Of a DNA stretch of 64,000 nt, positions 1-64,000 are shown piece by piece (the first letter of the stretch is position 1; every line of letters starts with the position of its first letter). This DNA is from Chloracidobacterium sp. (lineage in GTDB: Bacteria > Acidobacteriota > Blastocatellia > Pyrinomonadales > Pyrinomonadaceae). The notes beneath the pieces were generated by a model, which saw only the letters and a list, made by a program, of their open reading frames with translations, searched no databases and was not told the origin of the DNA. The translations under genes and the position numbers were made by a program. The stretch is taken from positions 806,001 through 870,000 of the forward strand of contig JABTUB010000002.1 of assembly GCA_015075585.1 (NCBI GenBank). Direction: 5' to 3'.

Positions 1-1
1 C

Positions 2-91
2 AAGCTTGCCGAGGCTGATGAGGCATCGTCAAAAGGCGCCGTCATGCTCGCGATCGAGCGGCTCAAGGCCGCAGATTTTCGGTCGCCATAA
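2..91 (+). CDS. C-terminal end of an unidentified protein (partial)
   Basis: The window opens inside a reading frame that runs 29 codons to a TAA at 89-91. The visible tail contains KGAVMLAIERLKAADF, which looks like an amphipathic C-terminal helix. Its codons fit the GC-rich style of the neighbours. The gene lies 84 bp upstream of transketolase on the same strand, so it may belong to carbohydrate metabolism, but too little is visible to name it. The upstream part is outside the window. Confidence 0.5.
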   Translation, partial: KLAEADEASSKGAVMLAIERLKAADFRSP

Positions 92-175
92 GCGCGGTGT
101 TATGATGTTATCAACGAGGCATTTTGTCGATAAAGGCGAGGTCAGCGAACCGGACGCCGATCTGAAAGAAATACT

Positions 176-2194
176 ATGGCACTAAGAACGAACGAACTCG
201 ATCAGCTCTGCATCAACACCATCCGTACGCTTTCACTGGATGCGATCCAAAAGGCGAATTCAGGCCATCCGGGGCTTCCGCTCGGAATGGCCTCAGCCGC
301 GTATGTGCTTTGGACGAAGTTCCTTCGCCACGACCCGAAAAACCCGAAATGGTTCGGCCGCGACCGCTTTATTCTCAGCGGCGGGCACGGCTCGATGCTG
401 ATATACTCGCTGCTTCATCTTACCGGCTACGGCCTTTCGATGGCTGAGATAAAACGTTTTCGCCAGCTTCATTCAAAGACGCCCGGCCATCCCGAGAACA
501 TCACCACTGCGGGCGTTGAGGTTACGACCGGCCCGCTCGGCCAGGGATTTGCGAACGGTGTCGGCATGGGCATTGCACAGGCTCACCTGGCCGCAACGTT
601 CAACCGCCCCGGCCACAAACTGCTCGACAACTACATCTACGTCATCTGCACGGATGGCGACCTGATGGAGGGCGTCAGTTCCGAGGCAGCATCGCTTGCC
701 GGCCACCTGAAACTCGGCAACCTGATCTATCTGTACGACGACAATCAGGTAACGATCGACGGTTCGACCGACCTTGCGTTCACCGAGGACAGATCAAAGC
801 GGTTCGAGGCTGCGGGCTGGCACGTGCAGGAACTTGCCGACGGCAACGACCTCAAAGCCATCGAACACGCGATCAGAGAAGCAAGGCGTGTCAAAGATAA
901 GCCGTCATTCATCCGCTTGCATACGATCATCGGCTTCGGAATGCCGAAACAGGGCACGAACAAAGCACACTCCGACGCACCCGGCGAAGAGGCCGTACGC
1001 GAGACGAAACGTAACCTCGGCTGGCCTGAGAATAAGCATTTTTTTGTACCGAAGGAGGCAGCGGCACATTTTGGAAAGGCGGTCGCCGCCGGTGCAAAGC
1101 ATCGAAAGGAATGGAACGCGCTCCTTAAGAGCTATGCAAAGAAATACCCTGATCTTGCCGAAGCATTTCAGCGAACGATCAACGGCGAGTACCTTCCGGG
1201 CTGGGAAAAGTCCTTGCCGTCATTCGAGAATGTCGAGGCAAAGGCGACGCGTGCTTATTCGGGCGAGGTGATAAACGCCGTCGCTCCGTTCATACCGCAG
1301 ATGATCGGCGGCTCGGCCGACCTTACGCCGTCGAACAACACTTTTATCAAGTCGTCATCGGATTTTCAGCCCGGCCGCTTCGGCCAGCGGAATCTGCATT
1401 TTGGTATCCGCGAACACGGTATGGGAGCGGCGCTCAACGGCATCGCACTTTTCGGCGGAACGATCCCGTTCGGCGGTACATTCCTTACGTTCTCTGATTA
1501 TATGCGGCCGGCGGTGCGTATCGCCGCTCTATCCCACGCACGGTCGATCTTCGTCTTTACACACGATTCGATCGGGCTTGGCGAGGACGGCCCGACACAT
1601 CAATCGGTCGAGCACCTTGCCGCATTGCGTGCGATACCAAATCTTGCCCTCATTCGCCCGTGCGATGCCCACGAGGTGCGCGAGGCATGGCGGGCAGCAT
1701 TGCTCCGCAGCGATGCACCGACCGCTCTTGCACTTTCGAGACAGAAGGCCGCACTCGTTGATCGTAAGAAGTTCGCGGATGCGAAAGGCCTTCACAAAGG
1801 CGGCTACGTGCTTGCAGAGGCAGAGAATATGACAGGCAAAGCCGCAGCTCCGAAGCTGATCTTGATCGCGACGGGAACTGAGGTTGGCCTTGCCCTCGAT
1901 GCCCGCGAGCAGCTTAACGCGGCGGGCGTGGCGACACGCGTCGTCTCGATGCCGTGCTGGGAATTCTTTGACGAACAGCCGCAGAAGTATCGCGATGAGG
2001 TTCTGCCGCCGCGTGTTACGGCCAGGCTCGCCGTCGAGGCAGGCGTGCCGCTCGGTTGGCATAAATACGTCGGCGATAAGGGCGATATCCTCGGTGTTAC
2101 GCGATTCGGCGAGAGTGCGCCTGCGGCCGAAGTGTTTCGCGACTTCGGGTTTACGGTCGAGAATGTAGTGGCAAAAGCAAAGAAGCTGTTATAG
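176..2194 (+). CDS. tkt: Transketolase
   Basis: This thiamine-diphosphate enzyme moves two-carbon ketol units between sugar phosphates in the non-oxidative pentose phosphate pathway (cytoplasm). At 672 residues it has the normal full length. The N-terminal half shows [10 protein letters not shown] (about residue 28) and the ThDP/Mg motif [17 protein letters not shown] (from about 161). The middle pyrimidine-binding domain carries the catalytic-glutamate segment [10 protein letters not shown] and [15 protein letters not shown]. The C-terminal domain contains [11 protein letters not shown]. The ATG at 176 has no strong Shine-Dalgarno but gives the expected N-terminus. The next gene is convergent and begins 8 bp beyond the stop. 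Confidence 0.97.
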
Positions 2195-2201
2195 CAGCGG
2201 C

Positions 2202-2483
2202 CTAGAGGGTATCGATCTTCTTTGCCAACGCTACATCAATATCCGTTACGCCGCCGCGGTCGTGTGTTGTCAATGCGACCTCGGCATAACCCCAGCCGAA
2301 CGTGATGTCCGGGTGATGGTCTGCGGCTTCCGCAAGGTCGCCGACCGTATTCACAAAAGCGAGTGCCTCGGCAAAGTTTGCGAATTCGCGCCGCATCTTT
2401 ATCTCGGCGCCGTCACGCCGCCAGCCGTTCAGTTCCGCAAGCGCCTTGCTAAGTTCATTTTCTTCCAGTAATTCGCGTTCCAT
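2202..2483 (-). CDS. phhB: 4a-hydroxytetrahydrobiopterin dehydratase (pterin-4a-carbinolamine dehydratase)
   Basis: This small cytoplasmic enzyme dehydrates 4a-hydroxy-tetrahydropterin during aromatic amino acid hydroxylation. Family members of unclear role also occur in bacteria without a hydroxylase. The 93 residues match the family length. The active-site signature is present as EAADHHPDITFGWGYAEVAL followed by TTHD and a later Asp. No phenylalanine hydroxylase gene is visible nearby, so the physiological partner is unknown. It is convergent with tkt and divergent from the lipoprotein gene at 2546. Confidence 0.9.
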   Translation of the reverse strand: MERELLEENELSKALAELNGWRRDGAEIKMRREFANFAEALAFVNTVGDLAEAADHHPDITFGWGYAEVALTTHDRGGVTDIDVALAKKIDTL

Positions 2484-2545
2484 TCGTTCGGCTCCGTCGT
2501 TTTAAGCTATAATCAACATTTTGGGCTATATTACACAGTATCCGT

Positions 2546-3034
2546 ATGATGCGTTCTTGGTCAATATTCCTATTATTCATTGCAGCGGCGGGCATTACGG
2601 CATGCAGCGGGCCGCAGGCGGCGACACCGCTCGAAACCTTTAAGACATACACGAAAGCGATCAAGCAGAAGGATGTCGCTACGATGAAGCTGCTGCTCTC
2701 GGACGCGACCATAAAGATGCACGAAAAGGAAGCAAAGTCGCTCAACATACCGCTTGACGAAGTGATAAAGCGGCAAACGCTCTTTGGCGAAGACCAGACG
2801 AGTGTCGAGTTTCGCAATGAGAAGATCGACGGCCAAAAGGCGACGCTCGAGGTCAAGAACCGTATGGGCAATTGGGAGACGGTGCCGTTCGTTTTTGAGG
2901 GCGGAGCATGGAAGATCGATACCGCAGGTGCGGCCGAGCAGATGATGCGCGAGATCGAGGAGCAGCAGAATAGAACTTTCGGCGACCCGACGACCGCGGC
3001 GCCGATGACCGAGCCGATGACGCCGGTGCCCTGA
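2546..3034 (+). CDS. Putative lipoprotein, DUF4878/NTF2-like
   Basis: A 162-residue protein with a lipoprotein signal: charged start MMRSW, hydrophobic stretch SIFLLFIAAAG, and lipobox ITAC giving a lipidated Cys at about residue 20. The mature part starts with TPLETFKTYTKAIKQKDVATM and continues as a small alpha+beta domain. This is the pattern of DUF4878/SnoaL-like lipoproteins (inferred from pattern). The C-terminal tail is rich in Pro, Thr and Met (PMTEPMTPVP). It lies 13 bp upstream of the DUF1015 gene and is probably co-transcribed with it. Function unknown. Confidence 0.75.
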   Translation: MMRSWSIFLLFIAAAGITACSGPQAATPLETFKTYTKAIKQKDVATMKLLLSDATIKMHEKEAKSLNIPLDEVIKRQTLFGEDQTSVEFRNEKIDGQKATLEVKNRMGNWETVPFVFEGGAWKIDTAGAAEQMMREIEEQQNRTFGDPTTAAPMTEPMTPVP

Positions 3035-3047
3035 TCGGTACGCAGAT

Positions 3048-4274
3048 ATGTCGATAATAAAACCTTTCAAAGCGATACGGCCTCCTGCCGGTAGAGCGGC
3101 AGACGTTGCGTGCGTTCCGTATGACGTGATCTATGATGACGAGGTGCGTGCGGCCATTGCCGCAAATTCCTCAACGTTTCTCCGTATAACGCGCGCCGAG
3201 GGCGAATTTCAGCCGGGCGAGAATGTATCGCATGAAGCTGCGAATGAGCGAGCGCGTGCGAATTTTGATGCGTTCGTTGCTGACGGCATTCTTGCCGAGG
3301 ATGCCGAAGCCGGCATCTTTATTTATCGATTGACCGAGGGCCATCATGTTCAGACGGGCATTGTCGCGTGCTGTTCGGTCGATGAGTACGATCGCGGGCT
3401 TATACGCAAACACGAAAAGACGCGGCCGGACAAGGTAAAGGACCGCACCGACCATATGCTTGCCGTCGGGGCGCAGACGGGGCTGATCTTTCTGGCATTT
3501 CGCAATACGGACAAGATCCGTTCGATCATCGCACAAACTGCCACCGCCGAACCGCTGTACGACTTTACGGCAAGCGACGGCGTACGGCAGACCGTTTGGC
3601 GCGTTGCGCGGACCGATGATCTTGAAGCCGCGTTTGCCGAACTGCCCGAGCTGTACATCGCTGACGGGCATCACCGTGCCGAAAGTGCCAAGCTTGCCCG
3701 CGATATCAAACGTGATGCGAACGCATCGCATACGGGCAGCGAGGAATATAACTTCGTAATGGCGGGCATTTTCCCTGCCGAGGACCTGAACATACTCGCC
3801 TACAACCGCGTCGTCCACGACCTTAACGGCCTTTCCGAGGCCGAGCTGATCGAACGTCTCGGAGAGAGTTTCATCGTTACGCCCGACGCCGAAAAGATGC
3901 CGTCCGAACACGGCAGCATCAGTATGTATCTCGGCGGCAAATGGTACGGCCTTCGGTTCAATGTGCAGTTCTTTCGCGAGCCTGACGCGATCGAGCGGCT
4001 TGATGTAAGCGTACTTCAGCAGTATGTGCTTGCGCCGCTGCTCGGCATAGGCGATCCGCGCACCGACACGAGGATAACTTTTGTCGGAGGCCGCCGCGGC
4101 ACCGAGGAGCTTGAACGCCTTGTCAACGAACGCGGCAGCGGCGTCGCGTTCTCAATGTTCCCGACAACGATGGATGAACTTTTTGCGGTTGCTGATATGA
4201 ACGAGATAATGCCGCCGAAATCAACGTGGTTCGAGCCGAAATTGAAGGACGGCCTCTTTGTCCACAGGATCTGA
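3048..4274 (+). CDS. DUF1015 family protein
   Basis: A 408-residue cytoplasmic protein that matches DUF1015 (COG4198) over its whole length. It opens with IIKPFKAIRPPAGRAADVAC and VPYDVIYDDE and has the conserved IADGHHRAESA segment in the middle. DUF1015 proteins have a ParB-like fold. Related ParB-fold proteins include free-serine kinases (SbnI/SerK type), so a small-molecule kinase role is possible, but the sequence alone does not show it. In many bacteria such genes sit beside serine or glyoxylate genes; here the neighbours are a lipoprotein and pdxH (4 bp gap). Confidence 0.88.
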   Translation: MSIIKPFKAIRPPAGRAADVACVPYDVIYDDEVRAAIAANSSTFLRITRAEGEFQPGENVSHEAANERARANFDAFVADGILAEDAEAGIFIYRLTEGHHVQTGIVACCSVDEYDRGLIRKHEKTRPDKVKDRTDHMLAVGAQTGLIFLAFRNTDKIRSIIAQTATAEPLYDFTASDGVRQTVWRVARTDDLEAAFAELPELYIADGHHRAESAKLARDIKRDANASHTGSEEYNFVMAGIFPAEDLNILAYNRVVHDLNGLSEAELIERLGESFIVTPDAEKMPSEHGSISMYLGGKWYGLRFNVQFFREPDAIERLDVSVLQQYVLAPLLGIGDPRTDTRITFVGGRRGTEELERLVNERGSGVAFSMFPTTMDELFAVADMNEIMPPKSTWFEPKLKDGLFVHRI

Positions 4275-4278
4275 GACG

Positions 4279-4920
4279 ATGACACATCACGATATTGCTG
4301 ACATCAGACGCGATTTTTCGGCGGGCGAGCTGATCGAGGAGAATTTGACGGCAAGCCCTTTCGAATTATTCGGTAAGTGGCTTGACGATGCACTTGATGC
4401 GGGCCTGATCGATGCCAACGCGATGACGCTTGCCACCGCAGGCCTCGACGCACGGCCGTCCGTGAGGATCGTCCTGTTGAAGAGCTTTGACGAACGCGGC
4501 TTTGCGTTCTTTACGAATTACGAAAGCAAAAAGGGCCGCGACCTTGCCGAAAATCCCTTCGCGTCCATCCACTTCTTTTGGGCGAAGCTGGACCGCCAAG
4601 TTCGCATCTACGGAAGCGTGGCAAAGGTTACGCGTGAGGAATCGCAGGCGTATTTTGATTCGCGTCCGCTTGAGAGCCGCATCGGAGCATGGGCTTCGGC
4701 ACAGAGCCGGACGGTAGCTTCGCGTGAGGTGCTTGATGAACGCTTTGCCGAGATAAGGGCAAAGTACGGTGATAATGTGCCGCTGCCGCCGTTCTGGGGC
4801 GGCTTTCGACTGACGCCCGATAAATTCGAGTTCTGGCAGGGGCGTGAGAACCGTTTGCACGACCGTATCTGTTACGAACTGAGCGGAAGCGAGTGGGCGA
4901 TATCACGCCTGTCGCCGTAG
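4279..4920 (+). CDS. pdxH: Pyridoxamine 5'-phosphate oxidase
   Basis: This FMN enzyme oxidises pyridoxamine or pyridoxine 5'-phosphate to pyridoxal 5'-phosphate. With the ATG at 4279 the protein has 213 residues, the usual size. An in-frame TTG at 4258 lies inside the upstream gene and would only add a poor N-terminus. Family landmarks are MTLATAGLDARPSVRIVLLK, FFTNYESKKGRDLAENP (FMN site), the SRIGAWASAQS segment, and the diagnostic C-terminus EFWQGRENRLHDRICYE ending ISRLSP. It follows the DUF1015 gene by 4 bp, so the two are probably translated from one mRNA. Confidence 0.95.
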   Translation: MTHHDIADIRRDFSAGELIEENLTASPFELFGKWLDDALDAGLIDANAMTLATAGLDARPSVRIVLLKSFDERGFAFFTNYESKKGRDLAENPFASIHFFWAKLDRQVRIYGSVAKVTREESQAYFDSRPLESRIGAWASAQSRTVASREVLDERFAEIRAKYGDNVPLPPFWGGFRLTPDKFEFWQGRENRLHDRICYELSGSEWAISRLSP

Positions 4921-4968
4921 CGAGCGGGCGACAAAGGCGAAAGTCCGCTGTACCGAGCCAGACCTTTG

Positions 4969-5490
4969 ATGAAGCCGAACATTCCAAAGCTGATCTTTGC
5001 GAGCCTTGCGAGCTTGTATTTTCTTTGGATCGCGTACGATCCGATGCAGGGCAGCTTTCTCGACCTCGTCGATCTGCCGATACATGAGGCCGGGCATTTG
5101 TTCTTCCGCATTCTGGGCGAATTTATGGGCATTGCGGGTGGCTCGCTCTTCCAAGTTATTGTTCCGCTTGTGTTTGCGGGATATTTTGTGTGGAGGCAGC
5201 GATATTATTCGGCTGCGATAGTGATGCTTTGGGTTGGGCAGAGCATTCTGAATGTGTGGGTCTATGCAGCGGATGCGCAGGTGATGCAGCTTGTTCTGCT
5301 GAGCGGTTTTACGGGCAGCGAAGGCAGCTTTCATGATTGGAATTGGATGCTGACCGAGCTTGGCCTGATCGACGCGACAAAGACGGTGGCAAAGGTGATC
5401 CGGTTCATTGGCACAATTACCATCATCATCGGAGCGGCAGCGGCTGTGATCTACTCATTCATCCCGCCGCCGCCGGAACAGGAATTATGA
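4969..5490 (+). CDS. Integral membrane protein with HEAGH motif (M50-like)
   Basis: About 173 residues with four likely membrane segments: LIFASLASLYFLWIAY, the QVIVPLVFAGYFVW region, SAAIVMLWVGQSILNVWVY, and IGTITIIIGAAAAVIYSFI. Between the first two lies DLPIHEAGHLFFRILGEF, an HExxH zinc-protease signature in the membrane-proximal context typical of site-2-type (M50) families. The usual second M50 motif (NxxPxxxLDG) is not evident, so proteolytic activity is uncertain. A TTG at 4966 is an alternative start. Its stop overlaps the next gene's ATG (ATGA), which indicates coupling to the SDR gene. Confidence 0.7.
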   Translation: MKPNIPKLIFASLASLYFLWIAYDPMQGSFLDLVDLPIHEAGHLFFRILGEFMGIAGGSLFQVIVPLVFAGYFVWRQRYYSAAIVMLWVGQSILNVWVYAADAQVMQLVLLSGFTGSEGSFHDWNWMLTELGLIDATKTVAKVIRFIGTITIIIGAAAAVIYSFIPPPPEQEL

Positions 5491-6269
5491 AAGCAGCGTT
5501 GATCACCGGTGCATCCGGCGGGATAGGCGAAGAGTTCGCGAGGCGTCTTGCCGCCGAAGGGCGTGACCTTGTGCTTGTTGCGCGTTCAGAAAAGCTCCTG
5601 CACGAGCTTTGCGACGAATTGATGCTCAAGCATAAGACCACCGCGCATTACGTAACGCTCGACCTGACGAAACCTGAGGCCGCCGACGAACTCTTTGCTG
5701 AGACACAGCGGCACGGATTCGAGATCGACCTGTTGATAAACAACGCGGGCTTTGGCTCGGCGGGCGACTTCATAAAACTCGATCGCGGCCGCGAGCTTGA
5801 GATGATCGATCTCAACATCCGCGCGCTTGTTTCGCTTACGCATCTTTATCTCGCCGAAATGCGCGGGCGCGGCTCGGGTGCGGTGATAAACGTATCATCG
5901 GCCGCGGCATTCCAGCCGCTGCCTTTCATGGCGACCTACGCGGCGACAAAGGCTTTTGTGTCTTCATTTACGGAAGCGATCGCCGAAGAGAACCGGCCGT
6001 TCGGTATAAAGGTATTGGCACTTTGCCCCGGCTCGACAAAGACCAATTTCTTCGCCGCTTCTAACATAGACCGTGCAATACAGGTCAAAGGCCAACAGAC
6101 GGTCGAGGAGGTCGTAGAGACCGCATTGAGGGCGCTGAAGAGCGGCAAGGCACGCGTCGTTTCGGGATTTTCAAACAAGGTCGGAGCGATGCTCGGGACA
6201 CATGCGCCGCATTGGCTGATCACACGAATGGTCGCAAAGGCACTGAGAAAAAGGTATCAGAACGGATGA
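5487..6269 (+). CDS. Short-chain dehydrogenase/reductase (SDR family)
   Basis: A 260-residue classical SDR, probably an NADP(H)-dependent oxidoreductase of the DltE/YqjQ type. The Rossmann nucleotide motif is at the N-terminus (ALITGASGGIGEEFARRLA), NNAG follows at about residue 87, and the catalytic Ser is in INVSSAAAF. YAATKAF supplies the Tyr-x-x-x-Lys dyad. Substrate unknown. The start is the ATG inside the ATGA overlap with the upstream membrane gene; longer in-frame extensions would lie within that gene. It ends with another ATGA overlap into the metallo-hydrolase gene. Confidence 0.9.
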   Translation: MKAALITGASGGIGEEFARRLAAEGRDLVLVARSEKLLHELCDELMLKHKTTAHYVTLDLTKPEAADELFAETQRHGFEIDLLINNAGFGSAGDFIKLDRGRELEMIDLNIRALVSLTHLYLAEMRGRGSGAVINVSSAAAFQPLPFMATYAATKAFVSSFTEAIAEENRPFGIKVLALCPGSTKTNFFAASNIDRAIQVKGQQTVEEVVETALRALKSGKARVVSGFSNKVGAMLGTHAPHWLITRMVAKALRKRYQNG

Positions 6270-7096
6270 TAAGGTTCACCGTACTCGGCAGCGGTTCGAC
6301 CGGCAACGCTGTGCTCATATCGAGCGAGCGTACGCACGTGCTTGTGGATGCGGGCATGAGCGCAAAGGAGATAACGCGGAGGCTCGGCGAAGCCGGAGTT
6401 AGGCGTGAAGATCTTTCAGCCGTCCTGCTCACGCACGAGCATGGTGATCATGCAGGCGGGCTTCGTGTATTTATGTCAGGGGTCAAGTGTCCGGTTTTTA
6501 TATCGGACGCGACCGAGGATGCATACTTTGCGACACGTGCCGGTGCTAACGGCGACGGCGAATCGCAAAAGCGTAAGGCGGCGCTCGCGGGCCGCACGGT
6601 TTCGATCGTCTCGTCCGAGGAGTTCCGCATCGGCGATATCGACTTCGAACCTTTCAGCGTTCCGCATGATGCGGCCGATAATTTCGGATTTGTCGCAAAA
6701 CGTGACGGCGTTCGCGTGGCGACGCTGATGGACTTCGGCCATATAACGGATGCGATCTGCGACCGGCTCAACGGCTGCGACGCCGTCATCATCGAATCAA
6801 ACCACAGCCGCGATATGCTGCGTGCCTGCTCGGTTTACAGTTGGGATCTCAAGCAGCGGATAATGTCGCGTACGGGGCATCTGTCGAATGAGGACCTTGC
6901 GGAGTGGTTGCAGTTCCGGTTCGACGGCAAGGCACGCCTTATCGTTTTGGCACACCTTTCACAGCGTGCCAACGACCCGCACCTTGCACGCATTACCGCA
7001 GAAACCGCTCTGAAGATGCGTTCGCCGCTCGCGCGTGCCGAGACACACATAACCGTCTCACACCCGAAGCAGCCGACCGATTGGTTCGAGTTTTAG
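6266..7096 (+). CDS. MBL-fold metallo-hydrolase, YycJ/WalJ-like
   Basis: A 276-residue metallo-beta-lactamase-fold protein. It starts IRFTVLGSGSTGNAVLI, and the metal-binding motif is LLTHEHGDHAGG. Later metal ligands are in VPHDAADNFGF, TLMDFGHIT and LAHLSQRAND. This arrangement matches YycJ/WalJ, a family of DNA/RNA-processing phosphoesterases linked in Firmicutes to cell-wall/DNA coordination. The role here is inferred only from family. The ATG at 6266 overlaps the SDR stop (ATGA). It is the last gene of this plus-strand run and is followed by a long inverted repeat. Confidence 0.88.
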   Translation: MIRFTVLGSGSTGNAVLISSERTHVLVDAGMSAKEITRRLGEAGVRREDLSAVLLTHEHGDHAGGLRVFMSGVKCPVFISDATEDAYFATRAGANGDGESQKRKAALAGRTVSIVSSEEFRIGDIDFEPFSVPHDAADNFGFVAKRDGVRVATLMDFGHITDAICDRLNGCDAVIIESNHSRDMLRACSVYSWDLKQRIMSRTGHLSNEDLAEWLQFRFDGKARLIVLAHLSQRANDPHLARITAETALKMRSPLARAETHITVSHPKQPTDWFEF

Positions 7097-7162
7097 AAGT
7101 TTCTTTTGATCGAACGTCGCTTAAACGTAACAACCGATCTTAGTTCAAGCGTTGGAAAAGCT

Positions 7163-7231
7163 CTATGTGTTCTATGTTTCTATGTGGTTTAAAAAAGCAG
7201 AATTAACCACATAGAAACATAGGGCACATAG
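7163..7231. repeat. Long inverted repeat between convergent genes
   Basis: Two 27-nt arms (7163-7189 and 7205-7231) are inverted copies separated by 15 nt. Twenty-five of 27 positions are Watson-Crick pairs, and the two remaining can form G-U pairs in plus-strand RNA. The arms are built from CTATGT/TATGTGG units, unlike nearby coding DNA. The element lies between the 3' ends of the MBL-hydrolase and rnhB genes, so it may act as a bidirectional transcript end or RNA stabiliser. It has no U-tract, and it may instead be a dispersed intergenic repeat. Confidence 0.75.
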
Positions 7232-7239
7232 GATCGATC

Positions 7240-7980
7240 TTAATCTGATGATCTAACCACGCCGGATGCGTCGGGTGGGGCAATGGATGTTTCGGCTTCT
7301 GGGACAACGCCGCGAAAGCTTGTTCGGTGCAGTTTGCAATGGCCGTATTCGCGAAGTGCGGCAAGGTGAGCGGCGGAACCGTAGCCTTTGTGCCCCGCAA
7401 AGCCGTATTGCGGGAACTCGATGTCGTGGGCTGTCATCAGCTCGTCGCGAAAGGTCTTTGCGATGATCGAAGCGGCGGCGATCGAAGCCGAGATCGAATC
7501 GCCCTTTATAATGGCCTTTTGAGCGATACCGATGCCCTTTAGGTGAAGGGCGTCGATCAGCAGATAGTCGGCCTGCGGAGAGAGCTTTTCGAGCGCACGG
7601 CGCATCGCGAGTTTTGTCGCTTCGAGAATATTTATTTGGTCGATCTCTTCTGCCGAAGCCTCGCCGACGGCCCACGCGGCGGCTGTTTCGCGCAGCTCGG
7701 CGGCGATCTTTTCACGCCGAGCGGGCGAGAGCTTTTTCGAATCGTTAAGGCCGTCGGGGAGCGGACGCGAGAGATCGAGAATGCAGGCGGCGGCAACGAC
7801 CGGCCCCGCAAGGCAGCCGCGGCCGACCTCATCAAGGCCGGCGATAAAGCGAAAGCCTTCTGCAGCGGCCTGCTGCTCGAACGCCGTGTCGATGCCGTTT
7901 TTGCTGATGTCGTCAAACAACAGAACGCGGCCAGCCGATCCGTCAATAGTTTCCGGATCTGCCGAAGCCGCATTCGTCAT
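7240..7980 (-). CDS. rnhB: Ribonuclease HII
   Basis: This endonuclease removes ribonucleotides from DNA and RNA-DNA hybrids. The catalytic carboxylates are visible in AGLDEVGRGCLAGPV (D and E), LLIDALHLKGI and the IKGDSISASIAAASIIAK segment. KGYGSAAHLAAL and HRTSF complete the C-terminal substrate-binding region. At 246 residues it is slightly long because of about 45 extra N-terminal residues. It is the last gene of the ffh-rpsP-khpA-rimM-trmD-rplS-rnhB run and starts 20 bp after rplS. Confidence 0.95.
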   Translation of the reverse strand: MTNAASADPETIDGSAGRVLLFDDISKNGIDTAFEQQAAAEGFRFIAGLDEVGRGCLAGPVVAAACILDLSRPLPDGLNDSKKLSPARREKIAAELRETAAAWAVGEASAEEIDQINILEATKLAMRRALEKLSPQADYLLIDALHLKGIGIAQKAIIKGDSISASIAAASIIAKTFRDELMTAHDIEFPQYGFAGHKGYGSAAHLAALREYGHCKLHRTSFRGVVPEAETSIAPPDASGVVRSSD

Positions 7981-8000
7981 AATTCAAATTCTGCCGCGGG

Positions 8001-8366
8001 CTAGTTCGCCTGCTTCTTTGTGCGTGTGTCGCGTTCCTTGATGCGGGCCGCTTTGCCGCGGAGGTTTCGCAGATAATAGAGCTTTGCACGCCGCACCTTA
8101 CCGCGCCGCACAACGTCAATATGATCGATCACGGTCGCATGCAGCGGGAAGATGCGTTCGACGCCGATGCCGAAGCTCACCTTACGCACCGTTACGGTCT
8201 CGCGGACGCCGCCGTGTTTACGTGCGATGCAAACGCCCTCAAATGCCTGGAGACGCTCTTTGTTGCCTTCTTTGATCCGCACATGAACGCGGAGCGTATC
8301 GCCCGGCTGAAACGCCGGGATGTTTTCCTTCAACTGTGTCTTTTCGACGAAATCAAGTCTATTCAT
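8001..8366 (-). CDS. rplS: 50S ribosomal protein L19
   Basis: A 121-residue large-subunit protein located at the subunit interface. The conserved core is clear: [50 protein letters not shown], and [20 protein letters not shown]. The C-terminus is short and basic ([15 protein letters not shown]). Its start lies inside the 3' end of trmD (8-bp overlap), consistent with translational coupling in the classic trmD-rplS arrangement. Confidence 0.97.
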
Positions 8367-9114
8367 TTTCTTTTCGGCCAGAGGTCAGCATATCACTATG
8401 CCCACATTCACCATTTTCTCCTGTCAAAAGATCGCTTCTGACGATCTTGGTTTTTTCAAGCGCCTTTTTGCGGCGCCATTTTTCGATCTCGGCATGATTT
8501 CCGTTTAGAAGAACCTCGGGAACCTTCATGCCTCTGAATTCCGCCGGCCGCGTATAATGCGGGCAGTCGAGCGTGCCGGCCGAGAATGAATCATTCTCAG
8601 CGGACGTCTCGCTCCCGAGTGCGTCCGGCAAAAGCCTTACAATACTGTCAACCAAAACGACCGCTGCCGGCTCACCGCCCGACAGCACATAATCTCCGAT
8701 CGAGATCTCGTCCGTTACAAGTCCCTCATTGACACGCTCATCAACGCCCTCATAACGCCCGCAGATGATGATCAAATGATCGGCCTCATCTGCAAATTCA
8801 CGCGAAACGGCCTGTTTGAGAGGCCTGCCCTGTGGCGAAAGCAGCACGACGCGCGTACGTGCCGGATATGCTTCACGCGTTGCTGCGCCTGTCAGGTCTT
8901 CGACTGCGGCAAAGATCGGCTCGGGCTTTAGTACCATTCCGTCGCCGCCGCCGAACGGCCGGTCATCGACCATTTTGTGCTTATCCGTCGCGTATGAGCG
9001 GATATCGTGCACCGCGACACGGACGATATCCGCAAGCTTTGCCCTGCGGATTATCCCGAGATCGAAGACCGTGTCAAAGAACTCCGGAAAAATTGTCAAG
9101 ACCTCGATCTTCAT
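8359..9114 (-). CDS. trmD: tRNA (guanine-37-N1)-methyltransferase
   Basis: A SAM-dependent SPOUT methyltransferase that makes m1G37 in tRNAs and prevents +1 frameshifting. It starts [14 protein letters not shown] and has the Gly-rich [15 protein letters not shown] loop. The trefoil-knot SAM site contains [22 protein letters not shown] and [39 protein letters not shown] completes the C-terminal domain. At 251 residues it is full length. It lies between rimM (42-bp gap) and rplS (8-bp overlap). Confidence 0.97.
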
Positions 9115-9156
9115 GGCCTTTGACCTTTCACACTCATCTCCGGCATTTGCCGAAGG

Positions 9157-9663
9157 TTAAAACTCAAGCAGCCCATCCGGCGGATCGATGACGATGAGTT
9201 TGCGTTCGACATCGACCGCGGTGCAGATGGCTTCGGCAAAAGGTATAAGATGCTCGCGTTCGCCGATCACGACCAAAAGGTCGGTTCCGCCAGTCCGCAT
9301 AAGCTCCTTTACGATGCCGATCTCGACGCCCGCGGTATCTTCTACGCGGCAGCCCTCGAGCTGCCAATCAAAGAATTCGCCTTCATCAAGCTCGACCGCT
9401 TCGTCCGCGCCGACACAGATGTCGGCTCCGCGAAGCTCTTCTGCCGAATCGACGTTGTCAACACCCGCAAATTTCAGCACGATGCGGCCCGCTTGGAACC
9501 AATGGCTCTCGATCGTAAGCGGCCGTTCGCCTGCCGGCAAAACCGCCGTAACATTATCGAGGCCCTCGAAGCGTTCGGGAAAATCGGTAAGCAGGTCGCA
9601 GACCAACTCGCCCTTCAGCCCGCGTGGCCGCACGGCCTTTGCAACCGCGACCAGATCGCTCAC
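9157..9663 (-). CDS. rimM: 16S rRNA processing protein RimM
   Basis: A 30S maturation factor that binds ribosomal protein S19. The 168 residues form an N-terminal RimM beta-barrel (VAVAKAVRPRGLKGELVCDL, KFAGVDNVDSAEELRGADI) and a C-terminal PRC-barrel (FFDWQLEGCRVEDTAGVEIG and HLIPFAEAICTAVD). Its ATG overlaps the khpA stop by 4 bp, indicating coupled translation. Confidence 0.94.
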   Translation of the reverse strand: MSDLVAVAKAVRPRGLKGELVCDLLTDFPERFEGLDNVTAVLPAGERPLTIESHWFQAGRIVLKFAGVDNVDSAEELRGADICVGADEAVELDEGEFFDWQLEGCRVEDTAGVEIGIVKELMRTGGTDLLVVIGEREHLIPFAEAICTAVDVERKLIVIDPPDGLLEF

Positions 9664-9896
9664 CGGTCTTCGACCAGATCGAGATGATAGCGGCGGCCGT
9701 CCTTCTGGCCGGCGATGAAAAGGATGCTGCGTATCGCCTTGATAGTACGGCCTTCGCGCCCGATGATGCGGCCCATGTCATGTTCAGCGACGCGGACCTC
9801 GATGCGGACGTTCTTGCCTTCCGCGGTCTCGCTGACCTCGACCGCATCCGGCTCGCCGACCAGCGAAGCGACGATCTTTTTAACAGCTTCCTTCAT
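9660..9896 (-). CDS. khpA: KH-domain RNA-binding protein KhpA
   Basis: A 78-residue single KH-domain protein (old YlqC/UPF0109 family). The RNA-binding GxxG loop is in GRIIGREGRTIKAIRSIL. In other bacteria KhpA pairs with KhpB/EloR to bind RNA; a KhpB gene is not in this window. The position between rpsP and rimM is the conserved location. It starts 14 bp after rpsP and overlaps rimM by 4 bp. Confidence 0.94.
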   Translation of the reverse strand: MKEAVKKIVASLVGEPDAVEVSETAEGKNVRIEVRVAEHDMGRIIGREGRTIKAIRSILFIAGQKDGRRYHLDLVEDR

Positions 9897-9910
9897 TACG
9901 TCTCACGCGG

Positions 9911-10411
9911 CTATTCGCCCGCTGCCTCGCTTTCCTCTGCCGCAGGTGCTTCTTCAGCAGCAGGAGCCTCTTCGGCAGGCGTTTCGGCTGCGGCTTCTGC
10001 CTCAGCAGCGGCAGCAGCTTCGGCCTCAGCGGCCGCTTTTTCGGCAGCTTCCCTTTCGGCGGCTTCGGCGGCAAGGCGTTCCTCTTCGGCCTTTTTAGCA
10101 GCAAGGCGTTCTGCCTCGGCGGCGGCCTTTTTATCGGCGCGCGCCTTGAGCATCGCTTCGCGTTCCTCGTCGGACATAGCCGGATTATGCTTGATCAGGC
10201 TCCTGACCGTATCGGTAGGCTGTGCGCCGACGCCGATCCAATAATTTATCCGCTCGTGGTTGAGCAGCACTTCGGCAGGGTCGAGCATCGGATTGTAGGT
10301 GCCGAGGTTCTCGAGGTATTTGCCGTCACGCTTTGAGCGTTTCTCCTTAACTACGACGCGGTAAAAGGGCTTGCCCTTTGCGCCGATCCTCATAAGACTG
10401 ATTGCTAACAT
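9911..10411 (-). CDS. rpsP: 30S ribosomal protein S16 with long Ala/Glu-rich tail
   Basis: The first about 85 residues are S16: ISLMRIGAKGKPFYRVVVKE, KYLENLGTYNPM, NHERINYWIGVGAQPTD. I chose the ATG at 10411, which gives MLAISLMRIG. An upstream in-frame extension would translate the repeat-like spacer. The total is 166 residues, roughly twice the usual 80-90. The excess is a low-complexity tail made almost only of Ala, Glu, Lys and Pro (AEKAAAEAEAAAAAEAEAAA, then PAEEAPAAEEAPAAEE). It is likely a helical or disordered acidic extension exposed at the ribosome surface. Confidence 0.93.
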   Translation of the reverse strand: MLAISLMRIGAKGKPFYRVVVKEKRSKRDGKYLENLGTYNPMLDPAEVLLNHERINYWIGVGAQPTDTVRSLIKHNPAMSDEEREAMLKARADKKAAAEAERLAAKKAEEERLAAEAAEREAAEKAAAEAEAAAAAEAEAAAETPAEEAPAAEEAPAAEESEAAGE

Positions 10412-10418
10412 AAATTTA

Positions 10419-10490
10419 GTGATGAGTGACGAGCGAAGAGCGATGAGTGAGGATCGGGAACTCGCCACTCACAACTCATATCTCATCACT
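10419..10490. repeat. Hairpin-forming spacer between ffh and rpsP
   Basis: The interval is built of GATGAG/GAGTGA words and their complements. The outer arms AGTGATGAG (10419-10427) and CTCATCACT (10482-10490) are perfect inverted copies, and shorter complementary pieces (GAGTG / CACTC) nest inside. The right arm overlaps the end of ffh. It could form a strong RNA hairpin separating ffh from rpsP. The word composition resembles dispersed intergenic repeats rather than a unique regulator. Confidence 0.6.
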
Positions 10491-11976
10491 TTCTCTTCTT
10501 GTGTCGTTTCTTCTTCCTTAAACTTCTCGACGACGTATCATTGTCGTCGTCAGAATGATCTATCGCAGAGCCGCCCGCAAGCATACCAAGCGGATTTCCG
10601 CCGCCGAGCATACCGCCGAGGCCGCCTGCAAGGCCGCCCGCCATCTTTCGTGCCATGCCCGAAAAAAGGCCGCCGCGGTTCATTTGAGCCATCATCTTCC
10701 GCATCTGTTCGTACTGACGCAGGAGCTGATTTACTTCGCCGATGGTCGAGCCGCTGCCGCCGGCGATACGCGTTTTGCGGCTGGCATCGATCACCTTGTG
10801 GTTATTGCGTTCGAGGCGTGTCATCGAGTCGATGATGGCCTCGGTCCGCTTCATATGCTGATCCAGCTCGCCTTGCTGCTCATCAGAAAGCTGCATTCCG
10901 CCGGTGAGTTGGTCCGGCAGCATCTTCATAAGCTTTGACATCGAGCCGAGCTTTTTGAACTGCCCCAACTGGCTGCGGAAATCCTCGAGCGTGAACTGAT
11001 CGCTCGACATCTTACGCAGCTGTTCCTGTGCCTCTGTCTCATCGATCTTGCTCTGGACCTCTTCGATAAGCGAGAGGACGTCGCCCATGCCGAGAATGCG
11101 CTGGGCGATGCGGTCGGGATAAAAAGGCTCGATCGCATCATATTTTTCGCCGACGCCGACGAACTTTACGGGCCGGCCCGTTACCTGCTTGATCGACAGA
11201 GCCGCGCCGCCGCGTGCGTCGCCGTCCATTTTGGTAAGGACGACGCCGGTGATGCCGACACGCTCATGAAAGACCTCGGCCGAGCGGACGGCGTCCTGGC
11301 CGGTCATCGCATCTGCGACAAAGAGCACCTCGATCGGCTTTGTCTCGGTCTTGATGGCTTCAAGCTCGGCCATCAGCTCATCGTCAATGTGCAGGCGGCC
11401 CGCCGTGTCGATCAGCAGCGTGTCAAAGCCAGTGTCCTGTGCGTGCTTTACGGCACCGCGGACAAGCGTCATCGGGTCATCGGTTTCGTGAGCCTCGTAA
11501 ACCGGCACGCCGACGGCATCGCCTACGACCTTTAGCTGTGCGCGTGCCGCCGGCCGATATACGTCAACCGAGACGAGCAGCGGCATCCGCTCTTGATTAT
11601 CACGCAGCCAACGCGAGATCTTGCCGGTGGATGTCGTTTTGCCAGAGCCTTGCAGCCCGACGATCATCACGACGTTCGGTATCTGCTTTGTAAAGACCAG
11701 CCGCGACGAAGTGCCACCCATAAGCGCCGCCAGCTCGTCATAGACGATCTTTACGACCTGCTCATGCGGCTTTAGGCCGTTCCAGACCTCTTCGCCCTCG
11801 GCCTTTGCCCGCACGGCCTCGATAAAATCCTTTGCGACCTTGTAATTGACGTCCGCCTCGAGCAGTGCCATCCGTATCTCGCGCAGAGCGGCATCCACGT
11901 GCGCGGGCGTCAGCTTGCCCTGACCGCGAAGATCACGCAGCGTCAGCTTTAGTTTTTCGGACAGCGATTCGAACAT
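10486..11976 (-). CDS. ffh: Signal recognition particle protein Ffh
   Basis: This GTPase binds signal peptides and 4.5S RNA for co-translational targeting to the membrane. The ATG at 11976 gives MFESLSEKLKLTLRDLRGQG, the family N-terminus; an ATG 21 bp upstream only adds unrelated residues. Domains are the N bundle (1-90), the G domain with GLQGSGKTTSTGKI (P-loop), LIDTAGRLHIDDELM and TKMDGDARGG, and a Met-rich M domain (RKTRIAGGSGSTIGEVNQLL, QMRKMMAQMNRGG). The tail is Gly/Met-rich and ends in basic KKKRHKKRK. It has 496 residues and heads the operon. Confidence 0.97.
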   Translation of the reverse strand: MFESLSEKLKLTLRDLRGQGKLTPAHVDAALREIRMALLEADVNYKVAKDFIEAVRAKAEGEEVWNGLKPHEQVVKIVYDELAALMGGTSSRLVFTKQIPNVVMIVGLQGSGKTTSTGKISRWLRDNQERMPLLVSVDVYRPAARAQLKVVGDAVGVPVYEAHETDDPMTLVRGAVKHAQDTGFDTLLIDTAGRLHIDDELMAELEAIKTETKPIEVLFVADAMTGQDAVRSAEVFHERVGITGVVLTKMDGDARGGAALSIKQVTGRPVKFVGVGEKYDAIEPFYPDRIAQRILGMGDVLSLIEEVQSKIDETEAQEQLRKMSSDQFTLEDFRSQLGQFKKLGSMSKLMKMLPDQLTGGMQLSDEQQGELDQHMKRTEAIIDSMTRLERNNHKVIDASRKTRIAGGSGSTIGEVNQLLRQYEQMRKMMAQMNRGGLFSGMARKMAGGLAGGLGGMLGGGNPLGMLAGGSAIDHSDDDNDTSSRSLRKKKRHKKRK

Positions 11977-12077
11977 CAAGACACACTTCGGCCACAAGAG
12001 TCGAAACTATAAATACTAGTGTTTTAACCCGCAAGAGTCAAGAAAACGGCGGAAAAATGACGGTGAGGCAGCGTCCG

Positions 12078-12105
12078 AGTTCACTTGATCGCGTTAAAGT
12101 GAACT
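12078..12105. promoter_or_regulatory. Inverted repeat upstream of the restriction-modification island (IR1)
   Basis: Perfect 9-nt arms AGTTCACTT (12078-12086) and AAGTGAACT (12097-12105) flank a 10-nt centre GATCGCGTTA. It lies in the region between ffh and the truncated XRE gene. It could be an operator for a dimeric regulator, a hairpin, or a mobile-element end. Nothing else supports one choice. Confidence 0.5.
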
Positions 12106-12170
12106 AACGGGCCGCGTAAGGATACTTTATCGGCGGAAAGGGGCGACGGCGGGCGGGCCGCGGGCGGTTG

Positions 12171-12208
12171 ATACGCATTGTATGTTGATCGCTGCATACA
12201 ATGCGTAT
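12171..12208. promoter_or_regulatory. Perfect 14-nt inverted repeat before the XRE remnant (IR2)
   Basis: Arms ATACGCATTGTATG (12171-12184) and CATACAATGCGTAT (12195-12208) are exact inverted copies around a 10-nt centre TTGATCGCTG. The element ends 13 bp before the XRE start at 12222. That is where an autoregulated XRE or C-protein operator would sit. IR1 and IR2 have different arms but the same 10-nt spacing, and both contain TTGATCGC at the left-arm/centre junction. Confidence 0.6.
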
Positions 12209-12221
12209 AGCTTTGATCCCG

Positions 12222-12380
12222 ATGCCAAACAACGCCCTCATCAAGGCCTTCGGCAAACGTATCCGCAGCCTACGCACCGAACGCCGCCTCTCACAAGAGA
12301 AACTCGCCGAACTCACCGGCTTTCACCGCACATATATCGGTATGGTCGAACGAGCCTGTTGTAACATTCTTTACGCTTAA
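12222..12380 (+). pseudogene. Truncated XRE-family helix-turn-helix regulator
   Basis: The 52-codon frame encodes [20 protein letters not shown], then [20 protein letters not shown], and stops after ACCNILYA. This is the first four helices of a Cro/C1-type HTH, as found in R-M controller proteins and phage repressors. The usual continuation after the VERG motif and the last helix is missing. An in-frame ATG at 12201 inside IR2 is an alternative start. The match breaks at about 12352, where base composition drops from GC-rich to AT-rich. I read it as a regulator cut off by arrival of the following island. Confidence 0.65.
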
Positions 12381-12398
12381 TGATTTAATATTGCATAA

Positions 12399-13247
12399 AT
12401 GAAAGTCGAAGCCAGTAAGGGCGCAAAATGTCGATCAAATATTCCTAGGTTTAAGCCTTTCTTGAAATGGGCAGGTGGAAAATCGCAATTGTTGGGTGAA
12501 ATACTACCGCTCATCCCAAGTTCATTCAATAAGTATGTTGAGCCGTTTCTTGGAGGAGGCGCGCTATTCTTTGCTCTTGCCCACAACCCATCGATCATTT
12601 CGGATGCTAATGAAGAACTAATCATTACATATATCGCGATTCGTGATGAAGTGTCGGCAGTAATCGAAGAACTCAAAAGATTTAGAAACACCAAAGAGTT
12701 GTTTTATGAAGTTCGAGCGTGGGATCCATCGTCGTTGCCGTCGGCCAAACGTGCAGCGCGTCTGATTTTCTTGAATAAGACCTGTTTCAACGGATTGTAT
12801 AGGGTTAATAAGAACGGTGTGTTCAACACACCCTATGGTGGAAATCAAAGCACCAAGTTTCTTGAAGGTGAATTGCTTTTAGAAGCTCATCTCGCATTGC
12901 AAAACGCAAGAATAATCTCGGGAGACTACAAGTGTATTCTTCAGAAATATGCGAAGGCTGGAGACCTCATTTTTCTGGATCCACCGTACAAACCGGTCGG
13001 TAGATTTTCAGATTTCAAACGATACACGAAAGAGAGATTTCATGATAACGATCACGTCGAACTTGCGCGTACTTTCAACGACCTTGTCGACCGTGGATGC
13101 AAGGTTATTCTGACGAACTCTGCCCATGAGTCGATTTTTGAACTTTATATGGGGTATGATTGCAGGGTAGTAAATTCTAAAAGGTTAATTAGCAGCAAAG
13201 TAACAACGCGAAATGGAAAGGATCTCATTGTACTCGGAGGATTTTGA
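12399..13247 (+). CDS. DNA adenine N6-methyltransferase, Dam/DpnM-like (D12 class)
   Basis: A 282-residue SAM-dependent methyltransferase, probably the modification enzyme of a type II R-M system. Motif X is FLKWAGGKSQLL (residues 21-32), motif I YVEPFLGGGALFF (46-58), and catalytic motif IV DPPY (194-197) within LIFLDPPYKP. FNGLYRVNKNGVFNTPYG is the typical Dam-family central segment. Closest resemblance by eye is DpnM/Dam, so a GATC-like target is plausible but unproven. The gene is AT-rich (about 40% GC in sampled lines) unlike its flanks. It overlaps the second methyltransferase by 35 bp. Confidence 0.92.
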   Translation: MKVEASKGAKCRSNIPRFKPFLKWAGGKSQLLGEILPLIPSSFNKYVEPFLGGGALFFALAHNPSIISDANEELIITYIAIRDEVSAVIEELKRFRNTKELFYEVRAWDPSSLPSAKRAARLIFLNKTCFNGLYRVNKNGVFNTPYGGNQSTKFLEGELLLEAHLALQNARIISGDYKCILQKYAKAGDLIFLDPPYKPVGRFSDFKRYTKERFHDNDHVELARTFNDLVDRGCKVILTNSAHESIFELYMGYDCRVVNSKRLISSKVTTRNGKDLIVLGGF

Positions 13248-14295
13248 GGCAGACGCTATTAACAATTCCTCGCGAGTCGATCGATTCGACAGATTTCCCG
13301 GAACTCGGTACATGGGAAGTAAGAATCGAATCCTTAATGAGATTTGGGGACATCTCAAGAGTCTGAAATTTGAATCCGTATTGGACGCTTTTGCCGGGAG
13401 TAATGTGCTTTCCTATTTCCTTAAGTGTCGTGAAAAACGTGTCATCACAAATGATTTCCTGCGTTTCAGCCACTTAACGTCTAAAGCGCTGATAGAAAAC
13501 TCAACAGATATTCTAGATCTCGCGGATATTCAATTTCTGATTTCAAAAAATACGAAAAGTAGTTTCATACAAGATACTTTTCGCAATATTTTTTTCAGCG
13601 ATGAGGAAAATGCATTCCTGGATCGTGTACGAGCAAACATTAGCTCACTTGACAGTGAATATACGAAAGCACTCGCATTAGCCGCCCTAACGCGGGCCTG
13701 CATCAAAAAGCGTTCTCGTGGGATATTTACATTCGTTGGCGAGCGATATGATGACGGACGCAAGGATATGCAGAAGTCTATCGAAACTCACTTTCTCGAG
13801 AGTATTGCTATGTTCAATGATGCCGTTTTTGATAATGGAAAGGATAATCGCTCACTTCACGGGCGAACCGAAGAACTGGATATCAAAGCCGATCTCGTTT
13901 ATCTAGATCCGCCGTACTACTCTCGAAAATCAGATAACGATTATGTGCGACGTTATCACTTTGTAGAAGGACTTTCACGAAATTGGGAGGATCTGGAAAT
14001 TCAAGAACAGTCAGCGGTGAAAAAATTTAAGAGCTATTATTCGCCGTTCTCGAAGAAAGAATCGGCGTATTCAGCGTTCGACAACCTCTTTGATCGTTTC
14101 AAGGAGTCTATAATTGTCGTTTCATATTCTTCGAATTGCCTTCCGACAAAGGCGGAAATAGAAGAAATGTTAAGAAACTACAAAGAGTCCGTTATCTGTC
14201 ACGAGATCGATCTAACGTATTCAATAGGAAATCAGGGTCATAAAATTGGTAATAAAAGTAATCGAGTGAAAGAGTATCTATTTATCGCACAATAG
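13213..14295 (+). CDS. Second D12-class DNA adenine methyltransferase
   Basis: A 360-residue methyltransferase distinct from the one upstream. It has GTRYMGSKNRIL (residues 30-41, motif X region), VLDAFAGSNVLSYF (56-69, motif I) and LVYLDPPYYSRKSDNDYV (motif IV DPPY at 232-235). The long insert between motifs I and IV is typical of D12 enzymes from type IIS systems such as FokI or MboII families. Two adenine methyltransferases with one nuclease suggest an asymmetric target, each enzyme modifying one strand. The start at 13213 lies inside the previous gene; a later start is possible. AT-rich. Confidence 0.88.
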   Translation: MERISLYSEDFEADAINNSSRVDRFDRFPGTRYMGSKNRILNEIWGHLKSLKFESVLDAFAGSNVLSYFLKCREKRVITNDFLRFSHLTSKALIENSTDILDLADIQFLISKNTKSSFIQDTFRNIFFSDEENAFLDRVRANISSLDSEYTKALALAALTRACIKKRSRGIFTFVGERYDDGRKDMQKSIETHFLESIAMFNDAVFDNGKDNRSLHGRTEELDIKADLVYLDPPYYSRKSDNDYVRRYHFVEGLSRNWEDLEIQEQSAVKKFKSYYSPFSKKESAYSAFDNLFDRFKESIIVVSYSSNCLPTKAEIEEMLRNYKESVICHEIDLTYSIGNQGHKIGNKSNRVKEYLFIAQ

Positions 14296-14300
14296 CACGT

Positions 14301-15332
14301 ATGAATCTTACTAGCCTCGACGTCCCCCAGGCCGACCGTCTTGAGACGGTAATACAGGTAATAATTAATATTGCAAATGGTGCTCGGTCTGATGTCGAAA
14401 TAATAAGAGGAATTCAAGGGTTATCGGCAGCAAGACAAGGTCGTTATTATCGAAACGCCGCGGAACTATTAGGCTTTGTTGAAAACCATGCGAACAATGC
14501 AACTCTAACTGCAGACGGTCAAAAATTCGTTCAGAATCCGTCGCTGAATAATCCGGCCTTTATTGCAGCAGTTCTCAGATTGGAAGTTGTACAACGGCTA
14601 ATTCCGTATCTAGAATTAGCCGGGAAGGGTGGAGCGATGAGGAGCGACATTGTTACATACCTAAGTTCGCTCGTAGTAAAAAAGATTGGGGCGGTTACTC
14701 TGAATCGCCGCGTCTCCACCATCTTGTCATGGCTTCAGGCAATCAATGTTGTAAATACTCTGAACAATCGATATTACATAACCACGGCGTTTACAGCGAA
14801 TTTACCGGTTGTGGAGATTACGGATGAGGAGCAACGCATATTACCCAAATCTGGAACACTTGAGGAATACAAAGTGGTTCAGGAACGAATTCGTAATGCA
14901 AAAGAATCTGTTGAAGTATTTCGAAACGAGGCCTTAATGGACCGGGCCAGAGTCTCACATCGCCGTTTGGTAAATATTACCTCTGAACGTATCAGAAAGC
15001 ACGGCGCAATTCCCAAATCCAATTCGTTTATTGATTTAGCGGTGTCTTTCAACAAGGACTTTATTTTTGAAATGAAGTCCACGACCGAAACAAATATCCG
15101 ATCGCAAGTTAGAAAAGGTATCAGTCAGCTTTACGAATATAGGTACCTAGAAGATAGTAAAGATGCGACTCTAGTTTTAGTGCTAGAGAACCCATTACAG
15201 AACGCAGACCTTTGGATGCATGATTATCTCGAAACTGATCGCAATGTTCTTTTGGTTTGGGACGGTAACAATAGACTGTTCGGCTCGGATCGTGCCGTCA
15301 AGGAACTCTCATTTTTGAGTCTGAATTCCTAA
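14301..15332 (+). CDS. Putative type II restriction endonuclease (winged helix + PD-(D/E)XK)
   Basis: A 343-residue protein starting 5 bp after the methyltransferase pair. The N-terminal half (about 10-165) looks like two winged-helix units (RLETVIQVIINIANGARSDV; AMRSDIVTYLSSLVV). The C-terminal half carries a PD-(D/E)XK nuclease signature: HRRLVNITSERIRKHG, then FIDLAVSF with D245 and FIFEMKS with E257 and K259, followed by GISQLYEYRYLED (Gln/Tyr after the core, as in Mrr/MrcB-like nucleases). I infer that it cleaves DNA not protected by the two methyltransferases. I do not recognise a named restriction enzyme. Confidence 0.75.
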   Translation: MNLTSLDVPQADRLETVIQVIINIANGARSDVEIIRGIQGLSAARQGRYYRNAAELLGFVENHANNATLTADGQKFVQNPSLNNPAFIAAVLRLEVVQRLIPYLELAGKGGAMRSDIVTYLSSLVVKKIGAVTLNRRVSTILSWLQAINVVNTLNNRYYITTAFTANLPVVEITDEEQRILPKSGTLEEYKVVQERIRNAKESVEVFRNEALMDRARVSHRRLVNITSERIRKHGAIPKSNSFIDLAVSFNKDFIFEMKSTTETNIRSQVRKGISQLYEYRYLEDSKDATLVLVLENPLQNADLWMHDYLETDRNVLLVWDGNNRLFGSDRAVKELSFLSLNS

Positions 15333-15391
15333 ATACAATTCTTAAATTTCAGTCGTGGCTGACGCGACGTCTTCGTTGTTTGATCGAACGT

Positions 15392-15411
15392 CCGTGGCGT
15401 GAACGCCACGG
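15392..15411. repeat. Short hairpin downstream of the R-M island
   Basis: Arms CCGTGGCG (15392-15399) and CGCCACGG (15404-15411) flank a TGAA loop, in the 137-bp gap between the nuclease and the convergent glycosyltransferase. No T-tract follows on either strand. It is GC-rich again, marking the right side of the AT-rich island. It is preceded by TTTGATCGAACG, a word also seen near 7106 (TTTTGATCGAACG) and 41404, always just past the 3' end of genes. Confidence 0.55.
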
Positions 15412-15469
15412 CTACATTCGACGAGCCGCTACGCGGCCATGTGCGCTGACGGGGCAGGAAAACCGGCCG

Positions 15470-16546
15470 CTATCGCTCACGATTCTGACAAGGCAAAATG
15501 CGGTCGATGGCGGCGTTGACGGCTGCCGGTGAGACGGTGAGGATGCAGGGTGCGTCGCCGAATTCTTCGCACACGTAGCCGGGGCACGGCTGGCAGCTAA
15601 AGGGCACGAAGACGGTTTCACTCGGGGCATCGGTCCACGGCCGCCAGTGTTCGCGGTTCGAAGAGCCGAACGCGACGACCGTCCGGCAGCGTACGGCGGC
15701 GGAGATGTGTGCGATGCCCGAATCGTTCCCGACGAATATCTCGGCCCGCGAAAGGAGCGCGGTGATCTCGGGCAGCGAAAGATCGTCAAATGTCGTGATG
15801 TCGGCGTGTACCGCAGCTTTGAGCTGTGCGAGGATGTCAGCCTCGCCGGCAGATGCAAGGGCGATCACGTCGAGGCCCTTTTCGGCAAGGTGCTCCGCAG
15901 TGCGTGCAAAGTTCTCAACGGGCCACTGCTTTGTAAAGAATGCCGTCGCGGGGTGCAGCACGGCGTAGCTGCCGCGTTCGTGCCATTGCCGCACACGATC
16001 CGAAAGGCCCGCTTCGGTTATCGGCAGGCTGCTCGGCGGCAGGTCATCCATGGGTACGCCGACAAAGCCGAGAAGCGCGAGCTGCCGCTCTACCGAATGA
16101 AGCCCGCCGCGCCGCCAGAAGTCCTCCGCCGACGCCAGAAGCCGATCATAGAGGAATGAGTAGCGGTACGAGCGGTATCCGACGCGATGGCGGGCACCGC
16201 TCGCACGCACAAAGAATGTCGCGGTCGCGCCGCCGTGCAGGTTGAATGCGACATCGTAACGGCGGCGGCGAAGCTCGCGTGCAACGGCAAGCCGGTCGCC
16301 GAGGTCGCGGCCGACGCTTATCACCTCATCGACCGAAGGATGGCCTTCGAGCAGCGGAGCGACCCAGTCTTCGAGCAGAATGTCGATCTTTGCCTCGGGC
16401 AGGAAACGCCGAAAGGCATCGAGCGAAGGCGTGGCCAGCACGGTGTCGCCGATCGAACGCAGCTTGACGATCAGCACACGGCCGACGCGGCCCCAATCGA
16501 TACGGGCGCTCTCGTGCGGAGCCGGCGTGCTGGCTTCGGCCGTCAT
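15470..16546 (-). CDS. Glycosyltransferase family 9 (heptosyltransferase)
   Basis: A 358-residue cytoplasmic transferase of the ADP-heptose:LPS heptosyltransferase family, which adds heptose to the lipopolysaccharide core. It opens with GRVLIVKLRSIGDTVLATPS. The C-terminal nucleotide-sugar domain contains YAVLHPATAFFTKQWPVENF and AEIFVGNDSGIAHISAAV, the GT9 signature. An LPS-bearing outer membrane is implied. It begins 3 bp after the Trm112-like gene. The exact acceptor (WaaC or WaaF type) cannot be told from sequence. Confidence 0.92.
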   Translation of the reverse strand: MTAEASTPAPHESARIDWGRVGRVLIVKLRSIGDTVLATPSLDAFRRFLPEAKIDILLEDWVAPLLEGHPSVDEVISVGRDLGDRLAVARELRRRRYDVAFNLHGGATATFFVRASGARHRVGYRSYRYSFLYDRLLASAEDFWRRGGLHSVERQLALLGFVGVPMDDLPPSSLPITEAGLSDRVRQWHERGSYAVLHPATAFFTKQWPVENFARTAEHLAEKGLDVIALASAGEADILAQLKAAVHADITTFDDLSLPEITALLSRAEIFVGNDSGIAHISAAVRCRTVVAFGSSNREHWRPWTDAPSETVFVPFSCQPCPGYVCEEFGDAPCILTVSPAAVNAAIDRILPCQNRER

Positions 16547-16549
16547 CGG

Positions 16550-16729
16550 CTATGCCTTCTCGGCAACGGCCTCTTCGACCACCATTACGGGAATGTCATC
16601 GCGGATCGGATATACGAGGGCACATTCGGGGTTCACACACTTCAGTCGTGTCTGTGCCTCGTCGATCTCGACCTTTGAATGGCACTGCGGGCAGCGGAGG
16701 ATCTCAAGCAGTTCGGAGTTAACTGGCAT
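16550..16729 (-). CDS. Trm112-family zinc-ribbon protein (UPF0434/YcaR-like)
   Basis: A 59-residue protein: LLEILRCPQCHSKVEIDEAQ, then LKCVNPECALVYPIRDDIPV and MVVEEAVAEKA. RCPxC plus CVNPxC forms a four-Cys zinc ribbon, and YPIRDDIPVM is the Trm112/YcaR hallmark. Bacterial members are small proteins often placed next to LPS or lipid A genes; yeast Trm112 activates methyltransferases. Here it lies immediately upstream of a heptosyltransferase on the same strand, which matches the LPS association. Confidence 0.9.
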   Translation of the reverse strand: MPVNSELLEILRCPQCHSKVEIDEAQTRLKCVNPECALVYPIRDDIPVMVVEEAVAEKA

Positions 16730-16812
16730 ATCTTATGTAACGCCCTTGCCGACGAAAAATACTCACGCCGAAGCGGGCTTTGAATGTAGAATTATATGCG
16801 AGAGGTACATAA

Positions 16813-17355
16813 ATGATGAAACGAACTCTCTTGCTCGTGCTGCCGATCTTGTTGTTGACCGTGCTCTCGTGCCGGCTGGCCGAAAAAGTTACGTCATTGG
16901 GCGGCGATCTCAACCGCGTCGGCGATATGTGGAGTGACGTTCCGAAAATGGACGGCTTTACGAACTCGGAAGCCGATATGCCTTTCGCCTTCAAGCTGAT
17001 CTTGCGAACGGCACTCAATAATCTCTGGCGCGTCAACGATGAACGTGAGGACCGAACTCCGGCAACCGGCGATTGGCTGGTCTATTCGACTACGGCAAAG
17101 CCTGCGGATGTGGCCGCATTCTATACGAGCGCGAAGATGACGGCCTATGGCAAATGGGATGCGTCGGATAAACCGAGCTGCATCGACGGCCGGAAGGACG
17201 GCATTCCCGGCGAGCTGTGCGTTTTTAAGAAGACGGAAGGCGATAAGGAGACCGGACTCGCCGTTGTTGCAGTAGCCGATGAGAAAGGCGATGCGACCAA
17301 CGTCTTTTTCCTTCGTATCGAAACGCCAAGGGCCGCCTCGAATACGAAGAGATGA
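16813..17355 (+). CDS. Putative lipoprotein of unknown function
   Basis: A 180-residue protein with a lipoprotein signal: MMKRTLLLVLPILLLTVLSC, with C20 in the lipobox LLSC-type context. The mature part contains GFTNSEADMPFAFKLIL, a YSTTAKPADVAAFYTSAKM segment and two Cys (SCIDGRKDG and GELCVF) that could form a disulfide. The TTAKPADVAAFYT segment resembles domains that compare a variable with a threshold in other acidobacterial lipoproteins, but no family is certain. It is convergent with the SPFH gene and divergent from the Trm112 gene. Confidence 0.7.
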   Translation: MMKRTLLLVLPILLLTVLSCRLAEKVTSLGGDLNRVGDMWSDVPKMDGFTNSEADMPFAFKLILRTALNNLWRVNDEREDRTPATGDWLVYSTTAKPADVAAFYTSAKMTAYGKWDASDKPSCIDGRKDGIPGELCVFKKTEGDKETGLAVVAVADEKGDATNVFFLRIETPRAASNTKR

Positions 17356-17421
17356 GGCCAAGCGAAAAGGCGTCGGGGCCGAAGCCGCGACGCCAATGAT
17401 CCCGCGTAAAGAACGCTTTGG

Positions 17422-18594
17422 TTATGCCTGCGGTGCTGCGACCGGCGTTCCGCATTCGGGGCAGAACTTTGCCTCTGCGGCCAACTCGAATTGGCAGTTC
17501 GAGCACTTCTGCTTCTCCTGCGATGTGCCGCACTCCGAGCAGAATTTCGCACCCTCGCGAAGCTGTGCACCGCACTTGATGCACGGCACCTTTACGACCT
17601 CCATCGTTCCGCCGCAGTCAGAGCAGAACTTGGAACCGGCGTTATTCTGCTTGCCGCACGAAGGGCATGCGACGGTCGCCGCTGCGGCACCGCCGCCGGC
17701 GGCCGCTTGGCCTGCGCCGCCGCCCTGCTGGCCGAAAGCGTTCACCATCTGATTGCCGACGGCAAAGCCCGCACCAAGGCCCGCACCAAGGCCCGCACCG
17801 CCGCCTTCGTTCTGCGCCGCATCGCGAAGCGCGTCGGCCGCCTGGAACTTCATATACTGATCGACGTTACCGATGGCACCCATCTGAGCACGCTTGTCCA
17901 TCGCCTCTTCGACCTCGGGAGGCAGGCTGACATTCTCGACATAGAACTTGGTAACCTCAAGGCCGTAGGTCTTGAAATCCTCATTGATCTTGCCGCGGAT
18001 ACCCTCGCCGATCTCCTTGTACTGTGCCGCAAGGTCAAGCGCCGGTATCTTCAGCTCGCCGAGGGCGTCGGAGAATTCGGTGACGATGGCACGCTTGAGC
18101 TGGCCGTCGATATCCTCGGTCTGGAATGTGGCGTTGGTACCGGCGATCTGCTTTATGAACTCGCTCGGATCGGCAACGCGGAGGCTGTAAGCACCGAATG
18201 CCCGCAACCGCACGATGCCGAAGTCGGCGTCGCGCATCATAATGGGATTTGACGTGCCCCACTTCATATCAGTGAACTGCTTGGTGTTGACGAAGTAAAC
18301 CTCTGACTTGAAGGGCGAGTTGAAGCCGTACTTCCACGCGCCGAGCTTTGTAAGGATCGGCGTGTTGCCGCCCTCGATCTCGTACTTGCCCGGCTCGAAG
18401 ACATCGGCGACTTGGCCTTCGTGGACAAAGACCGCCGCCTGCGATTCGCGAACGATCAACTGGGCACCGTTCTTGATCTCCTGGCCGGCGACCGGGAACC
18501 GATAAACTATTGTGTCGCCGGTATTATCAAGCCATTCTATGACTTCGATGAATTGATTCAGCGCTTCACTCTTGATCCTGTCTAAAATGCTCAT
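17422..18594 (-). CDS. SPFH-domain protein with C-terminal zinc ribbons (YdjI-like)
   Basis: The ATG at 18594 starts MSILDRIKSEALNQFIEVIE and gives 390 residues. Residues 20-280 form an SPFH/band-7-like domain of the YdjI (virion-core-like) type: IVRESQAAVFVHEGQVADVF, RLRAFGAYSLRVADPSEF, LEVTKFYVENVSLPPEVEEA. A Gly/Ala-rich linker (GGGAGLGAGLGAGFAVGN) follows, then three consecutive CxxC...CxxC zinc ribbons (CPSCG/CSDCG, CIKCG/CSECG, CSNCQ/CPECG). In Bacillus, YdjI-type proteins act with PspA in membrane stress. Three ribbons is more than the usual one or two. The open frame extends upstream to 19191 but that part is antisense to the kinase gene. Confidence 0.88.
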   Translation of the reverse strand: MSILDRIKSEALNQFIEVIEWLDNTGDTIVYRFPVAGQEIKNGAQLIVRESQAAVFVHEGQVADVFEPGKYEIEGGNTPILTKLGAWKYGFNSPFKSEVYFVNTKQFTDMKWGTSNPIMMRDADFGIVRLRAFGAYSLRVADPSEFIKQIAGTNATFQTEDIDGQLKRAIVTEFSDALGELKIPALDLAAQYKEIGEGIRGKINEDFKTYGLEVTKFYVENVSLPPEVEEAMDKRAQMGAIGNVDQYMKFQAADALRDAAQNEGGGAGLGAGLGAGFAVGNQMVNAFGQQGGGAGQAAAGGGAAAATVACPSCGKQNNAGSKFCSDCGGTMEVVKVPCIKCGAQLREGAKFCSECGTSQEKQKCSNCQFELAAEAKFCPECGTPVAAPQA

Positions 18595-18934
18595 AACGTC
18601 TCCTCTATTATAAAGTCGTAAACGATAGAATATCGCATAAAGTTCGTTGAAAAGGAAATTTTGCAAACCGGCAAGGCCGATCAAAAACGCGGCAGCGACG
18701 AAAACCGATCCGGCGTCAAAAAAAGATGCTGCGCATTGCGAAGGTTGGGATATACTGGTAGCCATGTGCGCAAGAACGTGTCTTAAGGGCTCCGGATCAC
18801 TCAAATGCTGCGCGATCAGATCGGCAGTGACCTTGCGATCATTCGGCATTCGGAGATCTGCCAGATCGCAGATCCCGGAATGAGCGTTGGTCTTGTCATC
18901 CCGGATGGTGCGTTGACGCGGCAAATGCACGGCT
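18595..18934. other. Divergent intergenic region (SPFH gene / kinase gene)
   Basis: This 340-bp stretch separates two divergent genes and should hold both promoters. I see no convincing -35/-10 pair at consensus spacing, no RNA gene and no strong repeat. A plus-strand frame at 18647-18883 is open, but its product is Cys/Arg/Ser-rich and looks non-coding. Confidence 0.4.
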
Positions 18935-21634
18935 GTGCAACAAGTTAATAAGATAGTGGCGTCCAACGATCCTAAAAATTCGAAAGAAGTGCGGGATATC
19001 TTCGTCGCGGCCTCGAAACTTCCGCCCGGCGAACGCCCATCGTTTCTCGGTTCCGTATGCGCTGACGACACAAAGCTCCGCCGCGAGGTCGAAGAGATGC
19101 TTGCCTCATCGGACGCCGATACGAACCCAATGAAAGTTCCGGCGATCGAAGCACCTGCGGGCCGCTTTACGGGCGGCGGCCAAAGGCTCACGATCGGGCA
19201 GGAATTCGGTCAATACAGGATACTCGCCCCGATCGGCAAAGGCGGAATGGGCGAAGTTTACCTTGCCGAGGACTCGCGTCTCGGACGAAAAGTCGCTCTT
19301 AAGATATTGTCGCAAGTATTTGACCTCGATCCCGACGGGCTGCGGCGTTTTATCCGTGAGGCAAAGATCGTTTCTAAACTCAATCATCCCAACATCCTCA
19401 CTATTTACGAAAGCGGCGAGGAAAAGTCGATCAAGTTCATCGCATCGGAATACGTCGAGGGTGAGACGTTGACCGAGCGCCTTCAAAAAGGGCCGCTCGG
19501 TGTTGAAGCCGCGTTGGACATCGCTGTTCAGGTCGTAAGCGCATTGCTCGCGGCACACGGGGCTGCGATCATTCACCGCGACGTAAAGCCGGACAACATA
19601 ATGATACGGCCCGATGGCGTCGTTAAGCTGCTCGATTTCGGCATCGCAAAACTATCCGAGCCGCTGCGGACGACAGGCCCGCGCACCGCTCCGGGTATGA
19701 TCGTCGGCACGCCGAACTACCTCTCACCCGAACAGGCTCGCGGCAAAGAAGTCGATCCACGCTCGGATATATTCAGTTTCGGCCTGGTACTCTACGAAAT
19801 GCTTTCGGGTGCGAAGGCGTTCGAGGCAGACAGCGCTATCGACGTGATCAGCGCGATCCTGCAGAAAGAACCGGTACCTTTATGCTCCGTTGCCCCGGAG
19901 ATACCTTCCGAAATATCTGATGTGATCTCTAAAACGCTGCGAAAACATCCGGAGGAACGCTACACATCTACGGCCGACCTTCTCGTTGAGCTTAAAAGTG
20001 TGCGTTCCGATCTCGCCCTTCAAAGTAAGGGGGACAGCGGATCGGCCGACGTTTCTGTCGCCGCACCTGTTGATAATGTTCAGCCTGACGACCTTGAGAT
20101 CGAATCGGACGGCGGGCACGGGGCCGTAGCCGTAAAATACTCGCTGCGGGAATACCTTAGCCAACATCGGCGAACGGCGACGCTTGCCGTAGCGATCGTT
20201 CCGGTGCTGTTCGGTTCGATACTCCTTTATTTCTATTGGACGGGTTCTACTTCGCGATCGCAGATAGCTTCGATCGCAGTGCTGCCTTTCGTAAATGAGT
20301 CGGGCAGTGCCGATGCCGAATACCTATCGGACGGGATCGCAGAATCGCTGATCGGCAGCCTCTCTCAAGTATCGGGACTGGATGTAAGGTCGCGCAATTC
20401 TGCCTTTGCATACAAGGGAAAGGACGTAGGACTAAGGCAGATCGCCAAAGAGTTGAAAGTACAAGGGATCTTGAGCGGGCGTGTTGCAGTTCGCGGTGAC
20501 GACCTGACATTCTATGTAGAGTTGGTCGATATGGCAACTGATAAGGTGATCTGGAGCCAAACGTATAATAAGCCGTTATCGAGCCTCCTTGCACTCCAAA
20601 CCGAGATCGCCCGTGACGTCTCGGGAAATCTCAGAGCCAAATTATCCGGCGCCGACGAGCAGCGGCTTACAAAGAACGCTGCGGCGAATTCAGAAGCATA
20701 CCGCCTATATCTAAAGGGCAATTTCGAATGGAATAGGCACACCGAAGAGTCCTTGCAGAAGGCGATAGACTTTTACGACCAAGCTCTCGAAAAAGACCCG
20801 AACTATGCGTTGGCATATACCGGATTGGCCAAAACATACGGCGTCCTCAGCAACAATTATCGTTCACCGAACGAGACCTTCCCAAAGGCATTGGAGTTTG
20901 CCCAAAAGGCGTTGATGATCGATGGGTCGCTGGCCGAAGCCCATGCCGTAAAAGCGGCGGTCCATCTCTACTATCAATGGGACCTTGATGCGGCGGCAAA
21001 AGAGACCGCACGTGCGTTCGAGCTTGACCAGAATAACGGACTTGCACATCAGATCGAGGCCGGACGGCTGGAGTCCATCAGTCGGTTCGAAGATGCGTTG
21101 GCTGAACGAAAACGAGCTGTAGAGATCGACCCGCTCTCGTCAATGGACAATTATTCGCTCGGAGCCACGTATTATCTGAAGGGCGACCTTGATCGAGCCG
21201 TAGAACAACTTCGCCAGACGATCGATATGGAGCCGCGTTTCGGCCCGGCATACGAATTTCTGGGCCAAACTCTCGAGGAAAAGAAGATGTATTCCGATGC
21301 GATCAGGACATATCAGAGCGGCCTTTCAAATACAGAGCAAAATCCGAGACTCTTTGCATTCCTGGCCCACGCCTATGCAATGTCGGGCGATCGTGAACAA
21401 GCAAATGCTACGCTCCGCACGCTTAACGAATGGTCCCGGCGAGGCTATGTAAGCCCGTATCTTTTCGCCGTCGCACATGCCGGGCTTGGCGATAAGCAGG
21501 AAATGTTCGAAGCCCTCGAGAGTGCATACAAAGAACGATCCGTTTATCTCCTCTGGTTGAGGATCGACCCCATATTCACGCCATTCCGAGCCGATCCGCA
21601 ATTTCAGGAGCTGTTAAAGCGTATAGGCGTGTGA
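18935..21634 (+). CDS. Transmembrane Ser/Thr protein kinase with TolB-like and TPR sensor domain
   Basis: An 899-residue kinase of the PknB type, starting at GTG 18935. A short N-terminal helical domain (to about 85) precedes the kinase: YRILAPIGKGGMGEVY (ATP loop, 94-109), K123, HRDVKPDN with D216, and DFG at 234-236. GTPNYLSPEQARG is the activation loop end. A single membrane segment lies at about 414-435 (TLAVAIVPVLFGSILLYFYW). Outside, residues 445-570 form a TolB/FlgO-like domain (IAVLPFVNESGSADAEYLSD), followed by about eight TPR-like helical repeats to the end. It probably senses an envelope signal and phosphorylates cytoplasmic targets. Confidence 0.93.
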   Translation: MQQVNKIVASNDPKNSKEVRDIFVAASKLPPGERPSFLGSVCADDTKLRREVEEMLASSDADTNPMKVPAIEAPAGRFTGGGQRLTIGQEFGQYRILAPIGKGGMGEVYLAEDSRLGRKVALKILSQVFDLDPDGLRRFIREAKIVSKLNHPNILTIYESGEEKSIKFIASEYVEGETLTERLQKGPLGVEAALDIAVQVVSALLAAHGAAIIHRDVKPDNIMIRPDGVVKLLDFGIAKLSEPLRTTGPRTAPGMIVGTPNYLSPEQARGKEVDPRSDIFSFGLVLYEMLSGAKAFEADSAIDVISAILQKEPVPLCSVAPEIPSEISDVISKTLRKHPEERYTSTADLLVELKSVRSDLALQSKGDSGSADVSVAAPVDNVQPDDLEIESDGGHGAVAVKYSLREYLSQHRRTATLAVAIVPVLFGSILLYFYWTGSTSRSQIASIAVLPFVNESGSADAEYLSDGIAESLIGSLSQVSGLDVRSRNSAFAYKGKDVGLRQIAKELKVQGILSGRVAVRGDDLTFYVELVDMATDKVIWSQTYNKPLSSLLALQTEIARDVSGNLRAKLSGADEQRLTKNAAANSEAYRLYLKGNFEWNRHTEESLQKAIDFYDQALEKDPNYALAYTGLAKTYGVLSNNYRSPNETFPKALEFAQKALMIDGSLAEAHAVKAAVHLYYQWDLDAAAKETARAFELDQNNGLAHQIEAGRLESISRFEDALAERKRAVEIDPLSSMDNYSLGATYYLKGDLDRAVEQLRQTIDMEPRFGPAYEFLGQTLEEKKMYSDAIRTYQSGLSNTEQNPRLFAFLAHAYAMSGDREQANATLRTLNEWSRRGYVSPYLFAVAHAGLGDKQEMFEALESAYKERSVYLLWLRIDPIFTPFRADPQFQELLKRIGV

Positions 21635-21636
21635 CG

Positions 21637-22107
21637 CTAAGCACCGTTCCGGGCGTCTAGTTCACGACGCGAGAAGTTGCGACTCGCAAGGGTCAGCCAT
21701 AACAGACAGCACGCGAACGCTGCGCCAAAGCCGTCCAAGAGAACATCGTAAAGCGACGATGTGCGAGCAGAGTTGAAGCTCTGAACGAACTCGTCGATAA
21801 ATGCGACTGCGAAAGTCAGCAGGAAGGCATTCAGAACCGGACGTGAAAAAAATCGAAAGGCGTTCCATGCAAGGAACGCGAGTACGGAATATTCGGCAAA
21901 GTGCGCGAATTTGCGAATCGCGGCGTGGATGAACCGGTGCGTTTCGGCCGAAGCGTCGGGAAGCAGCCATCTGAGCAGCGGGCCGATGAACCACGCGGTT
22001 TCATCCATAGCCCCGAGGCTCGTGCCGAGGGCGAGAACGACAACCGTCCAAACGATCAACGGCGCATAAGCCGTAAGCCATCGATGCCTTCGAAAACTCT
22101 TCTCCAT
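21637..22107 (-). CDS. VanZ-like family membrane protein
   Basis: The ATG at 22107 gives 156 residues starting MEKSFRRHRWLTAYAPLIVW. The VanZ pattern is clear: an N-terminal membrane helix, AAIRKFAHFAEYSVLAFLAW, VLNAFLLTFAVAFIDEFVQS (with the conserved Asp-Glu), and RTSSLYDVLLDGFGAAFACC before the last helix. Family function is largely unknown apart from the teicoplanin-resistance founder. It follows the TPR gene by 46 bp on the same strand and converges on the kinase gene with a 2-bp gap. Confidence 0.85.
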   Translation of the reverse strand: MEKSFRRHRWLTAYAPLIVWTVVVLALGTSLGAMDETAWFIGPLLRWLLPDASAETHRFIHAAIRKFAHFAEYSVLAFLAWNAFRFFSRPVLNAFLLTFAVAFIDEFVQSFNSARTSSLYDVLLDGFGAAFACCLLWLTLASRNFSRRELDARNGA

Positions 22108-22153
22108 TACGAGCAATTTTGATTCCCTCGGATCCAATCGGAAAATTACGGGA

Positions 22154-23458
22154 CTACGGCGTAACGCCATATTTAAGCAGATCCTGCTTCGCCTTTGGAT
22201 GCTTCGGATTCAAGCGAAGTGTAGAGCGGAAATCGCTGATCGCGGCGTCGCGGTTGCCGAGCCGTCGATAGATCTGTCCGCGCAGGTGATAATATTCGGC
22301 GATATCCTTACCGCCTAGAGAGACGGCCTTCGCCGCATCGCTCAAAGCCTTTTGAAGGTCGCCCAACGCGGCGTACGTCACCGCCCGATTGTAATAGGCG
22401 GTCGCGAATCTGTTATCAATAATGACGGCACGGTCGAGGTCCGCGATGGCATCGTTGGGACGTCCGAGCTCGTATCGTACCCGTGCGCGCTTCGCGTAAA
22501 GCTGAGCCATTCCTCGCGCCGCGATCGCTCGGTCGAAATATTGTTCCGCGAGTTCGAGATTCTTTCCCTCCTTCGCGGCATCCCCCCAACGCTCATAGTC
22601 AAGTTCCGGCGCTTTTTGTGCTGAGACGCTTATTCCGACTCTGCTTGATCCCTTTATGCTGCCTACAAGCTGAAGTCCGCTCAATGTTAGATCGACGCGT
22701 CCGCCGGCGTAGTCAAAAAGCACCCTGTAAGGTCCTGACATCCAATATCTCAGCGTTTCCGGCGATGATGTCCGTGCATCGACGCGAACACTTGCAACAC
22801 CGTCAATATCGAAGATCCACGTGGTCTCCCTCACCGGCTGGTTTCCCGGATATCTAAGCCTCACGTTCCAACTGCCCCTTATGTAGCCCGGACTGCGAGG
22901 GTTCATATCGACAACATTTCCGTAGAACGGCGTTTCGGGAGTGCCAGGGGTTTTTCCGCCCGCAACTGGTGGCTTTGCAGCACCCGAACCCAATACGATC
23001 TGACGCCAACCGACGCCCGGTGGAATTCGTTGCTCCAATGTTGGCACTGTCTGGCCATTTTGCCGTGACTGAAAATCTGCGATCACCTGCCGCGAACTGC
23101 GTTTTACTAACTCGTTGACCTCCTTCGGCAGCGCGTTCGCCGTCGGGAGTGTCAGCGGAGCTTTGATATCGCTCAAGAAGTACTTGAGAGCGGCATAAAA
23201 GTCCGTTTCCGCGACAAGAGTGCATTTTGCGGCAAGAAGCTTTGCCTTTTGCTCAATTGTGAACGCGGTCGCCGCGACCTCCTTCTCATACGTGCGGAGA
23301 GCCTCTCTGCGTGCCGAGGAAGGGTTTGTTGCGTTGACCGCAGCGGCAAACGATCGCTGAAACGCAGCTTCAGCCGAGGCCGAAAGAGCCGGCTCTTGGG
23401 CAAAAACCGTCAGCGAGAAAATGAGGTGGACAAAGAGGAGCGGAACGCGAAGTCTCAT
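22154..23458 (-). CDS. Secreted TPR-repeat protein
   Basis: With the ATG at 23458 the 434-residue protein begins MRLRVPLLFVHLIFSLTVFA and has a signal peptide cleaved near AQEPALSA. The N-terminal part is a helical region. The middle contains WRQIVLGSGAAK and a beta-rich part (TWIFDIDGVASVRVDARTSS; YRVLFDYAGGRVDLTLSGLQ). The C-terminal third has three to four TPRs (YAKRARVRYELGRPNDAIAD; YYNRAVTYAALGDLQKALSD; YYHLRGQIYRRLGNRDAAIS). It is probably a periplasmic scaffold. A 66-codon frame upstream ends in an ATGA overlap with this start. Confidence 0.85.
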   Translation of the reverse strand: MRLRVPLLFVHLIFSLTVFAQEPALSASAEAAFQRSFAAAVNATNPSSARREALRTYEKEVAATAFTIEQKAKLLAAKCTLVAETDFYAALKYFLSDIKAPLTLPTANALPKEVNELVKRSSRQVIADFQSRQNGQTVPTLEQRIPPGVGWRQIVLGSGAAKPPVAGGKTPGTPETPFYGNVVDMNPRSPGYIRGSWNVRLRYPGNQPVRETTWIFDIDGVASVRVDARTSSPETLRYWMSGPYRVLFDYAGGRVDLTLSGLQLVGSIKGSSRVGISVSAQKAPELDYERWGDAAKEGKNLELAEQYFDRAIAARGMAQLYAKRARVRYELGRPNDAIADLDRAVIIDNRFATAYYNRAVTYAALGDLQKALSDAAKAVSLGGKDIAEYYHLRGQIYRRLGNRDAAISDFRSTLRLNPKHPKAKQDLLKYGVTP

Positions 23459-23655
23459 AGAGCAAATTGATTCCCGCAAAAAACAGGTGCGGCGAGCAGG
23501 CAACCTAGTCTACGCGTCGAAGGCCTATCGGTCATTAGGGAAAATAATGGGCCACCCGGAGACAGATCTGAGAACACTGAAAGGCCGCCGGAAACCATCA
23601 TTATCAGCCAACCCGCGATTGCAAGAAGCAGCGGCACCATGCCCTGATTCCTCAT
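23455..23655 (-). CDS. Possible small membrane protein
   Basis: A 66-codon frame starting MRNQGMVPLLLAIAGWLIMM, with one clear hydrophobic helix followed by a polar tail. Its TGA overlaps the ATG of the TPR gene (ATGA), the same junction used elsewhere in this window between real genes. That supports translation. No homologue is recognised, and the tail (RPSTRRLGCLLAAPVFCGNQ) could be fortuitous. Confidence 0.42.
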   Translation of the reverse strand: MRNQGMVPLLLAIAGWLIMMVSGGLSVFSDLSPGGPLFSLMTDRPSTRRLGCLLAAPVFCGNQFAL

Positions 23656-23674
23656 TGCGTAAAAACGATTCCGC

Positions 23675-23806
23675 CTACTGGCCGGCAGAAGAAATTAACA
23701 AGCCCCCGGACGACTTGATCGTTGGTATCTGCACCGGATCGAATGCCGTAGCAACCAACCGAATCATGCCAACCGGCAACAGGATATAGCCGACGATCAT
23801 TAACAT
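23675..23806 (-). CDS. Possible very small membrane peptide
   Basis: A 43-codon frame starting MLMIVGYILLPVGMIRLVAT ends 19 bp before the 66-codon frame. It contains one hydrophobic segment and an amphipathic tail (FDPVQIPTIKSSGGLLISSA). Together the two frames could form a small membrane-protein pair ahead of the TPR gene. The evidence is only hydrophobicity and arrangement. The stretch 23807-23917, up to atpG, holds nothing I can identify. Confidence 0.3.
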   Translation of the reverse strand: MLMIVGYILLPVGMIRLVATAFDPVQIPTIKSSGGLLISSAGQ

Positions 23807-23917
23807 CGCGTTCTTCCAAAGGTAGTTTTAGTTAATTGGAAAAGCACGGTAAATAACATACTGACTCAGCGAAAATCGCCAAGCCAAATATTTCACCGGC
23901 CGCCTATAACGGCTCAA

Positions 23918-24790
23918 TTACGCGGCGGCTGCACCGCTGACGACCTCGATGATCTCCTTTGTGATCGCGGCCTGTCGGATGCGGTTCATATTGAGCGTGA
24001 GCGTATCGATCAGTTCGCCGGCGTTCTTAGATGCCGAGTCCATCGCCGTCATTCGTGAGCCTTGCTCGCTGGCGACCGATTCGAGCATACCCTTATAGAT
24101 CTGCGTCTCGACCTGTTTCGGCAGCAATTTACCAAAGATCTCGGCGGCGGGCTGCTCATAGATGTACTCGGCAGCCGCGGTGTGTTCGTCCGTCGCGGCA
24201 GTTTCTGCCTTTGGGATCGGAAGGAGCTGCTCGATCACAGGCCGCTGCGAGAGCACCGTCTTAAATTCGGTGAACGCGATGAATACCTTATCGATCGATG
24301 TGTCTTCGGTAAAGAGCTTTATGACGCGTGTCGCAATGTCGAGAGCGTCCTGATGCCGAACCTGCCCCGAGCCTGTCAGGCCGACGTACTCTTCGACAAA
24401 ATTGACCGAGCGGCGTTTGAAGAAGTCGCGCCCTTTTCGGCCGACGGGCATCATCTCGATCTCCTTGCCCGAATCGGCAATGAACGCTTGAACGGCCTTG
24501 ATGATGTTCGCGTTGAAAGCGCCGGCGAGGCCTTTATCAGCGCTCACCAGCACGACCAAATACTTGTCATCGCCGCGTGTATCGAGCAGCGGATGCGAGA
24601 ATTCGTCGGTAACCTTTGAGCTGAGGCCGCCGAGAACCTCACTCATTTTTCCCGCAAAGGGACGCGAGGCAGTTACACGATCCTGTGCGCGTTTGAGCTT
24701 TGCGGCGGCGACCATCTTCATCGCCTTCGTTATCTGCTGCGTGTTCTTAACCGACTTGATGCGTCGGCGCATGTCCAAAAGACTTGCCAT
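23918..24790 (-). CDS. atpG: ATP synthase gamma subunit
   Basis: The central rotor shaft of F1. It starts MASLLDMRRRIKSVKNTQQI and TKAMKMVAAAKLKRAQ, the conserved N-terminal coiled-coil helix. Middle: VLVSADKGLAGAFNANI. The C-terminal helix contains RMTAMDSASKNAGELIDTLT and NRIRQAAITKEIIEVVSGA. At 290 residues it is normal length. It is the last gene of the cluster; the beta and epsilon genes that usually follow are absent, and the next gene on this strand is unrelated. Confidence 0.97.
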   Translation of the reverse strand: MASLLDMRRRIKSVKNTQQITKAMKMVAAAKLKRAQDRVTASRPFAGKMSEVLGGLSSKVTDEFSHPLLDTRGDDKYLVVLVSADKGLAGAFNANIIKAVQAFIADSGKEIEMMPVGRKGRDFFKRRSVNFVEEYVGLTGSGQVRHQDALDIATRVIKLFTEDTSIDKVFIAFTEFKTVLSQRPVIEQLLPIPKAETAATDEHTAAAEYIYEQPAAEIFGKLLPKQVETQIYKGMLESVASEQGSRMTAMDSASKNAGELIDTLTLNMNRIRQAAITKEIIEVVSGAAAA

Positions 24791-24844
24791 AAAGTTGCAT
24801 CACACACCGCACCGCAAGTTATCTTCGGTGCGGCAGCTAAACCT

Positions 24845-26383
24845 CTAAGCCGCGGCCGCCTCTGCCTTGCCCCAACGTGTTGCCTTGAAGTCCTCGACAG
24901 CTTCTTTCATTGCCGCCTTGAGGTCGTCGTCAAGAATCTTTTTCTCGCGTATCGTATTGAGCACGGCCGGGCGCGAACTCTTTGCAAAACCGAGCAGTTC
25001 GCTTTCAAAGCGGCTGAGGTCCTCGACCGCGATGTCATCCGCGAAACCATTCGTTACCGTCCAGATGCTGAATACCTGCTCTTCGACAGGCATCGGCACA
25101 TATTGCGGCTGCTTCAAAACCTCGGTCAGGCGGCGGCCGCGTTCAAGCTGAGCCTGCGTTGCCTTGTCGAGATCGGAGCCGAACTGAGCGAATGCCGCAA
25201 GCTCGCGAAACTGTGCGAGGTCGATGCGGAGTGTTCCGGCTACGGCACGCATCGCCTTGATCTGTGCACTGCCGCCCACACGTGAAACCGAGTTGCCGAC
25301 GTTGATCGCGGGACGCACGCCTGAGTTGAACAGGTCGGATTCGAGAAAGATCTGGCCGTCGGTGATCGAGATCACGTTGGTCGGGATGTATGCCGAGATG
25401 TCGCCTGCCTGCGTTTCGATGATCGGGAGCGAGGTAAGCGAGCCGCCGCCGCGCGCATCCGACATCTTTGCCGCCCTTTCAAGCAAGCGTGAGTGCAAAT
25501 AGAAGACATCGCCCGGATACGCTTCGCGGCCCGGCGGACGCCGGAGCAAAAGCGAAATCTCACGATAAGCGGCAGCTTGCTTCGAGAGGTCGTCATAGAC
25601 CGTCAGGGCGTGGCGGCCGTTATCGCGGAAGTACTCGCCCATTGCGCAGCCCGAATACGGAGCAAGGAACTGCATAGCCGCCGGGTCTGATGCCGAAGCA
25701 TTTACGATGATGGTGTAGTCCATCGCACCGAATTCTTCGAGCCGCTGGCGAACCTGTGCTACGGTCGAGGCCTTCTGGCCGATAGCGACATAAACACAGA
25801 TCACGTCCTTGCCCTTTTGATTGATGATCGCATCGATGGCAAGTGCCGTTTTGCCGGTCTGGCGGTCGCCGATGATCAGCTCGCGTTGGCCGCGGCCGAT
25901 CGGAACCATCGAATCGATCGCCTTGAGGCCGGTCTGGAGCGGCTCCTTCACCGGCTGCCGGTCGATGATGCCGGGTGCGATAGCTTCGACAGGCATATAC
26001 GTGTCGGTTATGATCTCGCCGCTGCCGTCGATCGGGTTGCCGAGAGCATCGACAACACGGCCGATCAGAGCATCGCCCACAGGGACACTCATGATGCGTT
26101 TTGTACGGCGTGCCTCGTCGCCCTCTTTGATCTTCTGGAAATCGCCGAACAGCACGCAGCCGACCTTGTCTTCCTCGAGGTTGAGGGCAAGGCCGCGGAC
26201 GCCGTGGTCAAATTCGAGCAGCTCGCCCGCCATTACCTTTTCGAGGCCGTAAACCTCGGCGATGCCGTCGCCGACCTTAATGACGGTGCCGACCTCGGCG
26301 ACCGTCATTGTCGCATCGAAATTTTCGATCTGTGCACGAATGATCTCATTGATCTCGTTGGCTTTGATTGGTTCCATATTCAT
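24845..26383 (-). CDS. atpA: ATP synthase alpha subunit
   Basis: The non-catalytic nucleotide-binding F1 subunit, 512 residues. The beta-barrel is followed by the P-loop [20 protein letters not shown], then [40 protein letters not shown], and the alpha signature [18 protein letters not shown] (P-I-N-V-G-x-S-V-S-R-V-G context). The C-terminal helical domain ends KAEAAAA. It lies between atpH (51 bp) and atpG (54 bp). Confidence 0.98.
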
Positions 26384-26434
26384 TTGCGGTTCGCTCGTGC
26401 CGCTGCCGAAAGACAGCCGTTTCGGCAGGGCGAA

Positions 26435-26977
26435 CTACCCATTGATAAGTTGTTCTCTAAGGTTCTGTAATTTCGTTCTTACGGAGCTGTCGTACACGGT
26501 CGAGCCGATGCGCGTAACGACACCGCCGATGATATTCTTGTCTATCGAATAACTGACATTCACCTGTTTTCCGGTCAGCTTTTCAAGGTTCGTTTGAAAC
26601 TTTGCCCTTTCGTCAGGTGCGATCTCGGTCGCTGAAACGATCTCGGCCATGACAACGCCGCTGCGTTCGTCAAGGATCGAATCAAAGCGCTCGTTTATCT
26701 CGCCGAGTTCGGTGATGCGGCCGTTCTTGACCAGCACGCGGAGGAAGTTGGCCGTGGTCTTTGACGGCTTCGTCCTTTCGAGCAGTGCGTTCAGCACTTT
26801 TTCCTTACTTAGGTGCGGGATCGCAGGATTGGCAAAGACGGCGTGCAGGTCGCGGCTTTCGGCAAAGATGCCGCTGAACTGTTCAAGTTCAGATTTAACA
26901 TCGCGGGCAGTGCCTGCGTTAATGACAATGTCGGCGAGTGCGCCGCCGTAGCGGCGTGCGATGGTTTCGACGCTCAT
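26435..26977 (-). CDS. atpH: ATP synthase delta subunit
   Basis: A peripheral-stalk cap (OSCP-like), 180 residues. The N-terminal helical domain has IARRYGGALADIVINAGTAR, and the C-terminal domain has VNVSYSIDKNIIGGVVTRIG and DSSVRTKLQNLREQL. It starts 1 bp after atpF and is 51 bp from atpA, in the standard b-delta-alpha order. Confidence 0.95.
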   Translation of the reverse strand: MSVETIARRYGGALADIVINAGTARDVKSELEQFSGIFAESRDLHAVFANPAIPHLSKEKVLNALLERTKPSKTTANFLRVLVKNGRITELGEINERFDSILDERSGVVMAEIVSATEIAPDERAKFQTNLEKLTGKQVNVSYSIDKNIIGGVVTRIGSTVYDSSVRTKLQNLREQLING

Positions 26978-26978
26978 A

Positions 26979-27554
26979 TCAGTTCAGCCCTCCGATCTCG
27001 GCGATAGCCGTGCTGATAAGCTGCGCGTCGCTCTTGCCGTCGAGGCGGGCCCGGATCTTTCCTTCAGCAAGCCGAAGGCTCTCCTCCGCAGAAAATCGGC
27101 GAAGCCCTGCCTGCGTCTGATCGGACAGACGCGAAAGGATCATATCAGCCTGCTGCTTGAGACGTTCGGCATCGCCTTCGGTCTGCTCGGCAAGACGTTT
27201 CCTCTCATCCGCGGCCTCGGCAGCCGCCTTCTGCATAATTGAGGCCTTTTCAGCTTCGAGGCCAGCGATCTTGGCATCGGCGGCGGCCAATTTGTCGAGT
27301 GCGGCCTGCTTTTCTTCCTCGGCTTTGATCAATTCCGCCCTTATCTCATCGCGCTTTGCCTTGAACGCATCGCCGAGCGGCTTCTTGAGCAGATGGATCA
27401 TCACGGCGACGAAGATGGCGAGATTGAGGAACTTCCACGCTTCAAACCCCGGAATGTTGAACCATTCGTTATACCAATGCTTGAATGACTCCCAGGAACT
27501 CGGTTCCGCTGCCAATGCGAGCAGTATCGCTGATTTGCCTATGAACGCGAACAT
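26979..27554 (-). CDS. atpF: ATP synthase b subunit
   Basis: A peripheral-stalk subunit of 191 residues. An N-terminal extension with a hydrophobic start (FIGKSAILLALAAEP) may be a cleaved or extra-membrane segment. The usual membrane anchor is AWKFLNLAIFVAVMIHLLKK, followed by a long charged coiled coil (AELIKAEEEKQAALDKLAAA...). It lies 5 bp after the b' gene and 1 bp before atpH. The short N-terminal leader before the anchor is the only unusual part. Confidence 0.92.
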   Translation of the reverse strand: MFAFIGKSAILLALAAEPSSWESFKHWYNEWFNIPGFEAWKFLNLAIFVAVMIHLLKKPLGDAFKAKRDEIRAELIKAEEEKQAALDKLAAADAKIAGLEAEKASIMQKAAAEAADERKRLAEQTEGDAERLKQQADMILSRLSDQTQAGLRRFSAEESLRLAEGKIRARLDGKSDAQLISTAIAEIGGLN

Positions 27555-27559
27555 ATTTG

Positions 27560-28009
27560 CTATGAACCCAATATTGCGGCCGCGATCTTATCGGCCATTA
27601 TTTCGGCATTTGTTTCGATCGAGCTGCGTGCATCGCTGCGTTGACGCTCGATCTCGCCCTTGCCTGATGCGACCGTGTCGGCGACAGATGCTTTGACCTG
27701 TGCGATCCTCTCATCGCGTGCCGCGATCGCCTCTTTTTGTTCTTTTTCGATCAGTTGATAGCCTTGATCCCGCGCGGCGAGTATATCCGCTGAGTAGCGT
27801 GCTTCTTTCTCACCGGCTTCGGCCAAGATCGAGTCAGCAGCACCGCCGTGATGGCCCTTGGACCGCTCGCGGCCTTCCATGATCTTATTGATCGGCCGGA
27901 AAAGCGTGCGGTTCAAGATCCATATCATTACAAGGATCAACACGATGTGTATAAAAAAGGTGCCGTCCGGAACAAGCTGGACCGATTCGGCAAATGCCAG
28001 CATATGCAT
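27560..28009 (-). CDS. atpF': ATP synthase b' subunit
   Basis: A second b-type stalk subunit of 149 residues: membrane anchor TFFIHIVLILVMIWILNRTL followed by FRPINKIMEGRERSKGHHGG, the b' hallmark, and a coiled coil ending ETNAEIMADKIAAAILGS. A heterodimeric b/b' stalk occurs in cyanobacteria, chloroplasts, purple bacteria and some acidobacteria. Met at 28009 or at 28003 may be the start. It is first in the cluster, so its promoter should lie in 28010-28220. Confidence 0.9.
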   Translation of the reverse strand: MHMLAFAESVQLVPDGTFFIHIVLILVMIWILNRTLFRPINKIMEGRERSKGHHGGAADSILAEAGEKEARYSADILAARDQGYQLIEKEQKEAIAARDERIAQVKASVADTVASGKGEIERQRSDARSSIETNAEIMADKIAAAILGS

Positions 28010-28220
28010 ATCTTAAACTGAACGATCCGCACAGGCCGCACGGCGTTTTCCGACGGCCGATGCCAAAAGATACAAGGTTATCACGCGTCTGATGTAAGGG
28101 CAAGGACGCGCTAAGGGCGCTCGGCACAATATTTTATGGCGTTTCCGACAGCATCGGCTGCAACAGCCGGAGCATTCGGTTCTTTGGCAATTTTGCTCTG
28201 CGGCGAAGTAAACTATTGCA

Positions 28221-28988
28221 ATGAAGATCGCTACATGGAACGTCAACTCGATAAACGCCCGGCTGCCGCATCTGCTCGAATGGCTCGCGGCCGCAAAGCC
28301 CGATGTGGTGTGCGTGCAGGAAACAAAGACGATCGACGAGAAGTTCCCGCGATCTGAACTGGAGGCGGCGGGCTATGACGCCGCGTTCATGGGCCAAAAG
28401 TCATATAACGGTGTCGCCATCATATCAAAGTTGCCGATCACGGACGTTCAACGCAATTTCCCCGATGATGACGACGATGCACAAAAACGCCTGATCGCGG
28501 CGACGATCGGCGGCATACGCATCGTCAATACATACATTCCGAACGGCAGTGAGATCGGTTCGGAAAAATTCGCGTTCAAGCTCGATTGGCTTATGCGGCT
28601 GCGGCGCTTCTTTGAAGAAACGTGCGAGAGCAAGGCCGACGTGCTGCTGTGCGGCGATTTTAATGTCGCGCTCGAAGCGGAGGATGTTTGGGATCCGGAA
28701 GGCTACGAGGGCAAGCTGCACTTTTCACGCCCTGAGCGTGCCGCCATCACTTATGTAAAGCAGTGGGGCTTCACGGATGTATTCCGCAAGATGAACGGCG
28801 ATGTCAAGGCCTTCTCATGGTGGGATTATCGTGCCGGCTCATGGCAGCGCGACCGCGGAATGCGGATCGACCATATTTGGACATCAGAGCCGCTTGCAGC
28901 ACGGTGCACCGGCTGCGTGATCGATAAATGGCCGCGCGGCCTCGAACTGCCGAGCGACCACACGCCTGTCATTGCCGACTTCAGTTAA
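28221..28988 (+). CDS. xth: Exodeoxyribonuclease III
   Basis: An AP endonuclease / 3'-5' exonuclease for base-excision repair, 255 residues. Catalytic landmarks are MKIATWNVNSINARLPHLLE (Asn), VCVQETKTIDEKFP (metal Glu), VNTYIPNGSEIGSEKFAFKL (Tyr), LLCGDFNVALEAEDVWDPEG (DxN), FSWWDYRAGSWQRDRGMRID, and the terminal DHTPVIADF with the catalytic His. Divergent from the ATP synthase genes (210-bp gap) and convergent with the FMN reductase. Confidence 0.96.
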   Translation: MKIATWNVNSINARLPHLLEWLAAAKPDVVCVQETKTIDEKFPRSELEAAGYDAAFMGQKSYNGVAIISKLPITDVQRNFPDDDDDAQKRLIAATIGGIRIVNTYIPNGSEIGSEKFAFKLDWLMRLRRFFEETCESKADVLLCGDFNVALEAEDVWDPEGYEGKLHFSRPERAAITYVKQWGFTDVFRKMNGDVKAFSWWDYRAGSWQRDRGMRIDHIWTSEPLAARCTGCVIDKWPRGLELPSDHTPVIADFS

Positions 28989-28991
28989 GCG

Positions 28992-29537
28992 TTAGCCTTG
29001 AAATCGCTTGGCCCGGACGATCAATGCCTCGACCGCCCGCTTTAGATGTTCACGAGTTTTCTCGTCCTTGAGTTCGCCGTTCTCATCGAACTTGTCGGCG
29101 GCGTTGTTTATCATCACTTCCGGTTTATTGAGCGGGTGCATATTCAGAAAGACCATGGACTGCCGCAGGTGATATTGCATGCGGGCCGTGCCTATGGCTC
29201 CGATCGAAGCGCCTACGATCAATGCCGGCTTGTCTTCCCAAACATTGTCGCCGTACGGGCGTGATGCCCAGTCGATCGCATTTTTCAAATGGCCCGGGAT
29301 CGAGTAGTTGTATTCCGGAGATGAGAATATGACGGCATCAGCCGATCGCACCGCAGCTTTCAGATCTTTGACCTTCTGCGGCGGGTCGGCAGCCATGTCG
29401 TCATTGAAAGGCTCAATGCCCGATAGATCAAAGATCTCAAAGTCAACGCCTTCCGGTACGATCTCTCCTACCGCATGCAGAACGGCCGTATTATAAGCAC
29501 CCTTTCGCAAACTTCCTGAAATTCCAAGTATTTTCAT
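28992..29537 (-). CDS. NADPH-dependent FMN reductase family protein
   Basis: A 181-residue flavodoxin-like reductase. The phosphate-binding loop is GISGSLRKGAYNTAVL near the N-terminus, and VIFSSPEYNYSIPGHLKNAI is the family signature for FMN binding. ALIVGASIGAIGTARMQYHL follows. Such enzymes reduce FMN, quinones, azo compounds or chromate; the natural substrate here is unknown. It is a single-gene unit by appearance. Confidence 0.92.
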   Translation of the reverse strand: MKILGISGSLRKGAYNTAVLHAVGEIVPEGVDFEIFDLSGIEPFNDDMAADPPQKVKDLKAAVRSADAVIFSSPEYNYSIPGHLKNAIDWASRPYGDNVWEDKPALIVGASIGAIGTARMQYHLRQSMVFLNMHPLNKPEVMINNAADKFDENGELKDEKTREHLKRAVEALIVRAKRFQG

Positions 29538-29674
29538 AAAACACGACTCACGCCTCTGAGAACTTCGGGCGTGTTATAAAACTAACACCTTCGACGGCTG
29601 CAGCACCTCACGCGATAGTACCGGATGCGGCTACCCTAAACGGATGAAGGCTGATAAACTTGAAACTAAGGGCA

Positions 29675-30091
29675 ATGGATATCAGAAAGGCGATACTTAT
29701 CTTTTTGGGCACCGTTTGTGTCGGACTCGGCGTAATGGGTATGTTCCTGCCGCTGATGCCGACGACGGTCTTCCTGCTGCTTGCGGCGTATTGCTACTCA
29801 AAAAGCTCCGAAAAATTCCACACATGGCTGCTGACCAACAGGCTCTGCGGCAAATACATCACTAATTACAAGTCGGGCCGCGGCATCACCGTACGGCAAA
29901 AGGTGAGCACATGCTTGACCTTGTGGGCATCGATCGGTCTGAGCATCTGGCTGATCGACGGCAAGCTTTGGGTCTCACTTCTGCTTGCCGCGATCGCTAT
30001 CGGCGTAACGGCACACATCCTCTGGCTCAAGACCTACCGCCCCGAAGCGAAAGAGGTAGCGGCACTCGACACTGCAGAAGAAACGGCATAA
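29675..30091 (+). CDS. DUF454 (YbaN-like) inner-membrane protein
   Basis: A 138-residue protein with the start at ATG 29675, which has AAGGG six bases upstream; a TTG at 29660 is a less likely start. It matches DUF454: KAILIFLGTVCVGLGVMGMF, LPLMPTTVFLLLAAYCYSKS, then FHTWLLTNRLCGKYITNYKS and two C-terminal membrane helices. E. coli YbaN is uncharacterised. Convergent with the aldehyde dehydrogenase gene. Confidence 0.9.
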   Translation: MDIRKAILIFLGTVCVGLGVMGMFLPLMPTTVFLLLAAYCYSKSSEKFHTWLLTNRLCGKYITNYKSGRGITVRQKVSTCLTLWASIGLSIWLIDGKLWVSLLLAAIAIGVTAHILWLKTYRPEAKEVAALDTAEETA

Positions 30092-30122
30092 AGAGGCCGC
30101 GGATGGTTCCCTGTTAAAGCTG

Positions 30123-31757
30123 TCAGCGGCCCTTGTTGAACCGCATAAGTTCGCGGATACGCTTCCATAGACGCGGCATCAGCGCCATTGCCTTTAACGG
30201 CGAACCTTCGGCAAAGTGCGTCGCAAACCCGCGAAACGCGTCGGCCGCGGTGCTTGAATACGGCATCCACCACGCATCCGGCAGTACGGCAAGGCGGTTC
30301 GTGTGGATGTGCTGTGGCTGAACGAGTTCTAAAAGGCCTTCGCGGCCATGCGTACGCCCGCGGCCGCTGTTCTTAAAGCCGCCCCAAGGCGTCTGTGCGA
30401 TACCGTGCGTGTAGAGAACCTCGTTGATGCAAACCGTGCCCGCCTCTATGCGTTCGGCGACGCGGCGTCCGCGTGCACCATCGCGTGTCCAAACGCTTGC
30501 CGTCAGTCCGAATTCGCTGTCGTTCGCAAGGCGTATCGCCTCCTCTTCCGTCTCAAAGGTCGCGATCGGCAGCGTCGGGCCAAAGGTCTCGGCCTGCATC
30601 GGCAGCATATCGTTCGTCGCTCCGGTAATAACGGTCGGCATATAGAACAGGCCGCCCGCGGTCTCGACACGTTCGGTCGGCTCGTTAAAGCCCGGTACGA
30701 GCATCTCGCCGCCCGTCTCGATCTTTGCGCCGGCGGCACGAAATTCCTCGACGTGGTCGAAAACGGTCTTCAACTGTCGCTCTGATGACATCGCCCCGAC
30801 CGATACATCATCGGCATCGCCCGCACCGACCTTTAGGAGCTTCGTCTTTGCGACGATCATTCGCGTCAGCTCCTCGGCAACCGAGCTTTGCACATACAGA
30901 CGCTCGACCGATGAACACGACTGGCCCGCGTTGCAGAACGCACCCCAAACGGCCGCACTCGATGCAAGGTCGAGGTTGGCGTCTTCAAAGACGATCATCG
31001 GGTCTTTGCCGCCGAGTTCGAGCACGACGGATGTGAGGTTTGCCGCCGCGGCCTCGGCGATCTTGCGGCCCGTTGCGACCGAGCCTGTGAACATTATTTT
31101 GTCGGGAGCCGCCGCGACCAACGCCGCACCGGTCTCGCCCGCACCCGTTACGACCTGCACTGCGTTTTCCGGAAAGCCCGCCTTTGTAAAGATCTCGCCG
31201 ATACGCAGCCCGACGAACGGCGTCAATTCCGACGGCTTAATTATGACCGTGTTGCCGGCAAGCAGTGCCATTACCGCCTCGCCAAGCGGTATCGAAAAAG
31301 GATAATTCCATGCGGGGATGATGCCCACCACGCCCAGTGGCCGATATACGACCTGCGAAGCACGGCCAAGCAAGCCATAAAGCCCGATGCCGATCTTTTG
31401 CGGCCGCAGGAGCTTTTCGGCACTGTTTGCTAAGTACCGCATAAGGTCAAGCACCGGCGCGATCTCCATCGAAATGGCCTCGGCAACCGGCTTGCCTGAT
31501 TCGCGGGAGATGAGCAGGGCAATGTCGTCCATTTCGGCAAGGATGACCTCGCGTGCCGCCAATACAAGACGCCGCCGCTCGGCAAATGACGTAAGCCGCC
31601 AGCCGTCAAAAGCCTTGCGTGCATCGCGCACCGCCGCCGCAACGTCATCCGCCGAACCGATCGGCACGCGTCCGATCTCCTCGCCGGTGGCGGGGTTTGT
31701 CGAGATCAGATCCTCAGCCGTAATGCCCGATGTGCGCTTTGGGTGCATTCGATGCAA
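30123..31757 (-). CDS. NAD(P)-dependent aldehyde dehydrogenase
   Basis: A 544-residue ALDH-superfamily enzyme oxidising an aldehyde to an acid. Key residues: N151 in IIPAWNYPFSIPLG, E247 in VVLELGGKDPMIVF, and catalytic C281 in NAGQSCSSVERLYV. GFTGSVATG-type binding is seen as FTGSVATGRKIAEA. PWGGFKNSGRGRTHG is the C-terminal signature. It is about 60 residues longer than most ALDHs, ending in a basic helical tail (PRLWKRIRELMRFNKGR) that could attach to membranes. A second Met at residue 4 is an alternative start. It follows alaS by 53 bp. Confidence 0.93.
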   Translation of the reverse strand: MHRMHPKRTSGITAEDLISTNPATGEEIGRVPIGSADDVAAAVRDARKAFDGWRLTSFAERRRLVLAAREVILAEMDDIALLISRESGKPVAEAISMEIAPVLDLMRYLANSAEKLLRPQKIGIGLYGLLGRASQVVYRPLGVVGIIPAWNYPFSIPLGEAVMALLAGNTVIIKPSELTPFVGLRIGEIFTKAGFPENAVQVVTGAGETGAALVAAAPDKIMFTGSVATGRKIAEAAAANLTSVVLELGGKDPMIVFEDANLDLASSAAVWGAFCNAGQSCSSVERLYVQSSVAEELTRMIVAKTKLLKVGAGDADDVSVGAMSSERQLKTVFDHVEEFRAAGAKIETGGEMLVPGFNEPTERVETAGGLFYMPTVITGATNDMLPMQAETFGPTLPIATFETEEEAIRLANDSEFGLTASVWTRDGARGRRVAERIEAGTVCINEVLYTHGIAQTPWGGFKNSGRGRTHGREGLLELVQPQHIHTNRLAVLPDAWWMPYSSTAADAFRGFATHFAEGSPLKAMALMPRLWKRIRELMRFNKGR

Positions 31758-31810
31758 CGATGATATGCCCCTTGGCCGCTTCGGGCAAGGGTGCGTGCCG
31801 CCTGAGCGCC

Positions 31811-33784
31811 TTACGCAGCGATACCTTTGATAAATGCGAATGCCGCGTCTAGTGCTTCTTGAAGCTTGGCGGAATCGGGGCCGCCGCCTTCGGCCATATC
31901 GGGTTTGCCGCCGCCTTTGCCGCCTACGACCGGCGCGATCTCGCGAATGATATCGCCCGCTTTTATGCGGCCTGTGAGGTCGGCGGAGACGCGGACGATC
32001 AAGCCCGCTTTTGAATCGTCGCGGCGGCCGATGATCACGACACCGGACCTCAGCCGAGCGAGCAGCGTATCCGAGAGCTGCCGCATACCGTTCGCGTCGA
32101 TACCGTCAACGATCTTGGCGACGACCTTCACGCCGGCGACATCGCGGACATCATCCGAATCGCCTCCCGCACCGCCGCCGGTCGCGATCTTCAGCCGAAG
32201 TTCATCTACCTCTTTGCGTGAGCGCTTCAGATCTTCCTGAAGGCGTTCGATCGCGTTCGGGAGGTTGTCACGCTGCGTCTTCAGCACACCGAGCGACGCA
32301 TCAATGAGCCGCTCGTCCTCGCGAAAACGGGCAAAAGCGTCAATGCCGGTGATCGCCCTTATGCGGCGAACACCGGAGGCGATGGCCTCGTCCGATGTGA
32401 TCTTGAACGAACCGATATCGCCCGTCGCACGCACGTGTGTGCCGCCGCAAAGTTCTCGCGAGAATTCGCCGTTTCCGACACTCAGAACGCGAACCTCGGC
32501 CCCGTATTTCTCTCCGAACATCGCGACCGCACCCGAACGCATCGCGTCCTCAAGAGCCATCATATCGGTCGTAACCGGTTCATTCTGAAGGATATGGCGG
32601 TTCACGAGGTCCTCGACCTCGGCGATCTCGGCCGCTGACATCGGCTGATAATGCGTAAAATCAAAACGCAGATAATTTGGTGCGACGACCGAGCCTGCCT
32701 GCTTGACGTGCGTGCCCAAAACCTCTTTCAACGCCGCGTGAAGAAGGTGCGTAGCAGTATGATTTCTCCGCGCCGCATCGCGTTTTTCGACATTGACGCG
32801 GGCCGAAACTGAGTCGCCGATCTTGACGGTGCCTTTCTCTACCTTGATCTTGTGAATGATCAACCCGGCGGCCGGCGAGTATGTATCGGTAACGACCGCT
32901 TTCATCAGGCTCCCCTCCTTACTAAGGATGGCTTTCGTCCGGCTCCCCTCCTTACTAAGGAGGGGTGTCAGCGTTTCGCTGACGGAGTGGTTCTCTCTTT
33001 CGCCGACAAACACACCGGTATCGCCTACCTGGCCGCCCGATTCCGCATAGAACGGAGTGTTGTCCAGCACTACGCCGCCTTGCTCGCCTTCGCTTAGTGC
33101 ATCGACACGCTTTTCGCCGTCGAGTATCGCGACGACAGTAGCATCTTCGACCTCGGTCGTCTCATAGCCGCGAAAGACGTTCTTGCCGACCGCATCAAGC
33201 ACTTCGGCATAGATCGGCGAGGCCTCGCTCTTGCGTTCGGTCTTTCCGATGCCCGACTGCTTTTGCAGTTCGGCGAGAGCGGCGTCAAAACGGCGGTTAA
33301 AATCGTCCTCTTCGAACTCGATGCCTTTCTGTTCGAGAAAGACGCGGATCAGATCGCGCGGCGTCCCGAACGTGTCGTAGAGCTTTGCGACGGAGATGAA
33401 AAGAGCGTCGTCCTTCGCCGTGTCGGCAGTAACGTCCAGCTCACCGAGCTTTGCAAGGCCGACCGTTACCGTCGCACCGAACCGTTCTTCCTCGAGCTTG
33501 ACCATCTTTGCGATAAAGTCACGCTGCGTTTCAAGCTCGGGGTATGCACCGCGCATCTTATCAACCACGGCGTCGCAAACCTTGTAGAAAAACGCGTCAT
33601 TTTGCCCAAGATGTTCGCGGCCGTGATAGATCGCGCGGCGCATTATCTTACGCAGTACATAATTGCGCCCCTCATTGCCCGGCAGAATGCCGTCCGCGAT
33701 CGCGAACGCCGTCGCCCGCGCGTGATCCGCAATGACGCGGCACGCGAACTGTTGTGTTTCCGAAAGTTCTTCGTAAGCGGCCAT
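31811..33784 (-). CDS. alaS: Alanyl-tRNA synthetase lacking the catalytic N-terminal domain
   Basis: A 657-residue frame that starts in the tRNA-recognition domain: FACRVIADHARATAFAIADG and NEGRNYVLRKIMRRAIYHG. It continues through the editing domain (NHTATHLLH, zinc-site Cys/His in ELCGGTHV) and the C-Ala domain (VGGKGGGKPDMAEGGG). Complete AlaRS has about 870-900 residues; the first roughly 290, with class II motifs 1-3, are missing, so it cannot charge tRNA alone. Upstream DNA is a scar of gene remnants. On the minus strand GTGTAA-like and TACAAT boxes lie just before the ATG. It may be a broken gene, half of a split enzyme, or an assembly join. A repeat insert sits at residues 264-296. 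Confidence 0.85.
   Translation of the reverse strand: MAAYEELSETQQFACRVIADHARATAFAIADGILPGNEGRNYVLRKIMRRAIYHGREHLGQNDAFFYKVCDAVVDKMRGAYPELETQRDFIAKMVKLEEERFGATVTVGLAKLGELDVTADTAKDDALFISVAKLYDTFGTPRDLIRVFLEQKGIEFEEDDFNRRFDAALAELQKQSGIGKTERKSEASPIYAEVLDAVGKNVFRGYETTEVEDATVVAILDGEKRVDALSEGEQGGVVLDNTPFYAESGGQVGDTGVFVGERENHSVSETLTPLLSKEGSRTKAILSKEGSLMKAVVTDTYSPAAGLIIHKIKVEKGTVKIGDSVSARVNVEKRDAARRNHTATHLLHAALKEVLGTHVKQAGSVVAPNYLRFDFTHYQPMSAAEIAEVEDLVNRHILQNEPVTTDMMALEDAMRSGAVAMFGEKYGAEVRVLSVGNGEFSRELCGGTHVRATGDIGSFKITSDEAIASGVRRIRAITGIDAFARFREDERLIDASLGVLKTQRDNLPNAIERLQEDLKRSRKEVDELRLKIATGGGAGGDSDDVRDVAGVKVVAKIVDGIDANGMRQLSDTLLARLRSGVVIIGRRDDSKAGLIVRVSADLTGRIKAGDIIREIAPVVGGKGGGKPDMAEGGGPDSAKLQEALDAAFAFIKGIAA
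32908..32983. repeat. Palindromic repeat inserted in frame in alaS
   Basis: Two direct copies of a 21-nt unit start at 32908 and 32941 (33 bp apart, a multiple of three). The second copy is part of a hairpin with arms CCCCTCCTT and AAGGAGGGG around ACT (32945-32965). It is followed by a second hairpin with arms GTCAGCG and CGCTGAC around TTT (32967-32983). Read in the alaS frame it adds TPLLSKEGSRTKAILSKEGS to a loop of the editing domain that is short in other AlaRS. This is the form of a dispersed palindromic element tolerated inside a protein. Confidence 0.85.
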
Positions 33785-33843
33785 AAAGCCAATATTGTAT
33801 TACAGCCGCAAAATGTTGTGTAATCCACCAGCCCGTTGTGATA

Positions 33844-34024
33844 GCCCTAACAAAGATCTTAGGTCGTAGGCTTTACCTGTCGATGTGCAGCGACGCCCTG
33901 CTTCGCAGGTGAGCCCCTTCCAGAATCCTTCGGTGGTGATGCAATCGCGGACTTTCTGAAGGCAAAGGGCGCGACAGTGATGCGCGTCCTGAGCGAGACG
34001 AACGTCAATCAGCATCCTCTTTGA
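33844..34024 (+). pseudogene. Remnant of a DUF488 gene
   Basis: Codons 33938-34024 read DAIADFLKAKGATVMRVLSE and TNVNQHPL then stop. This closely resembles the intact DUF488 gene at 43048 (LVADLLKAKGARVLHILSE, TNVREHPF). Just upstream, in other frames, MCSDALLRR parallels MCAEAVWWRCHR of that gene. Frames are broken by at least one indel and by stops. It is a decayed second copy, and shows that the 33.8-34.4 kb interval is derived from former genes. Confidence 0.7.
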
Positions 34025-34104
34025 GCGGCGGCGATACTGAACATAATATTCCGACATTTGGCCGAAAATTGCGACGCGAGACGAGGGGACGTAACCGCCT
34101 ATGA

Positions 34105-34344
34105 CGCAGCTTTTGCGGGTATCGGCGCGATCACTACACCTATTCAGGAGATGCCTTCGACGAATGGTTTCAGCAAAACATGCTATGGATCGAGGGCAAA
34201 AAACGCGGTGAATTAACTACATTTCCGGCCCCGAGCAAGACTTGCGCGATGGTCTATTATTCCGGTCAGCTTTACAAACAGTCCGCCTTAAAGGAATATG
34301 CTGAATCAGGCTTTGCTTTGCGGAATACGGAAGATCTCCAGTGA
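34105..34344 (+). pseudogene. Unrecognised protein fragment in the scar region
   Basis: A stop-to-stop frame of 79 codons containing DHYTYSGDAFDEWFQQN, then MLWIEGKKRGELTTFPAPSK and YYSGQLYKQSALKEYAESGF. The composition looks protein-like, with no excess of Arg or Ser. There is no start codon until the internal ATG at 34180. It has no recognisable family. Probably the 3' end of a gene whose 5' part was lost. The rest of 33785-34428 holds nothing else I can identify. Confidence 0.4.
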
Positions 34345-34428
34345 AATCGTCCTGTCGCTACTGATCCATATCGAAATGGCGGCGGCGAAACAGGCCGTAA
34401 TGACCGCCGCGTTGCTCAAGAATTTTTG

Positions 34429-34458
34429 TTGACAATAGACGCGGCGGCGGCGTAAATT
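34429..34458 (+). promoter_or_regulatory. Sigma-70-type promoter abutting the acyltransferase start
   Basis: TTGACA at 34429-34434, an 18-bp GC-rich spacer, then TAAATT at 34453-34458. The -35 is a perfect consensus match. The ATG at 34461 lies only 3 bp past the -10, so a transcript from here would begin at or inside the start codon. Either the mRNA is leaderless or the true start codon is elsewhere. It would drive the polysaccharide cluster. Confidence 0.55.
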
Positions 34459-34460
34459 CT

Positions 34461-34907
34461 ATGTACGAAAATGACCACAATCCGTTAGCGTGGATCCGCG
34501 GACTTGAAACGGGGAACGTTACCATCGAAGATGACGTTTGGATCGGACCTTTCTGTGTGATCGACGGGCAATACGATAAGCTTTTTATTGGCCGCGGCGT
34601 GAATGTCTCTTCGGGGTGCCAGATAACGACTCACGATACGGTGAAGCGATGTGTAACGGGCCGTCGTTACAGCAATATCGATCATGCTCCGATACGGATC
34701 GAGGAATACGTATATATCGGCAGCAACGCGGTCGTGTTAAAAGGAGCTATCATCGGGCACCATTCGGTAATAGCCGCCGGTGCGGTTGTAATGGAGAATG
34801 CAGTGATACCGCCGTACAGTCTTGTTGCAGGCGTGCCGGGCGTGGTCAAAAAGAACATTTCTGAAAGTGTTAAGAGTTGGTCAGACGATGAAGATCCCAT
34901 TCAATAA
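34461..34907 (+). CDS. Hexapeptide-repeat acyltransferase (sugar O/N-acetyltransferase)
   Basis: A 148-residue left-handed beta-helix protein. Hexapeptide turns are seen in GNVTIEDDVWIGPFCVIDGQ, IGRGVNVSSGCQI, THDT, and YVYIGSNAVVLKGAIIGHHS followed by VIAAGAVVMENAVIPPYSLV and AGVPGVVKK. Such enzymes transfer an acetyl group from acetyl-CoA to a nucleotide sugar or glycan. The downstream aminotransferase suggests that it could acetylate a 4-amino-4,6-dideoxy sugar. The aminotransferase start overlaps its 3' end by 20 bp. Confidence 0.88.
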   Translation: MYENDHNPLAWIRGLETGNVTIEDDVWIGPFCVIDGQYDKLFIGRGVNVSSGCQITTHDTVKRCVTGRRYSNIDHAPIRIEEYVYIGSNAVVLKGAIIGHHSVIAAGAVVMENAVIPPYSLVAGVPGVVKKNISESVKSWSDDEDPIQ

Positions 34908-36030
34908 GCCCTACTTAACTGGTAACGAGACAAAATATATTAGCGATTCGGTCGCCTCGGGCAAGATCTCGGGGGACGGCGGCTTCACGAAAAAGTGTCA
35001 CGAGTATTTTGAGAAAAGGTACAGATTTAAGAAGTGCCTTCTGACGACAAGCTGTACCGATGCTCTTGAGATGGCGGCGATATTGCTCGACATTCGCGAG
35101 GGCGACGAGGTGATCTGTCCCTCATACACATTCGTTTCGACGTCGAATGCGTTCGTGCTTCGCGGAGCTAAGATCATATTTGCGGACAGCGAAGCGGACA
35201 GTCCAAATATTGACGCAGAAAAGATCGAGAGCCTTATCACGCCAAAAACCAAGGCGATCGTCGTGGTGCATTACGCCGGCATCGCCTGCAACATGGACAA
35301 GGTGATGGAGATCGCGGCGGCCAATGATCTATTTGTTGTCGAAGATGCGGCTCAGGCCGTGGACAGCTTTTTTCGGGACAGGCCGCTCGGGAGCATCGGG
35401 CATCTGGCGGCGTTCAGCTTTCACGAGACCAAAAACATTATCAGCGGCGAGGGTGGGATGCTGGTCATCAACGACGATCGGTTTGCGGCGCGGGCGGAGA
35501 TCATTCGAGAAAAAGGCACCAACCGCAGCCAGTTCTTTCGCGGCGAGGTCGATAAATATGGTTGGGTCGATATCGGTTCGTCGTTTTTGCCTTCCGATAT
35601 CGTCGCGGCATTTTTGTATGCGCAACTTGAGAATCTGGACAAGATCCAGGACAAGCGAAAGGCTTTGTGGAACCGCTACAACGAACATCTCAAACCGCTC
35701 GAAGAAGCCCGATCGCTGACACTGCCGCGAGTTCCCGAAAATGCGACAAATAACGCCCACATGTTCTATATCGTCTGCAATACGCCCGACGAACGCGCGG
35801 AACTGATCGCAATGCTCAAGGAAAACGATGTTCAGGCCGTGTTTCACTATCTGTCGCTGCACAAGAGCGAATATTATCGGAGCAAATATGAAGGCGAGGA
35901 ATTGCCGAACTCGGACAAGTACAGTGATTGTTTGGTCAGATTACCGTTATTCTACGAACTTCAAGAAGAACAAGTCGATATGATCGCCGGGCTGATCACC
36001 GACTTTTACGAAGATCGGCGGCGCGACTAA
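34888..36030 (+). CDS. DegT/DnrJ/EryC1 aminotransferase, WecE/RffA-like
   Basis: A PLP enzyme of 380 residues from the ATG at 34888 (MKIPFNKPYLTGNETKYISD). It matches dTDP-4-amino-4,6-dideoxygalactose transaminase: LTTSCTDALEMAAILLDI, VICPSYTFVSTSNAFVLRGA, VVEDAAQAVDSF and the PLP Lys in FHETKNIISGEGGML. The C-terminal IVCNTPDERAELIAMLKEND and VFHYLSLHKSEYY are typical of WecE. It makes an amino sugar nucleotide for surface polysaccharide. It overlaps the acyltransferase gene and precedes a glycosyltransferase by 3 bp. Confidence 0.92.
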   Translation: MKIPFNKPYLTGNETKYISDSVASGKISGDGGFTKKCHEYFEKRYRFKKCLLTTSCTDALEMAAILLDIREGDEVICPSYTFVSTSNAFVLRGAKIIFADSEADSPNIDAEKIESLITPKTKAIVVVHYAGIACNMDKVMEIAAANDLFVVEDAAQAVDSFFRDRPLGSIGHLAAFSFHETKNIISGEGGMLVINDDRFAARAEIIREKGTNRSQFFRGEVDKYGWVDIGSSFLPSDIVAAFLYAQLENLDKIQDKRKALWNRYNEHLKPLEEARSLTLPRVPENATNNAHMFYIVCNTPDERAELIAMLKENDVQAVFHYLSLHKSEYYRSKYEGEELPNSDKYSDCLVRLPLFYELQEEQVDMIAGLITDFYEDRRRD

Positions 36031-36033
36031 TTT

Positions 36034-37275
36034 ATGAAGGTACACGTATATGGAAACACGCTGAACAGCGCGTTCCATCTGACAAAGGCCCTGCGGGACA
36101 AGGGCATCGACGCCGAGATGTTCCTCGATAATTCGTCGCCGTTCGACCAGGATTTTCCGTGGTGGGACGACGCTTCGCTGACCGCCGACAATCTGCCGCC
36201 CTGGATACGTTATTACAAATTGTTTCCGAATTTCGTTCTGCCGACCGGCGAAACGAAGAGGATGATAGATGATTTTGCGAAATGCGATGTTGCGCTCGTT
36301 AGCTGTTACGGGCCGATGCTGGCGATGCGCGCCAAAGTTCGATTTGTCTTTTACAGCCTCGGTAATGACCTGAACACGATCGACTATAAGGACGAGATCA
36401 GCGCGCTGTTCTTCAGCAGCATTACATTCAAGAACCGGCTGCGAAAACTCGTAAAGCTCTTGGGGTTTGTGAGGTTGCAATCGCGGGCATTAAAGCGGCA
36501 TGCAGCGAGAATCATCATCTATATGGGCTATCAATACGGGCCCTATATCGTCAAACACGGATTACAGGACAAGACTGTTAAATTAACCTATCCAAAGGAC
36601 GTGATCAACTACGCGGTACCGGTCGATAAAGAGCTATACGAAGAATACAGGCAATTTGACTCGGTCTTCTTTATGCTTTCGCGTCACTCGTGGAAATCGG
36701 TCTGGAATGACATTAAAGGGAACGACAAATTCATTCGCGCGTTCGCGAGATATGTGAGATCAAGAAAACCCAATGTCATTTTGATAATGGCTAATAAAGG
36801 TATCGATGTAGATGCGAGCAAGGCTCTTGTAAATGAGTTGGGCATTGGCGAATTCATACAATGGGTCGATGATATGCCCAAGCATAGGCTCAAAAAATAC
36901 CAGTCGCTGCCGAATGCGGTGACGGTAGATAATTTTTGGCATGACAAATGGTACGAGCGGTATCCGGAAGACAAAGACGCTCCAAAGGTTGGTTTTGGGT
37001 TTGGATGTATCGAGGCTTTGGCGTCAAAGAGTCTTTTGATCACGGCCTTTAAGGACCACGAATTTTACGGCGGCGAGTCGCCACCGATACTCGACGCATT
37101 TACCGAAGACGAGATCTACGACCGGCTTGTCGAACTCGATGAAATGCCGCCGAATGAGCGCGAAGAGATGCGACAGGCAGGCTATGATTTCGTGTTAAAG
37201 TGGCATGAGCAGACCACTGCTGTTGATACTCACATAAACATATTAAGAGACGTGTATTCCGCGGGCAAGAGATGA
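36034..37275 (+). CDS. Putative glycosyltransferase (GT4-like)
   Basis: A 413-residue protein starting MKVHVYGNTLNSAFHLTKAL, a GT-B N-terminal nucleotide fold. The C-terminal half has SVFFMLSRHSWKSVWNDIKG, NVILIMANKGIDV, QWVDDMPKHRLKKYQSLPNA and FGFGCIEALASKSLLITA, equivalent to the E-x7-E region of GT4 enzymes with one Glu visible. Donor and acceptor are unknown. It is flanked by sugar-modification genes, so it probably adds one residue to the repeat unit. Confidence 0.75.
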   Translation: MKVHVYGNTLNSAFHLTKALRDKGIDAEMFLDNSSPFDQDFPWWDDASLTADNLPPWIRYYKLFPNFVLPTGETKRMIDDFAKCDVALVSCYGPMLAMRAKVRFVFYSLGNDLNTIDYKDEISALFFSSITFKNRLRKLVKLLGFVRLQSRALKRHAARIIIYMGYQYGPYIVKHGLQDKTVKLTYPKDVINYAVPVDKELYEEYRQFDSVFFMLSRHSWKSVWNDIKGNDKFIRAFARYVRSRKPNVILIMANKGIDVDASKALVNELGIGEFIQWVDDMPKHRLKKYQSLPNAVTVDNFWHDKWYERYPEDKDAPKVGFGFGCIEALASKSLLITAFKDHEFYGGESPPILDAFTEDEIYDRLVELDEMPPNEREEMRQAGYDFVLKWHEQTTAVDTHINILRDVYSAGKR

Positions 37276-37312
37276 CATTTAGCATCGAAAAGCGGCGGAC
37301 TTTATCTGCGCT

Positions 37313-38092
37313 ATGAATTTTATTAAGGATATTATAAAGAACAGACTTTACGATTCGTATCTCAGCCGTTTTGATTTTGGTGCGGAGTCACGAAAGGCGA
37401 TGAAGCTGGTAAAAGGCCATACAATGTCAACACCGATCGATATGGCGACCCTTTACGAACTGGTAATACACCTCGATCGCTACAATGTCGAAGGCGACCT
37501 TGTCGAGTGCGGCGTTTGGAAAGGCGGCAGTGCCGGGATCATGGCCGCTGCGAGTTTACGGGGAGCGAAAGAGGCAAAACGGGTCCTCCATCTATTTGAT
37601 CTGTTTGATGATATTGTCGCCCCCGATCCGGAAAAGGATGCCGGGCGGGGCGTTGATGAAATAAATGAATTTCTGAAGAAAAAGGGAAAGACGCTCTCGG
37701 ATATTAGCGCAAACGAGACATTGACCGGTATCTATGACGGTCATGGCGGCCATGGCAAGGTTGAGATCGTTCGGGAATTACTTGTGAATAAGATAAGATA
37801 CCCGGAATCGAAATTGTGTTTCCATGTCGGGTTGTTTCAGGATACGGTTCCGGCAGCCGATGATATAGGCAAGATCGCCATGCTGCGACTTGATGGTGAT
37901 TGGTACGACTCGATCAAGATCCCGCTTGACCATTTGTATGATCGTGTTGTCAAAGGCGGCGTTGTGATCGTCGATGACTATTGGACCTACGAAGGATGTC
38001 GTCGCGCCGTCGATGAGTTTATGGAGGAAAACGAGCTGACCTATTTCAAATGCTATTCCCGGCCTCAAACCAGGTTCTTTTTTAAGACCTAG
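37313..38092 (+). CDS. TylF/MycF-type O-methyltransferase
   Basis: A 259-residue SAM-dependent enzyme of the macrocin O-methyltransferase family. The SAM-binding segment is GDLVECGVWKGGSAGIMAAA. AMLRLDGDWYDSIKIPLDHL with VVIVDDYWTYEGCRRAVDEF provides the metal and catalytic acidic residues. Such enzymes methylate sugar hydroxyls, here most likely a glycan residue. The DNA is less GC-rich than flanking core genes. Confidence 0.88.
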   Translation: MNFIKDIIKNRLYDSYLSRFDFGAESRKAMKLVKGHTMSTPIDMATLYELVIHLDRYNVEGDLVECGVWKGGSAGIMAAASLRGAKEAKRVLHLFDLFDDIVAPDPEKDAGRGVDEINEFLKKKGKTLSDISANETLTGIYDGHGGHGKVEIVRELLVNKIRYPESKLCFHVGLFQDTVPAADDIGKIAMLRLDGDWYDSIKIPLDHLYDRVVKGGVVIVDDYWTYEGCRRAVDEFMEENELTYFKCYSRPQTRFFFKT

Positions 38093-38131
38093 TGCGCGCT
38101 TGGCGGCGCCATACCGACGATCGAACATCCC

Positions 38132-39436
38132 TTGCTGAAAATTCTTAAAAAAACCTATAAGCAGTTTGCATACCGCGGGATCCTATTGGAAGGAATGGTC
38201 GTGAGCGTGACCGAGTATTTGATGCTCGGCGGTTTTGTGCTGGTTAATTTCCTGATCAACCATTATTACGGAACCGAGGTAGTCGGTGTGTATGCCCTTT
38301 CTTTTGCAATAGCGCAAATTGGCATCCTGGGTATCGGCAGTGTGTTTTCGCTGCTGATGAGGCGTGATCTGAGCATTGGGGAATACTCCGCAAACTCCTA
38401 TCTTGCGAAAGTACAGATCCTCAGGTCAGGCAACATGGCGATCGTCTTGGTCTTCGCTGCCGCCGTTATTCTTGGTTTTTATTCTTCGTTGCGGGTAAAC
38501 CTGATATTCATATTGTTGATGATCTGTATTAAGGGCGTCGATGCCTTGAATGAAACCTACTATACGGCGCATCAAACCTTACAAGACCTTCGTGAGTACG
38601 GTGTCTTTAAGTGTTCAAATGCGATCATTTTTGTGGGTATCTCAGCATTCGTCTGTATCAGCCGATTTGACATCGTTTACCTTTATCTTGCCCAGCTTGT
38701 ATGTGCCGCGTTAATGTTAGCCGTCAACGTTTTTCGGTGGCAAAAAATACGCGCTAAACAGGTCGAAGAAAAAGGCCTTCGGTGTGTGGACTTTCGCTTC
38801 CTTTTGATCGAATCATACCCGCTGATCGTCAGTGCGATGGTATTTCAGTTAGGTTTGCGGGCAAATAACGTATTGATATTCGATGTCCTCGGGGAAAAAG
38901 ATCTTGGGATTTTTTCCTTGATCGTCATCACGGTAGGTGTTTTTGCCGGTGTGGCAAACACACTTGCCATTGTCTTTTTCGGCCGGCTGAGCAGGGTGTT
39001 TGTAGAGGAACCGCGGGCCTTTTCGAGAAGATTACATCAGACGATCGGACTGTTTCTGGGCCTCGGGATTATGCTGATGGCGGCGTGCCTTGTAATTACG
39101 CCTCTGAGCGAGTTTGCATTTGGCCTCGCTTTCGATCGGACATTGTACACCGTGATGGCGGCCGCAATTCCTTTCATGTTCATGGTAAGTTGTTTAGGAA
39201 CAATGTTCACGGTAATACGCAAACAAAAGGTCGGTATGTACCTAACAGTGGTCGTGATGGTTTTCAATCTATTGGCATATTTTTATTTGCCGCAGCGTTA
39301 TGGTTTGATCGGGGCGGGATATGCCTTTTTGATCACGGCGATCATCCAGAGCATGCTTATCTACCTTGGCACAATAGTATCCTTAAGGCTCATCGATCGC
39401 GATGGGCGATTTGATCAAAGTCCGAGCCGACAATGA
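38132..39436 (+). CDS. Polysaccharide flippase (Wzx/O-antigen transporter-like)
   Basis: A 434-residue integral membrane protein with about 12 hydrophobic helices, of the MOP/PST (Wzx) type. It starts at TTG 38132 (MLKILKKTYKQFAYRGILLE), followed by EYLMLGGFVLVNFLINHYYG and TEVVGVYALSFAIAQIGILG. Middle part: GLRANNVLIFDVLGEKDLGI. Wzx moves undecaprenyl-linked repeat units across the inner membrane. No Wzy polymerase is evident in the cluster. The gene is the most AT-rich of the group (about 40% GC in a sampled line). Confidence 0.82.
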   Translation: MLKILKKTYKQFAYRGILLEGMVVSVTEYLMLGGFVLVNFLINHYYGTEVVGVYALSFAIAQIGILGIGSVFSLLMRRDLSIGEYSANSYLAKVQILRSGNMAIVLVFAAAVILGFYSSLRVNLIFILLMICIKGVDALNETYYTAHQTLQDLREYGVFKCSNAIIFVGISAFVCISRFDIVYLYLAQLVCAALMLAVNVFRWQKIRAKQVEEKGLRCVDFRFLLIESYPLIVSAMVFQLGLRANNVLIFDVLGEKDLGIFSLIVITVGVFAGVANTLAIVFFGRLSRVFVEEPRAFSRRLHQTIGLFLGLGIMLMAACLVITPLSEFAFGLAFDRTLYTVMAAAIPFMFMVSCLGTMFTVIRKQKVGMYLTVVVMVFNLLAYFYLPQRYGLIGAGYAFLITAIIQSMLIYLGTIVSLRLIDRDGRFDQSPSRQ

Positions 39437-39770
39437 ATGCGGCAAAGGCATAACTCTCAATCGGTTAACAAGAGTTCCGCTGGAAAAACCCGACTTTCCG
39501 CGATCTGTCGGCGTCTTAGACGTGCGCCAATTGATAAGACGCTGTTTTGGCGCAGGGCTTTACGGTACGGGCAAATCTCTCATAGCCGCTCGCGATTTTG
39601 ATGCCGATCGCGGCGGCGCCGCCAATTGGCGTTTTTGCAGGACTCGTTAGCATTTTGTATAATCGTTTTGGAAACACCAGCGGGTTTAGGTGAACGTACA
39701 CAGTGAACGTGCACTTACAATAGGTTTGGCTGCTGAGCTGCCTCAGCTTAGAACCGGGCCTCTCACAAAT
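39437..39770. other. Intergenic region before the Tat protein gene
   Basis: A 334-bp gap. Apart from the promoter at 39635-39663 I find no gene here. Short open frames on both strands (plus 39402-39650, minus 39516-39701) lack family resemblance. CCAATTG at 39527 and CCAATTGG near 39623 are short near-palindromes. Confidence 0.4.
39635..39663 (+). promoter_or_regulatory. Sigma-70-type promoter for the Tat-exported beta-helix protein
   Basis: TTGCAG (39635-39640), a 17-bp spacer, then a perfect TATAAT (39658-39663) preceded by TTG, close to an extended -10. The predicted transcript starts near 39670, 20 nt before a GTG at 39690 and about 100 nt before the ATG at 39771. Confidence 0.6.
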
Positions 39771-41255
39771 ATGAAAAAAAAGAGTGTAGATCGAAGGAGT
39801 TTCTTGCGGCGAACGGCTGCGGGAGTTGCGGGCCTGGGATTAGCGGCATCAGTCGATGCCGGTACCGCAACAGCAAGCGGCCGAAGTGACAAAACGGATG
39901 CCCCCCAAGCAACGCTCGAACATTCCGAGTTAGGAGGACTCGGAGCGGACGACCATCTACAGTATTTGACCGATCTACGCGGTGATGACCGCTATTATCG
40001 AAAAGAAGAAGTGTCAACTGCACTTGACACCAAGATCGATACATCGCAAATAGATCAGCCGAACGGAGTGGCGGGCCTCGACAGTAACGGCAAGGTCGAT
40101 CCCGGAAGGATAGCTACCCTGACATCTCCAAAGAATGGAGATTCCCTTCGATACCGCGACGGCGCAATAGTGAACGTCTCCGAGACCTACCGCAGACTTG
40201 ATATTGAGTTTGGCGTAGTTCCGGACGGCGTTACCGACAATACACCGGCTATCCAAAACGCTCTCAACGCTCTTAGGGAATCGAGCGGCGGAACCCTTGT
40301 CTTCCCGAACGGGATCACTAAGATCATGGGATCTACCGCGCTCAATCTGCACGGAAGCCGAGGGGCGGTCAGGATGTTAGGGTCAGGCGGCGATTCGGTC
40401 GTTCACATTGCCGGAGCAACGCCTGAGCAGCTTCCGGAAACGGTTTTTTATATTATAAACGGGCCAAGTCTAAGGGTTGAAGGATTGACATTTATCGGAA
40501 CTCCCGGTGCTAATGTTTACGATTTTAAGAAGGCGGTGTTTTTCTGCAATGAGATCGATCGCGCAGTGTTTAAGGACTGCAATTTCATCGGCCTTTCCGT
40601 GCGTGCTTCAGAGGCGACGAGCTTGAACAAGTTTTGCGGGATCATTGTGGGCCGCCGGACAAATCTTTTTGTCGATGGCTGTCTGTTTGGCGGATGTGCA
40701 ACTTATCAATGTCCAAATGTAGGTGCTTGGGAGTGGTTCGGCTTAACTGTGCAGGATTCACAGTTCATCGATTTCGGTTACTTTAGGGATCAAACTATCA
40801 TAAAGACCGGCGGCACGATCAACACCAGTTGGATCAGGGCTTTCATGCCGCTACCGGCCAATCAAGCTTTTCACCGAAACAAGATCCATATTACACGGTC
40901 GAGCTTTGACGAGGGTTGTTATAATGCTATCTATCTTAACGGTGCTCAATGGGTAGAGTTGAATAACATTGCGATCAACGGCGGCGTGGAGGCTGCAGTG
41001 CTGCTGCGAAATATTACGAATGCGACCATTAAGGACTCGCTGATCGGGCATATTAATACTCAGTACGGGGTTTCCGCTATTGACTGCAATGTCGTCCAAT
41101 TGGATAATCTTTTGCTAACCGGCAATGTGAAATATGTTCTTGTTAGAGGCACGACCCGGAGGCTGATCTCGAACTTTTCGAATCTGCCGGGAGGCGCGGA
41201 GTCGGAAACAGGAATTATTAACGGTTCGGGTGCTACCGTGGACATAATAACCTAG
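39771..41255 (+). CDS. Tat-exported beta-helix protein (pectate-lyase-superfamily, phage-tail-like)
   Basis: A 494-residue protein from ATG 39771, which gives a Tat signal: KKKSVDRRSFLRRTAAGVAG, then LGLAASVDAGTATA. An in-frame GTG at 39690 would add 27 residues. Residues 35-90 contain LGGLGADDHLQYLTDLRGDD, a motif seen in phage tail-fibre and phage-like repeat proteins. From about 135, DIEFGVVPDGVTDNTPAIQN and ALNALRESSGGTLVFPNG mark a pectate_lyase_3 beta-helix running to the end. It may be a surface glycan hydrolase or lyase acting on the polymer made by the adjacent cluster. Confidence 0.8.
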   Translation: MKKKSVDRRSFLRRTAAGVAGLGLAASVDAGTATASGRSDKTDAPQATLEHSELGGLGADDHLQYLTDLRGDDRYYRKEEVSTALDTKIDTSQIDQPNGVAGLDSNGKVDPGRIATLTSPKNGDSLRYRDGAIVNVSETYRRLDIEFGVVPDGVTDNTPAIQNALNALRESSGGTLVFPNGITKIMGSTALNLHGSRGAVRMLGSGGDSVVHIAGATPEQLPETVFYIINGPSLRVEGLTFIGTPGANVYDFKKAVFFCNEIDRAVFKDCNFIGLSVRASEATSLNKFCGIIVGRRTNLFVDGCLFGGCATYQCPNVGAWEWFGLTVQDSQFIDFGYFRDQTIIKTGGTINTSWIRAFMPLPANQAFHRNKIHITRSSFDEGCYNAIYLNGAQWVELNNIAINGGVEAAVLLRNITNATIKDSLIGHINTQYGVSAIDCNVVQLDNLLLTGNVKYVLVRGTTRRLISNFSNLPGGAESETGIINGSGATVDIIT

Positions 41256-41472
41256 ACAACTCAAACCACTCCGGCGTTCTTCGCCAAAACTGCGGAGCCG
41301 CTAGTTTTAGAATTCAAACTCACCGGAAAGGCAGAGCCTTTGCTCACATCGAGATTTACAGCCGCCGAAAAATACCAAACGGGCAGTGCAGCCGGCAAGC
41401 GGCTTTGATCGAACGGTCGGGGCGTTCGGGTCGGAGCGGGCCGATAGTTTTCGCGGGCTCGGCCCATCGGTG

Positions 41473-42897
41473 CTACTTAGGGCAGCTGAGGGTGGCGTTG
41501 GCACCGAGCGAGTTGGCCGTCTTCAGGTCGGCGATGGCCTCCTGCGGCAAACCTTGCTTGCAGTACGCCAAGGCCCGCATCAAATACGCCCGGAGATACT
41601 TCGGCGAGAGTGAGATCACCTTGGTCATATCTTCGATGGTGCGGTCGTATTGCATAAGTGAGTTGTACGTCCAGCCGCGGTTGAAGTATGTGTCAGCGTT
41701 CGAAGGGTCGAGCCGGAGCGCGGCACTGAAGTCTTCGATGGCGCTGCGTGGAAACTCGCGCATACTCAGCGTGCCGCGGTTGAAGTAAGCGACCGACGTG
41801 TTGTATTTTAGCTCGATCGCGTTTGTAAAATCGGCCCGGGCGGGCGCTGTCATCTCTGCTTTATCATATGCGAGTGCTCGTTTGAAGTACGCCTCACCGC
41901 TGCTTGGCGCCAGCGTTACCGCGGCATCGTACTCCTTTATGGCTTCAAGATACTTGCCCTGTTCACCCAGGTCGTCGCCGCGCTTTATATGATCGGCCGC
42001 GGTCGAGAGCAATGCGCGGGCGGGCGGCTTCACGGCAGGTTTTTGAACGGCCGGTTTTGCGGGCTGTGAGACAGTCGCCGGCGCCGCCGCATCGCCGACG
42101 AACGAAAGCAGCGTGGTGCGGAGCATTGCCGCAAGAGCTTGCTTTTCATTATCAGTGTAGCTTGTGCGGCCGCCTAGAGCCTGCAGGTTTTTAATATTGT
42201 CGAGGAATGCCGCGGGAACGTCCGCGGGCCTCTTTTGCGGATCAAAACCTTCTGTGAGCGACGCGAGCTTCTTGTTTATATCTGCGACATATTTGTCGTT
42301 GTTCGGGAGCTTGTACCAGTTGATCAAAGAGGCGCCGAACTCGCCAAGAGCCATACCCGCTTTGAATTTCCACTGCTCGGCCGGGTCGTTCTTCGGCTCC
42401 TCGGGGCGTCCCGATTTGAGCGATTCGAGCATCGAGCTGATGCCTGTGTACTTGCCGGTCCACTTCTGCACGACGAATTCCTGTATCGCCTTGCTTTCCG
42501 CCTCGGTCGGGTCGCCCCAGTCCGTGGCCGAATTCTGATTGCGGGCGACTATCGCCTTAAGTACGGGGTCGAGTTCCGGATCGTAAAGATTCAGCACCAG
42601 GCGGTCGATGTTGATGCGTATCGTTTCGAGCTTTGCGATGCCGAGCTGCGTAATACCCTTCAAATTCCAGCCGTAATATCCCATAACGAAAGGCTTTACG
42701 GCCTCGCTGCGTCGGCGCCCGCCGGGCGAGGTGTCCCCGGTGATATCCGCGACCTTCTGTCCCAGTGCGCCGCCGCCGTCATCGAGCGGCTTCCCGAGTG
42801 TGACCTTGCCCTGTGCGGCTGCACTAAACGGCATAAGTACCAAAGACAAAGCAGCAACGACGACAGCGACGGATATTCTTACGTTACGGTTCCTCAT
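41473..42897 (-). CDS. Secreted TPR protein
   Basis: A 474-residue protein starting at ATG 42897 (MRNRNVRISVAVVVAALSLV) with a signal peptide cleaved near FSAAAQG. The first 300 residues are a helical region with a Pro/Ala linker (AAPATVSQPAKPAVQKPAVK). The C-terminal 170 residues form about four TPRs (IKRGDDLGEQGKYLEAIKEY; GEAYFKRALAYDKAEMTAPA; SVAYFNRGTLSMREFPRSAI; ADTYFNRGWTYNSLMQYDRT). It is probably a periplasmic assembly or tethering protein. The 217 bp downstream (41256-41472) hold no gene I can support. Confidence 0.83.
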   Translation of the reverse strand: MRNRNVRISVAVVVAALSLVLMPFSAAAQGKVTLGKPLDDGGGALGQKVADITGDTSPGGRRRSEAVKPFVMGYYGWNLKGITQLGIAKLETIRINIDRLVLNLYDPELDPVLKAIVARNQNSATDWGDPTEAESKAIQEFVVQKWTGKYTGISSMLESLKSGRPEEPKNDPAEQWKFKAGMALGEFGASLINWYKLPNNDKYVADINKKLASLTEGFDPQKRPADVPAAFLDNIKNLQALGGRTSYTDNEKQALAAMLRTTLLSFVGDAAAPATVSQPAKPAVQKPAVKPPARALLSTAADHIKRGDDLGEQGKYLEAIKEYDAAVTLAPSSGEAYFKRALAYDKAEMTAPARADFTNAIELKYNTSVAYFNRGTLSMREFPRSAIEDFSAALRLDPSNADTYFNRGWTYNSLMQYDRTIEDMTKVISLSPKYLRAYLMRALAYCKQGLPQEAIADLKTANSLGANATLSCPK

Positions 42898-43047
42898 TTT
42901 AATCTTTGATGTCCTCATCCGCGGATGCGGGCGTGAAAAACGATCCTATAAGGACTGTCAATATCGTACAACACTTCGATAGTCTGCGGCAGTATTTATG
43001 CCCGCAGCTTGGCACACGGCAACGTGCAGCGTAGTGTTAGAAATGCG

Positions 43048-43818
43048 ATGGCACACAAGGCTCTCAACGGCATCACAGTATGGACGATCGGACACTCGAC
43101 CCGCACGATAGGCGAGTTCGTCGCGCTATTGGCGGCGAATAAGATCGAGCTGCTAGCTGATATCCGCCGTCACGCAGGCTCGCGGAAATTCCCGCAGTTC
43201 AACCCCGAAGCCCTTGCCGCATCACTTGCCGATGCAGCCATCGGTTACGCGCGGATAGAAGAGCTTGGCGGCCGCCGTAAGTTCCACGCCGATTCGCACA
43301 ACACGGCTTGGCGAAACGCGTCGTTCAGAGCGTACGCCGACCACACTGAAACGGAAGAATTCCGCATTGGCATCGCAAAGCTTGCCGACCTTGCCGCACA
43401 GCAGCCTACCGCGATAATGTGCGCCGAGGCCGTTTGGTGGCGTTGCCATCGCTCGCTAGTCGCCGACCTTTTGAAGGCAAAAGGAGCGAGAGTGTTGCAT
43501 ATTTTGAGCGAAACGAATGTGCGTGAGCACCCTTTTACATCGGCCGCAACGGTCGTCGGCGATACGGTCAGTTATCGCGGGAATATGAACAATATGTCAG
43601 AAAAAGATAAGAGCTTTGCGATCGGCGACCACGTTGCGTGGAACTCAGAGGCGGGGCAGGTCTCCGGCACGATCATAAAGATCCACAATGCGGACTTCGA
43701 CTACAAAGGCCACACGCATCGCGCAAGCCCCGACAGCCCGCAGTACGAGATCAAAAGCGACAAGACCGACCACATCGCGGCCCATCGCGGCGATGTTTTG
43801 ACCAAGATCGAGGACTGA
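43048..43818 (+). CDS. DUF488 protein fused to a DUF2945 (HVA1/Tudor-like) domain
   Basis: A 256-residue protein from the ATG at 43048 (a TTG 39 bp upstream is less likely). Residues 1-170 are DUF488: VWTIGHSTRTIGEFVALLAA, LLADIRRHAGSRKFPQFN, ARIEELGGRRK and MCAEAVWWRCHRSLVADLLK. Residues 190-256 are DUF2945: FAIGDHVAWNSEAGQVSGTI, HRASPDSPQYEIKSDKTDHI, HRGDVLTKIED, normally a free protein of about 70 residues. Both domains are of unknown function; fusion suggests they act together. A decayed relative of the DUF488 part is present at 33844-34024. Convergent with icd, 9 bp apart. Confidence 0.88.
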   Translation: MAHKALNGITVWTIGHSTRTIGEFVALLAANKIELLADIRRHAGSRKFPQFNPEALAASLADAAIGYARIEELGGRRKFHADSHNTAWRNASFRAYADHTETEEFRIGIAKLADLAAQQPTAIMCAEAVWWRCHRSLVADLLKAKGARVLHILSETNVREHPFTSAATVVGDTVSYRGNMNNMSEKDKSFAIGDHVAWNSEAGQVSGTIIKIHNADFDYKGHTHRASPDSPQYEIKSDKTDHIAAHRGDVLTKIED

Positions 43819-43827
43819 CGGCCCGCT

Positions 43828-46056
<2,229 letters not shown>

Positions 46057-46357
46057 TTATGTGTGTTGTGCCTGCGAATGTATGGATCCGAACTCGGCAT
46101 TTACATTATTTTAGGTTGCCAAGGCCAAAACGTGAAATTTGCAAACCGATATATGCCGAAGCGGACGAAAAGCCGCTTTCTGCCCGCGAACGGCCAAGGG
46201 TACGACCCGGAACGCCAACGACATTTCGATTCTCAACATAATGCAACGCCAGACCGCCATTTTTGAGCGGAAAGCGTTCTAATAACGTGTACCGCTCGAT
46301 ATGCCAAAGCAAAGCCGACTTTTGCTGTAAGGCGTACTCTGATAAATTTAATCGCAT
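46057..46357. other. Divergent intergenic region (icd / purE)
   Basis: A 301-bp gap between divergent genes that should contain both promoters. A TAAATT box lies at about 46337, upstream of purE, but it has no well-placed -35. No purine riboswitch-like structure, RNA gene or repeat is evident to me. A minus-strand open frame through 46106-46687 is antisense to purE and not credible. Confidence 0.4.
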
Positions 46358-46861
46358 ATGGCGGCGAAAAAAGCAGCAAAAACACTTGTTTCGATCATAA
46401 TGGGCAGCAAGAGCGACTGGCCGACGATGGAGCAGGCAGCGCTTATGCTCGATGAATTCGGCGTTGCGTACGAGACGAAGATAGTATCGGCGCATCGGAC
46501 GCCGGACCTGCTGTTCGACTTCGCAAAGGCGGCGGAAGGCCGCGGCATCGAGGTGATCATTGCCGGTGCCGGCGGTGCGGCACATCTGCCGGGAATGTGT
46601 GCTTCGCAAACGGTAGTGCCTGTGCTCGGCGTTCCCGTCGAAAGCCGTGCGCTCAAGGGCCTCGACTCCCTTCTCTCGATCGCACAAATGCCCGCCGGCG
46701 TTCCCGTAGGTACGCTCGCGATCGGTCAGGCAGGCGCGAAGAACGCCGCACTTCTTGCCGTCGCTATACTCGCAAATTCACGCCCGGACCTTCGCAAGAA
46801 ACTACATAGTTTTCGCTCAAAGCAGACAAGAGCCGTACTTAAGACAAAGCCGGCCAAATAA
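46358..46861 (+). CDS. purE: N5-carboxyaminoimidazole ribonucleotide mutase
   Basis: A purine biosynthesis enzyme (class I PurE), which shifts the carboxylate of N5-CAIR to give CAIR. The 167 residues include [20 protein letters not shown], the substrate loop [20 protein letters not shown], and [40 protein letters not shown] completes the core. The stop overlaps the purK start (TAATG), so the two are coupled. Confidence 0.97.
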
Positions 46862-48000
46862 TGCTATCGAAACCGCCAAATTCGACGATCGGCATCTTCG
46901 GCAGCGGCCAACTCGGCCGTATGTTCGCTATTGAGGCTGCAAAATTGGGCTATCGCGTGCATACGTTCTCACCGGGCCGCGACACCTCAACAGGGCAGGT
47001 GTGCGGGCTTGAGACCGCGGCATCGTACGACGATCTTTTCGAAGTACGGACCTTTGCTCAGAGCGTGGATGTCGTTACGTTCGAGTTCGAGAATGTGCCG
47101 TCGGCAACGATCGAGGCGGCGGCGGAGTTCGTACCGGTGCATCCGCGCGGCGAGATACTGCACACCACGCAGAACCGCCTTCGCGAGAAGACGTTCCTTG
47201 CGGAGAACGGCTTTCCGCTTGCGGAATTTCGACCGATACGCACGGCTGAGGATCTTTACAAAGCCTGCGAAGAATTGGGCTTTCCGGCGGTGCTCAAGAC
47301 GGCGGGTTTCGGCTATGACGGCAAAGGCCAGGCACGGATCAATGCCCGCAGTGAGATCGAGGCCGCATTTGACGCACTAGACGGCCGCGATTCTGTGCTT
47401 GAGCAGTTCATCACGTTCGAAAAGGAAGTCTCGGTTGTTTGTGTACGCGCTCAGGCGGGCGAATTCGCTCACTACGGCGTTATCGAGAACGACCATTCGA
47501 ACCACATCCTCGATGTATCGCAAGCTCCCGCAAATGTCGATCCTGAGGTCTCAAAACAAGCGATCGAGATCGCGCAGGCGATCGGCGAGGCATTCGATTA
47601 CGTTGGCACTTATTGTGTCGAATTCTTTCTCGCGCCGGACGGGCGATTGCTTGTCAACGAGATCGCACCGAGGCCGCATAATTCCGGGCATCTGACGTTC
47701 GACGCGTGCGTAACTTCGCAATTCGAGCAGCAGGTGCGCGCGGTGTGCGGCCTGCCGCTCGGATCGACCGAATATTTCCGGCCGGCGGCGATGGCAAATC
47801 TGCTTGGCGGCCTTTGGGCGAACGGCGAGCCGAATTGGACGGCAGCTCTCAAAGATCCTGCGGTCAAACTCCACCTATACGGCAAATCCGATCCTCGACC
47901 CGGCAGAAAAATGGGACATTTGACAGCTCTCGGCAACACCGCCGGCGAAGCCCGCCAAAAGGTGCTTGCCGCCAGAGAGCGTCTAACGGCCGGCGAATGA
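46861..48000 (+). CDS. purK: N5-carboxyaminoimidazole ribonucleotide synthase
   Basis: An ATP-grasp enzyme that carboxylates AIR. The N-terminal domain starts IGIFGSGQLGRMFAIEAAKL. The ATP-grasp region holds FPAVLKTAGFGYDGKGQARI, VLEQFITFEKEVSVVCVRAQ, and VEFFLAPDGRLLVNEIAPRP then HNSGHLTFDACVTSQFEQ. At 379 residues it has normal length. It follows purE with a 1-bp overlap. Confidence 0.97.
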   Translation: MLSKPPNSTIGIFGSGQLGRMFAIEAAKLGYRVHTFSPGRDTSTGQVCGLETAASYDDLFEVRTFAQSVDVVTFEFENVPSATIEAAAEFVPVHPRGEILHTTQNRLREKTFLAENGFPLAEFRPIRTAEDLYKACEELGFPAVLKTAGFGYDGKGQARINARSEIEAAFDALDGRDSVLEQFITFEKEVSVVCVRAQAGEFAHYGVIENDHSNHILDVSQAPANVDPEVSKQAIEIAQAIGEAFDYVGTYCVEFFLAPDGRLLVNEIAPRPHNSGHLTFDACVTSQFEQQVRAVCGLPLGSTEYFRPAAMANLLGGLWANGEPNWTAALKDPAVKLHLYGKSDPRPGRKMGHLTALGNTAGEARQKVLAARERLTAGE

Positions 48001-48040
48001 TCTACTTATCCGCACGGCTTTTCTGCTAAACTCAAAAGCT

Positions 48041-48538
48041 GTGGCCGAATCACTCGTTTTCACAGAAGGTGCGGGCCGCGACGTCATATACGACGAGATA
48101 ATGCCGCAGATCGAAGCGTTGGTTGAAGGTGAGGCCGACCTGACGGCAAACTTGGCGAATATTGCGGCCGCTTTGAAGCTGGCGTTCGAATTTTTTTGGG
48201 TCGGCTTCTATTTCGCAAAGGGCGACACGCTTGTGCTCGGGCCGTTCCAAGGGCCGCCGGCGTGTACGCGTATCGGCATTGGCAAGGGCGTTTGCGGCTA
48301 TGCATTCTCAATGCGCGAAACAACGATCGTCGCTGATGTCGATGCGTTCCCGGGCCATATTGCGTGTGCGTCGGAGTCGCGTTCCGAGATCGTGGTGCCG
48401 ATATTTCGTACCGGCGAGGCGGCAGGTGTGCTTGATGTTGACAGTGCTCGGCTTGATGATTTTACGAATGTTGACGCCGAGGGCCTCGAGCGTGTCGCGC
48501 AAATAGTTGAGCGGCTCCTTGCCTTGCAGGCTGTTTAA
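48041..48538 (+). CDS. msrC: Free methionine-(R)-sulfoxide reductase (GAF family)
   Basis: A 165-residue GAF-domain protein of the fRMsr type, which reduces free Met-R-sulfoxide for oxidative repair. Its start is a GTG at 48041. The family core is WVGFYFAKGDTLVLGPFQGP then ACTRIGIGKGVCGYAF, with DVDAFPGHIACASESRSEIV following. The three redox cysteines (in ACTRI, GVCG, HIACAS) are all present. The match to E. coli YebR/MsrC motifs is close. It follows purK by 40 bp and terC starts 1 bp after it. Confidence 0.92.
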   Translation: MAESLVFTEGAGRDVIYDEIMPQIEALVEGEADLTANLANIAAALKLAFEFFWVGFYFAKGDTLVLGPFQGPPACTRIGIGKGVCGYAFSMRETTIVADVDAFPGHIACASESRSEIVVPIFRTGEAAGVLDVDSARLDDFTNVDAEGLERVAQIVERLLALQAV

Positions 48539-48539
48539 G

Positions 48540-49568
48540 ATGAATCCTATCGAATATCCGTTTTGGGTCTGGGCAGTGTTCTTCGGCGTTGTTCTGTTCG
48601 CCCTTTTTGTTGATATCGGCATCGTCAACCGCCGGCCGCATGCGCCGAGCCAAAAGGAAACGATCGTTTGGAGCATCATTTGGGTCTCACTCGCGTCTCT
48701 GTTCGGGCTGTTCGTCCTTTACCAATTCGGCAATTTTAAGGCGAAGGAATACTTTACCGGCTATCTGATCGAATTATCGCTTTCGATCGACAATTTGTTC
48801 GTCTTCCTGCTCATCTTCCGGTACTTTGACGTGCCGAAAAAATATCAGCATCGCGTGCTCTTTTGGGGTATTTTCATGGCCCTTGTGCTGCGCCTTGTGA
48901 TGATATTTGCCGGTGCGGGGCTTGTCGAGAGTTTTCATTGGCTGCTGTACGTATTCGGTGCTTTCCTTGTTTACACGGGCATCAAGATGTTCGGGGAGGA
49001 TGATGTTTTCGAGCCGCACGAAAGCGCCCTCGTGAGGCTGACCACAAAGTTCGTGCGCATCTCGCATGACTATGACGGCGAGGCCTTTTTAATAACACTT
49101 GACGGCAAACGGACGGGTACGCTGCTGCTGCTTGTGCTTGTGGTGATAAACGTAGCGGACATCGTTTTTGCGATCGACTCGATCCCTGCCATATTCGGCA
49201 TCACAACCGACCGTTTCATCATTTATACATCCAATATTTTTGCCATTCTCGGACTGCGGACGTTCTTTTTCCTGCTGGCGGATATGGCGGACCGCTTTCA
49301 TTTCCTGAAGTACGGACTCGCTTTTGTACTTTCATTCATCGGTATTAAGATGCTTTTGCCGCTTGTCGGCGACGTCCTGGTGATCCTTTCCGGCGGCAGC
49401 AGCAATTCACCGATAGGAAGGTTTATCGAACGCTATGCCAATGGCGAGTTCGATCATGCGATGATCAATATCTCACTGGCTGTCGTCGGCGGTGTGATCG
49501 CATTATCGGTGATACTGTCGCTTTTGTTTCCGCGAAAGGATGATGCGGACGCTGAAGAGGCCGAGTGA
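48540..49568 (+). CDS. TerC family membrane protein
   Basis: A 342-residue integral membrane protein from ATG 48540 (MNPIEYPFWVWAVFFGVVLF). It has the TerC/Alx pattern: ELSLSIDNLFVFLLIFRYFD and VINVADIVFAIDSIPAIFGI, the two acidic membrane motifs, plus TSNIFAILGLRTFFFLLADM. TerC-type proteins are linked to Mn efflux (Alx, MntP context) and tellurite resistance, and support metalation of exported proteins. The position near a CDF transporter suggests metal handling. Confidence 0.93.
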   Translation: MNPIEYPFWVWAVFFGVVLFALFVDIGIVNRRPHAPSQKETIVWSIIWVSLASLFGLFVLYQFGNFKAKEYFTGYLIELSLSIDNLFVFLLIFRYFDVPKKYQHRVLFWGIFMALVLRLVMIFAGAGLVESFHWLLYVFGAFLVYTGIKMFGEDDVFEPHESALVRLTTKFVRISHDYDGEAFLITLDGKRTGTLLLLVLVVINVADIVFAIDSIPAIFGITTDRFIIYTSNIFAILGLRTFFFLLADMADRFHFLKYGLAFVLSFIGIKMLLPLVGDVLVILSGGSSNSPIGRFIERYANGEFDHAMINISLAVVGGVIALSVILSLLFPRKDDADAEEAE

Positions 49569-49576
49569 TCTTGTAG

Positions 49577-50815
49577 ATGGACGATAATAAGTATCGCAAG
49601 TTTTATCTTGAGTGGTGGAACATCCGCAGGAGCACGATCTATGCGGGCATCGCTCTGGTGATACTTGTTGTCGTCATAGTCATCGGGCTTCGGTACGCTC
49701 AGAATCACAACTGGTTCCGTGCCGTTCAGGACACCGAGGCACCGGCGGACTCGGCCCGCATCATCTCATTCGAAGGCGAGGTCAGGATAACGCGTGCAGC
49801 GACGCGGGAGACGATACTCGTCACGCGGGAGACGTATGTTACCGCGGGCGATACTGTGCAGACCCAAGCGGACGGCCGTGCGAAGATACAAATGATCGAC
49901 GGCTCGATCTATACGGTCAGGCCTAACAGCACTGTCGTTGTACGAGATACTACAACGCTTTTTGGCGGCAGGAATGTCCGTGTGCGGGTTGACGGCGGCC
50001 AACTTAATGTTCGAACCGAAGAGCAGCCGGAAGACACGAGCAATATTGTCGAACTTGGCGAGAGCGAGAACCGCCTCGGTCCGAAAACGGATGCGAGCTT
50101 CAGTGCCGACGGAACTGACGGCGGCGAGATCCGTGTAAGCCGCGGCGGCATCGAGACAACCGTGGGCGGCGAGACGACAAAGATCGACGAGAACACATAC
50201 GCGACGGTCAACGGCGGCAAATTGTCGGGCCGTGAAAAGCTTCTTGCACCGCCGCGTCCAATTTCGCCGGCAAATTCCATGCAGATCGTCGATAGCGGCG
50301 GCGGCGTGAGTGCGGCTTTCGCATGGCAGGACCCGGACGGCTCGAAGGCGATCGACTTCTACCTTCAGGTAGCGCGTTCTCCGACGTTCGCAGCGGACTC
50401 ACTTCTGGTAGATCGCAGCGGAATGACCTCGCGCGACTTTCGGCTCTCGGGTTTGGCTCCGGGCACGTATTATTGGCGGCTGAAAGCAACGGGCAGGTCG
50501 GGCCAGATGACGAATTGGAATGATGCGTGGCGATTCACCGTGGTTCGCGGCGGCAGCGGAGGCTCGGCGATCGAGGCCTCTGATTGGGCAGCCGAATCGC
50601 TCGGCGGCGGCGTCTATATGATAAGCGGCCGCACGCTGCCCGGAATGGCGGTTCGGAGCGTCGGCCGCGAGACATTTTCGGCGGCGGACGGCACCTTCCG
50701 CATACAGGTCTCATCGCGATCTACGGAAGCCGTTGTTGAGATAGGCGATGATCGCGGCAACCGCGGCTCATTCGTCATCTCGCTTAGAAGCGGCAAAATG
50801 CTGCGGCGCTATTAA
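49577..50815 (+). CDS. FecR-domain membrane-anchored protein
   Basis: A 412-residue protein with one N-terminal membrane helix (STIYAGIALVILVVVIVIGL) and an extracytoplasmic FecR domain: ARIISFEGEVRITRAATRET, VTAGDTVQTQADGRAKIQM, and IDGSIYTVRPNSTVVVRD. The middle is a fibronectin-like beta region (FYLQVARSPTFAADSLLVDR; LSGLAPGTYYWRLKATGRSG). No sigma factor gene is adjacent, so it is probably not a classical FecR anti-sigma regulator. It could be a peptidoglycan- or surface-binding protein. It starts 8 bp after terC. Confidence 0.82.
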   Translation: MDDNKYRKFYLEWWNIRRSTIYAGIALVILVVVIVIGLRYAQNHNWFRAVQDTEAPADSARIISFEGEVRITRAATRETILVTRETYVTAGDTVQTQADGRAKIQMIDGSIYTVRPNSTVVVRDTTTLFGGRNVRVRVDGGQLNVRTEEQPEDTSNIVELGESENRLGPKTDASFSADGTDGGEIRVSRGGIETTVGGETTKIDENTYATVNGGKLSGREKLLAPPRPISPANSMQIVDSGGGVSAAFAWQDPDGSKAIDFYLQVARSPTFAADSLLVDRSGMTSRDFRLSGLAPGTYYWRLKATGRSGQMTNWNDAWRFTVVRGGSGGSAIEASDWAAESLGGGVYMISGRTLPGMAVRSVGRETFSAADGTFRIQVSSRSTEAVVEIGDDRGNRGSFVISLRSGKMLRRY

Positions 50816-50818
50816 CGC

Positions 50819-50823
50819 GGAGG
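50819..50823 (+). promoter_or_regulatory. Shine-Dalgarno placing the CDF start at an ATC codon
   Basis: GGAGG lies just after the fecR-like stop (50813-50815) and exactly 7 nt before ATC at 50831. No ATG, GTG or TTG occurs in frame between the stop and ATG 50918. The spacing is ideal for initiation at ATC. ATG 50918 has no such site and would cut the first membrane helix. Confidence 0.6.
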
Positions 50824-50830
50824 TTCGGCA

Positions 50831-51769
50831 ATCGTACACGTTCATCAGGCAAAAGGCAACGAAAACAGCACGCGGAAGAAGCGGCTTACTGCCGCGCTCG
50901 CGCTGACGGCGCTTTATATGTTGATCGAGGCGGTCGGCGGCTGGCTCGTCAATTCGCTGGCGCTCATCGCCGATGCGGGCCACATGCTTACGGATGTTGC
51001 GGCGATGTCGCTTACCCTTGTCTCATTCTGGTTCGCAGCACGTCCTGCTACCGCACAAAAGACCTTCGGCTATTACCGTTCCGAGATACTTGCCGCGTTC
51101 ATAAACGGCATCGCGCTCGTGCTCATCTCGATCTGGGTGATATATGAAGCGGTACTGCGTTGGCGCTCACCGCAGGATGTGCAGGGACGCGAGATGACCT
51201 ACATTGCCATCGGCGGGCTTGTGATAAATATCATCTCCGCGCGGCTTTTGCACGGCGACCACGAGAATGACCTCAACATCCGCGGCGCATACCTTCATGT
51301 CATCGGCGATCTGCTCGGCTCGGTCGCGGCTATCGTTGCCGGCGTTTTTGTTTATTACATGGGTTGGGCCTGGGCGGATGCGGCCGCAAGTATCGCCATC
51401 AGCATTATCATAATCCGGGGTGCGTGGCGGCTTGTGGCCGACTCGGTCAACATACTGCTCGAGGGGACGCCGCGCGGCCTCGACCTTTCGCTTGTTGAAT
51501 CGACGATACGATCCGTCGATGGCGTTACGGGCGTACACGACCTTCACGTGTGGACTATCTCATCGGGCATCGACGCTCTCTCAGCACATATCAGCCACGA
51601 CCGCTCCGCCGAACAAACCGCTCTGCTCGGCATCGTCCGCTCGCGGCTGCATGACGCCTTTGACATCGATCATCTCACGATACAAATGGAGGCCGAGGGC
51701 CTAGAGACCGAGGCGATCTACGTTTGCGGCACGGGGACGAAATGCTTCAAGGCAGCCGAGTGTAAATAA
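50831..51769 (+). CDS. Cation diffusion facilitator (CDF) metal transporter, likely ATC start
   Basis: A zinc/cobalt/nickel-type efflux carrier of about 312 residues when started at ATC 50831. This gives a short His-containing N-terminus (HVHQAKGNENSTRKKR) and an intact first helix LTAALALTALYMLIEAVGGW, as in other CDFs. The transport-site motif is LALIADAGHMLTDVAAMSLT (Asp-His), mirrored by GAYLHVIGDLLGSVAAI. The cytoplasmic domain includes GVTGVHDLHVWTISSGIDAL. C-terminal Cys residues (YVCGTGTKCFKAAECK) may bind metal. Its stop overlaps the larA-like start (TAATG), so it may supply or protect the nickel enzyme. Confidence 0.88.
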   Translation: MVHVHQAKGNENSTRKKRLTAALALTALYMLIEAVGGWLVNSLALIADAGHMLTDVAAMSLTLVSFWFAARPATAQKTFGYYRSEILAAFINGIALVLISIWVIYEAVLRWRSPQDVQGREMTYIAIGGLVINIISARLLHGDHENDLNIRGAYLHVIGDLLGSVAAIVAGVFVYYMGWAWADAAASIAISIIIIRGAWRLVADSVNILLEGTPRGLDLSLVESTIRSVDGVTGVHDLHVWTISSGIDALSAHISHDRSAEQTALLGIVRSRLHDAFDIDHLTIQMEAEGLETEAIYVCGTGTKCFKAAECK

Positions 51770-53013
51770 TGGTGGAGCAGATCAAGCTCAAGTACGGGCA
51801 CGCCTCCGTCGATCTTCAATACGAGGCGGGTCAATTCGAGGTACTAAGCATCCCCGCCGAAACACTTCCGCTGACGGATGCCGAGATAAATGCCGCATAC
51901 GATGCCCCGACAGCGGCTCCTGAGATCGAGGATATCGCACACGGTGATGAGACCGTGCTTCTCGTTGTTCCGGATGCGACACGGCAAAGCGGCAGTGCCC
52001 AGACCGTAACGCTTCTCGTTCAGCGTCTCATCGCAGGCGGCACGGCACCCGGCAACATCCGCATAATATTCGCGACCGGGATCCATCGCAAAGTAACTCA
52101 GCAGGAAAAGAATGAGCTGCTGACGCCTTTTATCGCGCAGCGTATAAGGCTTCTCGATCACGATGCGTTCGATGCGGCAAAAGTGATCTCATTCGGCAAG
52201 GTTGACGGCATCGCGGTCGAGCTTTCGCGTGCCCTGCTCGATGCCGACAAAGTTATTTTGGTCGGCGGTGTTACATTCCACTATTTTGCTGGCTTTACAG
52301 GCGGCCGCAAGCTGATCTGCCCCGGACTTGCGTCAGCCGAGACGATTCGAGCAACGCACGCACTCGCGTTTGACTGTGTAACGCATTCACGGCGCGAAGG
52401 CGTCGGCACCGCGATGCTTGCGGGCAATGCCGTTCACCGGGCGTTCGTCGAAGCCGCGTCGCTGGCTGAGCCTGCGTTCGGCGTAAATGCGATCGTTGAC
52501 GGTGCGGGTTATGTAACCGGCGTATTTTGCGGAGATTGGTATCTGTCGCATGAGGCGGCGTGCAAAGCGTACGAGCGCTCGCGCACCGTTGAGATAAGCG
52601 AGAAGCGGCCGCTGGTCATTGCAAGCTGCGGCGGATATCCGTACGACGTGAACCTGATACAGGCGCACAAGGCTCTCGATGCAGCGTCGCACGCTTGCGT
52701 GGACGGCGGCCAGATCATATTACTTGCCGAGTGTGCCGACGGGCTTGGCCGTTCCGACTTCTTAAAGTGGTTCGAGCAGCCGCATGCGGACCGCATTGCA
52801 GATCGGCTTTGCCGCGAATACGAGGTCAACGGCCAGACGGCGTGGAGCCTTCTGAAAAAAGCAGAGCGGTTCAATGTGCGGCTGATGAGCGGCCTTGATG
52901 ACGCGAACGTGCGTAAAATGCGTATGTCGCCGATAAAAAGCCTCGCTCACTTTGGCAGTGAACGAGGCTTCATCATTCCGTCGGGAGCGTCGGTACGTGT
53001 CCGGGTTACTTGA
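51769..53013 (+). CDS. LarA-like nickel-pincer racemase (DUF2088)
   Basis: A 414-residue LarA-family enzyme. The family binds a nickel pincer nucleotide and racemises or epimerises 2-hydroxy acids such as lactate. Key segments: VLLVVPDATRQSGSAQTVTL, RIIFATGIHRKVTQQEKNEL, ILVGGVTFHYFAGFTGGRKL (His and the pincer-attached Lys) and ICPGLASAETIRATHAL (His). The maturation genes larB, larC and larE are not in the window. The 3' end of the gene contains a strong hairpin that can terminate the opposing gene. It overlaps the CDF gene by 1 bp. Confidence 0.9.
   Translation: MVEQIKLKYGHASVDLQYEAGQFEVLSIPAETLPLTDAEINAAYDAPTAAPEIEDIAHGDETVLLVVPDATRQSGSAQTVTLLVQRLIAGGTAPGNIRIIFATGIHRKVTQQEKNELLTPFIAQRIRLLDHDAFDAAKVISFGKVDGIAVELSRALLDADKVILVGGVTFHYFAGFTGGRKLICPGLASAETIRATHALAFDCVTHSRREGVGTAMLAGNAVHRAFVEAASLAEPAFGVNAIVDGAGYVTGVFCGDWYLSHEAACKAYERSRTVEISEKRPLVIASCGGYPYDVNLIQAHKALDAASHACVDGGQIILLAECADGLGRSDFLKWFEQPHADRIADRLCREYEVNGQTAWSLLKKAERFNVRLMSGLDDANVRKMRMSPIKSLAHFGSERGFIIPSGASVRVRVT
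52935..52970 (-). terminator. Rho-independent terminator for the minus strand, inside larA
   Basis: Fourteen-nt arms (52938-52951 and 52957-52970) pair at 13 of 14 positions around a 5-nt loop. Read on the minus strand the stem is followed by a run of five T (complement of A at 52935-52939). It lies 36 bp past the stop of the minus-strand gene ending at 53006. The whole structure is within larA coding sequence. Confidence 0.75.
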
Positions 53014-53530
53014 GTGCAAAAGTTCGTGCGATCGAATCGGTCTGGTTCTGTATCGACAGCAAGGATGCCTTTTGGCCCGTGAACCGCAGCGAATAGACGG
53101 CAGTGTCGCCTGATCGCAGATAATAGAAGCGGCCGCTCATCGCGCGTCCGTCCTTCAGGAATTCGAAATTATAGACCATGCCGCGGAGCTTGCCGGCAAA
53201 ATTCTCCTCTTTACCTGCTACATAGCCGCGCATGAACTGGAGTTTTGATTCTTCCGAGCCGTGGATAAGCTCGCCGATCAGCTCATTCTTGCCGATATCG
53301 AGCTTGCGTATCTCAAGGTGGCCTTTTGTACGGTCGCCGTAAACGTATTCGACGTTGGGGCTTGTTGGCGACGGCTTGATGGTCATTCGCCATTTATCGT
53401 CAGGCAAAGTGAACGTATAGTCGGCGTTCGCGTCGCTGAAGACCTCCTGTGCCGATGCCGCAACGGCGCCGAGCAGTACGAACGCACAAATACTCAACAG
53501 TAAAAGGGTCTTTCGATCAGATATCGTCAT
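53006..53530 (-). CDS. Secreted protein of unknown function
   Basis: A 174-residue protein from ATG 53530 (MTISDRKTLLLLSICAFVLL), with a signal peptide ending near AVAASAQE. The mature region has FSDANADYTFTLPDDKWRMT, VEYVYGDRTKGHLEIRKLDI and AVYSLRFTGQKASLLSIQNQ, a PsbP/DUF1795-like alpha/beta fold by appearance. Function unknown. The 3' end overlaps larA by 8 bp (convergent), and its terminator is inside larA. A longer open frame to 53617 only adds a poor N-terminus. Confidence 0.78.
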   Translation of the reverse strand: MTISDRKTLLLLSICAFVLLGAVAASAQEVFSDANADYTFTLPDDKWRMTIKPSPTSPNVEYVYGDRTKGHLEIRKLDIGKNELIGELIHGSEESKLQFMRGYVAGKEENFAGKLRGMVYNFEFLKDGRAMSGRFYYLRSGDTAVYSLRFTGQKASLLSIQNQTDSIARTFALK

Positions 53531-53717
53531 CGTTTTAACCGTAACAGTGATTTTAGCCCAATTCGGCGGTCCATTGCCAGACCTTTGATGATAATGCGGC
53601 ACAAGCTGTTGTCCCAATAGGGCGTGCGGCCTTTTATGTTGTTTCGTCCAATCGTCCGCGCAGTGCGTCTAATGTTCGGTAAGAAAGAAACCTGCGTGCA
53701 TCTTTGAGGTTTGAGAT

Positions 53718-55715
53718 ATGAGATATAGCAACATTTTTAAGCAGACGGCAGTACATTTGCTGATAACCGCACTGTTGGTGCCGATATTCGTTATCGGCGG
53801 AAGGGCCGAAACGCCAAAAAGCCTGACCGAAGATCAGAAGATACTTCACGTGCTGAACAGACTCGGCTTCGGGCCGCGGCCGGGCGACCTTGAAAAGGTG
53901 CGGGCTATGGGCTTGCAGAAGTACATCGACCGGCAGCTTGATCCGTCATCGATCGACGACAGCACCGCCGAAAATAAGGTCAAAGGGCTTGATATATTCT
54001 CGATGACCACCGCACAGCTCTTCGCCAAATATCCAAGCCCGGCAGCTCTGCTGCGTGCTTTGGGTGTGGAAGCCCAACCGCAGCAGCAGGCTCCGCCGCC
54101 CGCGAACGCCGCCGCGCCGCAAACCGATGCCCCTGCTGCACCGCCTGCGGATGTACAGGCTTCTGACAATGAAAGGAAGATGCGGCAGGATAGGCTCAAA
54201 GAGGTCTATGCTAAATACGATCTCGAACCTGCAGCGCGTTTAATGCCCGAGATCGTCGCCAACCGTGTACTTCAAGCGGCCTATTCGGAACGCCAGCTTC
54301 AGGAGGTGATGGTCGATTTTTGGGCCAATCATTTCAACGTATTTTCGGGCAAAGGACCGCTGCGCTGGTACATACCGAGTTTTGAACGCGATGTGATACG
54401 CAAGAATGCCCTCGGCAATTTTCGTGATCTTCTTGTCGGCACGGCGATGCACCCTGCGATGCTGTTCTATCTTGATAATTTCCAATCCGTTTCACCGAAT
54501 GATCAGAAGCCGAAGAATAATGAGCCGCGCCGCATCATGATGCGGACGATGCGCGACCCGGCGATGCGGCCGATGACACCGAACGGCCGCGTAAGACGCG
54601 ACCTCGGCATCAATGATCCTCTGCTCAACCGAAGAGCGATGCAGGACCTGCCAAAGCAGAACTTGCCGACGGCACCCAAGAAGCAGCAGAATCGCCGCGG
54701 CATTAATGAGAACTACGCACGCGAGTTAATGGAGCTGCATACGCTCGGGGTTGACGGCGGATACACGCAGCAGGACATTATCGAGGTGGCAAAGTGCTTT
54801 ACCGGCTGGACGATCGCTGACCCCAGAGGCGACCGCAAACTTGCGGCACTTGCGATAAAGGGAATGGACAACGAGCAGTTGGAGAAGCTTCGACGCCGCG
54901 CAGGCGTGCCGGATGATATCGACAGCGGCGAGTTCTACTTCAATTCGCGTGCACACGAAGGCGGAACAAAGACCGTGCTTGGCCAAAAGATCGATGAAGG
55001 CGGAATGAAGGACGGCTTAAAGGTCATCGACATACTTGTCAGCAGCCCTGCTACGGCACGCTTTATTGCCCGTAAACTCGCTGTCCGGTTTGTGAGCGAC
55101 AACCCGAGCGATGCGCTCGTTCAGCGTGTGGCGGATGCTTTCCATAACTCAAAGGGCGATATCAAAACAACTCTTCGAGCGATCTTCAGCGATAAGGAAT
55201 TCTTCGCACCTGAGAACTACCGGGCAAAGATCAAGACGCCGTTCGAACTTGCCGTAAGCTCGATCCGTGCGATCGGCGCCGATACGGACGGCGGCCCACA
55301 GATGTTCGCAATGCTAAGAAAACTCGGCGAAGTGCCTTACGGCTATCAGGCTCCGACCGGTTATCCCGACACGGCGGAGGAATGGGTCAATACCGGTGCA
55401 CTGCTCGAACGGCTCAACTATGCGATCGCCCTTTCCGGAGGCCAGATCCGCGGTACACGCGTCGATCTGAGTCACTTTGAGGGTAAGACGCCCGAAGCAA
55501 CGCTTACAAATGTGATCGACGGCGTTCTCAACGGCGAGATCTCCGCTGCGACGCGGGCATCGTTAGAGAAGCAGCTTAAAGAGCCGATAAGCCCCGCAAA
55601 TGTTCCCGTTTCAGGGCAGAAGCCGGCGACGCGCCCGCTCGCGCCAAAAGGCGACCCCGATGTCTTTCGAGCTGTCAGCCTAGTGCTCGGGTCGCCCGAG
55701 TTCCAACGGCAGTAG
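53718..55715 (+). CDS. DUF1800 domain-containing secreted protein
   Basis: A 665-residue protein with signal-like start MRYSNIFKQTAVHLLITALL. DUF1800 features: LNRLGFGPRPGDLEKVRAMG and LQKYIDRQLDPSSIDD, VMVDFWANHFNVFSGKGP, NENYARELMELHTLGVDGGY, TQQDIIEVAKCFTGWTI, and RFIARKLAVRFVSDNPSDAL. A Pro/Ala/Gln-rich linker (residues 116-150) interrupts the N-terminal part. Many bacteria pair it with a DUF1501 gene downstream; here a terminator and an epimerase gene follow instead. The ATG has GAGG 8 nt upstream. Role unknown, probably envelope. Confidence 0.9.
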   Translation: MRYSNIFKQTAVHLLITALLVPIFVIGGRAETPKSLTEDQKILHVLNRLGFGPRPGDLEKVRAMGLQKYIDRQLDPSSIDDSTAENKVKGLDIFSMTTAQLFAKYPSPAALLRALGVEAQPQQQAPPPANAAAPQTDAPAAPPADVQASDNERKMRQDRLKEVYAKYDLEPAARLMPEIVANRVLQAAYSERQLQEVMVDFWANHFNVFSGKGPLRWYIPSFERDVIRKNALGNFRDLLVGTAMHPAMLFYLDNFQSVSPNDQKPKNNEPRRIMMRTMRDPAMRPMTPNGRVRRDLGINDPLLNRRAMQDLPKQNLPTAPKKQQNRRGINENYARELMELHTLGVDGGYTQQDIIEVAKCFTGWTIADPRGDRKLAALAIKGMDNEQLEKLRRRAGVPDDIDSGEFYFNSRAHEGGTKTVLGQKIDEGGMKDGLKVIDILVSSPATARFIARKLAVRFVSDNPSDALVQRVADAFHNSKGDIKTTLRAIFSDKEFFAPENYRAKIKTPFELAVSSIRAIGADTDGGPQMFAMLRKLGEVPYGYQAPTGYPDTAEEWVNTGALLERLNYAIALSGGQIRGTRVDLSHFEGKTPEATLTNVIDGVLNGEISAATRASLEKQLKEPISPANVPVSGQKPATRPLAPKGDPDVFRAVSLVLGSPEFQRQ

Positions 55716-55742
55716 CTTGTTGAAACCTTCAGCGTAAGGTTT

Positions 55743-55775
55743 GCCGCCGCGCGTTTATGTGCGGCGGCGTTTTTT
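55743..55775 (+). terminator. Rho-independent terminator after the DUF1800 gene
   Basis: Arms GCCGCCGC (55743-55750) and GCGGCGGC (55761-55768) with a 10-nt loop, followed by a run of six T. It lies 28 bp past the DUF1800 stop and separates it from the polysaccharide cluster. Confidence 0.8.
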
Positions 55776-55789
55776 GTACACTATTCAGC

Positions 55790-56701
55790 TTGAACGCCGC
55801 TAAAGAAAATCGAATAAGCATCGTCGGGGCAACATCTCCGCTCGGCATTGATCTAATGCGTGTTCTTGCCGACGGCGGCAATGAGATCGTTGCGCTGCAC
55901 CGAGACCCGGCGAGGCTTCCGGGCCTTTTTCGAGGACGCCCGAACATCGAACTTCTCCGGCACGATCTGGCGCACGATGTGCCTGCTGCTGTCGAAGGAA
56001 CGGTCATCTGGCTCGCTCATCTCGACCAAGGCAGGTTCAACGAACGGGAAACCGAGGTGAACCTCGCCGCGATCGAACGCTTTTTCGAACACAGCCGAAA
56101 TGTTCTGCGCGTTATCTTCGTCTCAAGCGGCGGCTCGGTTTACGGGCCGGCGGAGAGTTTCCCTATCGACGAGGATGCGAGGCTAATGCCTCTTTCGTCG
56201 TACGGCAAAGCAAAGGCGGCGATCGAACGGCGCCTTGCCGAATTGGCCGCCGAACGAGGCTTCGGCCTCGCGATCCTGCGGCCGGGCAATATCTACGGCT
56301 TTTCAGACCCGAATCATGACGTAAAGGGCGTAGTTGCTGCCGCGGTCGATTCGCTAGCGAACGCCGCGCCTTTTACGCTTATCGGTGAAGGCCGAACCAT
56401 TCGCGACCTGATCCACATTGATGATGTTGTGAGGGCCGTTGCCGCCGCTATCGAGAGCGAGCGGCAGAACATCATCTGGAATATCGCTACCGGAAAAGGC
56501 ACGGCCGTTTCCGATGTGATAACGAAAGTTGAGGCGGCTGCAGGCCGGAAGATAACAAACATCCGGCACATCGAGAATTTCTCATCCGATGTCGATGCGA
56601 ACATCCTTTCGATCCGCCGCGCGGCCACGCAGTCGGGGTGGCGGCCGCTCATTGCGCTTGATGACGGCATTGAGCGCACAGTTTCCGAACATCTTGTATA
56701 A
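55790..56701 (+). CDS. NAD-dependent epimerase/dehydratase
   Basis: An extended SDR of 303 residues. I place the start at TTG 55790 (MNAAKENRISIVGATSPLGI); the in-frame ATG at 55757 lies within the terminator stem. The nucleotide motif is degenerate (SIVGATSPLG). VSSGGSVYGPAE and SSYGKAKAAIERRL provide the Tyr-x-x-x-Lys dyad, and ILRPGNIYGFSD with GRTIRDLIHIDDVVRAVAAA define sugar-nucleotide epimerases. It likely makes a sugar nucleotide for the following Wzm/Wzt-exported glycan. The gap to wzm is 9 bp. Confidence 0.87.
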   Translation: MNAAKENRISIVGATSPLGIDLMRVLADGGNEIVALHRDPARLPGLFRGRPNIELLRHDLAHDVPAAVEGTVIWLAHLDQGRFNERETEVNLAAIERFFEHSRNVLRVIFVSSGGSVYGPAESFPIDEDARLMPLSSYGKAKAAIERRLAELAAERGFGLAILRPGNIYGFSDPNHDVKGVVAAAVDSLANAAPFTLIGEGRTIRDLIHIDDVVRAVAAAIESERQNIIWNIATGKGTAVSDVITKVEAAAGRKITNIRHIENFSSDVDANILSIRRAATQSGWRPLIALDDGIERTVSEHLV

Positions 56702-56710
56702 TCACGAACT

Positions 56711-57547
56711 ATGTCCGAACGAATGACAGGGCCGACCTTTGTAAAGATCGGGGCACGCCGCGCGCTGCTCGGCGCCGAGCTGTCAGAGCTTTGGCGGTAT
56801 CGCGAGCTGCTCTATTTCCTCGCGTGGCGTGACGTAAAGATCCGCTACAAGCAGACGCTGATCGGCGTCGCGTGGGTCGTGCTCCAGCCGATCATCACCG
56901 TCGCGATATTCACCGTCTTGTTCGCCCGTGTCGGCGCGATCGATACGGGAGTAATCGCATATCCGGTCTTTGCATTTGCAGGTCTGCTCGTATGGCTCTT
57001 TACGCATACTGCTGTAACGGCCGCGGGTGCGGGCTTTCTGACGAATACAAATCTCGTTACGAAGGTATATTTCCCGCGGGTTATCGTGCCGCTTGCGGCA
57101 ACGCTTGCCGCGCTTTTCGACGTGCTGTTCATCGCGGTGCTGTTCGCGGGTTTTATGGTGTATTACGGCGTCATTCCCACGGCGGCGATCGTTCTTGCAC
57201 CTGTTTTCTTTCTGCTTGCATTCATTCTGGCCGCCGCCGCCGGCATTCTTCTGTCGGCACTGACGGTGAAATACCGCGATGTGAAATTCGCACTTCCTTT
57301 TGCGCTTCAGGTCTGGATGATAGCTTCGCCGGTCTTTTACCCCGCAGCTATCGTTTCGGAAAAATGGAGGCTTTGGTTCGGCATAAATCCGCTGACGGGC
57401 ATCATCGAAGGTTTTCGCAGCTCGCTCTTCGGCACGCCGTTCGACTGGCCTCTGATAGCCGTCTCGTGCATTTCGCTGCTCGTTATCTGCAGCGTTTCGC
57501 TGCTCGTGTTCACAAATATGGAGGATGAACTCGCCGACGTCATCTGA
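56711..57547 (+). CDS. Polysaccharide ABC transporter permease (Wzm-like)
   Basis: A 278-residue ABC-2-type permease with six hydrophobic helices. LWRYRELLYFLAWRDVKIRY and KQTLIGVAWVVLQPIITVAI are the family's N-terminal signature. GVIAYPVFAFAGLLVWLFTH and the later AVKYRDVKFALPF-like LTVKYRDVKFALPFALQVWM follow. It forms the membrane channel for export of an undecaprenyl-linked glycan. The ATP-binding partner begins 17 bp downstream. Confidence 0.93.
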   Translation: MSERMTGPTFVKIGARRALLGAELSELWRYRELLYFLAWRDVKIRYKQTLIGVAWVVLQPIITVAIFTVLFARVGAIDTGVIAYPVFAFAGLLVWLFTHTAVTAAGAGFLTNTNLVTKVYFPRVIVPLAATLAALFDVLFIAVLFAGFMVYYGVIPTAAIVLAPVFFLLAFILAAAAGILLSALTVKYRDVKFALPFALQVWMIASPVFYPAAIVSEKWRLWFGINPLTGIIEGFRSSLFGTPFDWPLIAVSCISLLVICSVSLLVFTNMEDELADVI

Positions 57548-57564
57548 CCTCGGCTGAACTGCCC

Positions 57565-58761
57565 GTGACCGCGATACGTGTGAACAATCTTTCAAAGCGC
57601 TACACGCTCGGCGGCGTGCGGCACAACTCGCTCCGTGATGCTTTGATGGGGATCTTTTCGCGCAAGGGTGCGGGCGGCGAGACGATACTTGCGCTTGACG
57701 ATGTGAGCTTCGAGCTTGCCGAGGGCGAAACGCTCGGCGTTATCGGCCGCAACGGTGCGGGCAAATCAACGCTGTTGAAGATACTCTCGCGAATTACGCG
57801 GCCGACATCGGGAACCGCCGAGATACGCGGCCGCGTAGGCTCGCTGCTCGAGGTCGGCACGGGCTTTCATAATGAGCTTTCGGGCCGCGAGAACATCTAT
57901 CTGAACGGCGTCATACTCGGTATGCGGCGCAGCGAGATCGACCGCAAATTTGACGAGATCGTTGAGTTCTCGGGCGTCGAACGCTTTCTCGACACACCCG
58001 TAAAGCATTACTCGAGCGGTATGTATATGCGGCTCGCGTTCTCGGTGGCGGCTCATCTTGAGCCCGAAGTGCTGATCGTTGATGAGGTCCTTGCGGTCGG
58101 CGACATCGAGTTTCAGGCAAAGTGCCTCGGCAAGATGGATGAGGTCAGCCGCTCGGGCCGAACGGTGCTTTTTGTCAGCCACAACCTCGGCAGCCTTGCT
58201 CAGATATGCCGCCGCGGGCTTGTGCTTGAAAAAGGCCGCATCGTTACGCTCACCGATATTCACGATGCGACGGCCGAGTACCTGAAGCTCGCACGCTCGG
58301 CAAAGCAGTTCGCGCTTGAGGCCGCGACCGACGCCCCGATGCAGATCTACGAGGCCGCTATCGTCAACTCCGAAGGCCTTGTTACATCCGAGATCGGGCA
58401 CGAGAGCGAATTCTTTCTCGAATTCTCGGTGCGTGTCGCCGAGATCGAACGCGGTGCGATGTTCTGCATCGCGGTGCTGAATAAGTACCGCCGCCGTGTT
58501 TTCACGGTGCATCAGCAGCTTGCCGAACTTCTGCCGCGTGAGAAGGGCGACTTCGGCCTGCGCTTCCGTATTCCGGGCGAATTTCTCGCGCCGAACGACT
58601 ATTCGTTCTTGATTCAGATCTTTTTACCGAGCGGCGAAGTGCGGCAGGAACTTTTTGACATCTGTCCGTTCGTTATCATAGACACGGGCTCGGAGCTTGC
58701 GGCCTACCGCGACTTCGGATATGTGCAGTTCAAGGCCGATTGGCAGGTCGAGGAGCATTGA
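57565..58761 (+). CDS. Polysaccharide ABC transporter ATP-binding protein with C-terminal Wzt-type domain
   Basis: A 398-residue protein starting at GTG 57565. The ATPase domain shows IGRNGAGKSTLLKILSRITR (Walker A), YSSGMYMRLAFSVAAHLEPE (signature), VLIVDEVLAVGD (Walker B) and VLFVSHNLGSL (H-loop). Residues about 250-398 form a beta-sandwich like Wzt carbohydrate-binding domains, which recognise the capped end of the glycan (ESEFFLEFSVRVAEIERGAM). It is adjacent to its permease. Confidence 0.93.
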   Translation: MTAIRVNNLSKRYTLGGVRHNSLRDALMGIFSRKGAGGETILALDDVSFELAEGETLGVIGRNGAGKSTLLKILSRITRPTSGTAEIRGRVGSLLEVGTGFHNELSGRENIYLNGVILGMRRSEIDRKFDEIVEFSGVERFLDTPVKHYSSGMYMRLAFSVAAHLEPEVLIVDEVLAVGDIEFQAKCLGKMDEVSRSGRTVLFVSHNLGSLAQICRRGLVLEKGRIVTLTDIHDATAEYLKLARSAKQFALEAATDAPMQIYEAAIVNSEGLVTSEIGHESEFFLEFSVRVAEIERGAMFCIAVLNKYRRRVFTVHQQLAELLPREKGDFGLRFRIPGEFLAPNDYSFLIQIFLPSGEVRQELFDICPFVIIDTGSELAAYRDFGYVQFKADWQVEEH

Positions 58762-58775
58762 ACCGGCGGCTGAAT

Positions 58776-59903
58776 ATGAGCATCGAACGCATCCTATTGA
58801 TAGGCCATAACGGAACGCGTACCGGCGCTCCGGCGGTGCTGCTGAACCTCGCAAAGTGGCTTGCCCGCAGCCATCCGGAAATATCGATCGACATCCTGCT
58901 GATGACGGGCGGGCCGCTCGCGGACGAGTACCGGAAATACGGCGATGTTCACGCGATGTACGATGCGGGCGAAGGCATCGGTGCAAAGATCAAGCGGCGT
59001 TTGACCTCAAGCTTGCCGCACTTCAAGCGGCGATACGACATCGTGCTGGGAAATACGATCGTCACGCTTGCTTTGCTCGACCGGTTCAAGGAGCGCGGGT
59101 TTACGACCGCCGCATGGCTTCACGAACTCGACAGCATCATCCGCTCGTGCTGCGCGCCCGAGGAATTCAAGAGGCTTATCGAGCGGCAGGATGCAGTGAT
59201 CGTGCCGTCGGCGGTTTTTAGCGATATGTTCCGGCGTTTCGACATAGATGTTGAGCCGGCGATAGCGCACGACTTCATCGTTAATGACGGAGCGCCGGAT
59301 ACGGTGCCGTTCACGCATACTGAGCTGGGCGTACCCGAGGGAAGCTTTATCGCGGCAGCGGCAGGTACGGTCGAGTGGCGAAAGGGCACCGACCTTTTCC
59401 TGCAGATCGCAAAGATCGTTCTTGAGCGCCGCAAAGACGTGCGGTTCATTTGGGTCGGTGCGGATACGGGCGATGAGAAAGACCGTGAGCGGATAGAATA
59501 TGACGCGGCAAGAATGGGCTTCGGCGACAGTGTGAAGTTCATACCCGCAACGCCCGAATATCGGCGGATAGTAGCCGCCGCGGATGTCTTCACGCTCACT
59601 TCGCGTGAGGATCCCTGCCCGCTTGTCGCGCTTGATGCCGCCGATCTGGCAAAGCCGGTGATCTGTTTTGAAGGTGCCGGAGCCGCCGCCGAGCTTGTCG
59701 CGGACGGTGCCGGTACTGCGGTACCGTACGGTTCGGCAGAACGCTTTGCCGAGGCGATCCTGAGCTACCGTGAAGACCGCGGCAAGCTGCGTGCGGCTGG
59801 TATTGCCGCAAAGGCGAAGGTAACCGATGTCTTCACCGCCGATGCGTCGTGCAGCATCATCTTTGATACGATCTCGAACGCCGCCCGAGGGCGAATATCT
59901 TGA
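58776..59903 (+). CDS. Glycosyltransferase family 4
   Basis: A 375-residue GT-B enzyme from ATG 58776 (MSIERILLIGHNGTRTGAPA). The start motif GTRTGAPAVLLNLAKWLA is that of GT4 enzymes. The C-terminal domain has FIAAAAGTVEWRKGTDLFLQ, VRFIWVGADTGDEKDRERIE, and DVFTLTSREDPCPLVALDAA, the E-x-x-PLV donor-binding element. It probably elongates the ABC-exported polysaccharide. It is 14 bp after the ATPase gene. Its end overlaps the convergent rhomboid gene by 47 bp. Confidence 0.9.
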   Translation: MSIERILLIGHNGTRTGAPAVLLNLAKWLARSHPEISIDILLMTGGPLADEYRKYGDVHAMYDAGEGIGAKIKRRLTSSLPHFKRRYDIVLGNTIVTLALLDRFKERGFTTAAWLHELDSIIRSCCAPEEFKRLIERQDAVIVPSAVFSDMFRRFDIDVEPAIAHDFIVNDGAPDTVPFTHTELGVPEGSFIAAAAGTVEWRKGTDLFLQIAKIVLERRKDVRFIWVGADTGDEKDRERIEYDAARMGFGDSVKFIPATPEYRRIVAAADVFTLTSREDPCPLVALDAADLAKPVICFEGAGAAAELVADGAGTAVPYGSAERFAEAILSYREDRGKLRAAGIAAKAKVTDVFTADASCSIIFDTISNAARGRIS

Positions 59904-60582
59904 CTAGCAAAAGCCCTGCGACAAAGCCGCCGATGTGTGCCGCATACGCGACTCCGCCCGAGTCTGACGGTGTAAAATAGCCGAGCACGACCTGATACAG
60001 TATCCAGATGCCGATCGCGACGAACGCCGGGACGTTCATGATCACATTGAAAACGAGCGCTTTGACCGAGCGTTTCGGGAACATAAGCAAATAGCCGGCG
60101 AGCACACCTGAGATCGCACCTGAAGCGCCAAGCATCGGGATGACCGAGTTCGGGTCGAGTGCCATTTGAGCACCTGCGGCCGCAAATCCGCACACGAGAT
60201 AAAAGAACAGATAGCGAAAATGGCCGAGCAGGTCTTCGAGATTGTCGCCGAAAATGAACAGGAACAGCATATTACCCGCAAGGTGCATGATGCTGCCATG
60301 CATGAACATTGACGAAAGAAAGTTGAAATAGACCGGCAGCGGTGTCGGATACTGAGGTATCTCGCCGAGCATACGGCCGGTGGCATCCGTAATACGAATA
60401 GCACTTTGAAGGTCGATACCCGTAACGATCTCGCGCGGGACGAGCGAAAATGCGTAAGTGAACGCATCATTACCGCCGAGCCGCTGGAATATCAGAAAAA
60501 CAAGTACATTCAGCCCGATTATCGTGTAATTGACGACCGGCTGTGTCCTGCGATCGCTGTTATCGTCGCCCAAAGGAAACAT
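59857..60582 (-). CDS. Rhomboid-family intramembrane serine protease
   Basis: A 241-residue six-to-seven-helix membrane protein. MFMHGSIMHLAGNMLFLFIF gives the conserved HxxxN region. The catalytic Ser is S154 in LGASGAISGVLAGYL and the catalytic His is H216 in AYAAHIGGFVAGLL. The long periplasmic loop after helix 1 (residues 45-80) is usual for this subtype. Substrate unknown. It is convergent with the GT4 gene, sharing 47 bp, and precedes no partner. Confidence 0.93.
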   Translation of the reverse strand: MFPLGDDNSDRRTQPVVNYTIIGLNVLVFLIFQRLGGNDAFTYAFSLVPREIVTGIDLQSAIRITDATGRMLGEIPQYPTPLPVYFNFLSSMFMHGSIMHLAGNMLFLFIFGDNLEDLLGHFRYLFFYLVCGFAAAGAQMALDPNSVIPMLGASGAISGVLAGYLLMFPKRSVKALVFNVIMNVPAFVAIGIWILYQVVLGYFTPSDSGGVAYAAHIGGFVAGLLLVKIFALGRRSRSYQR

Positions 60583-60597
60583 ATCTCGATGTGTTTT

Positions 60598-62001
60598 CTA
60601 GCCTATGCCCGCGTGGTCGCTCGCCCTAAGCAATTCGTAGCCCTCGCTGCGTGCCACATACGTTGCCGCAGTGATGTCGCCGACGACATTCAGCGTGGTC
60701 CTGCACATATCCAAGATGCGGTCAACGCCCAAAATGATGGCTATTAATGCCGGGTCGATGCCCAACATAGCAAGTATTCCGATGATGAACGGTATCGAAC
60801 CCGAAGGCACGCCCGCAGTTCCGATGCCGCCAAGTATCGCCAAATAAACGACCATAAGCTGAACGCCGATCGTGAGGTCGATGCCTGCAAGCTGTGCGAT
60901 AAAGAGCACCGTTACGCCCTCATAAAGTGCCGTGCCGTTCTGATTCGCCGTAGCGCCGACGGTGAGCACAAAGCTGTTGATATCCTGCGGGACGCCGAGA
61001 TTTTCCTGCGATACGCGGAGCGCCGTCGGCAGTGTGGCATTGGATGATGAGGTCGAAAATGCGGTTACGATCACTGTCCTGACGCGCCTGAAGAACTCGA
61101 TCGGATTTATCTTTGACAGCAGCCAAACGGAGAGCGAATAAACGCCGAAGAAATGCAGAGAAAGCCCGATAAGCACCGTTGCCACGAACCATGCCAGCGA
61201 ACTTAGGAGGTCGAAGCCGAATTGGGCAACATTATTGAACAATAGACACGCGACGGCATACGGCGCGAGCTTCATTATCACGTCGATGATCTTTGACGTT
61301 ATATCGAATGTCGCCTCCATAAATGAAACGAACGGCGCGGATGTCTTTGCGGGCAATAGTGTTATCGCGATGCCGATCAAAAGTGCAAAGAACATTATGT
61401 GGAGCATGTTCGGCGTCGGCGATGAGATGGATGAAAAAGGATTGCTCGGGACGATGGTCTTTACCGCCTGCATCAGCGGCGAATCCGTCTTTGCGGCCTC
61501 GGCTGCCTTCTTTTGTGATTCAGCCGCCGTTGTCGCACCGCTCGAGAACTTTGCCTTCAGCTGCTCCTGAACGGCGGGATCCATACGGTTGCCGGGCTTG
61601 ATGGTGTTCGCAAGCGTCAACCCGATAACGACAGAAATGGCTGAGATCACAAGCGTATATGCGAACGATTTGAGGCCGATGCGGCCCAGCTTTCTGATAT
61701 CGCCAATGCCCGCAACACCAACAACCAGAGACGAAAAGACGAGCGGTACGACGATCATCAGCAAAAGGCTGAGGAACAGTGTGCCGATCGGCTGCGTAAT
61801 ATTCTCGACCGTCCAGGCGATGGCAGGGCTTGAACCGCCCCACACCTGATTCGCGGCCAATCCCGCGATGACACCTATCGCGAGGCCTATCAGGATCTTC
61901 GTATGCAAAGCCATTCCGGGCTTATCATCGGTCTTGTCGTCAAGGTCGGTCGCCATCTCACGCTCGTATTCATCAGGTGGGATCTGTTCGTTTTCCGCCA
62001 T
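60598..62001 (-). CDS. Dicarboxylate/amino acid:cation symporter (DAACS/GltP family)
   Basis: A 467-residue membrane carrier from ATG 62001 (MAENEQIPPDEYEREMATDL). It begins with a charged cytoplasmic tail. Family landmarks are LGTLFLSLLLMIVVPLVFSS, AFSTSSSNATLPTALRVSQE (Ser-rich reentrant loop), VLTVGATANQNGTALYEG (NxNGT-type site) and GVPSGSIPFIIGILAMLGID followed by RILDMCRTTLNVVGDI (DMxRTxxNVxGD). It imports glutamate, aspartate or C4-dicarboxylates with Na+ or H+. A loop of about 50 residues between early helices is Ala/Lys-rich. A longer frame to 62106 adds a non-family N-terminus. Confidence 0.95.
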   Translation of the reverse strand: MAENEQIPPDEYEREMATDLDDKTDDKPGMALHTKILIGLAIGVIAGLAANQVWGGSSPAIAWTVENITQPIGTLFLSLLLMIVVPLVFSSLVVGVAGIGDIRKLGRIGLKSFAYTLVISAISVVIGLTLANTIKPGNRMDPAVQEQLKAKFSSGATTAAESQKKAAEAAKTDSPLMQAVKTIVPSNPFSSISSPTPNMLHIMFFALLIGIAITLLPAKTSAPFVSFMEATFDITSKIIDVIMKLAPYAVACLLFNNVAQFGFDLLSSLAWFVATVLIGLSLHFFGVYSLSVWLLSKINPIEFFRRVRTVIVTAFSTSSSNATLPTALRVSQENLGVPQDINSFVLTVGATANQNGTALYEGVTVLFIAQLAGIDLTIGVQLMVVYLAILGGIGTAGVPSGSIPFIIGILAMLGIDPALIAIILGVDRILDMCRTTLNVVGDITAATYVARSEGYELLRASDHAGIG

Positions 62002-62088
62002 ATATTCTCCGAAAAGGTTTTTTTCAATCAGCGAGAGTGTACCAGAAGCGTTGTTAAAATTACATTTTTGGCGGAATATTAGAAGATC

Positions 62089-63513
62089 ATGTTCAGTTCG
62101 ATCCATTTCGAATCAACAGGCCGCAAGACGACCAATGCATCAAAGCCCGAGGTGCTTGCCGCACTCAGGGCAATGGTCGGTGAGGATAATGTCGTTGTCG
62201 ATCCCGAGCGGATCGAGCCATACGGAGCGGATGCCGTCAAGGAGAAATTCCCGCCCGAAGCTGTCGTGTTCCCGGCCACAACTGCCGAGATGGCAGCGAT
62301 AATGAAACTCGCGAATAAGCATCTTTTCCCTGTAACGGCACGCGGCGGCGGCGTCGGCTATACGGGCGGCGCGGTTCCGATCGACGGCGGCATAGTCATC
62401 GGCACCGACCGGATGAACAAGATCATCGAGATAAGCTCCGACGACCTTTACGCGATATGCCAGCCGGGCATACGGACATTTGAACTGCAGCAGGCCGTTG
62501 CGGAGCTCGGCTTGCTCTTCGCACCCGACCCTGCGAGCTACAAAGATTCGTTCATCGGCGGCAACATCGCCGAAAATGCGGGCGGCATGCGCACGCCGAA
62601 ATACGGCGTTACAAAGCATCACGTTCTCGGGCTGGAGGTCGTAACCGCTACCGGCGAAGTGATACGCACCGGCGGCCGCACGGTAAAGAACGTGGTCGGC
62701 TTTGACCTTACGGGCCTTATGTGCGGGAGCGAGGGCATGCTCGGCATTATCACCGAAGCCACGCTGAAACTGCTGCCGATGCCAGAGGCGACGGCGACCG
62801 TTCGCGCCAATTTCAACTCGATGGAGGCCGCCTGCCGCGTGCTGACAAAGTTCACGCCGCACGGCCTGCTGCCGATGGCGATGGAGGTCATCGACAAATA
62901 CTGTGTGGCGGCGGTCGAAGAGAGTTTTGCATTCGGGCTGTCGCGTGATGCCGATGCGATCCTGCTTGTGGCCGTTGACGGTTCGCGTGAAGAGGTCGAG
63001 AAGAACGCCGCACTCATCGAAGACATCATCGCCGATAACGGCGGCTTTGACGTTATGCGCTCACGGTCAAAGGAAGAGGAGGATCGGCTTTGGGATGTGC
63101 GGCGTGCCGTTTCGCCGAGCCTTATGAAATACGGCACGCTCAAGATCAATGAAGATGTCGTAGTACCGCGTTCCAATGTGCCGGAGCTTGTAGCGCGTAT
63201 CGAGGAGATCGGCCGCCGCAATGATACCTTCGTGGCAAATTTCGGCCACGCGGGCGACGGCAATATCCACGTCAATTTTGTCGTCGAGCGTGAAGACGCC
63301 GCGCAGGTCGCGCGTGCGCGAAAATGTGTTGCCGAGACGTTCCTGCTTGCCGTTGAGCTTGGCGGAACCATTTCGGGCGAACACGGCATCGGTTATGTCA
63401 AAGCGCCTTATATGTCATACGCGCTCGATGAGGCGACGATCGAAGTAATGAAGGCGATAAAGCGAACGTTCGACCCGAACGGCATACTCAATCCGGGGAA
63501 GATGTTCGTATGA
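62089..63513 (+). CDS. glcD: FAD-linked oxidase, glycolate oxidase subunit GlcD-like
   Basis: A 474-residue FAD-binding (PCMH/VAO-type) 2-hydroxy-acid dehydrogenase. The FAD domain contains AVVFPATTAEMAAIMKLANK, VTARGGGVGYTGGAVPIDGG, and GGNIAENAGGMRTPKYGVTK then GLEVVTATGEVI. The C-terminal domain has FGHAGDGNIHVNFVVERED and GGTISGEHGIGYVKAPYM, the GlcD/D-lactate dehydrogenase signature. GlcE and GlcF partners are not adjacent. Together with the LarA-like enzyme it could feed lactate oxidation, but that is speculative. It overlaps the next gene by 4 bp (ATGA). Confidence 0.92.
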   Translation: MFSSIHFESTGRKTTNASKPEVLAALRAMVGEDNVVVDPERIEPYGADAVKEKFPPEAVVFPATTAEMAAIMKLANKHLFPVTARGGGVGYTGGAVPIDGGIVIGTDRMNKIIEISSDDLYAICQPGIRTFELQQAVAELGLLFAPDPASYKDSFIGGNIAENAGGMRTPKYGVTKHHVLGLEVVTATGEVIRTGGRTVKNVVGFDLTGLMCGSEGMLGIITEATLKLLPMPEATATVRANFNSMEAACRVLTKFTPHGLLPMAMEVIDKYCVAAVEESFAFGLSRDADAILLVAVDGSREEVEKNAALIEDIIADNGGFDVMRSRSKEEEDRLWDVRRAVSPSLMKYGTLKINEDVVVPRSNVPELVARIEEIGRRNDTFVANFGHAGDGNIHVNFVVEREDAAQVARARKCVAETFLLAVELGGTISGEHGIGYVKAPYMSYALDEATIEVMKAIKRTFDPNGILNPGKMFV

Positions 63514-64000
63514 GCGGCCGTGCTTTGCTCGTGATCGTTCCCGTTTTCGTCCTGCTGTTCGCGGGTGCGGCCGCCGCACAGAAAAAGACATTCATCCTTG
63601 TGCGGCACGCCGAGAAGGACACATCGCCGACCGCCGATAAAAAGGATCCGGAACTGACCGAGGCGGGCCGTGCGAGGGCCGAGCGTCTTCGGCATGTGCT
63701 TAAGCGTTACAAACCCGATGAGATATTTGCTTCGGAATTCAAACGTACAAGGGCAACGGCCGAGCCGACCGCGGCGTGGCGCCGGCGGCAAATTCAGGCT
63801 TACAACATCGCAGGCCTTAACGAGCTTGCCGAACAGGTGCTTGCATCAAAGGCAAAACGCACACTCATCGTTGGCCACAACACAACGACGCCGGCTCTTG
63901 CCAACATCCTCATCGGGTCGCAGCTTTTCAAGGCAATTCCGGATGATGACTACGGAAAGATCTTCATCGTACAGCTGCGTGACGGCAGGCTGAAAAAAGC
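63510..64000 (+). CDS. Secreted histidine phosphatase (phosphoglycerate mutase family), 3' end cut by window
   Basis: The frame starts at ATG 63510, overlaps the GlcD stop (ATGA), and runs open to the window edge (163 codons visible). A signal peptide is evident (LLVIVPVFVLLFAGAAAAQ). The catalytic motif is FILVRHAEKD (RHxxK type), and TLIVGHNTTTPALANI holds the second catalytic His. This is the SixA/periplasmic branch of the histidine phosphatase family. The substrate is unknown. The C-terminus lies outside the window. Confidence 0.85.
   Translation, partial: MSGRALLVIVPVFVLLFAGAAAAQKKTFILVRHAEKDTSPTADKKDPELTEAGRARAERLRHVLKRYKPDEIFASEFKRTRATAEPTAAWRRRQIQAYNIAGLNELAEQVLASKAKRTLIVGHNTTTPALANILIGSQLFKAIPDDDYGKIFIVQLRDGRLKK

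Follow-up and report, generated by a model that had tools for sequence, protein, structure and literature searches.

A horizontally acquired three-gene operon of Chloracidobacterium combines two D12-class adenine methyltransferases with a compact, predicted type IIS nuclease

AlwI recognizes GGATC(4/5), and both of its methyltransferases are carried in one chain (Pingoud et al., PMC4081073). In each of M.AlwI, M.EacI and M.GmeI two domains are fused, of which one produces GGm6ATC and the other Gm6ATCC (PMC3526280). Cleavage by a transient dimer is established for FokI-type enzymes (PMC4081073), and a winged-helix module of the FokI-SspB-DndG type has been described before (PMC10853773). The M1-M2-R operon of Chloracidobacterium sp. 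was compared with these systems.

The window is the whole 64,000-nucleotide stretch of DNA that was analysed. Its ORF list contains three genes, M1, M2 and R, all on the + strand and located as in the first-pass annotation (Table 1). The 35-bp overlap of M1 and M2, the 5-bp gap between M2 and R, the DPPY motifs at residues 194-197 of M1 and 232-235 of M2, and residues D245, E257 and K259 of R are all present as that annotation had given them. An island of low GC content had also been proposed, and GC content is indeed 0.40-0.46 across M1-M2-R versus 0.55-0.65 on either flank. The span of the island was refined to a left end near 12354, inside a truncated XRE gene, and a right end near 15340; GC content is already 0.63 again by 15360. 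R is single-copy in the host genome (2.97 Mb, two-contig assembly), and the same operon is also found in one congener (G105, contig C12). M1-M2-R is a genuine, conserved restriction-modification operon, and it is a horizontally acquired three-gene defence operon. The main reading, to which we assign a probability of about 0.7, is that the operon is mobile and encodes a compact restriction-modification system of type IIS with a specificity like that of AlwI. The host genome also holds a second PF02086 gene at G000:C1:223974-224864 (L178), a 613-aa ORF apparently with two methyltransferase modules; an R-like partner for it is absent from that genome.

Table 1. Features of the M1-M2-R island and its left edge (positions in the window).
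Feature	Position	Strand	Evidence
Perfect 14-nt inverted repeat, 10-nt spacer, over XRE start, operator-like	12171-12208	.	Same half-site at L172:4437
Truncated XRE-type regulator gene, 59 aa	12201-12380	+	73% identity over residues 8-56 to congener XRE gene
M1, Dam-family (D12, alpha-class) adenine methyltransferase, 282 aa	12399-13247	+	TIGR00571, PDLC03261, 2dpm
M2, second D12-class adenine methyltransferase, 360 aa	13213-14295	+	PF02086, PDLC03261
R (343 aa), predicted to be a compact type IIS restriction endonuclease	14301-15332	+	Homologues, AlphaFold2 model
Two winged-helix domains of R (DUF7226, residues 1-165), predicted to recognize DNA	14301-14795	+	PF23871, structure matches
RQGRYYR helix, R residues 45-51, conserved	14433-14453	+	R alignment
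R residues 210-343, PD-(D/E)XK cleavage domain	14928-15332	+	Invariant residues, fold matches
Catalytic D245 / E257-M-K259 of R	15033-15077	+	Invariant in 30 sequences

M1 matches the TIGR00571 dam family of NCBIfam (E 3e-72) and the MethyltransfD12 profile (E 3e-51), and has a GGK motif at residue 26. M2 is a D12 enzyme more distant than M1 (PF02086, E 4e-20). In the PADLOC profile PDLC03261, which has 643 positions, M1 aligns to positions 23-284 (E 7e-98) and M2 to positions 305-641 (E 5e-123). Because the two proteins match consecutive halves of one profile, M1 and M2 together represent a split form of the fused methyltransferase. Their two D12 modules fit both halves of the M.AlwI/M.EacI/M.GmeI-type enzyme, which is one chain in those systems and two genes in the window. 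M1 and M2 are about 47-53% identical to the AlwI-linked enzymes end to end; for M2 against the AlwI-linked fused methyltransferases the value is 47-51%, with the target-recognition stretch included. In addition, M1-M2 relatives on plasmids (Geobacillus, Priestia, Acinetobacter and an uncultured host) are single fused proteins, and the gene after each of them encodes a nuclease of the AlwI family. The first-pass proposal that this is a restriction-modification system in which each strand of an asymmetric site has its own adenine methyltransferase is supported by this homology, and sequence relationship indicates that the target is most probably GGATC, modified as GGm6ATC and Gm6ATCC.

The proposed mechanism is as follows. 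The target would be an asymmetric site that contains GATC, most probably GGATC, and M1 and M2 would each methylate the adenine of one of its strands. When the site is unmethylated, R would bind it with the two winged helices of its N-terminal half. The PD-(D/E)XK domain of R, probably paired with that of a second R molecule in a transient dimer, would then cut the two strands at a distance of a few bases from the site. Methylation would thus protect host DNA, and incoming unmodified DNA would be cut.

The same architecture could instead serve another asymmetric site, either another GATC-containing pentamer or a GATN core, if the specificities of the methyltransferases drifted after the split from M.AlwI. 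This is possible, and we consider it rather unlikely. First, identity of about 50% to the AlwI-linked methyltransferases leaves room for drift. Secondly, the M1 hairpin after FNTP reads YGGNQSTKF in the window's own subclade versus YGKYKNPKI in the AlwI/Dam form, so the exact target could differ from GGATC. Third, other two-methyltransferase type IIS systems recognize GGATG, GCATC or GATG (PMC12898733, PMC9799307). In a test for avoidance, GGATC was no rarer in the window (observed/expected 0.81, counted over the window only) than in relatives (0.83), and these counts give the GGATC reading no help. However, the target-recognition stretch KKR.RGIFT..G.RY.DGR.D is common to M2 and the AlwI-linked enzymes, R and AlwI nucleases are exchanged within one methyltransferase clade, and the RQGRYYR helix of R is near-invariant, all of which argue against drift. 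A DpnI cassette in the same slot at another locus, described below, also fits a GATC-type mark.

A type IIP system like DpnII or MboI, in which the site would be palindromic GATC and the two GATC methyltransferases partly redundant, is improbable. M1 is Dam/DpnM-like (E 9e-52 to the DpnM structure 2dpm), and single M2-like enzymes adjoin DpnII-family nucleases in some loci, which shows that relatives of M2 can work on other kinds of site. However, M2 belongs to the D12 class, and DpnA, the second DpnII methyltransferase, belongs to a different one. M1 and M2 also belong with the GGATC family. Lastly, R had no Pfam match to a DpnII/MboI-type nuclease, and its layout of two winged helices and a nuclease is that of type IIS enzymes.

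R was analyzed in an alignment of 30 sequences, comprising 29 full-length homologues and the window sequence. The DUF7226 profile matches R with E 2e-11, a match that, like those of M1 and M2, is not due to chance, and PF23871 was matched in all 30 members; PDDEXK_9 was matched weakly in 21 of them. D245, E257, K259 and Q269 are invariant in our alignment, as is most of RQGRYYR. An AlphaFold2 model built from the 30 sequences had a pLDDT of 88.9 and a pTM of 0.82; an earlier model from only 3 sequences (pLDDT 47) was too poor for use. The N-terminal winged-helix units proposed in the first-pass annotation are borne out by this predicted structure. Residues 5-163 of the model align with FokI (2fok) at Z 10.2 and 2.8 A over 157 residues, and the N-terminal stretch also aligns with Nt.BspD6I (Z 9.7-9.8), SspB (Z 9.1) and the BpuJI recognition domain (Z 8.2). 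On the basis of the model, R appears to belong to the FokI-SspB-DndG fold group. For residues from about 217 to 343, the matches are to proteins of PD-(D/E)XK type with Z scores near 8, a range where chance matches are common; these include AF2093 (Z 8.1), an XisH-family protein (Z 8.0) and PaqCI (Z 7.8).

The top Foldseek match of the model was Nt.BspD6I (E 3e-5), an AlwI-family enzyme in which both halves align with R in the same order; unlike R, it is longer and a nickase, and identity is about 10%. FokI (GGATG 9/13) is like R in its tandem winged-helix recognition half, separate PD-(D/E)XK half and two-methyltransferase logic, and the tandem winged helices are evidence of a shared fold and not proof of descent. 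FokI is longer, at about 580 aa, and its Pfam families, for recognition and cleavage domains alike, were not matched by R at E 1 or by the 30 members at E 0.1. As in type IIS enzymes, recognition and cleavage domains are separate in R, and there is one methyltransferase module per strand, the strands being assigned by homology only. For AlwI, hhalign against six AlwI proteins aligned R 43-78 with AlwI 67-107 (E 9e-5), a short match of 36 columns with a probability of only 59, in which the aligned stretches have the pattern GR..R..L.LGFI...LT..G in common and may represent a shared winged helix. PF09491, the AlwI family, was not matched by R at E 1 or by the 30 members at E 0.1, while the AlwI protein of locus L066 matched it with E 3e-120. 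AlwI-type nucleases are also about 550-585 aa long, and their cleavage half has no detectable sequence relation to that of R. Sequence searches of solved structures with R or its profile returned only a sialidase and EDF1, which were rejected as chance matches. A family for R is absent from NCBIfam and PADLOC. In Geobacter metallireducens, an unnamed ORF of 333 aa between M.GmeI and GmeIP, flanked by Gmet_3138 and Gmet_3140, is similar in length to R and lies beside a fused GGATC methyltransferase (PMC3526280).

The first-pass view that R could not be linked to known enzymes is not supported, since its recognition half has the FokI/Nt.BspD6I fold and a weak AlwI profile match covers the same winged helix. 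An end-to-end alignment of R with any named enzyme was looked for and was absent in the libraries searched, so R forms a new family within a known kind. The earlier phrase "new restriction-enzyme type" was too strong in this respect, and only the novelty of the family is retained. That R is a regulator or decayed partner, leaving M1-M2 as an orphan modification pair, is highly improbable: a few R relatives stand without methyltransferases and some R genes are truncated, but D245, E257, K259 and Q269 are invariant in 30/30 full-length sequences from at least ten phyla, the ORF is intact and the operon order is conserved.

A genome scan for R gave 56 loci, and 29 of these hold full-length homologues with 29-49% identity. 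For 26 of these homologues, M1-M2 adjoin R and M2 is its direct neighbour; the M2 of L037 is matched only as far as residue 328. R relatives without adjoining M1-M2 were found in L022, L026 and L046, and that of L026 adjoins a 1080-aa methyltransferase-like protein. The gene order is R-M1-M2 in L039, M1 and M2 are fused in L036, L038, L039, L040, L042 and L056, and R is truncated in L012 and L052-L055. The phyla represented, at least ten, are Bacteroidota, Acidobacteriota, Verrucomicrobiota, Ignavibacteriota, Chloroflexota, Armatimonadota, Planctomycetota, Desulfobacterota, Cloacimonadota, Fidelibacterota, two Patescibacteria lineages and FCPU426. A search of 395 genomes from the phylum to which L046 (a Desulfatirhabdium MAG) belongs revealed no further case of a complete R next to a fused methyltransferase. 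No relative turned up in phage records or viral contigs, so a phage origin is without support. A small CarS-SH3-like protein (89-122 aa, GCGQT/R.P.DPMIGV) lies just before R or an R fragment in L041, L049, L054, L055 and L007.

Both methyltransferase trees place the AlwI-linked enzymes among those linked to R, and M1 and M2 group with them. The M2 tree unites the AlwI-linked enzymes and the R-linked L012 and L056 in a 100/100 clade, which lies among the other R-linked enzymes; within it, L012 (R-type) and L019 (AlwI) are sisters (100/97). In the M1 tree, the AlwI-linked enzymes likewise lie inside the R-linked set. This nesting indicates that the nuclease was swapped on a shared modification module. 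The R gene of L012 is only a 152-aa N-terminal stump, so the case for a full-length R inside the AlwI clade rests on L056. In Sporomusa (L066), an AlwI gene and an R homologue in two ORFs lie near one fused methyltransferase.

The two halves of R also occur separately. The C-terminal domain ends larger proteins of about 400-520 aa, which lie beside C5 methyltransferases or other genes, and the N-terminal domain opens a DptF-like protein. Relative to AlwI, R has a recognition half that appears to be AlwI/FokI-like, and its cleavage half is another domain that is joined elsewhere to other N-termini. We infer that R consists of a reader and a cutter, both free to combine with other partners. On a Priestia plasmid, a gene annotated as dptF (L002:5986-8382) adjoins a fused methyltransferase-AlwI pair, and its start is 35% identical to R residues 7-160. 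DUF7226-like winged helices were also seen directly beside Dam-like methyltransferases (L084:622-2379 and L085:33-1923), N-terminal in one protein and C-terminal in the other; this placement suggests that they may be a reader module of GATC type.

The operon is located between ffh and a heptosyltransferase gene (window:10486-16546; loci L160-L175 were compared). This interval is nearly empty in four congeners (about 80-230 bp in G227, G804, G805 and G799) and larger in others, where its restriction or defence genes vary between genomes. Examples are a C5-methyltransferase and XRE gene, a Vsr gene and Schlafen-type helicase, an Mrr-type nuclease and CHAT protein, a type III-like methyltransferase-Res pair, or an AAA ATPase. 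The interval is a defence hotspot in the genus. The truncated XRE gene upstream of M1 matches the gene beside the C5-methyltransferase system at the same site in one congener (G360, L172). Homology stops near residue 51, at about 12354, which was taken as the left junction of the island. With this remnant of a C5 system at its edge, the operon was probably inserted over a restriction system that had been there before. The XRE gene was also considered as a controller of M1-M2-R and was rejected, since its reading frame is cut short and its match is to a different system at this site. The operator-like inverted repeat belongs to the XRE remnant and not to M1-M2-R.

At several other loci the core of the operon appears to have been replaced in place. 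In L053:4613-6723 (the same locus as L006:125-2235), DpnI and a DpnD-like gene are bordered by a fragment of M1 (residues 7-86) on one side and a fragment of R (from residue 104) on the other, and this DpnI matches the S. pneumoniae enzyme with E 8e-97. The methylating operon here appears, from its sequence remnants, to have been replaced in place by a methyl-directed nuclease. In L041, L047, L052, L054 and L055, a protein of roughly 240 aa takes the place of the M1 end, M2 and the R start. Its N-terminal part is winged-helix-like (HARE-HTH only E 0.08), its C-terminus is PD-(D/E)XK-like, no Pfam family fits it well, and the L047 copy is broken. For example, L055:4106-6524 and L038:4078-7025 have DNA identities of 88.8% over M1 and 82.4% over the R end, with a cassette of 1.07 kb in L055 instead of 1.60 kb in L038. 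The left breakpoints differ among L055, L054 and L041, which are from different Verrucomicrobia. By analogy, these loci recall the DpnI/DpnII exchange and the Neisseria drg (dam-replacing gene), where an m6A-GATC-directed nuclease occupies the former place of a GATC-type methyltransferase gene, as in L053 (PMC516771, PMC4269198). Unlike in those cases, the cassette lies within the operon between remnants of M1 and R, and nucleases of a second family occupy the same slot at the other loci. Winged-helix m6A-dependent nucleases, some beside inactivated methyltransferases, have been described (PMC11037411). Taken together, we tentatively propose, at somewhat less than even odds, that R founds an unrecognised minimal type IIS family, with an AlwI/FokI-type winged-helix reader and a different, freely shuffled PD-(D/E)XK cutter, and that the operon joins a recurrent in-place switch to nucleases attacking the methyl mark (DpnI and a putative m6A-dependent winged-helix nuclease), in which the M1 and R ends are left as possible homology arms.

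The results are of interest for several reasons. First, a mechanism and a testable target are proposed for a nuclease family that Pfam covers with DUF7226 alone, the C-terminus being unassigned, and this family recurs across many phyla, mostly in uncultured lineages. Secondly, a type IIS enzyme of 343 aa would be a useful small FokI-like tool. Third, AlwI and R on one methyltransferase clade are a natural experiment in which the restriction nuclease was swapped and modification was unchanged. Lastly, the replacement loci make a DpnI/DpnII-style conflict directly testable outside Streptococcus and Neisseria.
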